DNA of 64,000 nucleotides, taken from contig NC_079878.1 in NCBI RefSeq assembly GCF_029227915.1, positions 24,205,501-24,269,500 on the forward strand. The letters run 5' to 3'. Position numbers and translations under genes: made by a program. Below, one piece after another: positions 1-64,000 of the stretch (positions within the stretch are counted from its first letter, which is position 1; every line of letters starts with the position of its first letter). The notes under the pieces were generated by a model that was not told the origin of the DNA, searched no databases, and saw nothing but the letters and a program-made list of their open reading frames with translations. This DNA comes from Hydractinia symbiolongicarpus (Eukaryota > Cnidaria > Hydrozoa > Anthoathecata > Hydractiniidae).

Positions 1-271
1 TGTTTTTCATGTAGTGATTTTTCAGTTTGTCACTAATCTGTTGTTTCTATATTATTTTAAAATATAATTTTAAACTTTTTCCTATTGCATTTTTTTACAG
101 ACTTTCATTTACACATTTTTAACAAATGACTGTAAACAAGTGCTATAGTTTGATTTAAGAAAAGAGTTGCTGTGTGGATCTAAATTTCAACACATTCCGT
201 TTTCCATATATTATTATGTTGGTTAATAGTTTATTATTTATAACATTTAGTACAATTACATTATATAAACA
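1..271. other. upstream flank of LPCAT3-like gene
   Basis: AT-rich sequence immediately before the first coding exon of the acyltransferase gene. It should contain the promoter and 5' UTR, but I see no recognisable core promoter element beyond generic TA-rich tracts. No coding signal. Confidence 0.5.
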
Positions 272-3200
272 ATGGAGCTGAATATTGAGGATTTTAATCG
301 ACAAATTAATTCTGCACTGGTTGGCGGAAAACGCGGCTTTGAATTTATTGATGTTGATGTGCTAGCAAAAATGATAGGAGCTTCGGAAGTTGCTCTTCGA
401 TTTCTCATTGGAGTATTTGCAGGTATGGTATTCAATGATTTATTTAATTTTTATAAAACTTTGCCATTGTGTTTTTTTAATTTTAGTTAAAGCAGTTGTG
501 ATTTCTGTAGTCTAGTCTGGATGATTCGATATTCCATGTTGAGATTTTTTTTATTTAAAGTGAATTTTGTTGTGGTTGTTGTTGTTATAGTATATAATAC
601 ACAATGCTGTCGAACTTTTTTTTGTCTAGCATAAATTTTACTAGCCATATAAACTATAATCCCTAAAATTAAGGCTAAATAAAATAAAATGTTGTTATAG
701 AACAAAAGAATTTCTTAAGCAAAAACTTTTTTTTTTTTGAAATCATATACCAATGCAAAATATAAATTCTCTTGGCTAACTCCATATGCAAAAACAAGAT
801 TTGTTTAAATTTAAAATGTTTTGCAGATTGCAACCAATTGCATTTTTGTGCAGTAAACATCTGTATTATTGTTTTTTAGGTTTCCCACTTGCATTCATCT
901 ACTTATATATGTCCAACCTTAGTGTTTACAGAAAGGTAGTGTACATAATTGCTGTAGGCATTGCAGCTTTTAATGATAAATTTGATAAAGTTTTTTTATG
1001 TATGCAAACCTTGAATAAAAATGCACAATTTTTAAAATTATAGCTTTTTTTTTATACCATTTTTGAGTACCGCCTAGAATTTTATGCAGTGATTTCGCTG
1101 ACTGCCCATTTTATTGCGCTGTTATCATAGTTATAATAACTCTAATGTTTGACTGAGAATAATCTGCTAACAAAAGAATCAAAGTATTTTTTTAAATTAA
1201 AAAGTATTGTTAGGGGTAAAGTAATGTATGTATGCAGTGTTAATGTATTTGTATTTTTTGTTTTTTAGCATGTTTATTTTATATTCACTGGAGTTCTGAT
1301 CAACTATTTTTGCTTTGGTACGACTTTATTGTTTATATAAGTTTCAACAACAAGAGATTAGCATTTTTATTAGCTACTATGTAATAGTTATTATTAAATT
1401 GTTTATGTATAACAAGAAATAGTAATGATACATGTTGTGTTGTTACTATGTCTTTAAATGAGTGGCAAAAAAATTAATTTACCTTACCATTTTTTTTTAT
1501 ATTGTAGGGTCAGATTTTGTGTACAACCTGTTCAGTATTTTAGTGTCATATGCTAGCATAGCATGGTTTGGTGGTACAATATACAATGTGATATTTGCAT
1601 TCGTGTTTAATACTGTAAGACTATTTTCCTTATTTAACTTTCATATCTATACCCTCTTCTTTATGTGCATTAATTCATCTTTTTGAATTACCATTTAATT
1701 CTTCTGATTATCTTATTGCAAATTACCATTTTGAAAAATTAGAGTCTACAATTTTTCCCCACTAATTTACAATGAATAATTGCCCCACTCACTGGTTTAT
1801 TTCTATTAGGATAACTGCACTTTAATAATAATAGGCCCTATATAACTTCCACCTAGGACAGTTCCTTTTCAATAATTATTGACACCCCACTGCCATAACT
1901 CATATCTAAGACACTGCTCTGTATAATCTTAACGTAATAATTCCAATCTAAGATATTTTTTTTTATAAAACTTAATACCTATTTCTTCAATTTTTTTATG
2001 AACGTAAATACGAAATGTGTCTATAAAATGAACAGTGAAATTTATATTGTTATATCTATATTGTTATAATGGTATAACCAAACATCAGTAAAACTTAACA
2101 TATTATAAAAGTACAGTCTTAAAATTACAAGGTATTTTGGATTTTGTTAAAAAAATGACATGTCGGGTTGAAGAACATGCTAAGCAGAGTTACGGTGTTT
2201 ACAATAGTTATTGCATGTTTATAGCAAGATATTAGTTGGAGTTTATGCAAAGGGCAATTATCCAGGGGGAGTTATTCTAAGTGCAAAATGTCCAGGGGGC
2301 AATTATCCAGGGGGTATTAACAGCAGCAATTATTCAAAGGGAGAGGAGTATTGTCTTAGAACTGACAAAAACACAATAACATTTCAGTAAACTTATGTAC
2401 ATTTATCAACCAGGTAAAGACTGAAGTTTCTTGTTCAGATAGTCCAGGCTTCAAAAGTGATATTAAAAACAGAGCTTTTGATTAACATCAGTCAGAAATT
2501 AACATCTAGTTAATTAGCTCGCTAAATTTAACAGAGCGATAATTAAGGAGCTGTTGTTTTGAAAAATATGTGGAAATGTTTCTGCATGATTTCAAGTAAC
2601 AGATCTCAGTTATTGAACAAACTTCTCTCAAAATTTCATTTCGTTCATGTGGAAAAAACATTTACCACGTACTAAAATATTAGGTGCACATGATCACGAT
2701 CTTGGTAAACAGTTAATTCTTTTTATATGAGCAGCAGATTATCGGTAGACAATAAATTTATGTTAATTTGGCATAAGCTAGATAGTAGTTTCTTATCACA
2801 AGAAACAAGACACTTATCACATGATATTTTCATACTAAAGGAAAATTTTCCTCCCCAATCATTCTGAAACATCTTCCTGCTAACTGAGAAAATATTTTCC
2901 GAAAGAGTGACCCTAATTTTCTATAACAAGGTATGTTTACAGAATATATTTTTCATTGTTAGATCTACTTGTTGGCAGGCTACATTTTAAATGCATCAGA
3001 CGGTTATGATGTAAAGTGGACAACTCCGCAATGCATATTGTGTATGCGATTAATAGGTATGGAGAAAAACTTTTTTCTGTTTTACAGATACAATAATGCT
3101 CTATATTAAATTAGTTAGTGTGGATACCTAAACACTACAACAACATGCCAAAATTGGTTATAAACTTCCAAAACATGAACAGGGAGGATTCTTGTCTTTC

Positions 3201-6200
3201 TTTGTATACAATTAAAACGCTTAAGAATTTCAGCCACTTTTTCCTCAGTCACGGAAAATAAAAGTTCTCTCGCTTAATACCCTAATATTTCTTTTTCCTC
3301 TGCATTTCGGTCATGTGATTGCCATAACGTACACTGGATCCACGCTGACTATTATGATAGTTGTAGTTTTGAACTGGATATTAAATATTTGCACTTTTTA
3401 TATTATTAGTTCTCCTTATTTTGCTCTATGCCACTTAGGTTTAACATGGGATATTTATGATGGAATAAAGAAGAAAGTAAGTAAATAACAGTTTTTTTAA
3501 CAAGAGGAGAGCAATGAGAGATGATTTTCACAGTATATGTTAAAAAATGATATTTGCTAAGGAATAGAGAAATGCCTCTTATTATTTGTGAAAATTATTA
3601 TTTATGTAAATTATAATAACTTATTAATATGTATAATCATGTGTGAAGAAGTGTAGAGAAACTGCAATTGACGTAACCTTTCTCAAGTCATGTCTATCGA
3701 ATGGTTACTCACAATAGTTTATTTTTAAATCTTTAGTAGACTAACTTTACAAACAAACAAGACTAATGACAAAAGGTAACTTAATACATACCTCAACTGT
3801 AACAGATGAACAGTATTCTTATATATACATCATTTCAGTGTTTTGCAGCTTGTGTCAACTGCAGCAGATAACAGTGTTTTTGCATGTCATTTCAGTGCTT
3901 TGCAGCTAGTCTCAACTGTAATGGAGAAACAGTGATCTTGTATATTATTCAGTGTTTTGCAGAAAATCCCAATTGTAATAGATGAACCTTGTTCTTGTAT
4001 AATATTTCAGTGTTTTGCAGAAAATCCCAATTGTAATAGATGAACCTTGTTCTTGTATAATATTTCAGTGTTTTGCAGAAAATCCCAATTCTAATAGATG
4101 AACCTTGTTCTTGTATAATATTTCAGTGCTTTGCAGCTATCCTCAACGGTAACAAATAAACAGTGTTCTTGTATGTCATTTTGGTGTTTTGTAACTAATC
4201 GTAACTGTGACAAATGAACAGTGTCATATATGTATTATTAGAATGTTTTTTTAACTAACTTCAATTTTAACAGATAAACAATGTTATTCTGTGTCATTTT
4301 GGTGTGTTGTAGTTTGTCTCAACTATAACAAATAATTTTTCAGTGTTCTTGCAGGCGTAATGTGATTTGTACATTTTTAGGAACAGCTAAGTTCAGATCA
4401 AATAGATCATTGCATTGAAGTCAAACCGACCCTTATAGAGGTATGTTGCAACCTTTTATTTGATGTGAAAAGTTACTGTACAATTTACTGAATTGTGGGG
4501 GATGTAGTCATTTTCATTTCTTCTTTATATCTAGATATTTGGATTTTCCTATTGCTTTTGTGGATTTCTCGGTGGCCCACAGGTATGTTTGCTGACCATT
4601 TTACCAACAACATATGTAACATATTGCAGTAATATGGTATAGCATAATTTTCCTGCTTGTATTAGATCTTTACGTGTATTTCAGTTTTCTTAACACTTAC
4701 ACAGGATGCTTGTGCATGCTATAAGCTACTGTGCTAAGGTTGAATCTTTTACCATTGTCTTTCATTTTTTGAATCTATTGATAGAACAAACATTGTAGAT
4801 TTATAAACCTTTGTGGCAATAAAATACGTGACACAATTGATTAAAAGATACCCGTAGTTATTTTTTGTGGAACTTTGGAATTGATAAAGGCTCGTCATGC
4901 ATCGCAGAGAATGTTTGTTCTGTATAGTTTTTTTTTAACTTTGTTACTTGTCATTTAAGCGTACAGAACTGATTTAACTTCAATTACTTGCTTTAGTTTT
5001 CCTTCAAGCGTTACTTGAAGTTTGTTCAAAACTCCTTGGTTGATGACGAAGCATTAGATCAAATTTCAACTAGGTAAGGGTCATTTGTAGCTTATTATGC
5101 TAACATCTTTCCAGTGTATAGTGTATAGTTAAGTAGGCAATGTCTTATCTCCAATGCTACTGCTTGTTGGTTTTAGGTATTTTGAAAGTGCTAAGCGTTT
5201 TCTTGCAGCCTTTTGTGTGATGATTATGTACGCAGTATTTGATCCGTATTACCGTTGTGATGACCAACTTACTGCAGAATTTTTGGTAGGAGTAATAAAC
5301 ATTGCTTACATAAGGATTATCTCTTAGTAACACAACTTTGGTCTAACATAATTTTTTTAACCTTTTTTAGGACAAGCCGTTTCTTTGGAAAGTCTTACAG
5401 ATGGGATTAATATATTATGTCCAATTTTCAAAATATGTTATTGTCTGGTGGTTCTGTGTACGTAGCTAATCGCCTATAATACACAATTGTTCACAGAGTG
5501 TGAAAGTATAATCCTATCCAGGTTTAAGAGCAAAATTCCCCACCTAGCTTACTTTTGTTAATAATATTGAAGCAATTAAAAGGTGGAAAGACGCCACACT
5601 ATATCACTTCCATTTTCAAAGGCACTATCTTATAAACATTAAAGTTCTGGATGATTTTGTATTTTATGAATACTTACAATAGTTTACGCACTTTACCATT
5701 ATCTGCAAGTTTGTCTTACTATTTGTGTGTGAGAAATTAGCACACTGCGAAAATGTCAATTTCAATGTAAAGTACTAAAAAGTTGTTTTCCAAACCAAAA
5801 TCGCACCATTTATATATACGGTACATTGTATTAAAAAGGCGGATTTCTCTTTTTTTGTTTTAGCCTAGCATCTTAATTTATTAATTATTGTTAGAATAGT
5901 AAGAAAATTATCAGAAAGAGCTAACAGCCATCATCAGCCATCATGTAACAGGCATCACTCTTTCCTGTTTTTTTGACATGAATTGTGATAGGGAATTTTT
6001 GTAGATCAAAATCCTTACCAACACGGTGGTGGAAACTTTAAGTTTGGGGTGGATTATTTTTTGAAATTTTTTTTTTTTGAAAAAACCAAGAAGATGAACC
6101 TGCCCTGTTTCCTTTTGTACAACTTTACATGACAAAAAATTGAAATAGATATGGAAATACTTATATTCTACTTTTTCCCTTACAGGAAAGCATATGTATT

Positions 6201-9200
6201 TTAATTGGATTAAGCTATGAAGGAGTCGATAAGAACGGTTGTGCTAAGTGGAATGGACTGAGAAACTTCAAGTTGAGACAGTTCATCTTTGGCCCATTTT
6301 TTCAGGTAAGTTAATTGTCAGAAATTCTCTGAAAAAGAAAATTAGATGTAAATTGAGTGGAAACCCTCCCTCAATCTCCTGACTTACCTTAAAAAATGGA
6401 GTCTTCTCTAAAATCTGTTAAAACGACCTCAAAATGTTGACCCCTAAAATCATTTTGACATGTATATTTTTCTTTAAAGCAGTAATTTTTATTATAACTT
6501 TTTTAAAAAACACGTAGTAATCCTTTGTTTATTCTTCTTTCCTCCTTTTTTCTACTCTTTTGACCTATTTTTGTAGCAATTGCTGTTACTTCGCGAATTT
6601 ATCGGCCGACATAGACCCGCGATCCATCGGTTTCTCGACCCTGCGTACAGGCCGCTGAGGTCCGTTAAAGTGCAAGTAGACAGACACGAAGAAAAAATTG
6701 TTTGAAAAAAAACCCTAAGTAAATAAATAAGCTTTTGAGTTCTTAATCATAAAGAATTTTATCTTTCTTTAATTATGGTCGAATTCATGCAAATAAAATA
6801 AGTACCAAGACTTCAGTTTTCTGTTTTATACCTTAGAAAATATAACAGTGAAAATGAACATTCAAAAAATACTTTGAGTTGATACCCAGCTTGAAACTGT
6901 TGTCCTTGTTCCAATATCTGAAAACCGCACTATAGAGGAAGGGGTCCGCCAGGTGTTCGAGGGGCAAACGTTCTATGCACATAATTGTAGAGGCCGCGAT
7001 CATGTGTGTGGTCGATTTTCATTTGATTCTACTAAAAATGCGCGTTTTCAGCATGATCATTGCATAAATTTTTTTATGTTTTAGGACATCATTGAGAGCT
7101 TCAACATCAATACTAATCAATGGGCTGGAAGGTTTGTTGTTCTGTATTTCTTATACGGCCATAAAGTCATATATATAGGGTGCCCAATCCACATAGACAA
7201 CCTGGATAAGTGAAATACCTTGGACTTTTTCTACACCAAGAAAATACTTCACAAGCGTAGTGTTTAATAAGTAGACCTGAACAGTTACCATATTGTTGAT
7301 ATTGTTGTTGAAGTGTAGATGACTTTAGTGTCGCTTTTAAATGGTATGGTTGCTCCTAAAAACAAAAGAAATTTTAGATCATGTAGCAAAATATTCAGTA
7401 ATATGCACAGCGTTGTAGACAGACTTTCTTATGAATTGGTTTGTCCATCTCTTAAAGCTAAGTCATTTATTCTAATTTCTTGCTTGTTACGTTGCATTGC
7501 CTTCCTTGCGAAAAGTGTTAAAGCCCCTGGGCTTTTTCAGTTGCTTTTCTGTGTAAAAAACCTTCAAACTATAATCTTGATATGTCTAAATAGATGAATT
7601 CCTTTGTTAACATTTATAGCGGTGAGCTATTTCGGCCCTGGCATCTGCGTGACCGATGAAGCAAATTCATTTTCAATTCATTTCGTTAGAACTTTAAATG
7701 CATTCAAATAAATCATAAGGCATCAATCTACACTTGATAATAGTTTCAGTGAGAAGAAATCCACAGGAACAGCCCTCTTCTCACCAAATCTTAGCATGTT
7801 TTAACCTCCCACGCCTCCCACGCAAATGCCAACGCCAAAGAGCTAATCGCTGAAAAGTAAACAAATAACGTCACAGGGGAATTCATCTATAGTTGTTGGT
7901 CATATGGTAAGAGGGTAATGATGTAAAGCCAACCTGTTTTCTTATCATTTAGTTAGGATAGTGGCACTTGTAATCAACTTGTTTTTTCTTGTACAGGTAT
8001 TTGTTCCGCCGTTTAAAATTTCTAAACAACAAAACTTTATCACATGTGCTGACGTTACTTTACCTTTCTGTATGGCATGGTTTTTATGTTGGCTATTTTA
8101 TCATGTTTACGATGGAGTTTCTAAGTGTTATTGCAGAGCGACAGGTGAGAGTTTCATCATCTTCTTTGCAAAGAATTTCAATGTCCTCTTTGCAAGAAGG
8201 AGTAATGGTTAAGAAGCAGAAACTGAAAAAAGATATTGCTTAACCTGTAGGTGAAGCAGAAACACAAGTATTTTGTTGTTTATTTTTTGAGTAGTTTCCA
8301 TAATATTTTAGTGCAACCAACCATTTTTTAACCAAGTCCTAAATTGAAAAACGTGTTAGTTTTGATGTGATAAAAAATAATACCACGGTATCATATTTAA
8401 TAGGGATAAGAAGTAAAGCGCTTAATGCAAAGGAATTAGAGTTTTTTTAAGAACTAGGTTAACCTTGTAAATTTTAGTGAAAGGTTTTTTTGTCTAATTT
8501 GTAGCTGTGCTTTGCCTGCAGAAATATGTTTGGAATGACGTTTTCAGAGCTTCCATTGCTGTTGAGAATACCGGTTCATGTGTTTGGTGCCGTGTTTAAA
8601 TTTTTATCGTGTGGATTTTTTGTACAATCTTTTATGTTGTTGAGATGGAGACGCATCAAAGTGGTATGTATAGATGTGTTTTTTGTTTTCTCTTCTACAG
8701 GATTTAACGTTCATTTAAGGTTATTGAATATCACGGTTCACTTAATATTTGCTTTTAAGTTTTTTTATTTCACTCAAAGAAGAACGACAAACCAGGTCAA
8801 CTTGTGGTGCGTTATGTTGTTTTATACTTTATCATAAAAAAGGATTTGGAAATTATCACGATTTCAATTTATTGTGTCCTCTTTTTTAAATGGGAAAGTT
8901 TCTGGCACTAAAAGTTGTTTTGAATGCGTTCATAGTAGGTATTATTTTTCAGGTTTATTCGTCCGTATATTACTGGCCTGTAATTGTTCTCTTGACGTGT
9001 ATCGTGGTTATTGTACCGACACTCACATTGTTGACGAAAAAATTAAAACGGTAAGAAAAAATATTTTTTCTGAAGTTTCTCGAACATGAGAATAATGATA
9101 ATTTAATAGGATTTAATAAGATTCTTCTCTCATCATATAAAAAAAAAATAATAATAAAAAATTTGCATTGTTTCAGGAAAACGTAAAGCAATCAGTAAAT

Positions 9201-9305
9201 TCGATATAAAATTTCCTAGAATATTTATTGAAATCTCGATAATATATAATGAAAATAAAGAGATTGTTTCTGTTTTTCAGGAAACAAGATAAGAAGAATG
9301 AGTAG
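272..9305 (+). CDS. LPCAT3: lysophospholipid acyltransferase 5 (MBOAT5/LPCAT3-like), 17 exons
   Basis: Membrane-bound O-acyltransferase that would re-acylate lysophosphatidylcholine and related lysolipids in the ER (Lands cycle). Coding exons fit GT-AG rules and phase: 272-422, 880-935, 1269-1317, 1508-1614, 2963-3056, 3439-3476, 4381-4440, 4535-4582, 4997-5073, 5177-5285, 5371-5457, 6186-6305, 7085-7131, 7997-8144, 8505-8663, 8953-9050, 9281-9305. Together they give 1473 nt, 490 residues, against 487 for human LPCAT3. The MBOAT catalytic region is visible: NTNQW near residue 341, followed by RRLKFLNNK and SVWHGFYVGYF with the active-site His near 375. Many hydrophobic segments run throughout. 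The last residues are KKNE, a KKxx dilysine ER-retrieval signal as in vertebrate LPCAT3. The first ATG starts a hydrophilic N-terminus matching family length. No disabling change seen. An unexplained extra exon-like block lies in intron 12 (separate entry). The family call is firm; choice of LPCAT3 over other MBOATs rests on length, WHG context and tail. Confidence 0.93.
1770..2340. repeat. degenerate inverted-repeat element in intron 4 of LPCAT3-like gene
   Basis: The left side carries GAATAATTGCCCC (about 1774) and the right side carries the inverse, GCAATTATTCAAAGGG (about 2325). In between are two copies of GGGCAATTATCCAGGGGG (about 2251 and 2297). This is the layout of a nonautonomous DNA element with G-rich subterminal repeats, analogous in design to the element at 45512-46867. 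Edges are approximate. Confidence 0.35.
3835..4350 (+). repeat. tandem array, period about 59 bp, in intron 6 of LPCAT3-like gene
   Basis: About nine units, the central three almost identical, each opening with TTTCAGTGTTTTGCAG followed by a CAACTGTAAYAGATGAACAG-like stretch and a TTCTTGTAT tail. Each unit contains two acceptor-like CAG ends. The array stops about 30 bp before the true acceptor of exon 7 (4381). Confidence 0.8.
6577..6705 (+). CDS. possible alternative terminal exon (or stray exon) in intron 12 of LPCAT3-like gene
   Basis: A long pyrimidine tract and TTTTTGTAG precede a 129-nt open stretch that ends in TGA at 6703-6705. It is in phase 0, matching the end of exon 12 (6305). 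It encodes 42 residues, including REFIGRHRPAIHRFLDPAY, is GC-richer than the surrounding intron, and is followed within 100 bp by AATAAA-like signals. Joined to exons 1-12 it would give a 374-residue protein lacking the catalytic-His exon. I do not recognise the peptide. It could instead be an exon of an unrelated transcript or a relic. Confidence 0.35.
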   Translation, partial: QLLLLREFIGRHRPAIHRFLDPAYRPLRSVKVQVDRHEEKIV

Positions 9306-10516
9306 TTGATAAGGAGTCTGGTAATTAACTTGGTAAGGAGTGTGTGTGGTAATCAATAACTTTGAAATTTTTAATATATCAAAAATTTAACGACAACTTT
9401 TAATGTTTATGTTTTTAAAGAATATTTTAAAAAATGATAAATAAAAATAACAAGAATTAGAGGTAGAATTTTTCTCGGCCAAATTGATAATTGAACGGCC
9501 AAAAGCATTTTTATGTATTATGTAATTTATTTGAAATTTATGAATTTTTATTTTATACTTGAATTATGATATAATGTATTTAATTTACGTTATATAACTT
9601 TAGAGATAATTAAAATTATAGAAGAAAATGCGGATAGGAAGGAATGAATTATTACGAATACTCGGGGGAGATGGAGGGGGAAGGGGTCCCCTAGTATAAA
9701 AAGGTTGATGTGTGCAATAATTCATTTATTTTTATCCTTCCCCCTCCTCTACTAAGTGAGGTGAGATAAATGCCATCAACAACATTCACGTGAAATAACA
9801 CCCCAAAATTTTCAGCAGTAAAAACATGTGTTGTCAAAGAAAATGATGACGTCATAGAAATTTTTTGACGTCGGCAAATTTTATCTCCACCATTCAGTTC
9901 ATTTAATGCTATTCAATATTTTCGCTTAAATTATGTTTGGGCTGTTTAACCTCCCCCCTCCCCCCTTTACCCCACTTGCACCCAAAGAAGTGTTAAATTT
10001 AACAAAAATGTTCTGGTCTAGTATCAGCTTTTAGAAATTTTATGGTTAGTCTCATTTGTACGAGTTCTATCGTAACTAATGACGGCTTTGTTTTGTTCAG
10101 AGATTAAAGCAAATTGTAATTTTTGAACAGATAGCGTATGTACGCCTGAAGAACATTCAAGCGAATTATAGACTTGTATTATTTTATATTTATATATTAT
10201 GTTTTTGAAATGAGATATAAAAATGAAAAGTACTTGTAGAAAACATATCGTTGAAAAACATAGTTTATTGGTTAAATTTGATCTATTTATTTTTTCTGGT
10301 GTCCTTTTTGTCGACAACACAAGTTCTCATGATTTTTGAGATATTCTTCTTATCAGTCAGAAGTCTGAGGGCCCTAAATTTTCTATGTTTTTTTATAAAC
10401 AGCTTCGAAAAAGCATGAAGAATTTGGTATAACAGTAACTATAAACGTTGATTCTATCGTTTTTGATATTTTTTAGTACATTATTTATTTAAGGCAACGT
10501 AAATATAATAATCACA
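9306..10516. other. intergenic, LPCAT3-like to PI synthase-like
   Basis: AT-rich, no convincing coding signal. Possible polyadenylation hexamers for the upstream gene lie near 9440. A purine-rich block around 9661-9690 and a complementary pyrimidine block around 9737-9755 form an imperfect inverted repeat; another C/T-rich tract lies at 9945-9970. Two TGACGTC motifs lie near 9846-9870. Confidence 0.5.
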
Positions 10517-11546
10517 ATGATAAAAATGAAAAGATACACAGACATTTTGTTGTACGTACCAAACTTGATCGGTTATCTTCGCATTCTGCTTCTTCTTGTT
10601 GGTTGTTGCATGCACAGTGAAGTTCACTTTATCGTGTTTATCATTATCTCTGCAGCTCTTGATGTTACAGGTAAATTTTGTTATTAATTGCTAGTTATGC
10701 TGGCATGGTCTGTACTCTGAAAACTTTAGAAATTTCCTGAAATTTCAGGCATAATTTTTTTTCCTGGAAATTTTTTGTTAAGATGTTGCATCGTTGATGG
10801 CCCAATTTTTTTTTTTGATCTTCATCATGTAAGGCTAAATAATAATTTAGGACATTTTGTTATTTTTTATTATTTTTTTTATATTTAAAAGATGGCGAGA
10901 AACTTAATAGCCAACCTAATAACCAAACAGTAGCTGAATAAAACAACAAAAAATAAATGCCAGTGCAAAGTTTTGTAGTACAAGCATATATAACGTATCT
11001 CGCCACCCTGAAAGTTAAAAATTCTTGTATGGTTTTTTTGACGTTCTAAGTACCTATATAACTTGGAATGTTTTTTTTTGTGTCGTCTTTCATGATCAGT
11101 AGGTTGGCAAGTGAAATTTTGCCTGCATGTGCGGCCATTTTTTACCACAAACTTTATTGTCTGTTATGTAGAGCATGCCACTCTGACGGTTTCAGACTTG
11201 TATTAAAAAATATTTTCGTTGTTTAGATGGCATTGCAGCTCGCCAACTGCGACAAGAAAGTGCTTTTGGTGAATGGTTTGATATTGTCATAGATTTGTTT
11301 ACGCGTGGTTTGTTATGGTCCTGGTCTTTCCCTTTGTTCGGTTTTCTCGTATTTGGGTTTGAATTTTTAGTGTTTGTTTCCGTACACTGTTCGGGGTATT
11401 CTTGGCAGAACAAGAAAAGGGAGATGCATTGGTTAGCGTCGTTGACGGTTAGTAAGGGTTTTAAAACGCCTTTTGGGGTTGTAGCTATGATTGGGCTGTG
11501 GGTTCTGCCTGTGTTATTGTTATGTGTACACTCATGCACTCGATAA
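10517..11546 (+). CDS. CDP-alcohol phosphatidyltransferase, PI synthase-like, 2 exons
   Basis: Would transfer a phosphatidyl group from CDP-diacylglycerol to an alcohol, probably inositol, at the ER membrane. Exons are 10517-10670 and 11227-11546, joined in phase 1, giving 157 residues. The family signature is complete: D49-x2-D52-G53-x2-A56-R57, then eight residues, G66-x3-D70-x3-D74. The stretch LYVPNLIGYLRI resembles the N-terminus of animal PI synthase (CDIPT). Downstream are three hydrophobic segments (about 79-97, 130-150 and one weaker). The protein is shorter than CDIPT (about 213 residues), and one frame over from its stop, at about 11528-11610, a membrane-like stretch (DFVVCLIGPFVF) remains open. 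A one-base error or real truncation could hide a longer C-terminus. The upstream neighbour is also a phospholipid enzyme. Alternative: another CDP-OH-P transferase such as a phosphatidylglycerophosphate-type enzyme. Confidence 0.8.
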
Positions 11547-11689
11547 AAGATTTTGTAGTTTGTTTGATTGGTCCTTTTGTGTTCATGTCATGCCGTTTGT
11601 TTTACCGTTTTTAATTTTGTGTCGTGCGCATTGTGCGTTTGTGGAATTATGTTTTTTGAAAAATCATGTCTTGATGCTCCTAGAGTGTT

Positions 11690-12165
11690 CGATTCAACGG
11701 GAATAATGTTCGTTGCAATAGGAATACTGAATGTTCGTTGCAATAGGAATACTGATTGTTCGTTGCAATAGGAATACTGAATGTTCGTTGCAATAGGAAT
11801 ACTGAATGTTCGTTGCAATAGGAATACTGAATGTTTGTTGCAATAGAAATAGTAAATGTTCGTTGCAATAGGAATACTGCATGTTCGTTGCAATAGGAAT
11901 ACTGAATGTTTGTTGCAATAGGAATACTGAATGTTCGTTGCAATAGGAATACTGAATGTTTGTTGCAATAGGAATACTGAATGTTTGTTGCAATAGGAAT
12001 ACTGAATGTTCGTTGCAATAGGAATACTGAATGTTCGTTGCAATAGGAATACTGAATGTTCGTTGCAATAGGAATACTGAATGTTTGTTGCACTCGGAAT
12101 ACTGAATGTTTGTTGCACTCAGAATACTGAATGTTCGTTGCAATAGGAATACTGAATATGTCGAA
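11690..12165 (+). repeat. 25-bp minisatellite, about 18 units
   Basis: Direct tandem repeat with consensus TTCGTTGCAATAGGAATACT plus GAATG. Most units are identical; variants swap TTCG for TTTG, and the last few carry CACTC in place of CAATA. It begins about 145 bp after the PI synthase-like stop codon. Because 25 is not a multiple of three, all three minus-strand frames stay open across the array; these are repeat artefacts, not genes. Confidence 0.95.
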
Positions 12166-12434
12166 CTTGCTGTTGTGATTTACAAAAAAAACAAAATTTT
12201 AATTATTATACATTTTTATTTTCATATGTAAAACTATAATATATATCTTTTTAAAATAAAATAATTTAAATTCTAAATGTTTTATATATAACATGTTATT
12301 TCTCTTCACTATTCATATTTATCGTGTGTTACAATACCGACATAACCATAGTGGATTTTCTTTATGTTACAAAATTCTTTAACCGTTCTTGTTTTAAGTT
12401 TCCTAATATCGCAATAGTAAAATTATTATGAGCA

Positions 12435-15400
12435 ATGGACTTGCTTGGCTCCATTTTGGGGAAAATGGACGCTCCACCTAGTGTTCCAGTTGACGAAGAA
12501 ACAAAAGAAAAGGTAAAAGGTACGATAATTTTAGATCTATCCTGTATCACGTGTCATATCACGTGTCATAGTGATGTAAAAAAGGTAAGCTTGGCTGCCA
12601 ATGACGTAAAAATTGCGAGATCACTGTTCACGACAGTCGATTTTATGAGGAACTTTTATGGTTTAACAATTCCACACAAGAGATGTTACTGAACAATTAC
12701 GTTGTTTGGGCATATATATGGCGTTAATTTCAACATCAAATGTGCCTACATTTAAATTCCATATGTGAGTTTAATTGAAAAGGCTAATTCATATGCGTTT
12801 TTGTGAGTTGCGCTAACTGTTTTCCACACGGAAATGACTAGGATATGCAAAACATGATTTTTTTATTTAATTTATTTTTGTGGCACCGTGCTTCGTTTGC
12901 ACAATATTTTATTTAAAGCATGTAACGTGTTCTTTATAGAGGCGAAGAAAAGGGCTGCGCGATTTAAAGAAGATGAGAAGAAACGAAAAGCACAGTTCCG
13001 AGTCCAGGTAAGCATGTCATTGAGTTCAAAAAATGTGAAAACAAAAATGACAAATTACATGTTGTGACCACGGTCCTGGAAAGTTCTGAGAGAATAAACT
13101 TGTACTGACAATTCCTGGAATTTTGAAATAAAATTGAAGATGTCTTGTAATTGTCCTGAAAAATATTTATGTTAAGAAGTTTTTTTTGCAAATCTAAATA
13201 TTTTATTTATTTTTTTACAAATTTTACTGAAAACATATGTAACAGAAGTTCAGACATAAAACTTTTTAATTAAAGATTTCTTAAGCATATCTCTATTTTG
13301 CATCATTCAGCAACATTTTTAATATTTTTTTTTAAGATTTCATAACTAATGGATGAGCCACCTGACATTAAGATCATAAATCTTAATGTCACGGTGATCA
13401 TTGGTACAGACCGATTTGTTACCTTTTTTAGGAAGCTTTTAGAACTTCATTACTTCAGCTTGCTTATTGAAAAATAAATTGATTTTTTTTTACTGTTAAC
13501 AGACATGTTTTTCAAATTTACACTTACTAATTTACACTTTAAAAGTTTGTTTGTTCTGATTTGTAAATATCAATGCCATATCCAAGTCAAAGAATCCTTT
13601 TTTTTTTTAATTTGAATTCATGTTTTAGTCCTAATTTTAAGGTTAAAGAAAGGTTTCAGAATTCAATGGTGCACATGTTGCTTAAAAATGAAGTTTGCAT
13701 TGTGTAGCCACCTATTGCAACATCCTGAAATGTCCTGGGATTTATATTTAAATTTTCTGTGGTGACCATAAATTTTCTAAGCTGTGCTAAAAATATCTTT
13801 ATATTTAAATTTATGAGTCGTAGATGTGCAAGCTGCTTTGAATTTAAACGATACCATTGTTTTATAATAGAATTGAGTTCCCTTTACCTCGGGTGTCCTC
13901 GACCTCGAGTAAGAAGGAGATTACACATATATCTTTTTTCAAGCTTAAATTTACTTCTGCATGTATCTAATTTCGCAAGCGTAGTCCTAATTCTATAGCA
14001 ACTTTTTTTTGAAAAAAATTATGCTGAAAGTGAACGAGAAAAACGACTTTTACTGCTTATTTTAATGTTTGTTTTTTATCTTCTTTTTATTACAGATTGA
14101 GACGAGGATAAATAAATTTCTGCAAGGACCTGCAGAGGAGAAGAAGTTGATCTTTGAAACCATGGATCAAATCCATCGAAGTATCGCGTAAGTTATCGAC
14201 ATAGTATTCTTGGAATTTTTCTGTCATTTCTTCAGGTAAACAACGATGAAAAAACTAGACGCAGTTTCTGCACAAAACAATCCACCCCACCACCCATGAC
14301 GACTCTTAAAAGCTGATAAATTAAGCGTGTGCTGAAAGTAGAAACAACAATCGTTTAGTACTTTGGAACTAAGCAAAAACCTAATTTTGCCGTCAACATG
14401 GACAAGTTTAAACTGCGTCTTTGTGACGACGTTATTTGAAATTTGATCCTGGGGGTGTTAACGTGCTGAATCGGAGCTGTCTTATAACGACTGTTAATCA
14501 AACTTTTCTACGCCCCCTCGTCTTCATCCATTTGTCTGCTAATTAACCGATACTTAGTCCAATCAACTTCATTAGTTTGTAAATGGCCTTATATCCGCGC
14601 GCACATGCTGTACTATTTGTTGTTGATTTTCTTTGATGTGGAATACAGCTAGTTTGTTGTATTGCAGACATGATGTTGCTGAAACTGCTGGTTTATCGTC
14701 ATTTGCATTTGGTGAGGAAGATACAGATCGTTATTTGATTGTTTGGAAAAAAGTAAGTTCTTCTGATGCTCTGTGTGGCTTCATTTGGATATTTTGTGTC
14801 CTTAGCTGTTATCTATATGTTTTGACTAGACATGATTGTTCACACTTTAAATTACCTCCTGCGAAAAAACAATTTGATTTCATATAAAAGACCTTGATTT
14901 TTTTTTTCTAGGAATCCTTTTATTTTTTTTAAAAAATATTTGTTTTTTCATGGAAGGTAATATAATAATATAAAGGGGTCTGTGCGTTAAAAATGAAATT
15001 TTCATGTGTTGATGAGAATAAATAGATTTTTTTGTTCTCAAGTTATTGAAGATTTAATTATTTAAAATCCGGGAACTTGCGATGTCATAAATATGTTTTA
15101 AAAACATCCATTTTTTCATGAGATCATTCTTAATCTACAAAATTTCAAGATATCATCAAGAGCATAGGTAGAGAAATATCTTGCAAACGTACAAAACTTT
15201 TCAGAAAGTGTGGCCTAAAAGTTTTGTACGTTTGCAAGATATTTCTAGTAATAATCTATGCTTACTACCTTATTACATCATCAAGGGTGATGTAATATGG
15301 TCAGATTGAAATCTTAAGAGTGAAAAAAATATTTTTAAAAAGTTCCAATTCAAACTGATAAAAAAATTTTCCTTGCGTCCTTACTATCCTTACAAGACGT

Positions 15401-16321
15401 TATGCGGTATAAATCCTTCTTGTTTCTATAATAATAACAACCGTATTTTTAAATGGGGATCTTTCAGCAAATTTTTGTAAATTTTTTACGGGCTAATTAC
15501 TAGTTTGCTATACTTCCTACTTGTTTATGTTCACGACACTTGTATTATTATAGGAATTCACGCCCAGTGAGGAGGAACTGGAGGCTATGAGAAACGGTGA
15601 AGTAAGAATTTTTGATCAAGATTTTGCATCGATGATTTTATCAGGTGCATTGTTTATATCTATATAGTCTGTTATTGTAGGAATACGATCCAGAGGCTGC
15701 TGCACGTGAAGCCAAAGCAAAGTTGGAGGCTGTATGTTAGAGTTTATTTGCCTTCTTTTTTTTACTTTTATGTTAGTTTGTACGGTTACAGGGGCTGTTC
15801 GTTTATTTGTTTGTTACATGTTTGTTTATTTGTTGTTTTGTTTTTGTACTAATTTTATATACGTTTTTAAAGGATATTGAAGATTCGTACGTCAACAAAC
15901 CTTCTCGTAAGCGTCATTCAAAAACAAGCAACATGGAACAAGAGAAATACTTCGAAAAGTACGCCAAAATAGTAGGAGATAGCAGTGGTTTAGAAGCAGC
16001 TAAATTGACAAAATCTAATAAATCATACGGCATGGGTAAGTCTTGTTTATAGGCTAAACGTTTTTTAGTTCAATACCCAGCTTTTCAGTACCCAGAGGAA
16101 CATTTGCGACTTTGAGAAATTGTTTGCGAAACTAAAGTGTCAAAATAGGACCTCGAGAATTATAACCGATGCTTGCATGATTGATCATTACTTTCATTTT
16201 AGTTCCTAGCAAGAATAAACAAGACAAACGGTCTATCGAGGAGACGATGAAAGAAATACGAGAAAGAAAGAAAAACAACCTGCTGATGGAGAGTAAACCA
16301 CCCGAAAAAACTACCGAATAA
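12435..16321 (+). CDS. SPAG7: SPAG7 orthologue, R3H-domain protein, 8 exons
   Basis: Sperm-associated antigen 7 family: an R3H single-strand nucleic-acid-binding domain in a charged, otherwise low-complexity protein. Exons: 12435-12512, 12942-13007, 14096-14187, 14668-14752, 15554-15601, 15681-15731, 15873-16035, 16203-16321. Phases agree throughout and give 233 residues (human SPAG7 has 227). Visible hallmarks: start MDLLGSILGKMDAPPS; R76-x3-H80, the R3H signature; HDVAETAGLSSFAFGEED; EFTPSEEELEAMRNGE; and a C-terminal RSIEETMKEIRERKK. It closely matches the animal family in order and spacing. Exon 2 uses the second of two overlapping AG acceptors (12941), since only that keeps frame. Molecular role in animals is poorly defined; it is not restricted to sperm in other species (family knowledge). 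Intron 4 contains a foldback element. Confidence 0.95.
14975..15420 (+). repeat. foldback/MITE copy in SPAG7 intron 4, with perfect 30-bp palindromic arms
   Basis: Arms at 15172-15201 and 15217-15246 are exact reverse complements around a 15-nt loop, with weaker pairing outside (GCATAG/CTATGC, GATGTAAT/ATTACATC). The flanking 200 bp on the left is similar, in opposite orientation, to 34930-35130, so this is one copy of an interspersed family. Confidence 0.75.
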
Positions 16322-17271
16322 GTTCTCATGTATGATCAGACAGTGGACATGTCTGCATGATTTATACTCCTGTTCAACAAGTTGGATGAATTGAAGTGTC
16401 TCGATGCGATTTGAACGCCCTCATACTAATAATGAATTGAACCAATGGTCTCGATTGTTGAATAACATGGTACCAAGAAAACTAAATAGTGTACCTGTGT
16501 AAGCAGAACACGAAGAGATAATAACTGTATTGGTGATTCTGTTCATCAAAATGTAGTTATGTGTTTTCTTATATTTTAACGGAAAAAAATATTTAAGTCA
16601 ACGGGAGCTGTCTATTATTTTTAAAAACGCCGCCGTTGTAGATGCACCATTAAGAGAAATAGCATTTAAAATATTTCAACCATCGTTTTCGTAAATGCGC
16701 TAGTCATAGAAAAATTACTTTCAGCTTAACTGTATCTTCTTTTTGTCGCTTTATCCTTTTTTTTTTTTCAGCAGGAAAAATCACAGCAAATGTTTTTGAT
16801 AAAAACTTCGTAAAACAACACGTTTAAGTCATAAGAAAGGTCTAGCGGTGGTGCTTTCGTGTTTGTTATTCGCATGAAAAATTTTCAAAAGTTTTGATGT
16901 TAATTCTTATGTACAAATAACATAGCTAACATGCAAATAAGAGGCTGTTCACACCAAAAAAATGTAATTCTCATCGCATGCGAATTAGTATAAAAATTAC
17001 GTTATTCGCATTGGTGTGTTATAGCCCTGGAAATTCGGGGAAAAGGATTTAAGCTGACGTCAGGGAAAACTAGCGAATTATAAGAATTTTGATTTAACTA
17101 AATAGCCTAAAATCTAAGAATGCTTTTCTTTAAAGTGCTCATTACTGTTTCTCGACGCTCAAAATGCTCATATTCCATTGTACAGAAAATAATGATGATT
17201 TTAAAAACTTAGTTGTGAAACAAAACTTTTGATTTAGAACAGTTTATTAGCTGAAAAAGATAAAGGAGTTA
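16322..17271. other. intergenic after SPAG7
   Basis: 3' flank of SPAG7 and AT-rich DNA without coding signal. A short imperfect foldback lies at about 16944-17028 (GGCTGTTCACACCAA opposed by TTGGTGTGTTATAGCCC). Confidence 0.5.
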
Positions 17272-17890
17272 CAGTCAACGCTTGATATCTCAAATACCCG
17301 TTATCTCGAACTTTCACTGCCTCGAACTTTTTCCAGTCTCTTCAGATATTGCAGTCTTTTGTACGCAAGATACTTTCATATCTCGAACTCCGTCATGGAC
17401 TTTTGCTTTGTCAAACTATTTTTCCGGTCCCGTCAGCTCATTTTAACATCACGATATCTCAATCTTTTGCTTTATTTTTCGAACAAAACATTTGATTTTA
17501 TAAAAATTCGATTAAGGCATAAAAAAGACTTTCGAATGTTTACAATTGAAGATTTTTGTAAGCCTCCTCATTTCAAAGATGGCTACCAGAGAAAACAGAG
17601 TAGTATTTAAGTTTCTTTGGAAACAATTGTCAAAGCACAGAAACTTAAAATGTTACACAGCTTTTTCCTTTAGTAATAAATACATACTATTATCTATATA
17701 TTCTGTATTGTTTCTGTTCCTCGTTTTTTCAGTTAAACAATCTAATCAAGAACATAAACTTTCGTAAACAAGTACGGGTATTTTGCTTTCTCGAACTTTA
17801 AAGGTCCTCAAATGTCCTTTATCTTAAACTTTCGATATTTCGAACTTTTTCGTCAGTCCCCTGATAGTTCGAGATGTCGAGCGTCGACTG
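17272..17890. mobile_element. nonautonomous pogo/Tigger-like DNA transposon (MITE)
   Basis: Left end CAGTCAACGCTTGATATCTC and right end, read inward on the other strand, CAGTCGACGCTCGACATCTC are terminal inverted repeats differing at three of 20 positions. The ends are flanked by TA on both sides, as expected for the Tc1/mariner-pogo group. Subterminal TATCTCGAACTTT motifs recur inside. No transposase reading frame, so it would depend on a relative. Confidence 0.75.
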
Positions 17891-17892
17891 TA

Positions 17893-18955
17893 TTTATTTT
17901 AAAAAACTTAGTGTTATAAGCATATTTCTCACATCTCTCCATTTCCGCAGCCTTTAAAACTTTTCTCAAAAGCTTTTTCTTGTGATTACTAGATTTACTG
18001 CCAACATCACAAGAAAGAATATTTTCATAGGTGCCTAATTAAAAAAACCTGAACTGCTATTTCTTGTTAGGCACCTGCACTACGCTATATTAATCAACTA
18101 TCGGTCACGCCGCTGGCAGAATCGTTTTATCTATTGGCAGTATCTATGATGTTTTTTAATTTTTAATCAGATATTTATTTTACCTAACAATATCTTAGTG
18201 TAAAAAAGATATTAGAAAATCATAACGAAAAAACCTCGCTTCACCTTTATCGGCTTTAAAAATACACGTCAAATTAACTACTGAAATACATCACACTTTA
18301 ACCGTGTGTAAGGTTGTGCGTGTGCTATCGCACGCCCCTTCTGAAATAGCCTGTTTATTAGTATAAGTTTTAACATAGTCAAAAAATGTACAGAAATTTA
18401 ACCTGGTAATAAATTTTATATCTTCTTCGCCTGCAATTTTTTGACATAATCCTATGTGACCAGGGTTTTTTAAGCCATCATTTTAAAAGAGAGGAAGAAC
18501 ACACGCTAAAAACATAATTAAGTGTTGTCAATATTGTCAGAAAAGGTTCGTACCATGCAATAATTAGTTTATATACTTGATTAGTCTGTACATGCCTTGT
18601 AGTTAACAATAATCGGTTACCGATTAATTAAGGTTTTCACTGACTGTTGGACAAAATATTAAGACAACGGCAGTTTTGTTTGCGGAATCTCTACTTTTGC
18701 ACACACGTAGGCCAGGTAGATAGCGCAGCTAAATAATCCATGTCAACGCCTCGAAATTCGTGGAAAATGGCCATGCTGACGTCAGCAACGATTAGCAATA
18801 GTTTGGACTCGACCAAATAACAAACGACAAGTTGTGTGAATTTACTCAACTACTTGTGGTGGCGAACTTAGAAACTAGCTGTCTTGTCTCAACGTATTTT
18901 GACAGCCTGTATCTTAACTGAATAGTGTGTCGGAAAGGTACTACAGCAGAGAAAG
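17893..18955. other. intergenic with fragments of dispersed repeats
   Basis: No gene seen. The block around 18752-18800 (GAAATTCGTGGAAAATGG ... GCTGACGTCAGC) resembles 17030-17085, so a short dispersed repeat is present twice. Confidence 0.4.
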
Positions 18956-19222
18956 ATGTGTAGTGTCACCGTCAGCAGATGCTTCAAAAAAACGTTCTTG
19001 AACGAGCTATGGAAAGGGCTAATTACAACGATTTCCTTGTTGCAGATTCTAATTACAGGACTTACTCCTGCTGATTTTTTAACCAGTGTTGTTTCTTATC
19101 ATGAAAGCTGTTATTCATATATTGCAAGAGCTAGCAAAACCAAAGAAATTGTACCATTTTTGAAATCACAAACATCACAGACATCAATTTATGGCTTCTG
19201 TAAAGAGCAAGGAAGAATTTAA
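18956..19222 (+). pseudogene. fragment of transposon-associated protein (YHxxCY motif)
   Basis: An open stretch of 88 residues containing LTPADFLTSVVSYHESCYSY. The YH-x2-CY-x-Y pattern recurs in proteins of unknown function linked to cnidarian repeats (family memory, not checked). No start context, exon partner or complete domain is visible, and the downstream part runs into a dispersed repeat. Treat as a relic. Confidence 0.3.
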
Positions 19223-19224
19223 AA

Positions 19225-19560
19225 GACTACTCGCTAGCCCGTGGAAAAAATCCACTGGTTCGCCCATCCATTTTATATCGCATTGCGTGCTTCTCGCTAC
19301 TTGCACAGCTAAGCTACCATTTTGCATGACAGACAGACGTATATGGATATTATTATCGAGACTAGTCGTTAGCCCGTGGAAAAAATCACGGGGTCGTCTG
19401 TCCTTTAAATTAACCCGTTGCAACAAAGTGGACAGAAATATATCGCAAACACGAAAGTGCGCATCAATACATGCGCACTTTCGTGTTTCCGTTACGGGAC
19501 ACGGCTTTCGCAGACACACAGACAGACAGACGACGACCATTATTAAAGAGATACTTTGCC
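19225..19560 (+). repeat. dispersed short repeat with hairpin and GACAGACAGAC tail
   Basis: Contains two copies of CTAGCCCGTGGAAAAAATC-like sequence (about 19235 and 19371), a perfect 18-bp hairpin (arms 19447-19464 and 19471-19488, loop CAATAC) and a tail of CAGACAGACAGAC followed by ATTATTAAAGAGAT. Related tails and heads occur at 43995-44045 and 53360-53485, so this is a MITE- or SINE-like family. Confidence 0.65.
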
Positions 19561-19599
19561 AACAAATTAACTACTGTCTTAGCCAAAGACCATGTCTTC

Positions 19600-20283
19600 G
19601 TATTTTTTGAGAGGAATTGCATAGAAACAAAAATAACAAATAACATTTTGTTACAGACATAACTTATGAGGTAAATGATACGCAAATTTAGGATCATTTT
19701 CACCGAGCCGTATAACTTATGAGGTGAACGTCATGCAAATTTGATTAATTTTTGGGCTAACCATGAGTTTTCCCGGAAAAAATGTAAGTTCTTGTCAAAA
19801 TTCATAGGAATTGCTTATCCTTATTTGTTGTTTAAATTCAAATACATGAGTTATGAGATAATCTGAATGCAAATTTGGGCAATATACTCGAACTATTCTG
19901 CCCTCTTCCCACATTGGTAAAAGCAGCTGACATGTTTTTACGACCACAGTGAAGCACTTAACTTATGTTGCACCATCAACCTTCCGTCCAAAATGAAGTA
20001 ACTAAATCCGATGAATTTAGAAACAATTATAATAGAAACACAAAATAATGTAAAAATATAAATTAAGAAGTCACATAAAGCTTTTAAAAACATGTATAAA
20101 CATTTTTTATTCTTTTTCTTTTTCTTTTCAATTTATTTAAAGTCGATTATTCACATATTTACAATAGTTTCCAAAAAAAAAAAGTAATTAAGAAAACTAA
20201 TCTAAATCGACTAAATTTTTTATGTTTACAATTAAATAAAATCCCTTTTTTTTATATATATAAACAATAATAACAACAAAGTT
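19600..20283. other. AT-rich flank, including likely 3' UTR of the LINE
   Basis: No gene. The part from about 20040 to 20283 probably includes the 3' untranslated end of the minus-strand retrotransposon. Two TATAACTTATGAGGT-GAACG-like copies lie near 19663 and 19710. Confidence 0.4.
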
Positions 20284-23240
20284 CTATAAAGGGACCTTAC
20301 ATTCATCACAGTTACATTTAGATCCGTCCCACATTTTTATCATGCTTTTAAAAACTTTAAGGTTGTCACATCGTTTCAAATGTGATGGTAGGTTATTCCA
20401 AATCTTTGGTCCCAGAGCTGATAAGCTATTAGTTCCAAAAGTCGCGGTCCTTTTCCTTGAGACTACCAAATTATTTGTATTTTGTTCTCTGACTGTCCTA
20501 CCGTTATAATTTAAACAAAATATATCTTTCATAAAAAGAGGGCTGCTGTTATTTATAGTTTTAGAGATTTCTATACACAATGACCGTAAGCGATTTACAT
20601 TCATGTGACTCTTGCTGGAATTTTTAAGTAAAATTTTCGTATGTACTTACCGTATCATTATACAGAAATCTTAATGCTCGTTTTTGTATCATTTCGACTT
20701 TAGATAAAGATTTAGAAGAAGAAAAATACCATATAAGGGAACAATAATTGAAATTTGCGTAGATAAAACTTTGAACTAAAATATATTTTGCTTGAAAGGA
20801 TAAGAAACTTCTAAATCGAAATAAGGCATTTAGTTGAGCTGATGCTTTGCGACACAAATCACTAACGTGTCTGTCAAAATTTAATTTATTGTCTATAGTC
20901 AAACCTAGTAATTTCACGTTATTTTCACTTTTAATAGTTTTATTTCCTATGTTAAATTTTAGACCTAAATTATCTGCCTTATTCTTTGTCAGAATTATCG
21001 AGTGAAACTTTTCAGGGTTTGCAATCATTTTATTCTCTTTTAACCAGGAGAGGGCAGTTTTAGCTTCGTTTCCTAAAGTATTTATCAAATTAGGAATAGA
21101 ATTTGATAAGTTGGATATTGTGTTATCATCAGCGTAATTATGTAGCTTATATTTTTCTATAAAAAGAAACAAATCATTTATAAATATATTGAATATGATA
21201 GGTCCCAAAATAGAACCTTGTGGTACACCAGATAAGATAATTTGAAATAGACTATAGATCCCATTTATTCGAGTGGCTTGTTCTCTATCAGTAAGATAAG
21301 ATAGAATGAATTGAAGAGACTTATTGTCAAATCCATAAGCAGCTAATTTCGCAATTAGTAAGTCATGTGGTACACAGTCAAAAGCTTTTGAAAGATCCAT
21401 CAAGATCGCACCCACCACATAATTCTTATCAAGTTTACTCTTCCATTCCTCTATTAAGCGAATTAGTACTTGTTGGGTACTATAGCATTTCCTATAGGCG
21501 GAGAGAAAGGTCGACAATTTTGATTCCATATAAGCGGTTATTTGTTCTTTCATAACCCTTTCGTAAAATTTAGAAAAAACATTTAAAACACTGACAGGCC
21601 TGTAGTTTGATATTTTAGTTTTATCTTTTCCTCCCTTATCCAATGGCGTTACAGCAGCTCGCTTAGCTTTGCTTGGAAATTTGTTTGAAACTATGCTACT
21701 AATTATAGCATCTGTTAGTGGCGTTACTAGGTGCCTTTTTGCTAATTTTGTCAGCTTTGATGGTATTGTATCTTCACCTGTTGATACTTTGGTGTTTAAA
21801 TCATTAAACAGTTTAGAAATTGTATTTTCATCAACTTTTTGGAATGTAAAGTTCTCATTGTTGTTAGAATCATTGATTTCCTTTATTTTAATGATACTTG
21901 GATGATTTTCAAAACTATCAACAATTTCTTCAATCATTTTTGACTTATCATTTACATTCTTGTATTTTATAGAATTTGGTTTCATGCCACAAGAATTTTC
22001 TAAAATATTGATGTAGTAGTCGTTGAAAAGTTTGGTTAGCTGTTTTTTATCAGTAACTAAACTTTCATTTTGAACGATCGCTATATCTCCTTTGCTTATT
22101 CCACTTTTATTTGATATCAAGGGTTTAACAATTTCCCAAAACGTTTTTTTGGAAATAAAACCTGATTCTGTTACCCTTTTGAAATGGTTTTTGATAGCCT
22201 TTTTGCATAAATTTACACACTTGTTTCTCTGTTTCTTGTACGTGATTTTGTTTTGTATAGTTTTTGTAGGATTTTTATTGTATTTATTTTTGAACCTAGA
22301 CCTTGTATATATTGCCTTTTTTAACTCTTTTGTCATAAATGGTGCCTCGTTTCCAAGCAGAGTTTTTTGCTTCTGTGGGGCATGCTTTTCTATGATAGAT
22401 GTGAAAACATTGATGAGGTTTTCATAATTCAGTTCAGGATCTTTACTATTACAAATAAAATTTGCGTTCTCAACATCACGTAAAAAGTTGGCTTCATTAA
22501 AATTTTGTAACTTCTGTAAATAATTTTCTTGGATGCTAAGCGTGCTAAATGAGATTTTAAAAATGTTGTTACCATTTGATGATGATCAGTTAATCCTGTT
22601 TCACATGTTAGTGTGTGTTGAAAACATCTGGGTCTATTTGTAAGAATGACATCTATAGCTGTTCCGTTAGGACTAGCAAAACAAGTTTTGTTTTTGACAA
22701 GATTTTCAAGACTAAAAATATCACAGAAATTATTTAAGGTTTCGAAACCAGAATCGTTCGAGTTATGGCAATCGATATTTATATCACCCATAATTATTAT
22801 GTTTTCGACTTTAGATAGAGCTTTATTTAAAGCTATCTCTAATTCCTCAAAAAAGTTGTTTAAGTTTGAATAATGAGGTGGTCTATAAATACTGATAACT
22901 GTCCATTTTTTATTTCTTATCGTTAATTCTGAGCAAATGATTTCATTATTTGTTATACCCAAATCATTAACTTGTCTACAGGCTATTCCTTTCTTAACAT
23001 ATTCAATTAACCCTCCTCCATTTTTGTTCCTATCTTTTCTAGTTCTAATTTCATAGTTATCAATATAGAATTGTTCGTTTGGAAAACTCTCATCTAGTTT
23101 GGTTTCAGCAAAAACAAAATAATCAGGTGAAAATTTTGTCGGAATTTCTCTTGCATCAATTATTTTGTTTCTGAGACTATTAATGTTTAAATAGCCTAAA
23201 AGAGGATTGGAAGGGTACTTAATTCGTAATTTATATATTT
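20284..23240 (-). pseudogene. LINE ORF2: endonuclease plus reverse transcriptase, frame-broken
   Basis: Reads right to left. An apurinic-like endonuclease domain spans about 23220-22510 (LGYLNINSLRNK, ETKLDE, NGGGL, YRPPH, GDINID, TDHHQMV). Reverse transcriptase spans about 22500-20624 with motif A LMDLSKAFD, motif B SGVPQGSILGP and the catalytic YADD box. A conserved C-terminal region with a Cys cluster (CNCDEC) spans 20604-20284. This is the layout of CR1/L2-type non-LTR elements. The frame changes at about 22505 and 20633, both in A or T homopolymers, so the three parts fall in different frames. Otherwise intact for nearly 3 kb, suggesting a young copy or assembly indels. A target-primed retrotransposition enzyme by family knowledge. 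Confidence 0.88.
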
Positions 23241-23243
23241 CAT

Positions 23244-24779
23244 CTAAAGAACTTTGGTGAGAATTTTGTGTCGTATTTTGATCATTTCTATTTTGACTCC
23301 CAACACATTCATCAGGAATATCAGATTTATTATCATCGCAAAAAAGTCCAAGCCTATTGAATACCCCTGCTGATCTAAAAAATTATTTATAAAAGCTATA
23401 AAATTTCGTGCTAACATTATCTTACCATTCTCTCGTAAATGTATGCCATCTTTCCATAGGTGTTCTTCTCTGATATTGTTGTGTCTGGTGTAGCCATAAC
23501 CGTGTAGATCGGATCCTTCTCTTAATAGTTTGTTAATACTGTTTATTCTATTAGAGTCGACACGTCTGCTCCTAACCAAGGCAGAGATAAAAACTTTTTC
23601 TACTCCGTTACGCACACATTTTTTTCCGATGTCCAGGATCTGTTCGGCAATTTTGTTATCTGACGCTGCATTCAGATGACTTGATAAAAGATTGTTGATT
23701 CCTACATGGATAACGACAATATCAGGTTTTTCTTGTTCCGGTGTTGGGTGTACGTAATAATTTAAGTTTTCGACACTTGCTCCTGGGAATATCTTAAATC
23801 TCACATTTCCATTTTTTATTTGCTCATTAAATTCTTTCACTCGAATACCTTTTGGTATACTATCGGTCATTATCCGTATCTTCTTAGAATGGTGTACATT
23901 TTGATGCTCATGATTCGTAGCTAATTGATCTCTTTTGGGAAACGGATTAATAACAGGGTTGGGTCTTCGTCTGTGTGTTACATTATTTTTAAAGATATTT
24001 GACGAACGAATATGGTTGTTGACATCTACGTGGTGCGTATTTTGACTCTTCTTCGTAAAATTACAATCTTGATCACCCCTACTTTGTTGATTAGAATCGT
24101 CATTATCTTCAACTCTTAGGTCGTTAAATCTGTTATGATGTAATTCTTCATTTCTATCAACTTTATTTGTAGAAAACCTTGAGGGACCTTTGATTACGTT
24201 GTTCCATTGATTATGCTGTTTAATCGGTTCCACATGTTTACACGTTTCAACTGAATGATCACGTTGATTACTGTTTAAAATTTCGCTAACCAATTTTTTG
24301 TAATCCTTTATTTCTTTTTTAAGGAAATCTATTTCACTCCTCAGTTGTTTAATTAATATATTTGACGAGTTGTCCCCGATCTTGCTCAGTTTATACGAAA
24401 TAAATTCTTTTAAATCGCAAACCTGTGTTGTCAAACTTTTAAATTTAATAAACTGGCCAAAACTTTTAACTTCTTCCTCGTACAGATATCCACTTTTATC
24501 TTCGATTAAATCGTCAACAACATCTTTCTTTTCCTCTGGAAAAGATTCGTCTGTGCTATTTTCTTTCTCCTCTTCTACTTGTTTCACAAATAAATAACTT
24601 TCTGTACCATTTCTCTCCGTTTTGTTTAATATATTCTGTTGACATAAATCTTTTAGCGTTTGCTCAATAATTTCAGGATGCAAGTCTTTTGTGTTAGTTA
24701 CTATGCTGTCATAGTCAGCTTTCTTTTTCCTTCTATGTATTTCTTTAACAGAATTTAAAACAATATTTTCAAACTCCAT
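23244..24779 (-). CDS. LINE ORF1-like protein with SGNH hydrolase domain
   Basis: 511-codon open frame, ATG at 24779. Residues 1-67 look like a winged-helix fold, 100-170 are acidic then coiled-coil-like, and 200-300 are Asn/His/Arg-rich and hydrophilic. Residues 300-460 form an SGNH/GDSL-type esterase: block I MTDSIPKG (nucleophile Ser307), block II PGAS (332-335), block III HVGINNL (358-364) and block V D444-G-I-H447. Esterase-bearing ORF1 proteins are known in CR1-like elements. The last about 35 residues are probably off-frame: the neighbouring frame continues smoothly (LFCDDNKSDIPDE) into the endonuclease of ORF2, and the switch falls at a G run near 23365. The ancestral element may therefore have had one long fused frame. 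Confidence 0.82.
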   Translation of the reverse strand: MEFENIVLNSVKEIHRRKKKADYDSIVTNTKDLHPEIIEQTLKDLCQQNILNKTERNGTESYLFVKQVEEEKENSTDESFPEEKKDVVDDLIEDKSGYLYEEEVKSFGQFIKFKSLTTQVCDLKEFISYKLSKIGDNSSNILIKQLRSEIDFLKKEIKDYKKLVSEILNSNQRDHSVETCKHVEPIKQHNQWNNVIKGPSRFSTNKVDRNEELHHNRFNDLRVEDNDDSNQQSRGDQDCNFTKKSQNTHHVDVNNHIRSSNIFKNNVTHRRRPNPVINPFPKRDQLATNHEHQNVHHSKKIRIMTDSIPKGIRVKEFNEQIKNGNVRFKIFPGASVENLNYYVHPTPEQEKPDIVVIHVGINNLLSSHLNAASDNKIAEQILDIGKKCVRNGVEKVFISALVRSRRVDSNRINSINKLLREGSDLHGYGYTRHNNIREEHLWKDGIHLRENGKIMLARNFIAFINNFLDQQGYSIGLDFFAMIINLIFLMNVLGVKIEMIKIRHKILTKVL

Positions 24780-25043
24780 TTGTCAACAGTCAAAACAACA
24801 AGTTTTACTAAGTTTTAAAAACACGTCCGCTCCGTCCGCTTGTTCAGATCTCTTTGATGATTGATTTTAGTGAAAAATTTTTGTCGGATTTTACCCAACA
24901 TAGAAAAGTGTTTTGTTTTCTAATTCGCTGCGCTCAACAGAAAATAACCTTATTTATTTTCTTATTTTTGCGACAGGAAAGACTCAAAGAACTTCGACTA
25001 GTAGTACTAGTTATGTACGAAAAAGTTAGGTTTGGTAGGTGTT
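24780..25043. other. junction of LINE 5' end and DIRS 3' end
   Basis: Short spacer between two minus-strand retroelements. Includes the LINE 5' leader (to about 24870) and the end of the DIRS element, with palindromic ACTAGTAGTACTAGT at about 24998-25012. No gene. Confidence 0.4.
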
Positions 25044-25897
25044 TCAAAGGCCTAGATTCCTTGTAACATATAGTAAATGCTCTGCGTCGTCCTCCACATA
25101 ACCATCTTTGGCTGTCTCCGAACGCCATTTACCATGTCGTTTAAAAAGACGGTCTGGGACGTCTGCAATTGCCGCTGCTGTTGCTCCTCCAGCACGTAGG
25201 CTGTGAAGTCCGAATCTTGTCCTATCCAATTCGATTGATGCCAGTGCATCGAGTGCATTTTCTCTTGTTGTTGTGTAGCTGATTGGGCGGTTCATCTTTT
25301 TAAAACTTCCGAATTTGTTGTTTGATGTAACTGTGACCACTCTAAACAGATAGGAATCAGGCTCAGCAGGTACATACTTCATATACTCAGTTAAATTATA
25401 TACTGGGCTGATCCCATTTCCGCAAGCGCTGATGCAAACCCAGTGTCTTTCTCTGCAGATATATGTTTTGCTTTTTGCTATGAACAGTTTCATAAAGCAA
25501 TTTTTGTAGTTGACGTCACATTTGACGTCACATCTGTTCAGATTACTAATTTCCGAAAACCTAAAAAAGCCACAGAATCCCAAGAGAAAGATATTAAAAG
25601 TTCTAAGTTCTTGTCTTTCTTGCGAGTGTGATGTTGTAGTAGGCGTTTAAAGCCTGTCAAATTGTGAAAATACTGGATAGCGTAGAATGCGATTCCAATT
25701 TTAGGATAAGAATTGTTCATTTGGATTAGGTTAAGTATGTGCAACGCAACTGTTAGCGGTAGAGCTGGTAATTTTGATACGGAATATTTTCTACACCATG
25801 TATTCCATGACTTAAAAGAATAATAGTACGTTTTTATCGTGTTATTCGCTCTGGAATTTAAGATATATTCTGGTAGATCTTCTGCTAAATGCCTCAA
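25044..25897 (-). pseudogene. DIRS tyrosine recombinase, frame-broken
   Basis: The N-terminal SAM-like part (25897-25538; YILNSRANNTIKTYYYSFKSW) and catalytic part (25583-25044) are in overlapping frames. Catalytic landmarks: GFFRFSEI with the first Arg, HSLRAGGAT with the H-x2-R pair, RHGKWRSETAKDGY with the His/Trp and nucleophile Tyr. Phage-integrase-like recombinase used by DIRS/Ngaro elements to integrate circular cDNA (family knowledge). One frame change at about 25560. Confidence 0.85.
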
Positions 25898-26220
25898 ATT
25901 TCGTTCTCCAAATGTTGCGTATAATGACTTGCAAAGAGTTCTAAAATGTAAAAAACATTGCCTATTGATTTTAAAATGTCTTAGGCCAGTGACGACACCG
26001 TCGTTGTCCCTGTGGATTCGGTTTATGTAAATTGCAGTTTGAAAGCTATTATTTTGCTTTTAAAATACTTTGAACCTATGGCAGATTTTTTGCACTCTCC
26101 TTGAGTAACGCATAAATTGGGATTGTCAAAGATCCTGAAGTTTTTAATAAATTTTTGGAAGTCCCCGGTTTGAATCAGTTAAAAATGGCCAAAAGGCTGC
26201 CGAAGGCCAGTATGGGGCCA

Positions 26221-27700
26221 CTAGTGTCCCGAAGCTTTACAGGTCTGCATGTGCTTCAAAACCTTTGATATAGTTTGAATCGGGGGCACGGGTAAATTAT
26301 TTTCCTTTTCCCACGAGGTATTAAAGGCGTTTACGCATTCAGTTTCCCGACAATAATATTTTGAGTTGAACCTGCCAACCTTTTTGTTTTCGTCATTAGC
26401 AAACCTATCTACGGTGAATGGACCCCAGAGGCTATTTAGGTATTCAAAAAAGCTTTTTGTGACTTCCCAATTGTCTGTGTCCGTATAATGACTTAATTTA
26501 TCAGCGTATTGAATTTGGTTTCTTGGGACCCATTCGACATTTAAATCCATTTTTTGTTTCCTACAAATATCAAAAATATTTTCTGCCAATTCTCTAAGTT
26601 TTCCTTTAAGCTGCCTCTTTTTATTATACAATGGCTCGCGTAATTATCTGTCTTCCAAAGTACTGCTTTGTTGCTTAAAACTGATTTTAATGATTGTAGC
26701 GAATATTGTATAGCGTATAGCTCTTTCCACGTGGAGTGCATTATACTTTCCGTTAGTGTGAAATTCTTAATAGAAATATGCATTCTATTCTTGTGCCACG
26801 TGTGTGCACCCAGCCCTGTATTGCTAGCATCAGAACAAACGATTAACCAGGGAGTATCTCCCCGTGTCATTGGTCTCTTAGTGTGTTTTAGCAGATTGCT
26901 CTTCCAAAAGAACAGTTCTTTCACAGCTTCTGAAGCGTGTGACATGCTCATTCGGGAGTCCCATGATATTCGCGATTCAATAAAATAATAAACTCGTCTA
27001 ATTTTCAGTTCGGCCAAATTGCCTATAACAAATTTCATGGACGTGATTTTTCCGCAAAATTTTGCTAATTTTCGTGCTGACGTGTACGGTAGGGAATCAA
27101 GAATGAATTGTAAACTCGAAAGAGTAGAAATTAATCGCTGGAAAGGTATAGAAAAAAGTTTTTTCTTCAGATCTAGACTAATGCCGAGCCATGTCATGTT
27201 TTGAGTGGGACTCCACAGAGATTTTTCGTTGTTAACGACAAACCCAAATTTCTTAAGCGAGCCTCGGACGAAGTTTGACGCCCTCAGAGTCGATTCATAG
27301 GTATTGCTTGTGCCAGCGCCGTCATAAAAAAAAAACATGCAAATTTTATAGCATGTTCTCACCAGTGTTTTACGAGGAATCGCATTGTTTTTGTGAAGGG
27401 GAATAAAGGGGACAGAAGAGAGACCAAACGGTAGGACTGTAAAAACAAAATACCTTTTTTCGCCATTTAATACCCAAGAAAATCCTAAATATTTTTGATG
27501 CTCTGGAGCAATTTCTATGTGTTTTATGTCAAATTTAAACATAAAACCATTTTCCTCAACAAATTCTCTGAAAATCGTGTTTGTTTACGTATCTCAAGTC
27601 AAGAATAAGTCTCTTCTTATTTTTGAACGAGCTAACGCTCAGTGGATTAACCACGTGTGGCTCAGTAGCCATCTCTTTTATTCTTCCAGTTTTAAGTAAC
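26221..27700 (-). pseudogene. DIRS reverse transcriptase-RNase H, degenerate
   Basis: RT N-terminal part at about 27700-27585 (VVNPLSVSSFKNKKRLILDL). RT core at 27542 onwards: FKFDIKHIEIAPEHQKYLGF, then VLPFGLSSVPF, then FFYDGAG where YLDDGAG-like catalytic sequence would be expected, so one active-site Asp appears lost next to a poly-T run. RNase H follows at about 26880-26560 (SDASNTGLGAH, STWKELYAI, TDNYAS), then VEWVPRNQIQYADKLSH and DRFANDENKKVGRFNSKYY typical of DIRS. Frame changes at about 27570 and 26640. Not functional. Confidence 0.82.
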
Positions 27701-27930
27701 TCGTGTAATTCCTTATTTAAAAATTGTCAAGAGCCGAACAGTTGTTTTTGAAAGAAGCCTTTTTAGGGGTGGTGAAAAAGGGGATTTTGTATCCGTATTT
27801 TATAAGTTCTAAAATAGTTTTATTAGTGCCTCTGTTCTCCCAGTAAGTAAGACGCCGCGAATAAGACCTATTGCATTCAGAAAAATTATATACAGTAGAA
27901 ACAGTATCACACTTAACTTTTGCCTTTTCT

Positions 27931-28302
27931 TTAGGGTTGTTTAAGGTCAGGGCAGTCCTTTCGCCAATGTCCTTGTTTTCCGTATCCGAAACAGAGATCG
28001 TTGTTGGTAATTTCGCTGGTATTGATTCGCGAATCTTGGTTTATGTTGAGATAGCCCGTAGATAGGCCTCCCCGGAGGTGCAGATTGTGAGCCGAAAGGA
28101 ATAAATTTTGATGCTGCGACTTTCTCTCGGTCGCCTTTTTCTTGTTCAGAGCCCGGTTTTCCGCAGCCTTCATCTTTTTGTCGTCGTCTGAATCGCTGGC
28201 AAGATCGTCGATGTCATATCTTACGACATCGTTGTCACTACTGAATAAAACGATCCACCTAGCTTTCAAAAATATAATCCTTGTAATACATAATCGTATC
28301 AT
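27931..28302 (-). pseudogene. DIRS gag-like protein with damaged zinc knuckle
   Basis: Acidic/charged stretch followed by CFGYGKQGHWRKDCPDL. This is a CCHC knuckle in which the second Cys is Tyr. It lies directly upstream of the RT on the same strand, the usual gag-RT-RH-YR order. The start of the element is uncertain; no terminal repeat was recognised near 28340. Confidence 0.65.
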
Positions 28303-28339
28303 AATTTTTCCTGTGATCCGGCTGGATATAACAGAATGA

Positions 28340-31300
28340 ATCTAATTACAGCATGGGTCAATCAATTGCCGGGTGCTTCAATAGATTTCGACAGATTTAT
28401 CATATAAATCTTAAATGGAGTTGTTGCACACAACAAATTAATTCTGACGAATTGAAAAAAATGTTCCAGTTGATTCCAGTCAGTTGATGCAATGTTTGCC
28501 AAAGAATTATTAAAAGTCTTTGTAATATATTATATACTGGCGTATTCTTTATTTAAAAATGTTTCTTGTGGATGCATCCTATTTTATGTGACATGTTCCT
28601 CTCTTAATTGAATGTTGTTGAGCTAAAGTAATCAGTGCATTTTATGTGCAATGGCCTTTGTACTGCAAACTTGTATGTGTTATGATGTGATGCAGATAGA
28701 AAATAACATAACCTCGTAACGCAGACGAAATAAGCAAACGCGCTAAAAATGTCTTTTTAACATTTGTTGCATTTAGGTTATAGTAGAAAGAAGATGTAGT
28801 ACCAAGAATAGAGATTTCCATTTAAGTTATTTATTAGAGTTCATCAGAGAGCAAAACAGATTCAAGTATAAAAATCTTGCAATGCTTTTGGATAGATTGT
28901 CTTTCATCTTTTATCACATTTTTATCTTTTATCACCTGAACAGAATACCATTAATTCATCACTATTATTACTTAAATGACGTATGTAAACATAAATGTAA
29001 CACTAGAGCAAAGTGGATCATAATTTGTCGAATTAAATTTCCTTTTTTTTAAATTTATTATAAACGTATATTTTGTTTTGTCACTTTATAGGGTTGGACA
29101 TTTCACCTAAATATGTGAGAGTTTAAGTAAGTTGACAGTCAATATTTTTAACTAATTTTTATATTGATTAATTTTTTTATACGAAATTTACCTTTTTATA
29201 CTATGGTTATGTTCTTGGCTGGTGTTGCGCTTGTAACAACGCATAAGATGCAGTTAGTAAGGTTACACATTAATTATTCTAAATAATTTGAAGAACGGAG
29301 TATATGTATTCCGGTAAAAGTTGTAGGTTTAATGCGTGGAAGACGATCCGCAACAAACAAATATTTACGTTAAATATTACAAATATTACGTTATTAAAAA
29401 GTACTGTTAGGCCACGTCGTGTAAAACCAGACTTAAGTGTTATTTAAGTCATATTGGCTCGCACCTAGGTAGTCAAAAAGCTTCAGTTTACTGACTGGTC
29501 CTTGTTTTTATTTAATTTAGTTTGATACCAAGATGGATTACTGTACAAAAGTTTTGGAAGCATCGCAAAAATTCTTTAAAATTTTGATCGCTTGAAGGTT
29601 GTAATCATAGGCATGATTTCGCAAGCTGTCGGCTTCTCGTCGTTGCTTAGTGAATTCAGAAATTGTGCTAACGTTCTGCGTAATTCAGTATTATATTGCT
29701 ACCATTTTTATTATGTTGCTTTTCAATATGTTAGCCGGGATTTCAATGCATATCAGAGTCGCGATGCGGTATTTTCATACGCATGCAAGGCAATCTTTGC
29801 ACCGTGTCACCGGCAAGCGGATCTCTCTCTTTCATTTTTTCTATCCATCCATCCAAAAAATTTGTAAAAGGCATTATACGTAATGTTATATAAAATATAT
29901 ATCCTAACAGGCAAATCAAAATTGCCATTAATAATCCATCTGTACAGATGTTTTAAATTTTGATGCATGTATTCTGCTGCATATCAGGCGTGACGACAAG
30001 CTACTGCATGCACATAACAAATCGCACTATGGCTCTCGCGCTTTGTTGCATTGCAATTTTATCGACTTTCAGGGCGAAACTATTTTAGTTGCAGAGCGGA
30101 AAAAGGGTTTATATGTTTGTACGTTATACTCTGTGTAGAATCCTGGTCGAAATGTCGGATTCTGTGCTTTTTAAGGCCCCTCCTGAACTTTAAATTTTAG
30201 ATAAGCATCTGAGATTTCTCAAATTTCCATAATAGCAGTATTTGTAAAATTGTCGCCCTGCAAGTGGCACGTAATATATGAATATTTTAGGAATTATGAG
30301 TTGTTTTCTTTTCGATCAAATGGACCAAGAAATTAATTTCTTAGAAAATGGTTTTGCAAATGTCCTATTTGGTATTGGTAAGTTGTACCCGCAAGGGATA
30401 TTATACAGAACCAAATCAAAGTCATTGTCCGACGACGTAAGCACCGACCAAAGACCTTTTTTGATTCTTACCTCTTTCCGTTTGTTAAAGTAAACACAGA
30501 CTGTGATGCAACCTAAAAATCATCCAAGTTGTCCAATTGCATCATATATAAGAGCCAGAGCAAATTTGCATTTAATCAACAGTATCATTTTATTATATAG
30601 CTATTTCAGGTAGTTTGGGACAATAGGGTTGATGGCAGCTGGCTAACTTAGTACAACCTTGTCTCCAGTGTCTCGTGGCCCCTGGTTGGTTATTATGGAG
30701 CGGCCAACAACGACCCTGGCGCAGACTGGTCACGTGATACATGCCCAGATAAACTGGTCATTTTTTAAATTCCTAAACTAATGAGTGCCAATTCGACGTT
30801 CGCCGCAAAAGAAAAATTTAGAGATGAAGTAGGAGAAGGGTGAAGAAACTTTTTTGTAGATTGCAATGAATTCATGAGCTGTAGCTAGCTAGCTGCGCTG
30901 TGTACTATAGCTATTGCTACCTAGCTAACGTGATATCTTGAAACGGTTTCTTAACCACATACTTAAAAACGACATATCCAACGGTAACTTTTTTCCGCCT
31001 TTTTTTGAGATCACGCAGAAAATTTGTATGAAAAGAGCTGGGTACTCCAGCTGCAAATCACAAGTGCACGTGTCAATATTCACAAAAGTCCAACTTGTCA
31101 ATACTCAGAGTACTTGGCGACGTTCAGAACGGTAAATGTTACCTACTTAAGCGTGTTTATTTTCCACGGATTTTGGGGCCTACGCGGCTCCCGACGTGGG
31201 TTATTTTGTCGTGTGGGCGTGTTAGAGAATGTGACTAGAAAATATATAAAATTTGCCTGGTCTACGTGTGTGCAAACGTAGGGACTTTACAGCCGCTGGC

Positions 31301-31350
31301 TACGAAGCATATGAATTGATTGTTTGACACGTTTGTTGTTTTACTTTAAA
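28340..31350. other. intergenic, no supported gene
   Basis: AT-rich DNA without homology I can recognise. Several short open stretches lack coding character. An AGCTAGCTAGC tract lies near 30885-30925. Part of 30600-31300 is somewhat GC-richer and may be an old transposon, but I see no terminal repeats. Confidence 0.4.
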
Positions 31351-31799
31351 AATGACGATAAAACTGCATTTGTCTTATTTTTTTCAAAAAAATATGAACA
31401 TATCCTCGACAAAATGATTGACCTCTAATACCACCCTTGCTGAAAAACAAGACACGAATTACTTAAGACTTAGAGTAGATAATAACTTATTCTGAAATAG
31501 GGGTTTTATTCAAGCTGAGAGAATTGATGGATCTTGAAATGTTTACTATAGTACAATTCAGTCGCATATTTTATATTGTATCACAACTTAGGAATTGTAT
31601 AAAATCAAAACTTATAACTAACCTCACATAAAGGTTACAAAAAGTATAAAGTAATGACATTTAATAAACATTTTCACAAATTAAGACATCCTAGACATTT
31701 ACAACTTAGAATCTTGAATCTTCCAACAGCATAAAACACACTAAATTTATACCCCATGATTGCCACTTTAATCGCTTCATTGCAGTTGTGTTGTGTTGT

Positions 31800-32170
31800 T
31801 AGAGGCCATTCATACAGAAGCCGATCCAGTCCAGTTGCAGGCCAGCTCGGTTGCCGTGAACTCGCCTAAATGCTATTTTTAAAAGAATTTAAAAGTTTCG
31901 TTTATATGGAAAAGCTGGCTAGCGCAGCGGGCTGGATAAAACTCCATATAAACAGTGACAAAGCGAGCTGGCCAGTCTAGGCAAGAAGGTTTATTATGCT
32001 CACGTAATTAACTTCTCTTCTTATAAAAATTATTCTTATGTTATGCGTTCTTTAATGTTTTCATTGTTCATCCAGCCCACAGCTGAGTTAGTTTTTTTCC
32101 AAATAAACACCAGTTATAATTCAGCCTGGCAAGTAAGCCGGCTTGGTTTCCCAAGTCAGCCCGCCTCCTT
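31800..32170. repeat. possible nonautonomous element with GCCAGCTCGG-type subterminal repeats
   Basis: GC-rich islands (CAGGCCAGCTCGGTTGCC, GCTGGCTAGCGCAGCGGGCTGG, AGCGAGCTGGCCAG, AAGCCGGCTTGGTTTCCC) occur in both orientations in an AT-rich background, as in subterminal repeats of a small DNA transposon. Edges not resolved. Confidence 0.3.
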
Positions 32171-32684
32171 ATTATATAAATAAAGTATGGTGTTATTTGT
32201 AATGAGCAAAAAATAGTCAAAATTAATTATTACAAACTATTTAAATATTTATTACAAATATGTATCGATTGATTTATGTAAATCAAAAACACATAACTAT
32301 AGCCATCCAGAAAAACATTTACCTCATTAAAGAAACCATTTTTAAGTTCGAGCCCTGGGCCCCAGGTTTTTTTGCCTGTTTAATATAAGAGACGACCACA
32401 TATCAGATCCCTGGGGTACACGGTGCACATTGTTCATGTTTGTTTACAAATTTTAGGAAATGTTTCGCGTCACTGATCGTTTATAGTCATTGTGCTTTTG
32501 CGCAAGTCCGATTGTAAACGTCAAAATTGACGGGTGACCGGTCCGATTTTTGCGTCCCAGAGGCTCGTTTGGTCGTAAAATAAAGTTAGCGCAACTTTCC
32601 TGTTATAGGGCGACTAGTCAATAAATCTGTGGAAAAATCCCCTCATGCAAAATCCTGCAATGTGCACAATATCTACTTTGAGCA

Positions 32685-32910
32685 TTTTATTTCCCCGTGG
32701 ACTCCAATGTGTAGAGGATCGTGTACTTTTGACAAATGGTTGAAGAGATATTAGAGTCTAAAAATTCTTTGGTGACGTCTGTTACGAAACGGATAGGTTG
32801 ATCCAGCTTTAAAAAGTTCGTCTCACTTTGATCCGATCCCAGATAATCTTTAGTTACCCAAATAGAAGATGACGTCACTTATTTCACTCGTTTCCAAAAT
32901 ATTTAGCCTA
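32685..32910 (+). repeat. dispersed repeat, copy 1 (related to 43590-43850)
   Basis: AATGTGTAGAGGATCGTGTA followed by TTTGACAAATGGTTGAAGAG, then GACGTCTGTTACGAAACGG and TCGTTTCCAAAATATTT. The same string of motifs, diverged, occurs at 43600-43850. Function unknown. Confidence 0.6.
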
Positions 32911-33960
32911 GCAAAGTATGAACTGTATTCTTAAAGATTACGAAATAGAATCTAAAGCTATGACAATTTGATTTTTTTAAAATTTTTACCACAGTAATAG
33001 ATAGAAAAATCTAGCCTTAGCTTCTCAAAATTTAAGGCGTATCTTAGCGAGTTTTTGGCTGAAATATTAGGTTGCATCTAATCACATTCCCATGCAAAGA
33101 CAGCGCGTGGCTCTTTCGTACTCATTCTGTATCATCGGCCTGGCAGGGTCGATAGTTAGATGCGAGAACCCACAGCAGCACTGTGCCTTTATTAACGGTC
33201 TATTGCACGAGTGGCGTGGTCTTTATTCTATACAAATATTGCACCGCCGTTGAAACTTAACCACCAAAGGCAATAAATTACAGCTTGGTAACGGGTTTAC
33301 TTTTTGCTTTAACTGGTGCAAAACTCTGGAAAAATATTCGCTTACAATTCTGGCACAGTCCAACTGGTGCAAAATTCTAATTAACTGACTGAATGATCCA
33401 GGACCAATATTCATGAGATTTATACATATATGGGAAAGACCTGTTGCTTTTTACACGGAACAAGAACTTGTGATTTCGGTGTAAAAAAATGACTGTCGTG
33501 AAGTTTCGTAAACCTTAATAGTAAACGTTTAATCTAATTGAAATATTTTAAAGTTACAATTCTTTAACATGTTTTATATCTTAATATTAAAATCTTAGGC
33601 TTAATATTTCCATATTTGAAATTCGTAGTTGGCTACTAGTAGCTCTAGCCACCGTACATTTTCATTTCATAGTCTGATATTTTTACCTAGATATTTTGAA
33701 CAACCTAAACACTGGAACTCCGGAACAAGTAACACGGAACAACCCGGAGCACTGTTTCTCCTCTTAAAAATGCGTTCAGCTATCTAATTGGCAGTTTAGC
33801 AGTTGATATCGTGTTTTTTAAAAAAACATTGACTTTCGCAGGATAATCTACTTTTGTTATTACTATTCGGAATATTTATACAAGAGAGCTACTTCGGTGT
33901 TGGAAACACTGTTATTAATGTGGGTCCTGTGTTCTGAATGTATACACTAGGTATACACCG
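32911..33960. other. intergenic, no supported gene
   Basis: No gene or clear repeat. The sequence at 33090-33230 is GC-richer than the surroundings but has stops in all frames. Confidence 0.4.
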
Positions 33961-33989
33961 GCTAGCCTGCCCAATTTCTCTCACATGGC

Positions 33990-34516
33990 ATGGGTCGACC
34001 CGTAGCTGTGGTAAAGACACTTGCTAAACATGCCCGCGCTGTAGACCGAACCACGGAAGTTCAATCATCCGACATAAAAATAATGAAAAATAGATTCTTG
34101 CTACCTCCTGTCCCAGTGGCTTACCAAATGGTATCGAATGGGCATACGGCTATTAGAAAGCTTAGTATTTATCCTTATTTTAAAATAGTGGATTGAATAC
34201 TAGCCTTGTACCCAAACAAGGAAACACAAAATTTCCAAACAGAATTCCATACGATTATTCTTGACCTTCAACCAAGGACAGTCTCACGAGCCGTGTTTGC
34301 GGATACTGTGGTATGTATTTTGGAAATATTAAATCCATGCAAAACCATTTATCATACTGCCAAACAAAGGAATCGCGTACAGTTGCCAAAAGCTTTGAAA
34401 CAAGAAAAATACACCACAAAAATTTGACGCCCGCGACCAAAAAGAATTGCTATGTGCAAAAGCGTTTCAGAAACGAGCGTGATGTAACGCAAAAAGGGTC
34501 TTATATGAAAACGTGA
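33990..34516 (+). pseudogene. relic with a C2HC-type zinc-finger motif
   Basis: Two short open stretches. In one frame (about 34280-34516) the peptide VCGYCGMYFGNIKSMQNHLS then YC gives C-x2-C-x12-H-x3-C, followed by a basic region. The preceding 33990-34196 stretch is open but unrecognised. There is no start, splice partner or second finger. Probably a transposon remnant. Confidence 0.3.
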
Positions 34517-34749
34517 TGGAGCGTGACGACGGGGGATGGGTGGTTCTAAGAAGGCAAATTTAACGTGACGTAATTATTAAACAGCTCCTATGTTTTCACA
34601 TGTCAAGGTAAATTTAGCGTCACGTTTTTTAGCCAAGTAAAACCTTTTACTGCATTGAAAATATTATTTTTGTATTTATAGAGGATAATTGTTATTCAAG
34701 TTTTTATGAATTTTTTAAAAATCTTTTTCATTCTCATGATATTAACCTA

Positions 34750-35135
34750 AACGTTTTCCAGCTTAACTTATGACATCATCATTAAAAATGTAATAAGGTA
34801 GTAAGCATAAATTAATACTTGAGATATCTTGCGAAGTTACATAATATCAAAACTTTTAAGCAGTGTGGATTTATGCTCTTAATAATATCTTGACACGTGT
34901 AAAGTTTTGTAGTAAGAATGATCTCATCTTTAATTACAGGTAGAAATAAAATGTCACCATTTTTCAAAACTTTTTTATAACATCATAAGTTCTCCGATTT
35001 TAAATATTTATAATCTTGGATAACTTTCAAGAAAAGATTGTAAAAAAAATTTAAAGTACTTATAACAACTTTTTATTCTCCATAATGTATAAAAATATCA
35101 TTTTTAATGCAGCAATCCCTGTAATCCACCAATTT
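34750..35135 (-). repeat. foldback/MITE copy 2, inverse orientation to 14975-15420
   Basis: Read on the minus strand, 35110-34930 resembles 14990-15165 (GCATTAAAAATGA-TATTTT, GAGAATAAAA, GATGAGATCATTCTTA). The palindromic core at 34835-34900 (ATATCTTGCGAAGTTACA ... TGTAAAGTTTTG) is more decayed than in copy 1. Confidence 0.6.
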
Positions 35136-35429
35136 TAAGTTTTTTTGCTACGAACGCAGATTTTGAGAGAGCATCCTAATGCCAGCTAGCTAACCTTCTT
35201 TATTCCTATTTATTTAAGGCTTTCAGTTTCAGGGGCGGCCCAACTACGTTTTTCCTTCCAGGGGCTTTGCCCCTCCACCCACAGCGCCCCCTGGAACCCA
35301 GCAGTTTCAGCAAATCGCTTCGCTCGTTGATTGTCACTAAAATCTCAAAATCTCGCAGTATGACTAAGCCCCCCACTTTGAAATTTGTGGCGCCGCCCCT
35401 GAGTTTATTGTTAGAGCTTTTTAGATTAT

Positions 35430-36390
35430 TAGAGATTATTTGAGATTATTTGTGGTGTTCCCCAGGGTTCCTTTTTAGGACCACTCCTATTTAACATCTT
35501 TATTAATGACTTGTTTTTTATTATTGTAGAAACACAGGTATGCAATTTTGCCGACGACAATACATTGTATGCATGTAGTTTGAAGTTGGCTACTATACTA
35601 AACTCATGAACTGTTGATACACAAAATATACATTGGTTTAAAATCAAGTCACTAAAAGCCAACCCAACCAAATTTCAATTTATAATACTAGATAAAAAAA
35701 CAAGAGATAAAATCACTCTACCACTTGAATCAGTTACTTTAAATGAGTCTGACCACGTTTCACTCCTAGGTATTCAAATTGATAATAAATTAAACTTCAA
35801 TCAACATATAAACAACTTTTACTCGAAGGCAAATTTTAAACTTCATGCATTACGCAGGACTTCGACCTTATTTATCGCAACCCAAAGCAAAAATACTCAG
35901 CTCAAGCTTTATACAGAGTCAATTTAACTATGCACCCCTTTTTTGGATGTTCTGCAGTAAAACTGCATATAGTAAAATAGAGCGAGTACATTATAAAACA
36001 TTGAAGGTTGTATACGATATAGTTAAAGCAGACTATACTATAAGGATAAATCCATCCACCAACTCCACTTAAAAACTTTAGCATTAGAGGTGTTTAAAAA
36101 AGCATTCAGAATCTGAACCCTAAATTCATGTGGTGCCTCTTTAGTTTTAATACATACCATTGAGACCATAACCTCCGGAGAGGCCCTTCTTTGACTTTAG
36201 CTAAAGCTAAAACCACTACCTATGGTACAATTTCCATCTTGTATCAAAGTTGTTGGATATGGAATAATCTTATCCGTGAAATTAAATATAGTTCAACCAT
36301 TGAAGAGTTCACGGTTAAGTTAGCCTACCAGGATTCTATTTCATGTAATTGTAAAATATGTAAAGAAAATAACGAAAAAAAAGTGTAAAA
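35430..36390 (+). pseudogene. 5'-truncated CR1-like LINE reverse transcriptase
   Basis: Starts within RT motif B (GVPQGSFLGPLLFNIFINDL), then motif C FADD at about 35545, then the thumb and C-terminal region (LLGIQIDNKLNF, QFNYAPLFWMF, SKIERVHYKTLKVVYD) and the Cys tail CNCKICKENNEKK. Several frame changes and a stop after motif C. The missing 5' part is typical of incomplete reverse transcription. The family differs from the LINE at 20284-24779. Confidence 0.82.
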
Positions 36391-36539
36391 ATATGTGAAT
36401 TGTAAACTTTAATTTATCTTTTCCCTTTTATCTTTTTATATTTTCATTTCTCATTATTAATTTTATTATTTGTTACGTTGGTTTTTATGAGCGAAAGCTA
36501 TCTTTTAAATTTGACCAACGTTAAATTAAGAAACATACA

Positions 36540-37420
36540 TACTAGCCAGTATTATTTATTTTTGTGTCATCTTCACCAATCTGATTTTTACTCAGTTGCA
36601 CCTTTTACTGTAATGTAACACAGGCTTTCGGATGTGTTTTTATTTTAAATGACAATAAATTTTGCAAATCTGTTTAGCGGGTGTACAACATGGTTTAACT
36701 ATCATGGTTTACAATTAGAATTAAAATTTTCGGCGGGAAAACGTTCGGAAACAATTTTTTATTTCAGCAGAATGGTTTTCGGACAAGATTTATAAAGTCA
36801 AAAAATGTGTGAACAAATTTCAGTCAAATTTCAATAGTGTACATATACTCTATACTTGATTTTCTGATTACCCTATATATAATTCCTATGCACTAGACCT
36901 TTTTTAAGAAAATTAAAAAAAAAAAAATTTTTGGACAAAAAAACTTTCGGCAGACACAAATTTTTAACGGAAAAATTTTCGGACAAAAAAAAATCCAAAA
37001 GTTTCTCGTTCCTAATGTAACTCTCTGGGTAACATAATTCGCAGAATAAAAAAAATATTGACTGACTCTTTTTGCTATGACGGGGTAATAACAGATTGTT
37101 ATAGGGTGTTCTTATCTATCTAAAGTTGCTGGAAAGTGCATTTTACTCGAAACACTGTAATGCTGTGTGCGCTTCACTCAATTTTAGAACAGACTGTATA
37201 CTAGTACTAAAAGATTCTACCTGAATGTGCGACACATTTTACGGCTGTTATTAACCGTTTAACCTGGCGCTCGACACCAGAACACCTATTTATTTATGAC
37301 CTAACCCAGCATTTTGAACCAACAAAATCTTTCCAGTCAGGTCAAAACTCCAATGTAAAATAATATTAACACACAGGAATGCTAGAAATGATGAACGACT
37401 GCATTTGTAAATGAGTGATA
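36540..37420. other. intergenic, no supported gene
   Basis: A-rich stretch with repeated TTTTCGGACAAAA and TTTTCGGCAGACA-like motifs at 36730-37000. No coding signal. Confidence 0.4.
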
Positions 37421-37439
37421 AAATTATATTTATTTAAAT

Positions 37440-37468
37440 TTTCGTCTGTCTACAACAGACTTCATCAG
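37440..37468 (-). other. hammerhead-like motif downstream of the Penelope-like element
   Basis: On the minus strand: CTGATGA, A, then a 5-bp stem GTCTG/CAGAC with a 7-nt loop, then GAAA. This is the conserved core order of a hammerhead ribozyme. An extra A precedes stem II, and stems I and III are not obvious, so activity is uncertain. Hammerheads are known in the pseudo-LTRs of Penelope-like elements. Confidence 0.4.
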
Positions 37469-37687
37469 AAAATGACAATGATAAAAGAATCTGCTAAAAA
37501 AAGTTGTTCTGAAAGTAGATATAACTGCTGTAATTAAAAGATATAATTGCTGTAATAAAAAGCTAATAAAAAATGTTAAAAACAACAGCGATGGAGATAA
37601 AAGAACTGCGATGGAGATCAAAGAATGATAAAAACTACGACGGAGTGTGAAAGGTAAAAGGAGAGCAGGTTTAAAATTTATTAAAAG

Positions 37688-38875
37688 TCACCAATCGCCA
37701 ATTAAATGTTTCTGTATACGTTTCGTACGTCGCCAATCGTGGAATCCATTCAAGCCTTGATGAATCGCGCATACCGTACCGTGGATTTCTTCGATCTTTT
37801 CGTTCGAAAGTTGATCAGTATTGTCCACATAATCGATCAGAATGAAGCGAAGAAATTCGTTGGATTTTCGGCATCGTTGCAACATTCGATGAAGTGCTTG
37901 ACAATTTGACAAGATTTAACTTGGTTCTTGATGTGGCTTTTGTAATTGGCCAAACGATGTTTCCAGCTGTTTGTGGAGCCAATGCCTTGTTTTTTGCATT
38001 TAAGACAATAGCACATGTATACGACGTGTTTGGTAGTACAAGTGAGCTGTTTACGGATTTTGAAATGCTTCTTTGTAGCGTTGCAGGTAAAAGAGTCGAC
38101 GTGATCAACAAAGTTGCTGCAAGAGTCGCATTTCTTCTCACATGGTACGTATCCAGGATTTTCGTCGTCTTTTGTGGACCTCGTAGTATAAGGATCAGCT
38201 CGAACCATTAGTTGTTGCAGGTTTTTCAACGTTTTGTTGGCAACCATGATCGATCCACGTGGAAAAACTTCAGCAAGCGTCGGTGAGTCGTATATCAAGT
38301 CAACGTGTTTCTTGACGATACTTTTGATATTCGGACCGCATGGATTGTATTCCGTAGAGAATATGGTCATTTTCGATTTGCTCATGGTAGTTTTCTTGCG
38401 AGCTTCGGATCTTGTTTTTTGTTCAATCGCATTGAAGTTTTTTTTGATGGCTTTCGGATCGTGATTACGAGCAGCAAGGTAAGCTTTGTATTCTTTCGCT
38501 TTTAGGTTGAATTCGTCATCTGAAGAGCAAATCCGACGCAATCGTGTAGCAACGCCAAGTGATATGCCATCTTTTAAGCGTTTTGGATGGCACGAGTGGC
38601 CGTGGAGATACATAAGACTACTTGTTGGTTTGCAGTATACTGATGTAGAAAGTTTTTTCTCCTTTATTTCGATCCGTAAATCAAGAAAACATATGGATTT
38701 CCCGCCGACTTCTATTGTGAACTCGATTCCAGGTGCTAAGGTGTTGATAAAATCGAGAAATGTTCGTAAACGATTCGGATCGCCACACCAAAGGGACAAA
38801 CAATCGTCGCGGTATCGACCAAAGTATTTGATCTCTGGAAATTCGTTATCCATTGTCGCAAGAACTAATCGCGAA
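37688..38875 (-). pseudogene. Penelope-like element: RT C-terminal half plus GIY-YIG-like endonuclease
   Basis: Begins just before the catalytic box (KYFGRYRDDCLSLW), so the earlier RT motifs are missing. It continues through the thumb (FLDLRIEIKEKKLST, YCKPT, YLHGHSCHPKR). A C-terminal region has Cys pairs (CEKKCDSCSNF) and then VVYMCYCLKCKKQGIGST, matching the GIY-YIG-type nuclease of Penelope elements. The last part (QRCRKSNEFLRF then QGLNGFHDWRRTKR) is in a different frame; the shift is near 37850. Non-functional 5'-truncated copy. Confidence 0.85.
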
Positions 38876-38883
38876 ATCCCTTT

Positions 38884-38966
38884 GCCTCGGCAGCCCAGGG
38901 ACTCGAACCCGGGATCGTCGCATCAGATGCACCGCAGGCTCTTATCCACTGAGCCACGTCGTCGGC
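38884..38966 (-). repeat. tRNA-like sequence (SINE-head type) upstream of the Penelope RT fragment
   Basis: Minus strand shows an A-box-like TGGCTCAGTGG and a B box GGTTCGAGTCC with spacing close to a tRNA, and GCC/GGC at the ends. Acceptor and T stems do not pair fully and the anticodon arm is irregular, so it is not a good functional tRNA. It could supply a pol III promoter. Confidence 0.6.
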
Positions 38967-39000
38967 AAAAGGATTCGTGAGAATCCAGACTACTTTGGTA

Positions 39001-39024
39001 TTTCGGCTAACAAGCCTTCGTCAG
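39001..39024 (-). other. second hammerhead-like motif, upstream flank of the Penelope fragment
   Basis: Minus strand: CTGACGA, A, stem GGCT/AGCC with a TGTT loop, then GAAA. Same order as the motif at 37440-37468 and same strand. The outer bases GGGTATCCG and ATACC can pair, which would make a simple extended hairpin rather than a classical three-way hammerhead. Confidence 0.35.
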
Positions 39025-39226
39025 CGGATACCCTAACGGTGGAAGTCATCACAAATGCACTGCTTGATAATGGAAGCCAAGGCACATTTATTCATAATGA
39101 TTTGCTTCATAAATTTTAGCCACCGTGTGTTCCAGCTTCAGTGTCGATTAAAACCATGACAGGTGAAGAGACAGATAATTGTCAAGCAGTAGATAATCTT
39201 GTGGTTAGTGCAGCTGTAATTAAATA
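39020..39226 (+). pseudogene. BEL/Pao retrotransposon protease fragment
   Basis: The peptide ALLDNGSQGTFIHNDL carries the D-N-G-S-Q active-site signature of BEL/Pao aspartic proteases, followed after a TAG (39117-39119) by ASVSIKTMTGEET and NLVVSAA. It is only about 70 residues long, with no neighbouring RT or LTR. Confidence 0.65.
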
Positions 39227-39479
39227 GGTTAGAGAACATTAACAGCATCAACTATATAACAATAAATAAATAAATAAATAAACTGTGCTGTCATGTGCAA
39301 CATAAATCAGAAATAATACTTTACCAGAACATAAAATGGTAGCCTCAGGCTCCTGTGTTGGATATGAGGCCTACTCATATTCATGCAGGAACAAGATAGT
39401 GTTTACATTTTGAACATTTCCTAATCTCCTCCATATTGACTCGTTTTGTTCTTAAGGACAAACACGAGTTTCACTCAAC

Positions 39480-40560
39480 GCTCTAATCAACCCCGACAAT
39501 GTCTACTGTTTCGGGACTATGGTTGCAAGAATCCACCCCTTCTTCACCGTCATTTCGCCACTCGTTCTCCTTGCAGCAAAATAGGCTGCCATTTTCATGA
39601 CGGCGTTGGTATCCATTTTGGCGGAGGGTCTCATAATGCCTAAAAATTTCTTCCCTGCTAGGGCGTATGCAAAGGTAAAAGTTAGATCCACACGGTCTCA
39701 TAGAGCATGTCTAGGATTTCCTTCTCCTTGGGCTTACATTGCTTGCTACGTGAGGTTTTGCCTTAATCATTTATTTAAGCATTTTTTTAATGCATCTTGA
39801 AGATCTCGGAAGGCTGAACTTTGCCCTGTTTCCCCTATTTAGGGGCGGGGTTTTGAGGTTTGGGGGCAAATTTGTAACATACCCCAACATCTACCACTAA
39901 CACGGATAGTGTTCTTACCTCATAGATATAGATGTTGTCTATTGACTTGTGAGGACCTGCGACAGGTTCGTGATCACCTGGTGAAGAACTTTTGCCCGCG
40001 TTCTTCTGTAAGTCGGCCTTGTTTTTTCGGTTCCATTCCGCAAGTCTCTTGCCAGCAGCAACACGACCTTCGTTCTTCTTGGTTAGGACTTGGTTAGACT
40101 CTTCCATTTATCTTATAGCTCTGAATGGCTTTAAGGTAAATTTTACTGTCCTTAGGGATGATCTTCCTTAGTCTCCGCCCCATCCTCTTTTTGCTCATAT
40201 GCCTCCGATATGCCCAGCCACTATGATGGGTGCCAGACACCTGCCAATTGTACAATAGACGAGTACGCCCAAATCTGTCATGGCCGCTCAAATAATGGGG
40301 TTTTCCTCGATATCTTGCTGCAGGCCCTCGACACTGTCTATCTCCACGAAATTTCCAATCATGCTAGCATAGAGGTTAACCACGCGAGTAGTCAACGCTT
40401 TTGAGGTCTTCTCCTCCTTCTCTTGAAGCTCTCGTTGTACGTACTCGGTGTGCACCTTGTCGATGGCCTCATCAGGAGCTTTGTCGATAAAGCCTTCTGT
40501 ACATTTTTGGGGTAATAAATGCCCCTTGCCCCTATGCAGGACTTTCTTCAAAGCTTGGCG
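39480..40560 (-). pseudogene. Polinton-associated ORF remnants
   Basis: Several short frames: 40551-40288 (charged, helical), 40291-40094, 40107-39835 (GRVAAGKRLAEWNRKNKA, a basic motif I associate with Polinton-linked proteins) and 39691-39503 (a possible small structural protein with ALAGKKFLGIM). None is intact. They are grouped with the polymerase remnants to the right by strand and by recall of similar cnidarian loci. Confidence 0.4.
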
Positions 40561-40721
40561 TTTATCGGTGGGTTTCTCTACATGCTCTTAGGTTGATTTT
40601 GCAGAGTCAAATATTTGTGCAAGGTCTGAAATTCTCTTTATTGTACGGCGATATCGAAAAAAAAAAACGCAATCAGGGCATAGGGTAGTATTACGGCGAT
40701 ATATAAACACACTTCATGGCT

Positions 40722-42650
40722 TTATTCTCGGGTAGACATCCGGCGGTAGTGTCCACGGGCTAGTGTTGTAATTTGTTCTGGTTGCACGAACCTTCTATCA
40801 TCTACCCTGTTCAGTGCTAATCTGTTCACCTTTTGGGTGTATATTTGATGGTTCTTGTGTTGAATTAACACCTGGCTTTTGTATATATTAACGCCTTCCT
40901 CCAGGCATCGTCTATAATCGTCGAATGTGATAGACTTTTTGGTAACGCACTTCTTCACGCCCTTCACTTTCCTGTCACACCCCTCTTTTGTTAGACTCTT
41001 GTAGGCATATAATTTTGCTCTCAACGTTATGAACTCCGTCATGATTTTCCCTGCTAGTTCGCCCTTCATCAGGCCAACAACTGTTTTGTTTTTACTAATA
41101 GGAAGGGGTCTATTATCATCCTTGTTGTGGGCACTCGTATCAAAACGTGCCTCGACATCCTGCGCAATGTCACAATAAAAGTCCTCTGTTCGAATGTGGT
41201 AAACCCTCGTTATGCTCTTTTTTTAACACATCTGTTAGTTCCAACATGGGTTGTTGCGGGAATGTATAGTATAACCGCTTCACCTCGTCCTCCAGATGGT
41301 TCACGAACCGCGTGACACAATCCTTACCATGGGACACTGTTAGTGGGTTCGGTACATCTCCGTATGCAAATGTACTATAGTTACACCAACCTGATGGTAT
41401 ATGTTTGTTCAGCTTTTTCGTCTTTGTTCCCCTGCCATTATCCACGGGGATTAGCAAGCTCTCAAAGTCTTCATATATTGCAAAAGGTCCCTTGAATTGT
41501 TGTTGACCATCCCTGTATTGTAACCATTTCTTAACCCCTTTTTGGCATTGTGACCTTGACCGCCTCGTGATCCCTGCAGTATCCATAATGTTTGTCCCCC
41601 GATTCAACCGTGTTGAAGGCTTGAAGACAGTTTAGGCAGAAATACATCGCACTCCTATTCTTTGATGTCTCCTTCCCCAATAATCTCGATAGGCTATTGA
41701 CAGCTGTGTAGTGGGTTTTGAACAATCCGTGATAAGCAGCAGGATCACCTGCCTGTTACGCTTAATATTCAGGATGTTGATCTTCTTTCTCATTACGTAC
41801 AAGACGCGTACTGCGATGTCAGTGTTGTTCTACTCAAACTTTGTTATCTCCTTGATGGTTGTCGGGAACTCTATATAGGGCCTCAGCTTAGATCCATTTA
41901 GGTAGTTCTATGTACGAGGAACCACTTGTTAGCCTCAGCTTATGAAAGTCTACAGCAAGGTGTAGGATTCAATTATTGGTGAATTCGCTCTCGGGTAGTG
42001 CTGGATCTGCCACGTGTATTTTGATACCGGCAGACATCCTATCCAGCACGTCATCCACATTGGTTACTTGGAAAATTTCTATCATTTTGCTGTTAAAGAT
42101 TTTTCTTCACCTCAATGTACTCGTCGTTAGCCTCCCCCAAGTTTTATAGTATTTTCTTCTACCACATGATGCACAGGAACAGCTGTACATTTGCCGATCG
42201 CATATCTCTTACCTGGTCCTCAACCAAGATTTTCACGTTAGGTCTCATAATCCTTATATACCCGTCGACGTCGGCCTTTTCTACAACAGAAATGCGGAAA
42301 GTTCGAAATGTTTTGTGCAGTGCGTGCTTATGTTCCCGAGGCGTATAATCTTGCTTTCCCTGGCTATTGATCATATAGTTTTTGCATATCCTCGAAATAA
42401 TCTTCTTCGGCCTCCTGTTCGACCTCGTTGTAAAGCGTAGGTCTCGCGATGATGTTAGTCGCACTATCATATAATTTTATCACCTTACGCTTGAAGGCCG
42501 CGTAGGTTCTTTTGACTCCCTCTTTTATAGGCTTGGGAACAGTGTCCGCTAGCCACTTGTACCATCCTCGCATTTTATCCATCACAATCGAACGATTTTT
42601 TGATAACTCCTGTTTCTCGAAGAGGTCCATCTCGGATGGGGGTTATAGCC
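40722..42650 (-). pseudogene. Maverick/Polinton protein-primed DNA polymerase B remnant
   Basis: Fragments in family order. 42630-42364 and 42470-42159 form an upstream region (AFKRKVIKLYDSA; FRISVVEKADVDGYIR). 41725-41531 is a Cys-His module (YFCLNCLQAF ... HYGYC). 41607-41210 is the exonuclease domain (FAIYEDFESLLIPV, LNKHIPSGWCNYS). 41205-40722 is the polymerase C-terminus (DFYCDIAQDVEARFDT, MTEFITLRAKLYAYK, ITFDDYRRCL). The palm core between exonuclease and C-terminus is absent: an internal deletion near 41205. Multiple frame breaks. Large self-synthesising DNA transposon, long dead here. No intact terminal repeats or capsid genes seen. Confidence 0.7.
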
Positions 42651-42659
42651 AGTTGTGCC

Positions 42660-43589
42660 ATTCCCGAATTTTATCCCTCACAATCGAACGATTTTTTTAC
42701 ATTTCATGTTGTTAAAATACATCCATAGCCTCTGGTGTTATAGGTCTGACTGGTTGTATAGCCCTCCTAGGTGTCCCCTGTGGCACGTCCTCAAGCAAAG
42801 CAACCACACCAGCCTTGCGTAGCCTGTAGTAAGAAGTCAACCAACGGCTTTTCGCAATATCACATAATTCTTTTACAGGGTGTGTGTTCATCTCTTTATT
42901 ATATGGATTTTGTATTTTCGGTAAATTTCATGTTTGCTCAAAACTAACGCAATAGAGCGTTACTGCGCATGCGTTGATTTTTAGCAGTCTGTACCAACGG
43001 GTGGACGGAGAAATAAAGTGTCCGTCGGCCATATATTTACTATATAAGTCTACTTATGATTAGGCAAAACTTGGTATACTCGTAAAAAGTTATTTATTTG
43101 ATGGCGTCATTGATTCCACATAATTAAATTTTAATGACGTCATTCATTTATTTTTTATTTTTGCCTTTACACTAACATTTCAGGTTTTGAGGTCTGTGCG
43201 GCAGAGGATAAATAGGAAAACCAGTTGGTGAAATATTAAAGCGCGTGAAAAAATCCACTTAGGCAAAAGAACAATGGAGAAAATATGTTGTTTTAGATTT
43301 TTCTGCTGACGTCAGCAGTAAAGATACGAAAAAAAATTTGGTCTATTCGTTGACTGTAATGTGTAGAGGTTGAAACGCTGATTAAAATAATGTATAGAAA
43401 CATATTTTCGACGAACGGCTAAGGATACCTTATTTTACACGTCGCTTCTATTGTGTAGAGCGTAAAGCGATGATCAAGATAATGTATATGATCATGGGCT
43501 TTTAATGAACGGTTAATGATAGAAACGGGTGTAAAATGTTTGCTGACGTTAGCAAAAACCCGCAAAAACACAAAATTTTATTTTAAAAT
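42660..43589. other. flank of Polinton remnant, dispersed-repeat material
   Basis: No gene. Contains GCTGACGTCAGC (about 43304) and TGCTGACGTTAGCA, and repeated GAAACGCTGATYAARAWAATGTAT motifs at about 43371, 43470 and 43621, which suggest an internally repetitive nonautonomous element. Confidence 0.4.
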
Positions 43590-44045
43590 TTTATATATAA
43601 GGCCTTCATCGTATAGATCTTGAAACGCTGATCAAGAAAATGTATAGGATCATGTATCTTTGACAAAACGGTTGCAAAGATATTGGGGTTTGAATGATTT
43701 TTGATGGCGTCATCAACCCGTCCATTCCGAAACGGATTTGGGGACCCAGGTTTATGAAACTTACCCAAATTGGTCCTAGGTGGTCCCTAACGCGGTGGAA
43801 AATCATTGATGTCACCACCTCGTTTCCAAGTTATTTGGCCTCAAAGTTTTAGGTGCACTGTAATGGCTTCATTTACTTTAATATACTTTCCGTTGAGGTC
43901 AATATTATTTTAACATCAAAGCTTGGTAAATTACAGAACAAATTTATAGGTGATGTTTTACAGATCAAAGAAAAAGGTAAAGAATGTAATCCACTTTGTA
44001 AAAGTGACAGACAGACACACGGAACTGGCGTATTATTATAGAGAT
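43590..44045 (+). repeat. dispersed repeat, copy 2, ending in GACAGACAGACAC tail
   Basis: Shares the motif string with 32685-32910 (ATGTATAGGATCATGTATC, TTTGACAAAACGGTTG, CCGAAACGGAT, TCGTTTCCAAGTTATTTGG) and ends with GACAGACAGACAC ... TATTATTATAGAGATG, the tail also found at 19500-19560 and 53445-53490. Confidence 0.6.
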
Positions 44046-44384
44046 GGTTCTATTATAGACATCCAATGAAGTACATAGTATATAAAGAATATAAAGAATA
44101 TAAAACAATTAAACAGAATTGTTTTCAGTATCTGTTGAATGTTTGATTTTTACTCATTGTAAAACTTAAATCGGATCATCTTGATTTCGAAAGTGGAAGG
44201 TGCAGTCAGTTCAGAAAGTGTCAAACAAACTAAAAAAGTGATCTTTTGAAAACGGGAGTATGCAGTAGGAGTGTACATCAAGCATCATGCAGAAAATATT
44301 TTCTGGTTCAATTCCACTCCTTCTCGCTCTTCACTCATGTATTTGTTTATTTTAATTTTTAACCTTTCATTTTTTTATTTTACT

Positions 44385-44585
44385 CTTATTTGTTTCATAC
44401 CTTTTATTTTTTACTTTTTTATTTACTGATCTATTATTACTTTTTTATTTTTTTATTTTTTATATATTTTGTATTTATTTATTTTATTTTTATTTATTTT
44501 ATTTTTATTTATTTGTCTTTTTACTGCATACGCAAATGTTGGCACGCGTATCTATTTTTTTATACTTTATTTTAATCTTTTTCTA
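44385..44585. repeat. T-rich low-complexity tract
   Basis: Degenerate TTTTATTTA repeats over about 150 bp. The open frames across it are simple-sequence artefacts. Confidence 0.8.
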
Positions 44586-44821
44586 ATAACCAAAGATACT
44601 TTTCTGCGAAGAAAGCCAGAACACAACTTACCTTTATTAAGGTTGAAGACACCAAATAACAAAAAAAGAGAAAAATATATAATGTTACACCACGTCTAGA
44701 AAATGTAACTTTGACAAAGACAAAGGAAAATGGCTCTCTTTCACCACTTCCTGAAATTGAAAAATATTACGTCTGTATCGTTTTTTAAGGCTTTTCTCTC
44801 TAGTGTTACAAACACGAGGGT

Positions 44822-45019
44822 TTAGATGGTAACGCGACAGCTTCGTCCTCGACATGAATGACAGGTTTCGACCGTTGTCTTTACGCAACAACGAGCGCAA
44901 ACAAATTTAGTGTCAAACAGATCACATCCATCAGGAATGTACGTCATCATTTTTCTGTGGAAACAAGTGCTATTTTCTAAGAAATTCTCTCGTCTTTCAT
45001 GGTTACACAGTGCATACAT
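44822..45019 (-). CDS. small cysteine-rich hypothetical protein or exon
   Basis: 65 residues from ATG 45017-45019. The second half, FVCARCCVKTTVETCHSCRG, contains two CxxC pairs nine residues apart, the spacing of a small zinc ribbon, plus four further Cys. No signal peptide. No intron or partner exon was resolved, and the surroundings are repeats. It may be a real small gene, an exon, or chance. Confidence 0.25.
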   Translation of the reverse strand: MYALCNHERRENFLENSTCFHRKMMTYIPDGCDLFDTKFVCARCCVKTTVETCHSCRGRSCRVTI

Positions 45020-45511
45020 GCTCGGTAATTATATTCACTTACAATGCTCAAAGATCTCTAAAACTCCTTCTTTCTTTTAACCCATGTTAAAAAGTTTAAC
45101 TTCGTAATTGCGTAGAGATTTGTTAAGTCTGTTAACCTTACTCTTTTGTCAGTATATGTCCAATTTCACTTTTCGGTCATGGTTGGGTTTGTTGAAGTCT
45201 TGAAAATAAAACCTTTCCCCCGTAACCGGAGAAGAATTCTAAAATATTTTCATCTTCGTTAAAAATGTTTCACGCCCAAACTCGTTTTCAAGGCCTTTTT
45301 TAAGTTTTGATATGTGGAGAGCGCGAATTTGCGCCAGCACGAATGTCAGAAAGCGAAAATGAAGCTCTTGGAAACAAGATTGGTTTTCGTCATCCAGCTT
45401 TTATGGCTTTCATTAAAAAAAGGCCGTGGTGACAAGGTAGAAAACATGTTTTGCAAAGTTAAGTTTCCAAGTCTCTCTAAAAAAGCGCCTCAAAATATAA
45501 TCCGTACTTAC

Positions 45512-46867
45512 CGTAATGCTTCGAATAAACGCCCGGGGCGTTTTTGGGGGCGTCTATTCGAGGAGGCGTTTAAAAGAGGGGGCGTTTATTAAATTTTTTT
45601 ACACTTTGTCTCTTTTGCAGTTTTAAGGATACCTATATTATATATCTTCACAACAGAAAAAAAAAGATATTCACATGTTTTAGAGAATGAACTTCAAAAG
45701 CTAAAAACTAAACTCTTTTCGAAAAAAATTAACATATACATTTTTTTTTATTAATTTCAAAGTTCAGACGGAGTAATGCCTTTCCTATAAATTTGAGGAT
45801 ATAAAACTTACTAGAAATGGAAATAATGGTACTTTAATATCTTAATTTATTGTTGTTGTTTTCTAGCCGCCATATTTAACGATCTTGTTGATCTCTTAAT
45901 CCCGTCTAATAAGCGGGCTGTCGCAAAATGTTCGTGCGAAACTGTAGGTAAACAAACGGCCTTAACTTTAAATGAGCACTGAGATGGAGTTCGATAATAT
46001 CGCCATTGTGGTAGGCTCCATGGCATCAAAATTGAAATTATTAAAAGAGATAGAGCATAAAAGGAGAAATTCTTAAGTATTCTAATTGTCTAGATCTGAT
46101 AATGTCTCCTTAAGGAAACGACGAACTGTTTGAACAAAGGAAAATAATCAAAAAGTAAGACAGCTAGCGAGGCGAAGCTATCTTCAGAAACAACAACAAG
46201 AAGGGGCCGTTGTTGCAAAGAAATCTGATTTCAGTTAGTTAAAACGTTTAAATAACAAACAATAACACAGAAACTTCGATTGATTTATCTGATTTATCAT
46301 GTTCGGAACATTGTTAATACATTTATAAAAGCATTACGATGGAAACACAGCTACAGATGCTCTCCCTCATTCATTATTTTTTCTATAATGGCATGAATCC
46401 AGCAGCCATGTGATCGATTTTGCCGTGCGTTTATTATCGCAAGATTCGTGCAATGAAATGCAATGGCTGTTCTGTAGGCGAAGAGAAATTGGGGTGAGTT
46501 TGTTATTTCTATGAAACATTTAAACATGTTCTGGTTGTCAGTTTCCAATAAAATTTTTAGGATAATGTTTTCTCATGTATATCTTTTAATTTTTACTATA
46601 AAATAGGTACCTCAAAAAAAGTTGCCTACAAGATGGTTACGCGCCTTTAAACCTAAGATTTAGGAAAAAAGTAAGTAAGTAAGTATACTTTAAATATCGC
46701 CTCGAATAAACGACTCTTATGAGGAAGGGGCGTCTATTCGAGGGGGTGTCTATTCGAGGGGGCGTTTATTTAAAAAGTGACTGAAAAGGAGGGGCCATTA
46801 CATTTCATTGCACGAATCATTTAAGGGGGCGTTTAATAAAAGGGGGGCGTTTATTCAAAGCATTATG
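45512..46867. mobile_element. 1.36-kb DNA element with CGAATAAACGCCC inverted ends
   Basis: Left end CGTAATGCTTCGAATAAACG and right end, read inward, CATAATGCTTTGAATAAACG are terminal inverted repeats. Inside each end are extra copies of GGGGGCGTTTATT and GGGGGCGTCTATTCGAGG in both orientations. The interior (45600-46680) has no recognisable transposase. Nonautonomous. Superfamily unknown; the target duplication is unclear. Confidence 0.7.
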
Positions 46868-47347
46868 ATAACTGGTTTGTCCAAACAGGATATGAAACAT
46901 TTTTTACTGATTTTTTAGGGAGAATTGCTGTAAAGGCGGTAACTGCATGTAAACCGTCTTTTACTGATTCTACTGATTTTTAAGGAGGGTTACTGTGAAG
47001 ACGATAACTGCAACTCGGGTCCATTAAACAATGCCGGCATAACAACAGTGACGTTTGATTTTATGTTTCACGTCAATGATGGCGGCACTCCTCGTTTTGA
47101 CACTTTAAGTTAAGATGGAATTGAACCGACGTATAGCGAATAGAAATACTTGTTTTATAAGATACATAACGTAATTTTTAATTAACTATAATTGTCAATC
47201 GATGTTTTAGTATTTTATTTGCAGTGTAATAATCTAGTTTCTGGCGATTTCTTTTAGTTTTTACGCCGTGTTTACGCCCACCAGGAAAACTAGTATTTGT
47301 CAATAAGTTTTGCTTCCACAACTGTAGCTAGTTTTTATTCATAATTT
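46868..47347. other. intergenic
   Basis: Two near-repeats of TACTGATTTTTARGGAG with AACTGCA (46905-46950 and 46970-47010) and no gene. Confidence 0.4.
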
Positions 47348-49031
47348 TTAAAGACAATTAATTCTGATATATATAACAACCAAATCTCGGTATAGGTTAC
47401 AGGAAATAGCAAAGCATGGTTTTCCTTTGTTACGTGGTGTCATTCGTAAAGAGTGAGTCAATGACATAAATTTTTAGGACTTACGTACAGGGCACTTTGG
47501 TTAAAGTCATAAGCGCACGAAATGAACACATAAAATTTGGTACTTATTACAAAAATACATGCATTGTTCATCAAGTTACCCCATATGGCTAATATGGAAG
47601 ACTTCTTCGTAAAAAGCATCAGAAACTTTTTACATGTGGATTACTTTTACATTAACAAAAATTAAAAATTTGAAGATAAACTTTTGCGATTTTGTCATCA
47701 TTAGTTTTCAAATTTCTCGCTGGAAATTTTTAAGGTTTAAAACCCATGTCCCACAGTAACTTTTTCGTTCTTATCCTAATGTTAATACATGAGCTATGCA
47801 AGAACTTTTGCAGGAAAATAAAAACACATCAAGAGAAAAAGTTTGTTATTAAAATATTATAAATAATTTCAAACCGATTAGTCCCTGCAGCCATTTTGGT
47901 GTCAGTTGTATGAAAATGCTAAAACTATACTAAGAAAAGACCTATTACTTCAGTAAAAATTGAAATAATGACTTGAAACTTAGTATTACATGTTTTTAGA
48001 CCAGTTTGATGAAATGAACCCAAAAATTTTTTTACTACTATCGTAGTTTCTGAGTTCTTAATTTTGACCATTTTTGGAGACGCTGATAAACTTTTTTTGA
48101 CAGCATATCAATTTTGACAAGCCATGTGTGCAGAAAACATTCTAAATTATTCTCAGGATTAAAAATAATTCAAACAGATAAAATGTGTCTCAGGTTTAGG
48201 ACCAAATACCTTATCCAGCTCAGAGAAAGTGGGAATGTGCTTCTAAAGCACAGTGCTAAATACAATCTAAATTTTATGCCGTATAAATACAAAGTGGTTA
48301 GAAAGTTATTTTTTTGTCCACCTGGACCTGCAACACGTTTACTTTGTACTAATCGCCCAGTCTGCTGCCACTCACAATTAATTTTTGAATATCCACAGGA
48401 ACTTTTTATGCAAAATGAAAAATGCTAAGCAACTGTATTTGCTTTGCAGAAGTAACAATAGGCTTATCTTTATCATAAGTCCTGTGAATGTTGGTTTATG
48501 AAAAAGATATTGTTAATGCTATAAGTGCTCCACTGGATTTGTAACACATTACACTAAGTGTCCTCCATGTGAAACAGCTTAATTATTTAATAACAAATGT
48601 GCCCTGGAGTGCTGGCATGGTACTGGCTAGGTAGCTTAAAATCACAAAATAAATATTATCCAGATGTGACCATCCCTCATCATCAGACATCAGAAAGGCG
48701 TTTCTGTTCTTTACTTCTCATTGTGGGTTACCTCAAATTCTTGTAAATCCAATGAAAAAAAATTACTTGAGAATTCTTTTTCTTTCCCTTGCACTACTCA
48801 TGGCATTTCTTTGCATGTCTTTAGTTTCAAGCCACAATCCCTGAGCTTCCAACCCCGTCTCAGTCACAAGTTTCAGCGCTAGCCAAAATGACGGACAACG
48901 TTGAGGAACTCTGGGTAATTTTGAAAAAATGTGGTTCTGCCTTATCATTTTCAGATATTTGCTGCTGATATCAGCAAATTTTGGCCCTCGGGTGCCACAC
49001 CTCCGTACATATAGGAGTTAATTATCTTTAA
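47348..49031. mobile_element. nonautonomous relative of the TTAA two-gene transposon
   Basis: Bounded by TTAA on both sides (47348-47351, 49028-49031). Its ends match those of the 5.9-kb element at 55433-61320: left AGACAATTAATTCTGATATA versus AGATAATTAACTCCTATATG; right TATAGGAGTTAATTATCT identical. About 120 bp next to the right end (48915-49031) is nearly the same as 61204-61320, and GGAAATAGCAAA follows both left ends. The interior differs, with only a 104-residue open stretch at 48114-48428 that I do not recognise. Confidence 0.8.
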
Positions 49032-49746
49032 CACATTTCTAGATATACTTGTTTAGCATAATATTTACGTTAAGATTATTGCTAAAATATTTAGCTGTGG
49101 AACACACAGCTTCTAGATTCGGCTGAAAGCTCGAACAAAATCCTGATCTTCTGGGATTTAAGTGAAGATATGCGTATCTCGGACGCGGTTAGTAAAATTG
49201 ACGTTTAATCTGCCATTTCGAAAGCTGCATAGCTCAGGTTTGAAAAAGATCTCTTTTTGTCTTGAAAATCCTGCGTATGCTTTCTATACTACACCTATGT
49301 AAATCTTAGTAAAATGTTTTTTGTTATTTTGGCTATCACAGACGTATATAGCAGACCGGCTACCGTAGTCAGTGTCAGTTAGATGGCAATTTAATACATA
49401 CAGACAGCTAGTTAGCACTATTTTGAGCTTTTCTCTCAAGTTTTCCATTTAGTTTGGCATGAGTCCATTTTGGGCTGGTCATTGTTACTTCTTGTGTTGT
49501 TTTTTACCAACCTAAAGGTAGCCACAAAGTAGTAGGGAGGCATATATAGCTTTTGTAATAATAATCCTGTTAATTTTAGCTATGATGCTTTTTTCATACC
49601 TCATAATTTATTGTGTTTGCTTCAACATAGCAATAGAATAAAATATTTTATCCTAGTGGTATAAATGAGCTTCGATGTTTACGTTTTGACGGAATTTCCA
49701 CGCTTGTGCACAAAATCTGAAAAATCGACAGATTATAAAATGGGCC

Positions 49747-49783
<37 letters not shown>

Positions 49784-50910
49784 TATTTGTTGTGATGAAA
49801 GCAAAGTCTGAATTTAGACGGTTAATTAGCCGGTATATATGAGTTTAAAAATAAATAACTTTCACGCGCAGTCGTTTCTTGTTTTTTTCTTGCTTTTTAT
49901 TGAAGCATAACATGCTATGGAACTCGATGACTATTGGACTATCAATATCGAAGAAAAGTACAGAATTTTAAGCAATTCAGATCTCTACCGTATAATTAGC
50001 CGCACAAGCAGCTCATTTTACTGCATGTATCGTATAATTATCCTGTAATGGCTAGGTAAAGTTAAAGGCTAATTATCAGTTCACCCTGACAGGTCAAGTT
50101 ATGGTTAAAAAATAACTAGTAGCATTTTTTTACTGATGTATAATGTAAATTATAATCTACATGCAAAAACTAGATTTAATTTTAAGATTAAATTAAGATG
50201 CCTTCACTGAAAATTAAAGTTTGTAATAGGCTGGTTGTCCTCCAAGGTTTACGGCTTATCGCATGATTATTTTGCCTGTCGATTTGTGCAAAAGATTTTG
50301 GGAATATATACAACACCACATCACAATGGAACTAGTCTGAAATTGCTCAGATTTGTAGAAATTTTCTGCAGACCATGTCTCAAAGGGTGTTCTAATGGAC
50401 TAGCCTTCAACCCATAAAACAGCGGTTGACTATCCCAGATATCTTTAGATTTTCGCCCATGATATATCTCCCTGTCATCCTTTTACAGGCGTCCTTGGTA
50501 CAAAATAACAATTCGGCTACCAGTTTAAATAAAATATGCATATTATTATTGAGCTCACTGCTCAGTGACTAAACAGGAGGGTTGTATAATTAAGCCACCC
50601 TGTTTAGTTTTTCCTCTGTAAAACAAGCACATTAGTTATGCTACCTAAATTGCAAAACCAACCTTTTGTTGCCTTAATGAATTTTTTATCTTCAATGCTT
50701 TAAGTGTTTTCTCAATGCTGTATATATTTTATTGACATAAACTAGCTCTTATGCAGGGATATTGTGTTATTAAAACATTCTTTTACCGGTACAACTTTTA
50801 ACTTTTATTAGAAACCTTATTTACTTAAAAAAAATGATGTAACTTTTCTATTACATTTTATTTCAGTCTTGCGTTTGTGAAAAGTAATAAACACGATTTT
50901 TAATAATTAG
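49032..50910. other. intergenic with TA microsatellite
   Basis: No gene. A (TA)n tract of about 30 bp lies at 49752-49781, and short TATAATTAGCCG-type repeats at 49820-50060. Confidence 0.5.
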
Positions 50911-50992
50911 AACCAATAAAAACTTAAACCTGGCTTGCCTAGCATCACCTGTTGCAAATGCTAGGCAAGCGAGGTTTAAGTTTTTATTGGTT
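50911..50992. repeat. 82-nt near-perfect hairpin (35-bp arms, 12-nt loop)
   Basis: Arms 50911-50945 and 50958-50992 are reverse complements with one mismatch. Arm starts AACCAATAAAAACTTAAACC. The length and loop fit either a tiny foldback element or a microRNA-like precursor. Confidence 0.8.
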
Positions 50993-53360
50993 TGCAATGC
51001 GTTGATGATTAGAAATAGACTTTGTGTATCCTCAGTAACAAAAAAAACCCAGCTCCGTCATAACATTGGTTCCACAGCTTCATAGCTGTACAGCTATCTT
51101 GTTTTGTGTTATTTTTGCTCGTGGGACAAAAATGTAACTGCTCAAGTTGTGAGACAAGGAAAACGGTGAGATAAGCAACCATAAAACTGCGTAAATTAGA
51201 CTTTATGTTACCCTGCAGCGATGATTATGAAGGTGCGATGTTGGAGAAAAATCGTTTAACAAATATTTTATGAAGCGGTAAATACATGTCAAAAATGTTG
51301 CTTTTAATCAGAAAAGCGCTTCAGGTCCATTGAAGACGAGATGTTATTTAACTTAATGATTTTCTGGTAATATAACTATTTGTTGATAACTATATCAATC
51401 AAAACAAATACGTAAGAGGTAACACTAATAACATTGCTCATTGTACGTGACTTTATCACAGCATGTCATAATAACAGAGCATTTCAACGTTGGAAAATCT
51501 ATAGTGACGAATTTAAGAAATAGTTGTACACAATAACATTCCGTGATATAATAAGACATGCTCCAAGAAAGCATTCTCAATTGAGCCTCGTTTCCATTTG
51601 GCTGCAATTTCACTCACAAGCTTTTTTGTTAACGCGTGCACACTTGGAAAAAATCTCCAATTATTTATTTTCCTTCGAAGTGTTGAATATCTTTTTATAT
51701 AATTTTGTCCTAATAAAAACGGTTACCTTATTCGGTCCATCCTTTTTGCTTTACCAAGGTAACAACGATGTTACGGGAATTAAATTTATCTACAGTGTAC
51801 TCTCTCGACTACTCTATATCACGAAATTATCTCTATCTTGAATAACAGCCTCGGTCTCTTGGATATATGTGCACTTTCAGCTGTCTTCCTCTCTTTATCT
51901 CAAACTTCTCTATTTCGAATTTTTCTCTTTATTAAAAAAAAAATCCTGGTCCCGTGCGACTTTTTCTCTTTCTATCTCGAAATTTTTTGTGTCTAAATGT
52001 TCATCTACGCAGTAAGGAGAAATCAAAATAGAAAGTGTTGCGGAGAGGTTGCCAAGGCAAAGGCATTAAGCACGGCAAGGAAAGAGCACGGCAAATGCAG
52101 GCAAGGAAACAGGAAGAGGAATCAGGAAGCAGGGCTAGGCAAGGCATGGGAAGCACAGGCAAGGGCACAGTAGGTAGGCACCAGAAAAGGGGTAGGAAGG
52201 GTAGGCAAAGTCACGGTCAGTGCTGGCAAGGCAATGGAACGGCAAGGCAGGGGTGCCTGACTTTAATAGAAAATCTCCCCCTACAACTCAAAGATTGCTT
52301 ATACTCAAAACATCTAAGATTAGTATCATAATAGCCCAGGAGTATAGAAAATATTGAGGTGCAAATATTTCACTGTGTCTACACTGTGTAGTATATGTAA
52401 AGCTAGCTAGCTGTAGCTAGAAAATCTATCTGAAAGAATTTTTCTATGATAGCTAGCTAGCTATTTTGCTGATTTTATGCTAGCAAAAATAGCTAATTTT
52501 ATGCTAGCAATATTGGTAGTTATATCCCAGCTAAGTAGTTAATTTTATGCTAGCTTTGTAGCTAGTTTTTTTGGTAGCTTTATATAGCTAGCTATGTTTG
52601 CTCCATTCTATAACCAGCTGTAAAAGTCTTAAAAAGCTAGCTATAGCTATGTGCTATATAAGTTCTGTTATTATTCCAGCTCAGTCAGTAGTTTTAACTA
52701 GCCTTATGTGTGACTGAGAATAAGAAAGGGTTCAGTATATGTAAAAAAAGAGTGATATACTAGCTGGCTAAACATACCTTTTCTTCGTTTTCTTGAACAA
52801 GCCCTTTCGTCGTTGCGATATAGCTTAGATTAACGAAAGTTTGAGTTTGAGGCGGTATGTGTCCCAGAAAAGGTCATGTGATATTAGTCAAAGTGAGTAT
52901 GGTATCAGGCTATAAAATGTAGGCAGATTTAATCTCAACGGCACCATTTACGCTTGTGCCAAACACTCCTTCGCTATGCTCCTTAATAAACACGTTGTCT
53001 CGGTTACTAAAAACTGTACTTAAAGAATGACCGTATTAAATTTTGAGTAACTAAGATTTTTATGTCGAAATTTGGAAATTTGATGTATAGGGACGAAATC
53101 GTGTATAGAAATCCTATTTACTCTCCACCATCCTTTTCCCTTATATTTGGCTTATTATTATTAAAATTTGGATACAAAAAGTGGGCTGTGCTTACAACCT
53201 GGACATGTGAATTGGTAGATTATATTTAAGCCCGTTGGTGTGAGCCCATGCGTGTGACCAAAACAAAGTCTGTAAAAATCGGAATCCCCTGGGATTTTTC
53301 GGCATAAAGCTGCGGCGCAGCCCTTTATGAACACAAAATGCGCCTATTATTTAAGAGACT
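50993..53360. other. intergenic: pogo-like end, AGGCA-rich tract, AGCT-rich tract
   Basis: 51793-52015 carries CTCTCGACTA ... TATCTCGAAATTTTT motifs like the pogo-type MITE at 17272-17890, with one possible TACAGTGTACTCTCGAC-like end. 52040-52255 is a degenerate GGCAAGG/AGGCA tract whose open frame is Gly/Lys/Arg/Gln-rich and not credible as a protein. 52395-52650 is rich in TAGCTAGC palindromes. No gene. Confidence 0.5.
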
Positions 53361-53490
53361 AGTTAACCCGTGGAAGATTACATGGGATTCCCGTCCATAA
53401 TATATTGCATTTCGTGTTTCCGTAGCACGACGTTCTTCTTGCGGACAGACAAACAGAATACGTCTATTCCTTATATAGAGAAGCGATGAT
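53360..53490 (+). repeat. dispersed short repeat related to 19225-19560
   Basis: Begins with ACTAGTTAACCCGTGGAAGA, includes TTTCGTGTTTCCGTAGCACG and ends with GCGGACAGACAAACAGAATACG then TTATATAGAGA. Same head, middle and tail order as the earlier copy, but shorter. Confidence 0.6.
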
Positions 53491-54169
53491 ATAAATTTTT
53501 TTCAAAATACCACAAAGACACCTATATCAACTAGGACACAAGAACATAACTTTGAAGGAGAGGTGGAAGGTCAATTGCCTTTACACGTTTGTATCAAACA
53601 TGAAATTGATTCTTTTGTTACTAATTTGTATAGGAACCCAGCTTAGACTTTGTTTTGCTTATTAAACTATATTAATATCTATTGTCTAAACAGACAATGC
53701 CGATTTTTTTTTCTACTGGTTAAGCATCTGTTTATCTTTTCAAAATAACATACGTAAGTCATTACGCTAAGGCCTTGTGTATCGTTTAAAGTGTATGGAC
53801 TGCAATATCACATATGCGTGTGCAATTAGTTATTATGTTACAGAAAAACAAATTAAAGTCTAATCCCCGGCTTTTGTTATCATATCGTTACTCATAAGCA
53901 CTCTCCTTCTTTGTTCAAAGAAGTTCTATAAGGAGGAGTGACAAGCTTACACTAATGATTTTCTATATGAGATTGTAATTAAAGATATTAGTGTGAACTT
54001 CGGCGTTGGCGAACGTTAACAAAACATGAATATATTGTAATTTTTTTTATCAATTTCACCATTATACTAATTCACTGCTCATAGTCAAAAAACTTTGCAT
54101 CCGAAAATTTAGTAAAAAAAGCGTTGTTTATTATTTACATAAACAACGTCCAATTCAGTTTTTCCTATT

Positions 54170-54655
54170 TCAAAACTTTTCTGTTAATAATCCAAAAATT
54201 CCTGATCCAATCCCTCCGATAGCACCGATCCATCCCAAGATGTAACTCCATCCATATTTTACGTAGTCGGTATTTATGTCTATCTTACTGCTATAGATTA
54301 TCAAGGCCAGTGCCATGCAACCTGCAGCTGCGAATAAAAAAAGAGATGCGAACCATCCTTTAACTTTATCAGAAACCATTCCTAAAATCGACATCAGTAT
54401 ACCACCAACAGCAGCTAAACATGATATGATGGCGAATGCGCGAACAGTTTTGAACCAATCGTTAAGTTTAAGGCCAGCTAAGTCATAAATATCATCAATG
54501 GAAACACAAGTGATCATACTACAGCTTTTCCACAATCCTCGTCCAACATCACTCTGTAATTTACTCACAATCCAGTAGTTTCCGCCTGTGCAAGCGGCAA
54601 GAAAGATGAATGCACCAATGCTACCAACAATCAGCAGAATTTTAGCCACGCCCAT
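54170..54655 (-). CDS. claudin/PMP22-like four-transmembrane protein
   Basis: 161 residues from the ATG at 54655; an AG acceptor after a pyrimidine stretch about 10 bp upstream suggests a spliced 5' UTR. Hydrophobic segments at about 4-21, 73-95, 99-121 and 136-157 flank a first extracellular loop with the family signature: W28, then G40-L41-W42, C45 and C50 (the W-GLW-C-C pattern). The short cytoplasmic tail (LLTEKF) has no PDZ-binding end typical of tight-junction claudins. Likely plasma-membrane junction or PMP22/EMP/claudin superfamily protein. The coding region is intronless. A TTTATT at 54126-54131 provides AATAAA on the minus strand 40 bp after the stop. Exact subfamily unresolved. Confidence 0.85.
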   Translation of the reverse strand: MGVAKILLIVGSIGAFIFLAACTGGNYWIVSKLQSDVGRGLWKSCSMITCVSIDDIYDLAGLKLNDWFKTVRAFAIISCLAAVGGILMSILGMVSDKVKGWFASLFLFAAAGCMALALIIYSSKIDINTDYVKYGWSYILGWIGAIGGIGSGIFGLLTEKF

Positions 54656-54719
54656 TGTACAACTAACTAAAAATAAAAAAAATAAAGGTTCATCATATAA
54701 CAAATTTCAAATCTTAAAA

Positions 54720-55071
54720 TTTTTTAAGTCAGCATATTTATATCTATCGCCTTGTTTTAAACAATATTGCAGCAATATGGTGAAGAAGAGTTTGTTGTAA
54801 GAAGGGTTCATTTATTCATACTTATATGAAATTATAAAACAGTTTACGAATTAAAGAAAAAATTGTAAACAAGATGGCAAACGCTTTAATTTCGTTTTAC
54901 AATAACATATTCTGCTAAATCACACTTACTGTCCCTTCGTTGTTATCTTTAAATGTAATATAACGTGAGTTTAACAATACTTAGCGCGTCCAACGTTCAA
55001 CCAGTGAGTTCAAACCAAGGAGTGAAGGCTTTGTCACAAGATAAACACTAAATGCGCATGTCCGCGGCATG
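54720..55071. other. upstream region of the claudin-like gene
   Basis: Probably contains its promoter and 5' UTR exon. No recognisable element. Confidence 0.35.
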
Positions 55072-55346
55072 CATACTCGTCCCCAGAGCTCCTTTAACTA
55101 AGTCCTTTGGAGTCATCATCAAAATAAATTCATGATCTTTCACTGTACTGTTAGATCAGTTTTCTCAAGTTGTGCTAAATCACAAATCCAATTAGGTCCC
55201 ACAAACGATAAGTCAAATTAAAAACAGCTAGTTTGCAAGCACAACAGCAGGTAATCGAGTCACCAAAACATTCCACATATAGTGGCATATTTTGATCACG
55301 TGATCAGACAGGGTTGTAATTTCAAAGAGCTCTGGGGACGAGAATA
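55072..55346. mobile_element. 275-bp MITE with CTCGTCCCCAGAGCTC ends
   Basis: Left ACTCGTCCCCAGAGCTCCTT and right (inward) TTCTCGTCCCCAGAGCTCTT are about 20-bp inverted repeats. No coding capacity. It ends 87 bp before the TTAA element starts. Confidence 0.75.
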
Positions 55347-55772
55347 CGTCGTAAGTTCAAATTCGAATTTTAAGAGATAAGGCCATTGTAAAAAAGATAA
55401 TGTAATTAATGAGATAATGTAATTCTGTTAACTTAAAGATAATTAACTCCTATATGTATCGAGCTCAAATCTTCGTCTAGGGGCTTGGAAATAGCAAAAT
55501 ACGATTTATTCGCGTAATAACGGAATACGCAAAGAATGAACGATAATACCACTTTTTGAGACTTTATGTACAGGATGTTTAGGTCGCATTGATATAGAAA
55601 ACACCTGTTTCGCTTGGGTACATAACATTTTGTACTTAATAAATTAGAAACGCTGGAAGGTTCAAAAAGGGACAACTTTGACGTGGTTTGACGTTGTTCT
55701 TGAACAGGGAGTTTAACCAAGGCTACCCTAGTCTGTATATATATATGTATATTTGAATAAAAACTTGCTATT

Positions 55773-57528
55773 ATGTGGGATATACCAAACATGCAAGATA
55801 ATGATGACGAGGATGATATACCCATTGGTAATTTGTTTGCAAGAAGGATGTTATCCAGGCCCACAACAACAAGAAGGTAGCTATAGCTAAAACAGTATTT
55901 ATAGCTAGCTAGATGTAGGTAGAGCCAATTTAATACAATACATCACTAGTCAAATGTAATATAAAAAATATATATATTCCAATAATAAATTTAGTTAGCT
56001 ATGACATACATAAAACTAGTTACATAGCTAGGTAGTTAACATATTGGTAGCTTATATTTAGCTAAACAAAAATGATTATTTATAGTTTATTGTATAATTT
56101 ATAGTTACAGAAATCCAAAGTCGTCAAACAACTCCGTAACTGACTATGCTGATCAAGATTTGTCAAGTGAGATCAATGCCATAATTGGTGGCGCCCCAGT
56201 TATTGAAACAAAAAGTAGTTGCAAAGGTTCCTGCCAAAAAGGGTGTGACTGTCGTAAAATTGGGGTAAAATGCACAGTTGGATTTTGCCTATGTGATCCA
56301 TGTAAATGCAAAAACATAAATTTCCAAGTAACAATAAAATTGTTTACCTTGCTACCCATTTTGGTAAAAGTACGTATACACTTGAAGACTAAATTACAAC
56401 GCACTTACATTATATAGCGTAAAAATTATCAATGTGATTATGGTATGGCTTTGCTTTTAGGCTGCTGTAGTTAGTTCAAATTTAGTAGATGGGAATAGTT
56501 ACAATGATACAACTAGTAATGGATCAACAGAACCAGAAGTCAGTATATACATTATAGCTTGCAATAAAAAACTTAAATTATAAGACTAATGTAGTAACAT
56601 TTTCAATATATATATATATAGGATGCAGTGGAAAATATTTCCTATAAGTGCAAAGGTCGTTGTATCCGATGTCCTTGCAGAAATAATGGCAGCAATTGTG
56701 ATGATTAGTTTTGTGCTTGTGACATAACAAAATGTAAAAATAAAAACGAAATAGTAAGTACCAGCACATTTCTGTGTATAATTCCTATAAAACAAAATAT
56801 AAAAAAGTGTTAATAAGTATTTATATGTGTATATGGAATATGGTAGGTCACATCGAAAGGTCAAAACGAAAATATATTAGACCAGCTGATGTTGGTGATT
56901 TATTATCAAAAAGATCAGCAGACACAAAGGATGAATGTGTTGTATGTATTTTTTTTTAATTATATACTTTAACCTTATCCACATCCATTATTAGTATATA
57001 TATTAAATTTATATTGGCATTAAATTTCAGAAGTATTGTGAAAGTCTTCAAAGCGAACAATTAAGAGAAATATTAGCTGATATGGCAGAAAAATCACCGA
57101 GCACTTGGAAATTAGTGAAATCTGACATTGAGGGCCATGGTAATAGGAGAAGGACAGAGGACACCCCAGGCTGGTGTGCATGTGGCCAATGTATAGAAAT
57201 GGAAGAAGAAAGGGATCAAGTTTGCTGCCAAAATAATATAAAGAACCATGAAAATGCTGAATTCAGGCATCTTATTCTTGATGACAGGGTTCTAGACCTT
57301 GCAATGCGTGGAAACAGTGATTGGCTTCAGTACCCATTTGATCCTGAAGAAAATGCTTGCTGGCGATACACTGCCTATCGGCAGTACATAATGTGGTTTT
57401 GGGGACACTTAGGTAGTGGTAATAGAAAAGTCATACCCTCTTGCATTTTACGAAAAATCAGAGAACGTTTTCCTTCTGTAGATGGAATTTACAGAGGTTT
57501 TATGGATAGGTATGAGGCTTTACGATAA
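55773..57528 (+). pseudogene. cysteine-rich CXC-like repeats plus P2X7 ballast-like domain protein
   Basis: Likely exons: 55773-55876, 56111-56327, 56461-56538, 56622-56753, 56847-56941, 57031-57528. After an acidic start come two Cys-rich repeats (CKGSCQKGCDCRKIGVKC; then YKCKGRCIRCPCRNNGSNC) of the form C-x3-C-x2-3-C-x-C-x6-C, like the zinc-binding CXC modules of tesmin/TSO1 proteins. The last exon matches the cytoplasmic ballast of P2X7 receptors in order: GWCACGQC, a VCC pair, WRYTAYRQYIMWFWG, then IPSCILRKIRERFP and YRGF. No P2X channel domain is present. Lesions: TAG at 56706-56708 within the second Cys repeat, and exon 5 is one base out of frame with exon 4. The role in the element is unknown; a zinc/nucleotide-binding accessory protein is inference. 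Confidence 0.78.
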
Positions 57529-57587
57529 AATATAAAATAATGAAAAATATAGGCAGAAAAACTACACTACATACCAACAGATAAGAG

Positions 57588-60500
57588 TTATTGGAGTTTC
57601 ATTTCTTCTCTTGCTTGATGTTTTTCAAGTAATAATTCCATGGAAGGAGCAGTTGTTGCAGCAATATTTTGACGTAATGCTTTAGTACATTCTCGTCCAA
57701 TCCCTACGCGATTAACATTTCCCCTGTCAACATGACGTCTCCATAGTATTTCTGCCATGAGTCCTATAATGCACATATATAGATATACATTTTTATTCCT
57801 TTTTTATATATACATATATTTTACCATATGTTTTAGTTTTACATAATTTTATTATTGTACAACTATTGTAAAGATAATAAACGCTAGTTGAACTTAGAAC
57901 ATACTTCGTATATAGATATAGTCCTTTGGTTTAGGTACTGCTACTAAAAACCATTGCTTTGTCCTCTTTCCATATCTGCGGACATAAACAAGTGAACCAT
58001 CTTTTTTTTGAAGCTGTCCTCGATTTAAATGACCGTTAAAATCCAAATATGCTAATTGATGTCTGGTGATGTAAGCATCATTTTTGTACCCAATGCGCTT
58101 TGGACAGTAGGCTAACACTAAGTTATGAAATGCCTAAATAAAAGTACAAATCTTAGTAAGAAAACTCCTGTCCACATAGCGTATTTTTTTAATTTATTAC
58201 ATATACAACATGTAACATAAAATATATTACAGTAACTTTTTATAGCAAAATATATCAGTGTTAGTAACTCCTTTCACAATGTTTACCTCTAAAAGACCTG
58301 TGTGTCCATTTTTGGTGTAATATGCAAAGCTTTTTAGCCAAGAACTTTTCATGACATGCTTTCGAATAATTTCCATAGATGGTCCTGTTGGATCTAACCA
58401 AGTTTTTCCTTCAGTAGGTTCTTCCATAGGTTCGTGTTCGCATTGTAAATGGTCACCAGTTATATGCTTAAGTAAACGCATCCAAAGAACTCGCATTTTT
58501 AATTCATCCTCTTCACAGTGTGAGCAACAATACCAAAAGTGATTCCTTATGGGTGCCAACCAAGGATTAATAAGTGGCTGCAGTTGTTTTTTCTTGGAGA
58601 CCTATAGTTCATATTATATTTGTACACTATTGTAGTTTGTATAATATATTTCTGATGGGTATAAAAAAGTTATGTTATATACCTCCTGAGAGATTTTTTT
58701 TGTTATTTTTCCTGCCTTATGCCATACATCTAAACTGTGATGTGTTGCTTTCAATATTGGTTCTTTTTCTACAAGTTAATTCAATAGAATGTTGAGAACT
58801 GCTAGAAAAAAAGTTTAAAAATATATATATTTAAAAATCCTGACTTACTCATCAAGCACTTTATAGTTGCATGAGCATCAGTGCATATTTCATCAATTCT
58901 GAGATCCTTTTTGCTGATTAAGTATTTCATACCTTTCATAAATAAGTGTACTTCTAACTTCGTGGACTGAAGATTGACCTATCAATATTTTTTTTAATTT
59001 ACAAGTGTTTTGAATTACTCCTGCAATCAAAATAGCAAATATCTTACTACCTCTCTTTTGTCACCAAATTGCATCATAACTAATTTTTTAGATTGATGAT
59101 CCATGAAGGTATAGGTACCCTTGGTAGCAGACCAACCAGGGGAATCTAGCTGGCAGTCACCACAAATGATAACTTCGTCTTGATGGGACATGCTTTCAAT
59201 AATGTCATGTTCTATATCATCATAAGTCTGTTGCACTGCTGGACTTACATATAATTTTTGATTTTTTTAAAAGGTTGAAATATTAGGTTTTCCAAGTTGG
59301 ACGAATTTGCAAAATCTTGAAAATTGATTTATTTGACCACCTGACAATACTAAAGCACTTTCGACGATATAATTAATAACGAACCCTGAACCATATATGG
59401 GAGATGAATACCAAAAGTCTTTGTGACCTTTTAGACATTTCCAAGTTAACTTGATAGTATATCCTGAACATAATGTGAATATGTTAAGTTTGCTATTTAT
59501 TTAGCAATAAAACATATATTATATATAGAGAGGATCTGTTCATACCTATATAAAAGCTCTCTATGTTAACAATTTGTGCATTACAGTCTTTTTCATGACA
59601 GGTATCCCCTAACAAGTATTCTAACTGTCTAGTTGATGCAATGCATTTAGGATCGTCAATTTTTTGAAATTCGTCATCCAAACTTCCATAATTACACCTA
59701 GAACACCAATACTGTTGGCAAAACACTTGACAAACATTTGCACAATTCATATTTTTTTAAATAAATATACAGTATAGAAGGGACTGGGAGGGATTCGAAC
59801 CCTCGATTAACGCTAAGCGTTTTCTCTACCAATTGAGATACACCAGCCCTATAGCCATAACTTAATTTAAATATTTACCTAATATATGGATCTGATGCCA
59901 AGTCAGGATATTCAATTTCATCATCACCAATGTCTTCCTGCCCTTCTGTTTCTTGGGCAATTAATTCTTCAACATCATCCAATGTCACATCCAAGGCTGA
60001 AACATCATCGTGGCTACAAGTAAAATATATATAAATACACAAATGATTATGTATATACCTTATTAACCCATAAACAATCTATATATACCTTGTATCATTT
60101 CCAATATCTTGGTCATCATTAAAATTTATTTTAGTTGGCTTTGCAGATCTAATTTAATAAAATAAAGCTTCTAAGAAAGCATTCAATTAGTAAGGACAAA
60201 CATAATTAAAATTAATGTGTACCTTTTAAAACAGATAGAATGCTTTGGTTCTAAATGTGGTGTTGATTGGTTTAAAGGCCTAGTGAAAAATAAAATATGT
60301 ATGAAAACATTGGCAAAAGACTTGCACCTGCAAACAGTAAAGCTTTGAAATCACATATAGCTATATATATATCATGCTTTCCAGAAACAAATCAGCCAGC
60401 TACTCTTGTAGCTATATAATTTACAAATTTGCTGTATATACTTTAATATTTCCATCGATGGGAAATTTGAATCTTTTTTAGTACATTCAATCTCCATTTC

Positions 60501-61122
60501 AGTTTTAGCCTTTTTTGAGCTAACAATAACAACACGTGGTGTATCATTAGGACCAGTTATTGAAGACTTTGTGTTACTGCTGCTATCATATGTTGGCGAA
60601 AGTAAGCATGAGAGAGGTGAAGTAAAAGAAGTCGATGAATCTTTAGACGAGCTACTTGATGACTGTCTTTTCTTTTTTAGTACTACAACTTCACCTAAAT
60701 AAATAAAATAAAATTTTATGTAACTTTCTATAGCTAGCTAGAAGCCATCATGTCAATAACTATTTTTATAAGATATCTGATGTTTCTTTTTACTTTTATA
60801 CTAACTAAACTTAGCTGGCTAGGCAGTCTGACAATCTGATTAAAGTTAGATCACAGTTTGCAATTATTTTCTTACTGCATGGAGTATGCACCATTCTCTT
60901 TGAAGAGTTTAGTAACATAATACTGTTTCTGGAATCTTTATTGTGGTGTGCCCTCAAAACTTCATGAACCCAAGTGAAGAAATCTTGGTTGTATAAAAAC
61001 TTTAACTCTTCTTTTAGACGTATTAAGTTCTCGTAGCACTCCTTTGCCTTCTCTCCAGTTCCAAGGTAAACTCTATACTTGCTTCCCCTAACAATCTTTG
61101 GTGCTTTTGAGGAGCTAGCCAT
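57588..61122 (-). pseudogene. DDE-type transposase-like gene of the TTAA element
   Basis: Exons, right to left: 61122-60876 (ATG MASSSKAP), 60694-60442, 60279-60223, 60148-60089, 60013-59879, then 59750-59546, 59463-59051, 58978-58849, 58768-58683, 58601-58287, 58133-57905, 57763-57588. Phases agree except between 59879 and 59750, where no usable acceptor is visible. The N-terminal part is Ser-rich then acidic. The core has Cys pairs (CQQYWCSRC, WKCLKGHKDFWY), GDCQLDSPGW (59131-59163, first Asp), ICTDAHATIK (58871-58888, second Asp), LDVWHKAGKITKK, FWYCCSHCEEDEL ... CEHEP (a C/H insertion), GHTGLLE (probable Glu) and YCPKRIGYKNDAYITRHQLAYLD. This matches a cnidarian-wide family of transposase-like proteins I recall. 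TAA at 59267-59269 interrupts exon 7. Dead copy, otherwise well preserved. Confidence 0.8.
59781..59849 (-). repeat. tRNA-like insertion (Ala-AGC-like) in an intron of the transposase gene
   Basis: Minus strand: 7-bp acceptor GGGCTGG/CCAGTCC, D arm TCTC-AATTGGTA-GAGA, T arm GAGGG-TTCGAAT-CCCTC, with intact B box. The anticodon arm (AACGCTTAGCGTT) is two bases too short for a normal loop and 5' spacing is two bases long, so it is a pseudo-tRNA or minimal SINE. TATAG occurs on both sides (59773-59777, 59850-59854) as a likely target duplication. Confidence 0.6.
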
Positions 61123-61320
61123 GTTGAAACCCTAGCAGTTTGACATGAACTATCGCACGCTTCAGTGCTGGCCAAAGCTATCAAAACTACACTTAGCCCT
61201 GGGTAATTTTAAAAAAAATGTGGTTTTGCCTTATGATTTTCAGATTTTTGCTGCTGATATCAGCATATTTTGGGCCTCGAGTGCCACACCTCCGTATATA
61301 TAGGAGTTAATTATCTTTAA

Positions 61321-62400
61321 GCGTTTTTTAACGTTGAAGGAGGGGCGAACAGCGCGGGGAAATTCATGATGCCAGAGTTAATTTCAAAGACCAGATACGC
61401 TGGTCTGGAGTGTTTTGTAAAACATCTGTTCATAGAAGTTTGTGACAAAATACCATTTTTTTTCTCATCCATGAATGTGAGTGATTTTATAGCTCAGTAT
61501 TTTTACACATTTGCCAAACTGGTGGTTATATTCAGAATCAATATTAAATCTTTCTGTGTATTCTGATGGCAACGCATCGATGATCACGCTGTTTTATCAA
61601 AAATAATAAACAAGAAAAAAGTTAAAGATCAAAATAGCAAAATTGCTATTTGTTGAATAACACGACTTAAATATTTTTATTCTTTTACTGAACTGATTTA
61701 TGAGTAAATAAATAGAAAATAAGTTGCATGTTCGATTTGTTGTTGAAAGTTTCCGGTCTGTGTATTTATCGAATTTGGCGCCATCTTATCACAACAAACT
61801 TCATCGTTCGAAGCTGGAAATATGTTGTAAAAAAGAGAACCAAATTACGGAAAAAATATGTTGTAAAAAAGAGAACCAAATTACGGAAAAAATATTATTA
61901 TTGGCCATGACAGATATTTTTAAAGTTCCAAGAAGTATTAAGGAAGGTTATGAAATGCTGGATTACGATGTGTAAAATATTTTGGGTTATCTTCAGTTAA
62001 AAATATGGATATACAGTTATGAAAACTTTGTAAGATCTTGCTTGTAAGGAATATGGATATGATTTAGATTTGTGTTGCTACAAAATTTTTATAAGACTCG
62101 TACATTCTAGTGTGAGCCACGTGATATTTAAAAACGACGTTTTAAATCTTTATTAAAAAAAATAATTTACATAGAGGTGGCTAGCCACCGCAATGATGAA
62201 CTCAACCTGTTAGGTCTTTGGAAATAAGCTAGAGGTAGTACTCCTCTAGAGAAAATGCCTCTAAAAGCACAATTCTCCCTTTTTACAAGGAATTAATTAA
62301 AAAAATATATATATAAAAATAAAAAGGACACAACACATTTGAAAAGATGAACAGAACTTTAACCAAGGGGAGGTAGGTTTTGACCCAAATTCTAAACATA
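61321..62400. other. intergenic, with a 36-bp tandem duplication
   Basis: 61819-61854 is repeated exactly at 61855-61890 (AATATGTTGTAAAAAAGAGA...). A perfect palindrome GGTGGCTAGCCACC lies at 62176-62189. The two open stretches at 61366-61566 and 61724-61975 lack recognisable domains. No gene supported. Confidence 0.5.
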
Positions 62401-62408
62401 AGTACCCT

Positions 62409-62471
62409 GGATGTCTAGCTGAGTCACCTCGAAGAGGTCCGAGGACGGTCATCAGCAGAAACTAGACATCC
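62409..62471. other. structured hairpin with 10-bp perfect outer helix
   Basis: GGATGTCTAG (62409-62418) pairs exactly with CTAGACATCC (62462-62471). Inside is a second hairpin, ACCTC-GAA-GAGGT. On the minus strand the interior contains CTGATGA followed by CCG/CGG and ACCTC/GAGGT stems, reminiscent of a hammerhead but without the GAAA core. Confidence 0.5.
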
Positions 62472-62536
62472 CTATCTTCCTAAAATAAACTTTGACCACT
62501 TTCTGTTCAACTGTGCTATTCTTTGTTTTAAACTCA

Positions 62537-62790
62537 GGTAATAAGTGGAGTCGTTACTCTCCAAAGACAAGATTATGTATGATCAAACCCCCTTGCTAAT
62601 ATTTTTTTTTGACTGGGGTAATAAGTGGAGTCGTAACTCTCCAAAGACAAGACCTAGTATGATCAAACCACCTTGCTAATTTAATTTTTATTTGATTTTG
62701 TTTTTATTTTTGACTGGGGTAATAAGTGGAGTCGTCACTCTCCAAAGACAAGACTGAGTGTAGGCAAGCCCCCTTGCTGACTCATTCTGG
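62537..62790 (+). repeat. three tandem copies of a 65-bp conserved block
   Basis: Blocks start at 62537, 62617 and 62718. Each reads GGTAATAAGTGGAGTCGT, one variable base, ACTCTCCAAAGACAAGA, a variable stretch, then CCTTGCTAAT or CCTTGCTGAC. Spacers are variable T-rich runs. Confidence 0.85.
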
Positions 62791-62811
62791 TTAAAATATT
62801 CTTACCTCAGC

Positions 62812-63901
62812 TCTTCTAAAAAGAAAACATATGACTCGTGACTGTTAATAAGGCAGTCCTTACAGAAAATTACTGCTCTATCGTTGCAATGTACCCATCT
62901 GTGAACCATTTGGTCGAAGGCTATGGTTGTGTAGTGACCATTAATAAGTTGTCGCAACGGTTGATAATAGCCCTTAATTGAAAATGTTTACGAAATTTCA
63001 AATCTCCATCTACGGTAAAAGGTATGGAAAGGGTACCAGGGAAAGCAGTAATACGAGGGGCAATTTTTGACACAAGGCCGTTGGTACTGGCAAAATGTTT
63101 TAGCTATAAAATGAGATGGGAACCACACAACACTACCTCTTTTAACTAGAGAAGTTTGATGAGCGTTGCAAACATGGCAGAAGTAGGCATTAGTGTCTGA
63201 CAAGTCCTCGCTTTCCACGAAATTATCTAAGGAAGATTGTAACGTAGGGTGCAGAGAAAGTTGGATGCATGGTGCTATAACTTCTGAGAAGCTGGTAATA
63301 TGACATGAATTGCAAGTGGTTGATGTCTTGATGCCAATACTAGAAAGACTTCCAAGAATAGGAAAGTCTAATGAGAGACCAGGTAGAAAATATTCAAGAA
63401 CCTCGGGGAAGTCGTGCTGAGCAAAGATCTTAAACGCACTTTCCTTCGCAGCTGAGATATGATGTTTCATAGCACGCAAAAAATGGGAGGGGTCAACTGG
63501 ACTTCTAGAAACAGCCAAACTTTAAAGAACACCTACAAATTCTTCGCCTAACTTTGAGGTTGTTTTGCTGACAGAAATGGATTCTTTAACTTTTGGAAGG
63601 TTATAAAAACATTGTAAGATTGAGTTTGCATAACATGTGTTTCCCAAGTTTTTTAGACCGCTATTCCTAAAATCAGTGTTAGATGGCAATGCGACTGTTG
63701 TTTCAAAAGAACTTGTAGAAAGTTTTTCGGGTTTTTTGATTTTACAAGATTTTGTGTGACTTGCTGAAGATTTCTCAGGGTTTTTGATTTCTTACATTCC
63801 ATATTTGTAACAGAAGAAACTTCAGGAATGATTGGGGCCTTTTCAGGCTCAACCCAAGTGGTAGAATTTCGAGACATCCAGATGTAAAAAGAAGCACTCA
63901 T
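62812..63901 (-). pseudogene. ubiquitin-specific protease (USP/C19)-like gene, broken
   Basis: Cys box GLKNLGNTCYANSILQCF with the catalytic Cys codon at 63633-63635. Middle part: FLRAMKHHISAAKESAFKIF, QHDFPEVLEYFL, then paired Cys motifs CNSC and CHVC of the zinc-binding fingers. His box GHYTTIAFDQM at about 62939-62905, then HCNDRAV and SYVFFLEEL. These are the expected landmarks of a deubiquitinase catalytic domain in correct order, about 290 residues. Lesions: frame change near 63720 in an A run, TAA near 63522 between Cys box and middle, and further frame changes between 63130 and 62980. Single-exon, which fits a retrocopy or a transposon-borne USP; such genes occur in cnidarian mobile elements. 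The upstream end is near the window edge and may continue. Confidence 0.78.
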
Positions 63902-64000
63902 GGAGATAAATGTTAGTAATTTTAATAGGGAACATAAAGGCTTGTTAGGGAAACCAGGACGACGAAAACAGGTCCAAACTGATTCTGAACAGAAACCCCA

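Follow-up and report, generated by a model that had tools for sequence, protein, structure and literature searches.

Layout and termini of the element

The locus comprises a 5,888-bp unit (55433-61320) that runs from one TTAA to another and encloses two convergent multi-exon genes, one on the plus strand encoding a KolX-like protein with a P2X7-type ballast domain and one on the minus strand encoding a putative Kolobok-type transposase (Table 1). All coordinates refer to the window, that is, the whole 64-kb stretch of DNA that was analysed. Both genes lie wholly inside the element ends, and their stop codons are separated by 59 bp (57529-57587). The splice sites and start codons of both were chosen from the sequence, and the gene models were built without transcripts.

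The inverted ends match perfectly over 23 bp including the TTAA, at 25 of 26 bases over 26 bp, and more loosely (91%) over 32-bp arms. TTAA target sites occupy 55433-55436 and 61317-61320, and immediately inside them the element opens with AG and closes with CT. Searches with the 23-bp end, allowing up to three mismatches, recovered three matches in the real window against a mean of 0.00 in 100 shuffles of the window. When the 663 TTAA sites of the window were paired at distances of 1-15 kb, 55433/61320 ranked at the top with 21/22, and the runner-up (score 18) joined the left end of a second unit, 47348-49031, to the right end of the 5,888-bp element. The pair 55433/61320 was likewise the sole TTAA inverted pair listed in a scan requiring at least 14/16 at a spacing of 60-12,000 bp, for which a reversed, uncomplemented control at the same settings returned 0 pairs. 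The TTAA-flanked inverted termini and the two convergent multi-exon genes put forward in the preliminary description are thus both borne out, the latter as models of six exons on the plus strand and 12 on the minus strand.

Table 1. Features of the TTAA-bounded element and of the related unit in the window
Feature	Position	Strand	Details
Left terminal inverted repeat	55433..55455	+	TTAA followed by AGATAATTAACTCCTATAT; perfect inverted match with 61298-61320
KolX-like gene, 6 modelled exons	55773..57528	+	Exons 55773-55876, 56111-56327, 56461-56538, 56622-56753, 56847-56941, 57031-57528; modelled on GT/AG sites and frames
First cysteine module	56220..56309	+	CX3CX3CXCX6CX4CXCX2CXC; in exon 2
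Second cysteine module	56649..56735	+	In exon 4; interrupted by an in-frame TAG
Last KolX exon, P2X7 ballast (P2RX7_C) domain	57031..57528	+	Pfam PF20478 and a P2X7 PDB chain
Kolobok-type transposase gene, 12 modelled exons	57588..61122	-	Exons 61122-60876, 60694-60442, 60279-60223, 60148-60089, 60013-59879, 59725-59546, 59463-59051, 58966-58849, 58768-58683, 58601-58287, 58133-57905, 57763-57588
tRNA-like sequence in transposase intron 5	59782..59847	-	Rfam RF00005, 38.4 bits (gathering 29)
Right terminal inverted repeat with TTAA	61298..61320	-	Sequence identical to 49009-49031
Second unit of the same family, probably non-autonomous	47348..49031	+	1,684 bp; TTAA at both ends; orientation as in the 5,888-bp element

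A second unit with the same ends

One of the three matches to the 23-bp end lies outside the 5,888-bp element, on the minus strand at 49009-49031, where it closes a second unit separated from the larger one by 6.4 kb. The diverged left end of this unit, at 47348, was seen in the TTAA pairing and was recovered with an end pattern widened to fit. TTAA stands at 47348 and at 49028, and the AG...CT termini recur here. The right ends of the two units are 92.6% identical over 122 bp and the left ends 71% over 66 bp (E 0.007), the divergence being far greater at the left. With the inverted repeat counted, the similarity extends over ~170-240 bp at each end. When the ends were aligned without it, left against left scored 28 and right against right 86, compared with 20 and 18 for the best of 500 single-base shuffles each; the crosswise alignments scored 9.5 and 15.0, values matched by 436 and 11 of the 500 shuffles, respectively. 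The same ends on 47348-49031, together with this left-to-left and right-to-right similarity beyond that of the shuffles, indicate that the ends move as a family. A tblastn search of the unit with the element proteins gave no match at E up to 0.05, and we interpret 47348-49031 as probably a non-autonomous relative devoid of detectable gene remains.

Other features of the window

Several further features accompany these two units. A long minus-strand reading frame at 20624-22585 matches the reverse transcriptase profile RVT_1 (E 7.2e-29) and probably belongs to a non-LTR-type retroelement; more long reading frames adjoin it, up to 24782. Also on the minus strand, 25044-27584 matches RT_RNaseH at an E of 1.1e-5, barely above the cut-off, and has a sub-threshold reverse transcriptase match, while the frame that follows has a sub-threshold match to the Flp_C recombinase (E 0.0019); this layout recalls that of a DIRS-like retroelement. 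Closer to the 5,888-bp element, ~0.7 kb outside it, a minus-strand reading frame at 54170-54706 belongs to the Claudin/PMP22 family (PF00822, E 9.9e-16); claudins being animal proteins, the host is likely an animal. Directly left of the element, 55073-55097 and 55321-55345 are the arms of a 25-bp inverted repeat (88%) and enclose 223 bp, possibly a small mobile element.

The transposase gene

In the spliced frames of the minus-strand gene, the motifs GDCQLDSPG (first D), TDAH (second D), DVWH (DxxH), a zinc finger and HTGLLE (last E) follow one another in this order. They were read by eye rather than by profile and set against the description of Kolobok by Kojima and Bao 2022 (PMC9587614), in which the transposases carry a C/DxxH motif between the second D and the last E, and almost all lineages but Kolobok1 have a zinc finger between C/DxxH and the last E. 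The corresponding finger here, of the form CX2C...CXH by eye, lies between DVWH and the last E in exon 10 (58601-58287). The same description places a CCHC finger after the first D in KolobokP, E, D and 5 and in a few solitary families; inspection by eye revealed none between GDCQLDSPG and TDAH.

Among profiles, the top Pfam match was the Mutator-like transposase, which stayed below the cut-off with the initial query (E 5.3e-4; 19.5 versus 26.5 bits) as well as with a corrected one (E 4.7e-4; 19.7 bits). For the N-terminal part, Pfam gave only the sub-threshold matches DUF1899 (E 0.0084) and NAM-associated (E 0.54), and NCBIfam gave nothing above cut-off for the C-terminal part. The protein as a whole presumably resembles vertebrate Kolobok transposases. 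Intron 5 contains a tRNA-like sequence whose anticodon arm appears, by eye, too short; ARAGORN reported no tRNA anywhere in the window, and the sequence is probably a tRNA-derived fragment.

The KolX-like gene: cysteine modules and ballast domain

The plus-strand gene joins two N-terminal cysteine modules to a C-terminal ballast domain. The modules are akin to each other, with an alignment score of 93 against 70 for the top of 2,000 shuffles, and a tblastn comparison of one with the other gives 53% identity over 34 columns (E 4e-4 in one direction, 0.033 in the other). We take the cysteine spacing of both to resemble that of the Tesmin/TSO1-type CXC domain, but the likeness does not extend to Pfam, where a search at E up to 10 returned no CXC family and only NABP (E 0.18, below its own cut-off). 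The exon carrying the first module matched 0 chains in the PDB, and NCBIfam yielded nothing above cut-off for the N-terminal part of the protein. Given the Pfam and PDB results, "CXC" is best read as a mere likeness of pattern. The double module is possibly a new detail of KolX.

The last exon matches the Pfam P2RX7_C profile with an E of 8.9e-25 (88.2 bits; cut-off 23.5) and the best P2X7 chain in the PDB with an E of 2.3e-12. The alignment, in which 40 of 120 residues are identical, spans only 469-595 of P2X7, and the channel part finds no match in KolX. A single-sequence AlphaFold prediction of this exon (165 aa) had a mean pLDDT of 40.5, too low for a fold comparison. Relative to the consensus of Rump et al. 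2020 (PMC7016195), six of the seven ballast cysteines align in KolX, namely C477, C479, C482, C498, C499 and C572. For the remaining one, C506, which is counted among the conserved ballast residues (PMC7016195), there is no counterpart, although the stretch is gapped and its placement uncertain; within the same uncertainly placed stretch, E496, reported as conserved across Metazoa in that study, aligns with Q. Cluster 1 (PxWCxCx2C) is complete, cluster 2 retains just the CC pair, and cluster 3 deviates from the consensus at two positions (I for C/S and R for S/T). R546 and R578 are kept, whereas H547, R574 and K583 are not; according to the same study, R546 and R578 are the only GDP-contacting residues conserved in its invertebrate set. 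KolX further agrees at six of the seven highly conserved positions of PMC7016195 (A549, Y550, Y553, V568, P570 and C572). At the seventh, W559, both the KolX and the P2X7 rows have G as numbered here, and both have W three residues before. In the cysteines and in R546 and R578, the KolX ballast is close to the invertebrate pattern of that study.

With regard to protein content, the preliminary description had proposed transposase-like acidic motifs in one gene and CXC-like cysteine repeats combined with a P2X7 ballast-like domain in the other. The motif order and the ballast domain are upheld by the present analysis; the repeats are real and mutually similar, while their assignment to CXC did not find a match in Pfam. 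The in-frame stops, the tRNA-like sequence and the unit at 47348-49031 are additions to that description.

State of the copy

In the splice forms modelled here, each gene of the 5,888-bp copy has an in-frame stop and an ill-fitting exon junction. In the transposase gene, exon 7 has an in-frame TAA (59267-59269), and the phases of exons 5 and 6 are incompatible, the intron between them being the one with the tRNA-like sequence. Chiefly because of this stop and this ill-fitting junction, the copy is probably non-autonomous now. In the KolX-like gene, exon 4 contains an in-frame TAG (56706-56708) when it extends to its strong donor, and in that form the phases of exons 4 and 5 are incompatible. 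Use of a donor at 56698 would skip the TAG, along with the greater part of what remains of the second module, and would yield an uninterrupted frame from exon 4 onwards, but the splice context of this donor is weak compared with the gtaagt donor at 56754. Since the donor context is weak and the skipped part still resembles the first module, damage to the KolX gene is the more likely reading, and continued production of KolX through the donor at 56698 a less likely alternative. We are less sure of the state of this gene than of that of the transposase. Overall, we favour the view that the copy is dead or dying, mainly on account of the transposase; as an alternative, the stops and junction misfits may partly reflect assembly errors or unusual splicing.

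Assignment to Kolobok and alternative explanations

According to Kojima and Bao (PMC9587614), the Kol0 lineage of Kolobok encodes a DDD/E transposase together with KolX, a protein with the fold of the P2X7 cytoplasmic ballast, and ranges over vertebrates, annelids, cnidarians and sponges. For the Kolobok-1_XT type, that study cites Kapitonov and Jurka 2007. Considering its ends, motif order and gene pair, we regard the 5,888-bp unit with high confidence as a degraded full-length copy of a Kol0-type DNA transposon of the Kolobok superfamily. That the termini and both genes form one mobile unit, as the preliminary description had suggested, gains support from the recurrence of the ends on the TTAA-flanked unit at 47348-49031 and from the publication of this gene pair as a transposon type. 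The same description had known of no well-described transposon with such a pair; this part falls away, as the pair was already reported for Kol0 in 2022 (PMC9587614), and because of that report the element is another case of a described kind.

The TTAA at both ends is also consistent with a piggyBac-type element, and KolX-like proteins occur in a few piggyBac families (PMC9587614). According to the same source, however, those proteins are without most of the seven conserved cysteines, six of which are kept here, and Kolobok differs from piggyBac by its 5'-RR...YY-3' termini. The AG...CT termini of both units satisfy this rule, and the terminal AG next to TTAA is also found in the Xenopus Kolobok paper (PMC6004289), which, in the portion available to us, does not name KolX. 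The transposase also argues against piggyBac, an assignment that we judge very improbable: it has DVWH and a zinc finger ahead of its last E, and Pfam listed no piggyBac model up to an E of 1.

It might further be supposed that two host genes with no link to each other, or a nanor-type ballast gene of the host, merely happen to lie between chance inverted repeats: ballast proteins are known as stand-alone genes, e.g. nanor (PMC7016195), and the gene-bearing copy in hand, from the 64-kb window, is a single one. Such an accident is exceedingly improbable given ends that are far beyond chance and recur on the TTAA-flanked 47348-49031 unit, and given two genes, one of them transposase-like, that sit entirely within those ends. 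A composite origin, in which a transposase-only Kolobok later received a KolX-like gene by insertion, could draw on the existence of Kolobok lineages with the transposase alone or with a different accessory protein (PMC9587614). Yet nothing in the convergent layout, with its closely spaced stops, visibly points to inner ends, the scan at the 14/16 cut-off listed no further inverted pair bounded by TTAA within the element, and the pairing of transposase and KolX is described for the whole Kol0 lineage (PMC9587614), all of which makes this history extremely unlikely.

A possible mechanism and the role of KolX

If the unit is a Kol0 element, as we prefer, its DDD/E transposase would bind the ends, cut at the TTAA and insert the element into a new TTAA, as expected from the Kolobok superfamily and from the ends themselves. 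Going by the superfamily, non-autonomous units such as 47348-49031 would be moved in trans by the same transposase. More tentatively, KolX may be an accessory factor stabilised by zinc: its N-terminal cysteine modules might contact DNA, possibly at the element ends, and its ballast might bind proteins or guanine nucleotides and in this way help or regulate the transposase. The preliminary description had likewise proposed a part for this protein in transposition or its regulation. We found no paper testing the function of KolX in the open-licence literature. It is the cysteine modules alone that faintly suggest that KolX could aid transposition by contacting DNA, and their position ahead of the ballast offers a testable hint of such contact. 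A more specific version, in which KolX would be a two-part, element-specific factor with tandem cysteine modules that bind the transposon's own ends and a ballast that couples them to the transposase, strikes us as rather unlikely. Were it true, the tail of the P2X7 receptor would trace back to an adaptor that bound transposon ends.

Comparison with known systems

Searches beyond the window used the transposase, the ballast and the 23-bp end. In viral contigs, the ballast and the exact 23-bp end gave 0 matches. In genome contigs, the transposase gave 11 pattern matches and 0 relatives, and the ballast gave 19 pattern matches, one of which was accepted, covering 18 residues in a Desulfovibrio record (E 6e-6). 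This match was then rejected as chance, the reading frame beyond the 18 residues being without ballast features. KolobokP was also considered and set aside: direct repeats longer than 36 bp were absent from the 20 largest of the 27 repeat families listed, so that the long terminal direct repeats of that lineage are lacking in this set, and the second gene encodes a ballast protein rather than a His-Me finger nuclease.

Among systems that share the ballast, the cytoplasmic tail of the P2X7 receptor has the same domain as KolX, the resemblance stopping short of the channel part. Nanor and other ballast (ZCD) proteins (PMC7016195) likewise carry a C-terminal ballast, and KolX is like them in its complete cluster 1, its cluster 3 only two positions off and its R546 and R578; unlike KolX, they are mostly short and have no other known domains. 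That study reports the ballast in many animals, and the string "transpos" is absent from its main text. Kojima and Bao (PMC9587614) derive P2X7, and likely nanor as well, from KolX, and propose that the P2X7 tail was acquired from a KolX gene.

The closest counterpart is Kol0 of the Kolobok-1_XT type, with which the element shares the TTAA target, the RR...YY termini, a DDD/E transposase with DxxH, the KolX ballast and the occurrence in animals. It differs in the two N-terminal cysteine modules, which go unmentioned in the text of PMC9587614 as far as it was available, in the lack of a counterpart to C506 and in the damage to the copy. By uniting the termini, the gene pair and a probably non-autonomous relative within 64 kb, the locus adds a clear example to the proposal that the ballast comes from Kolobok (PMC9587614).
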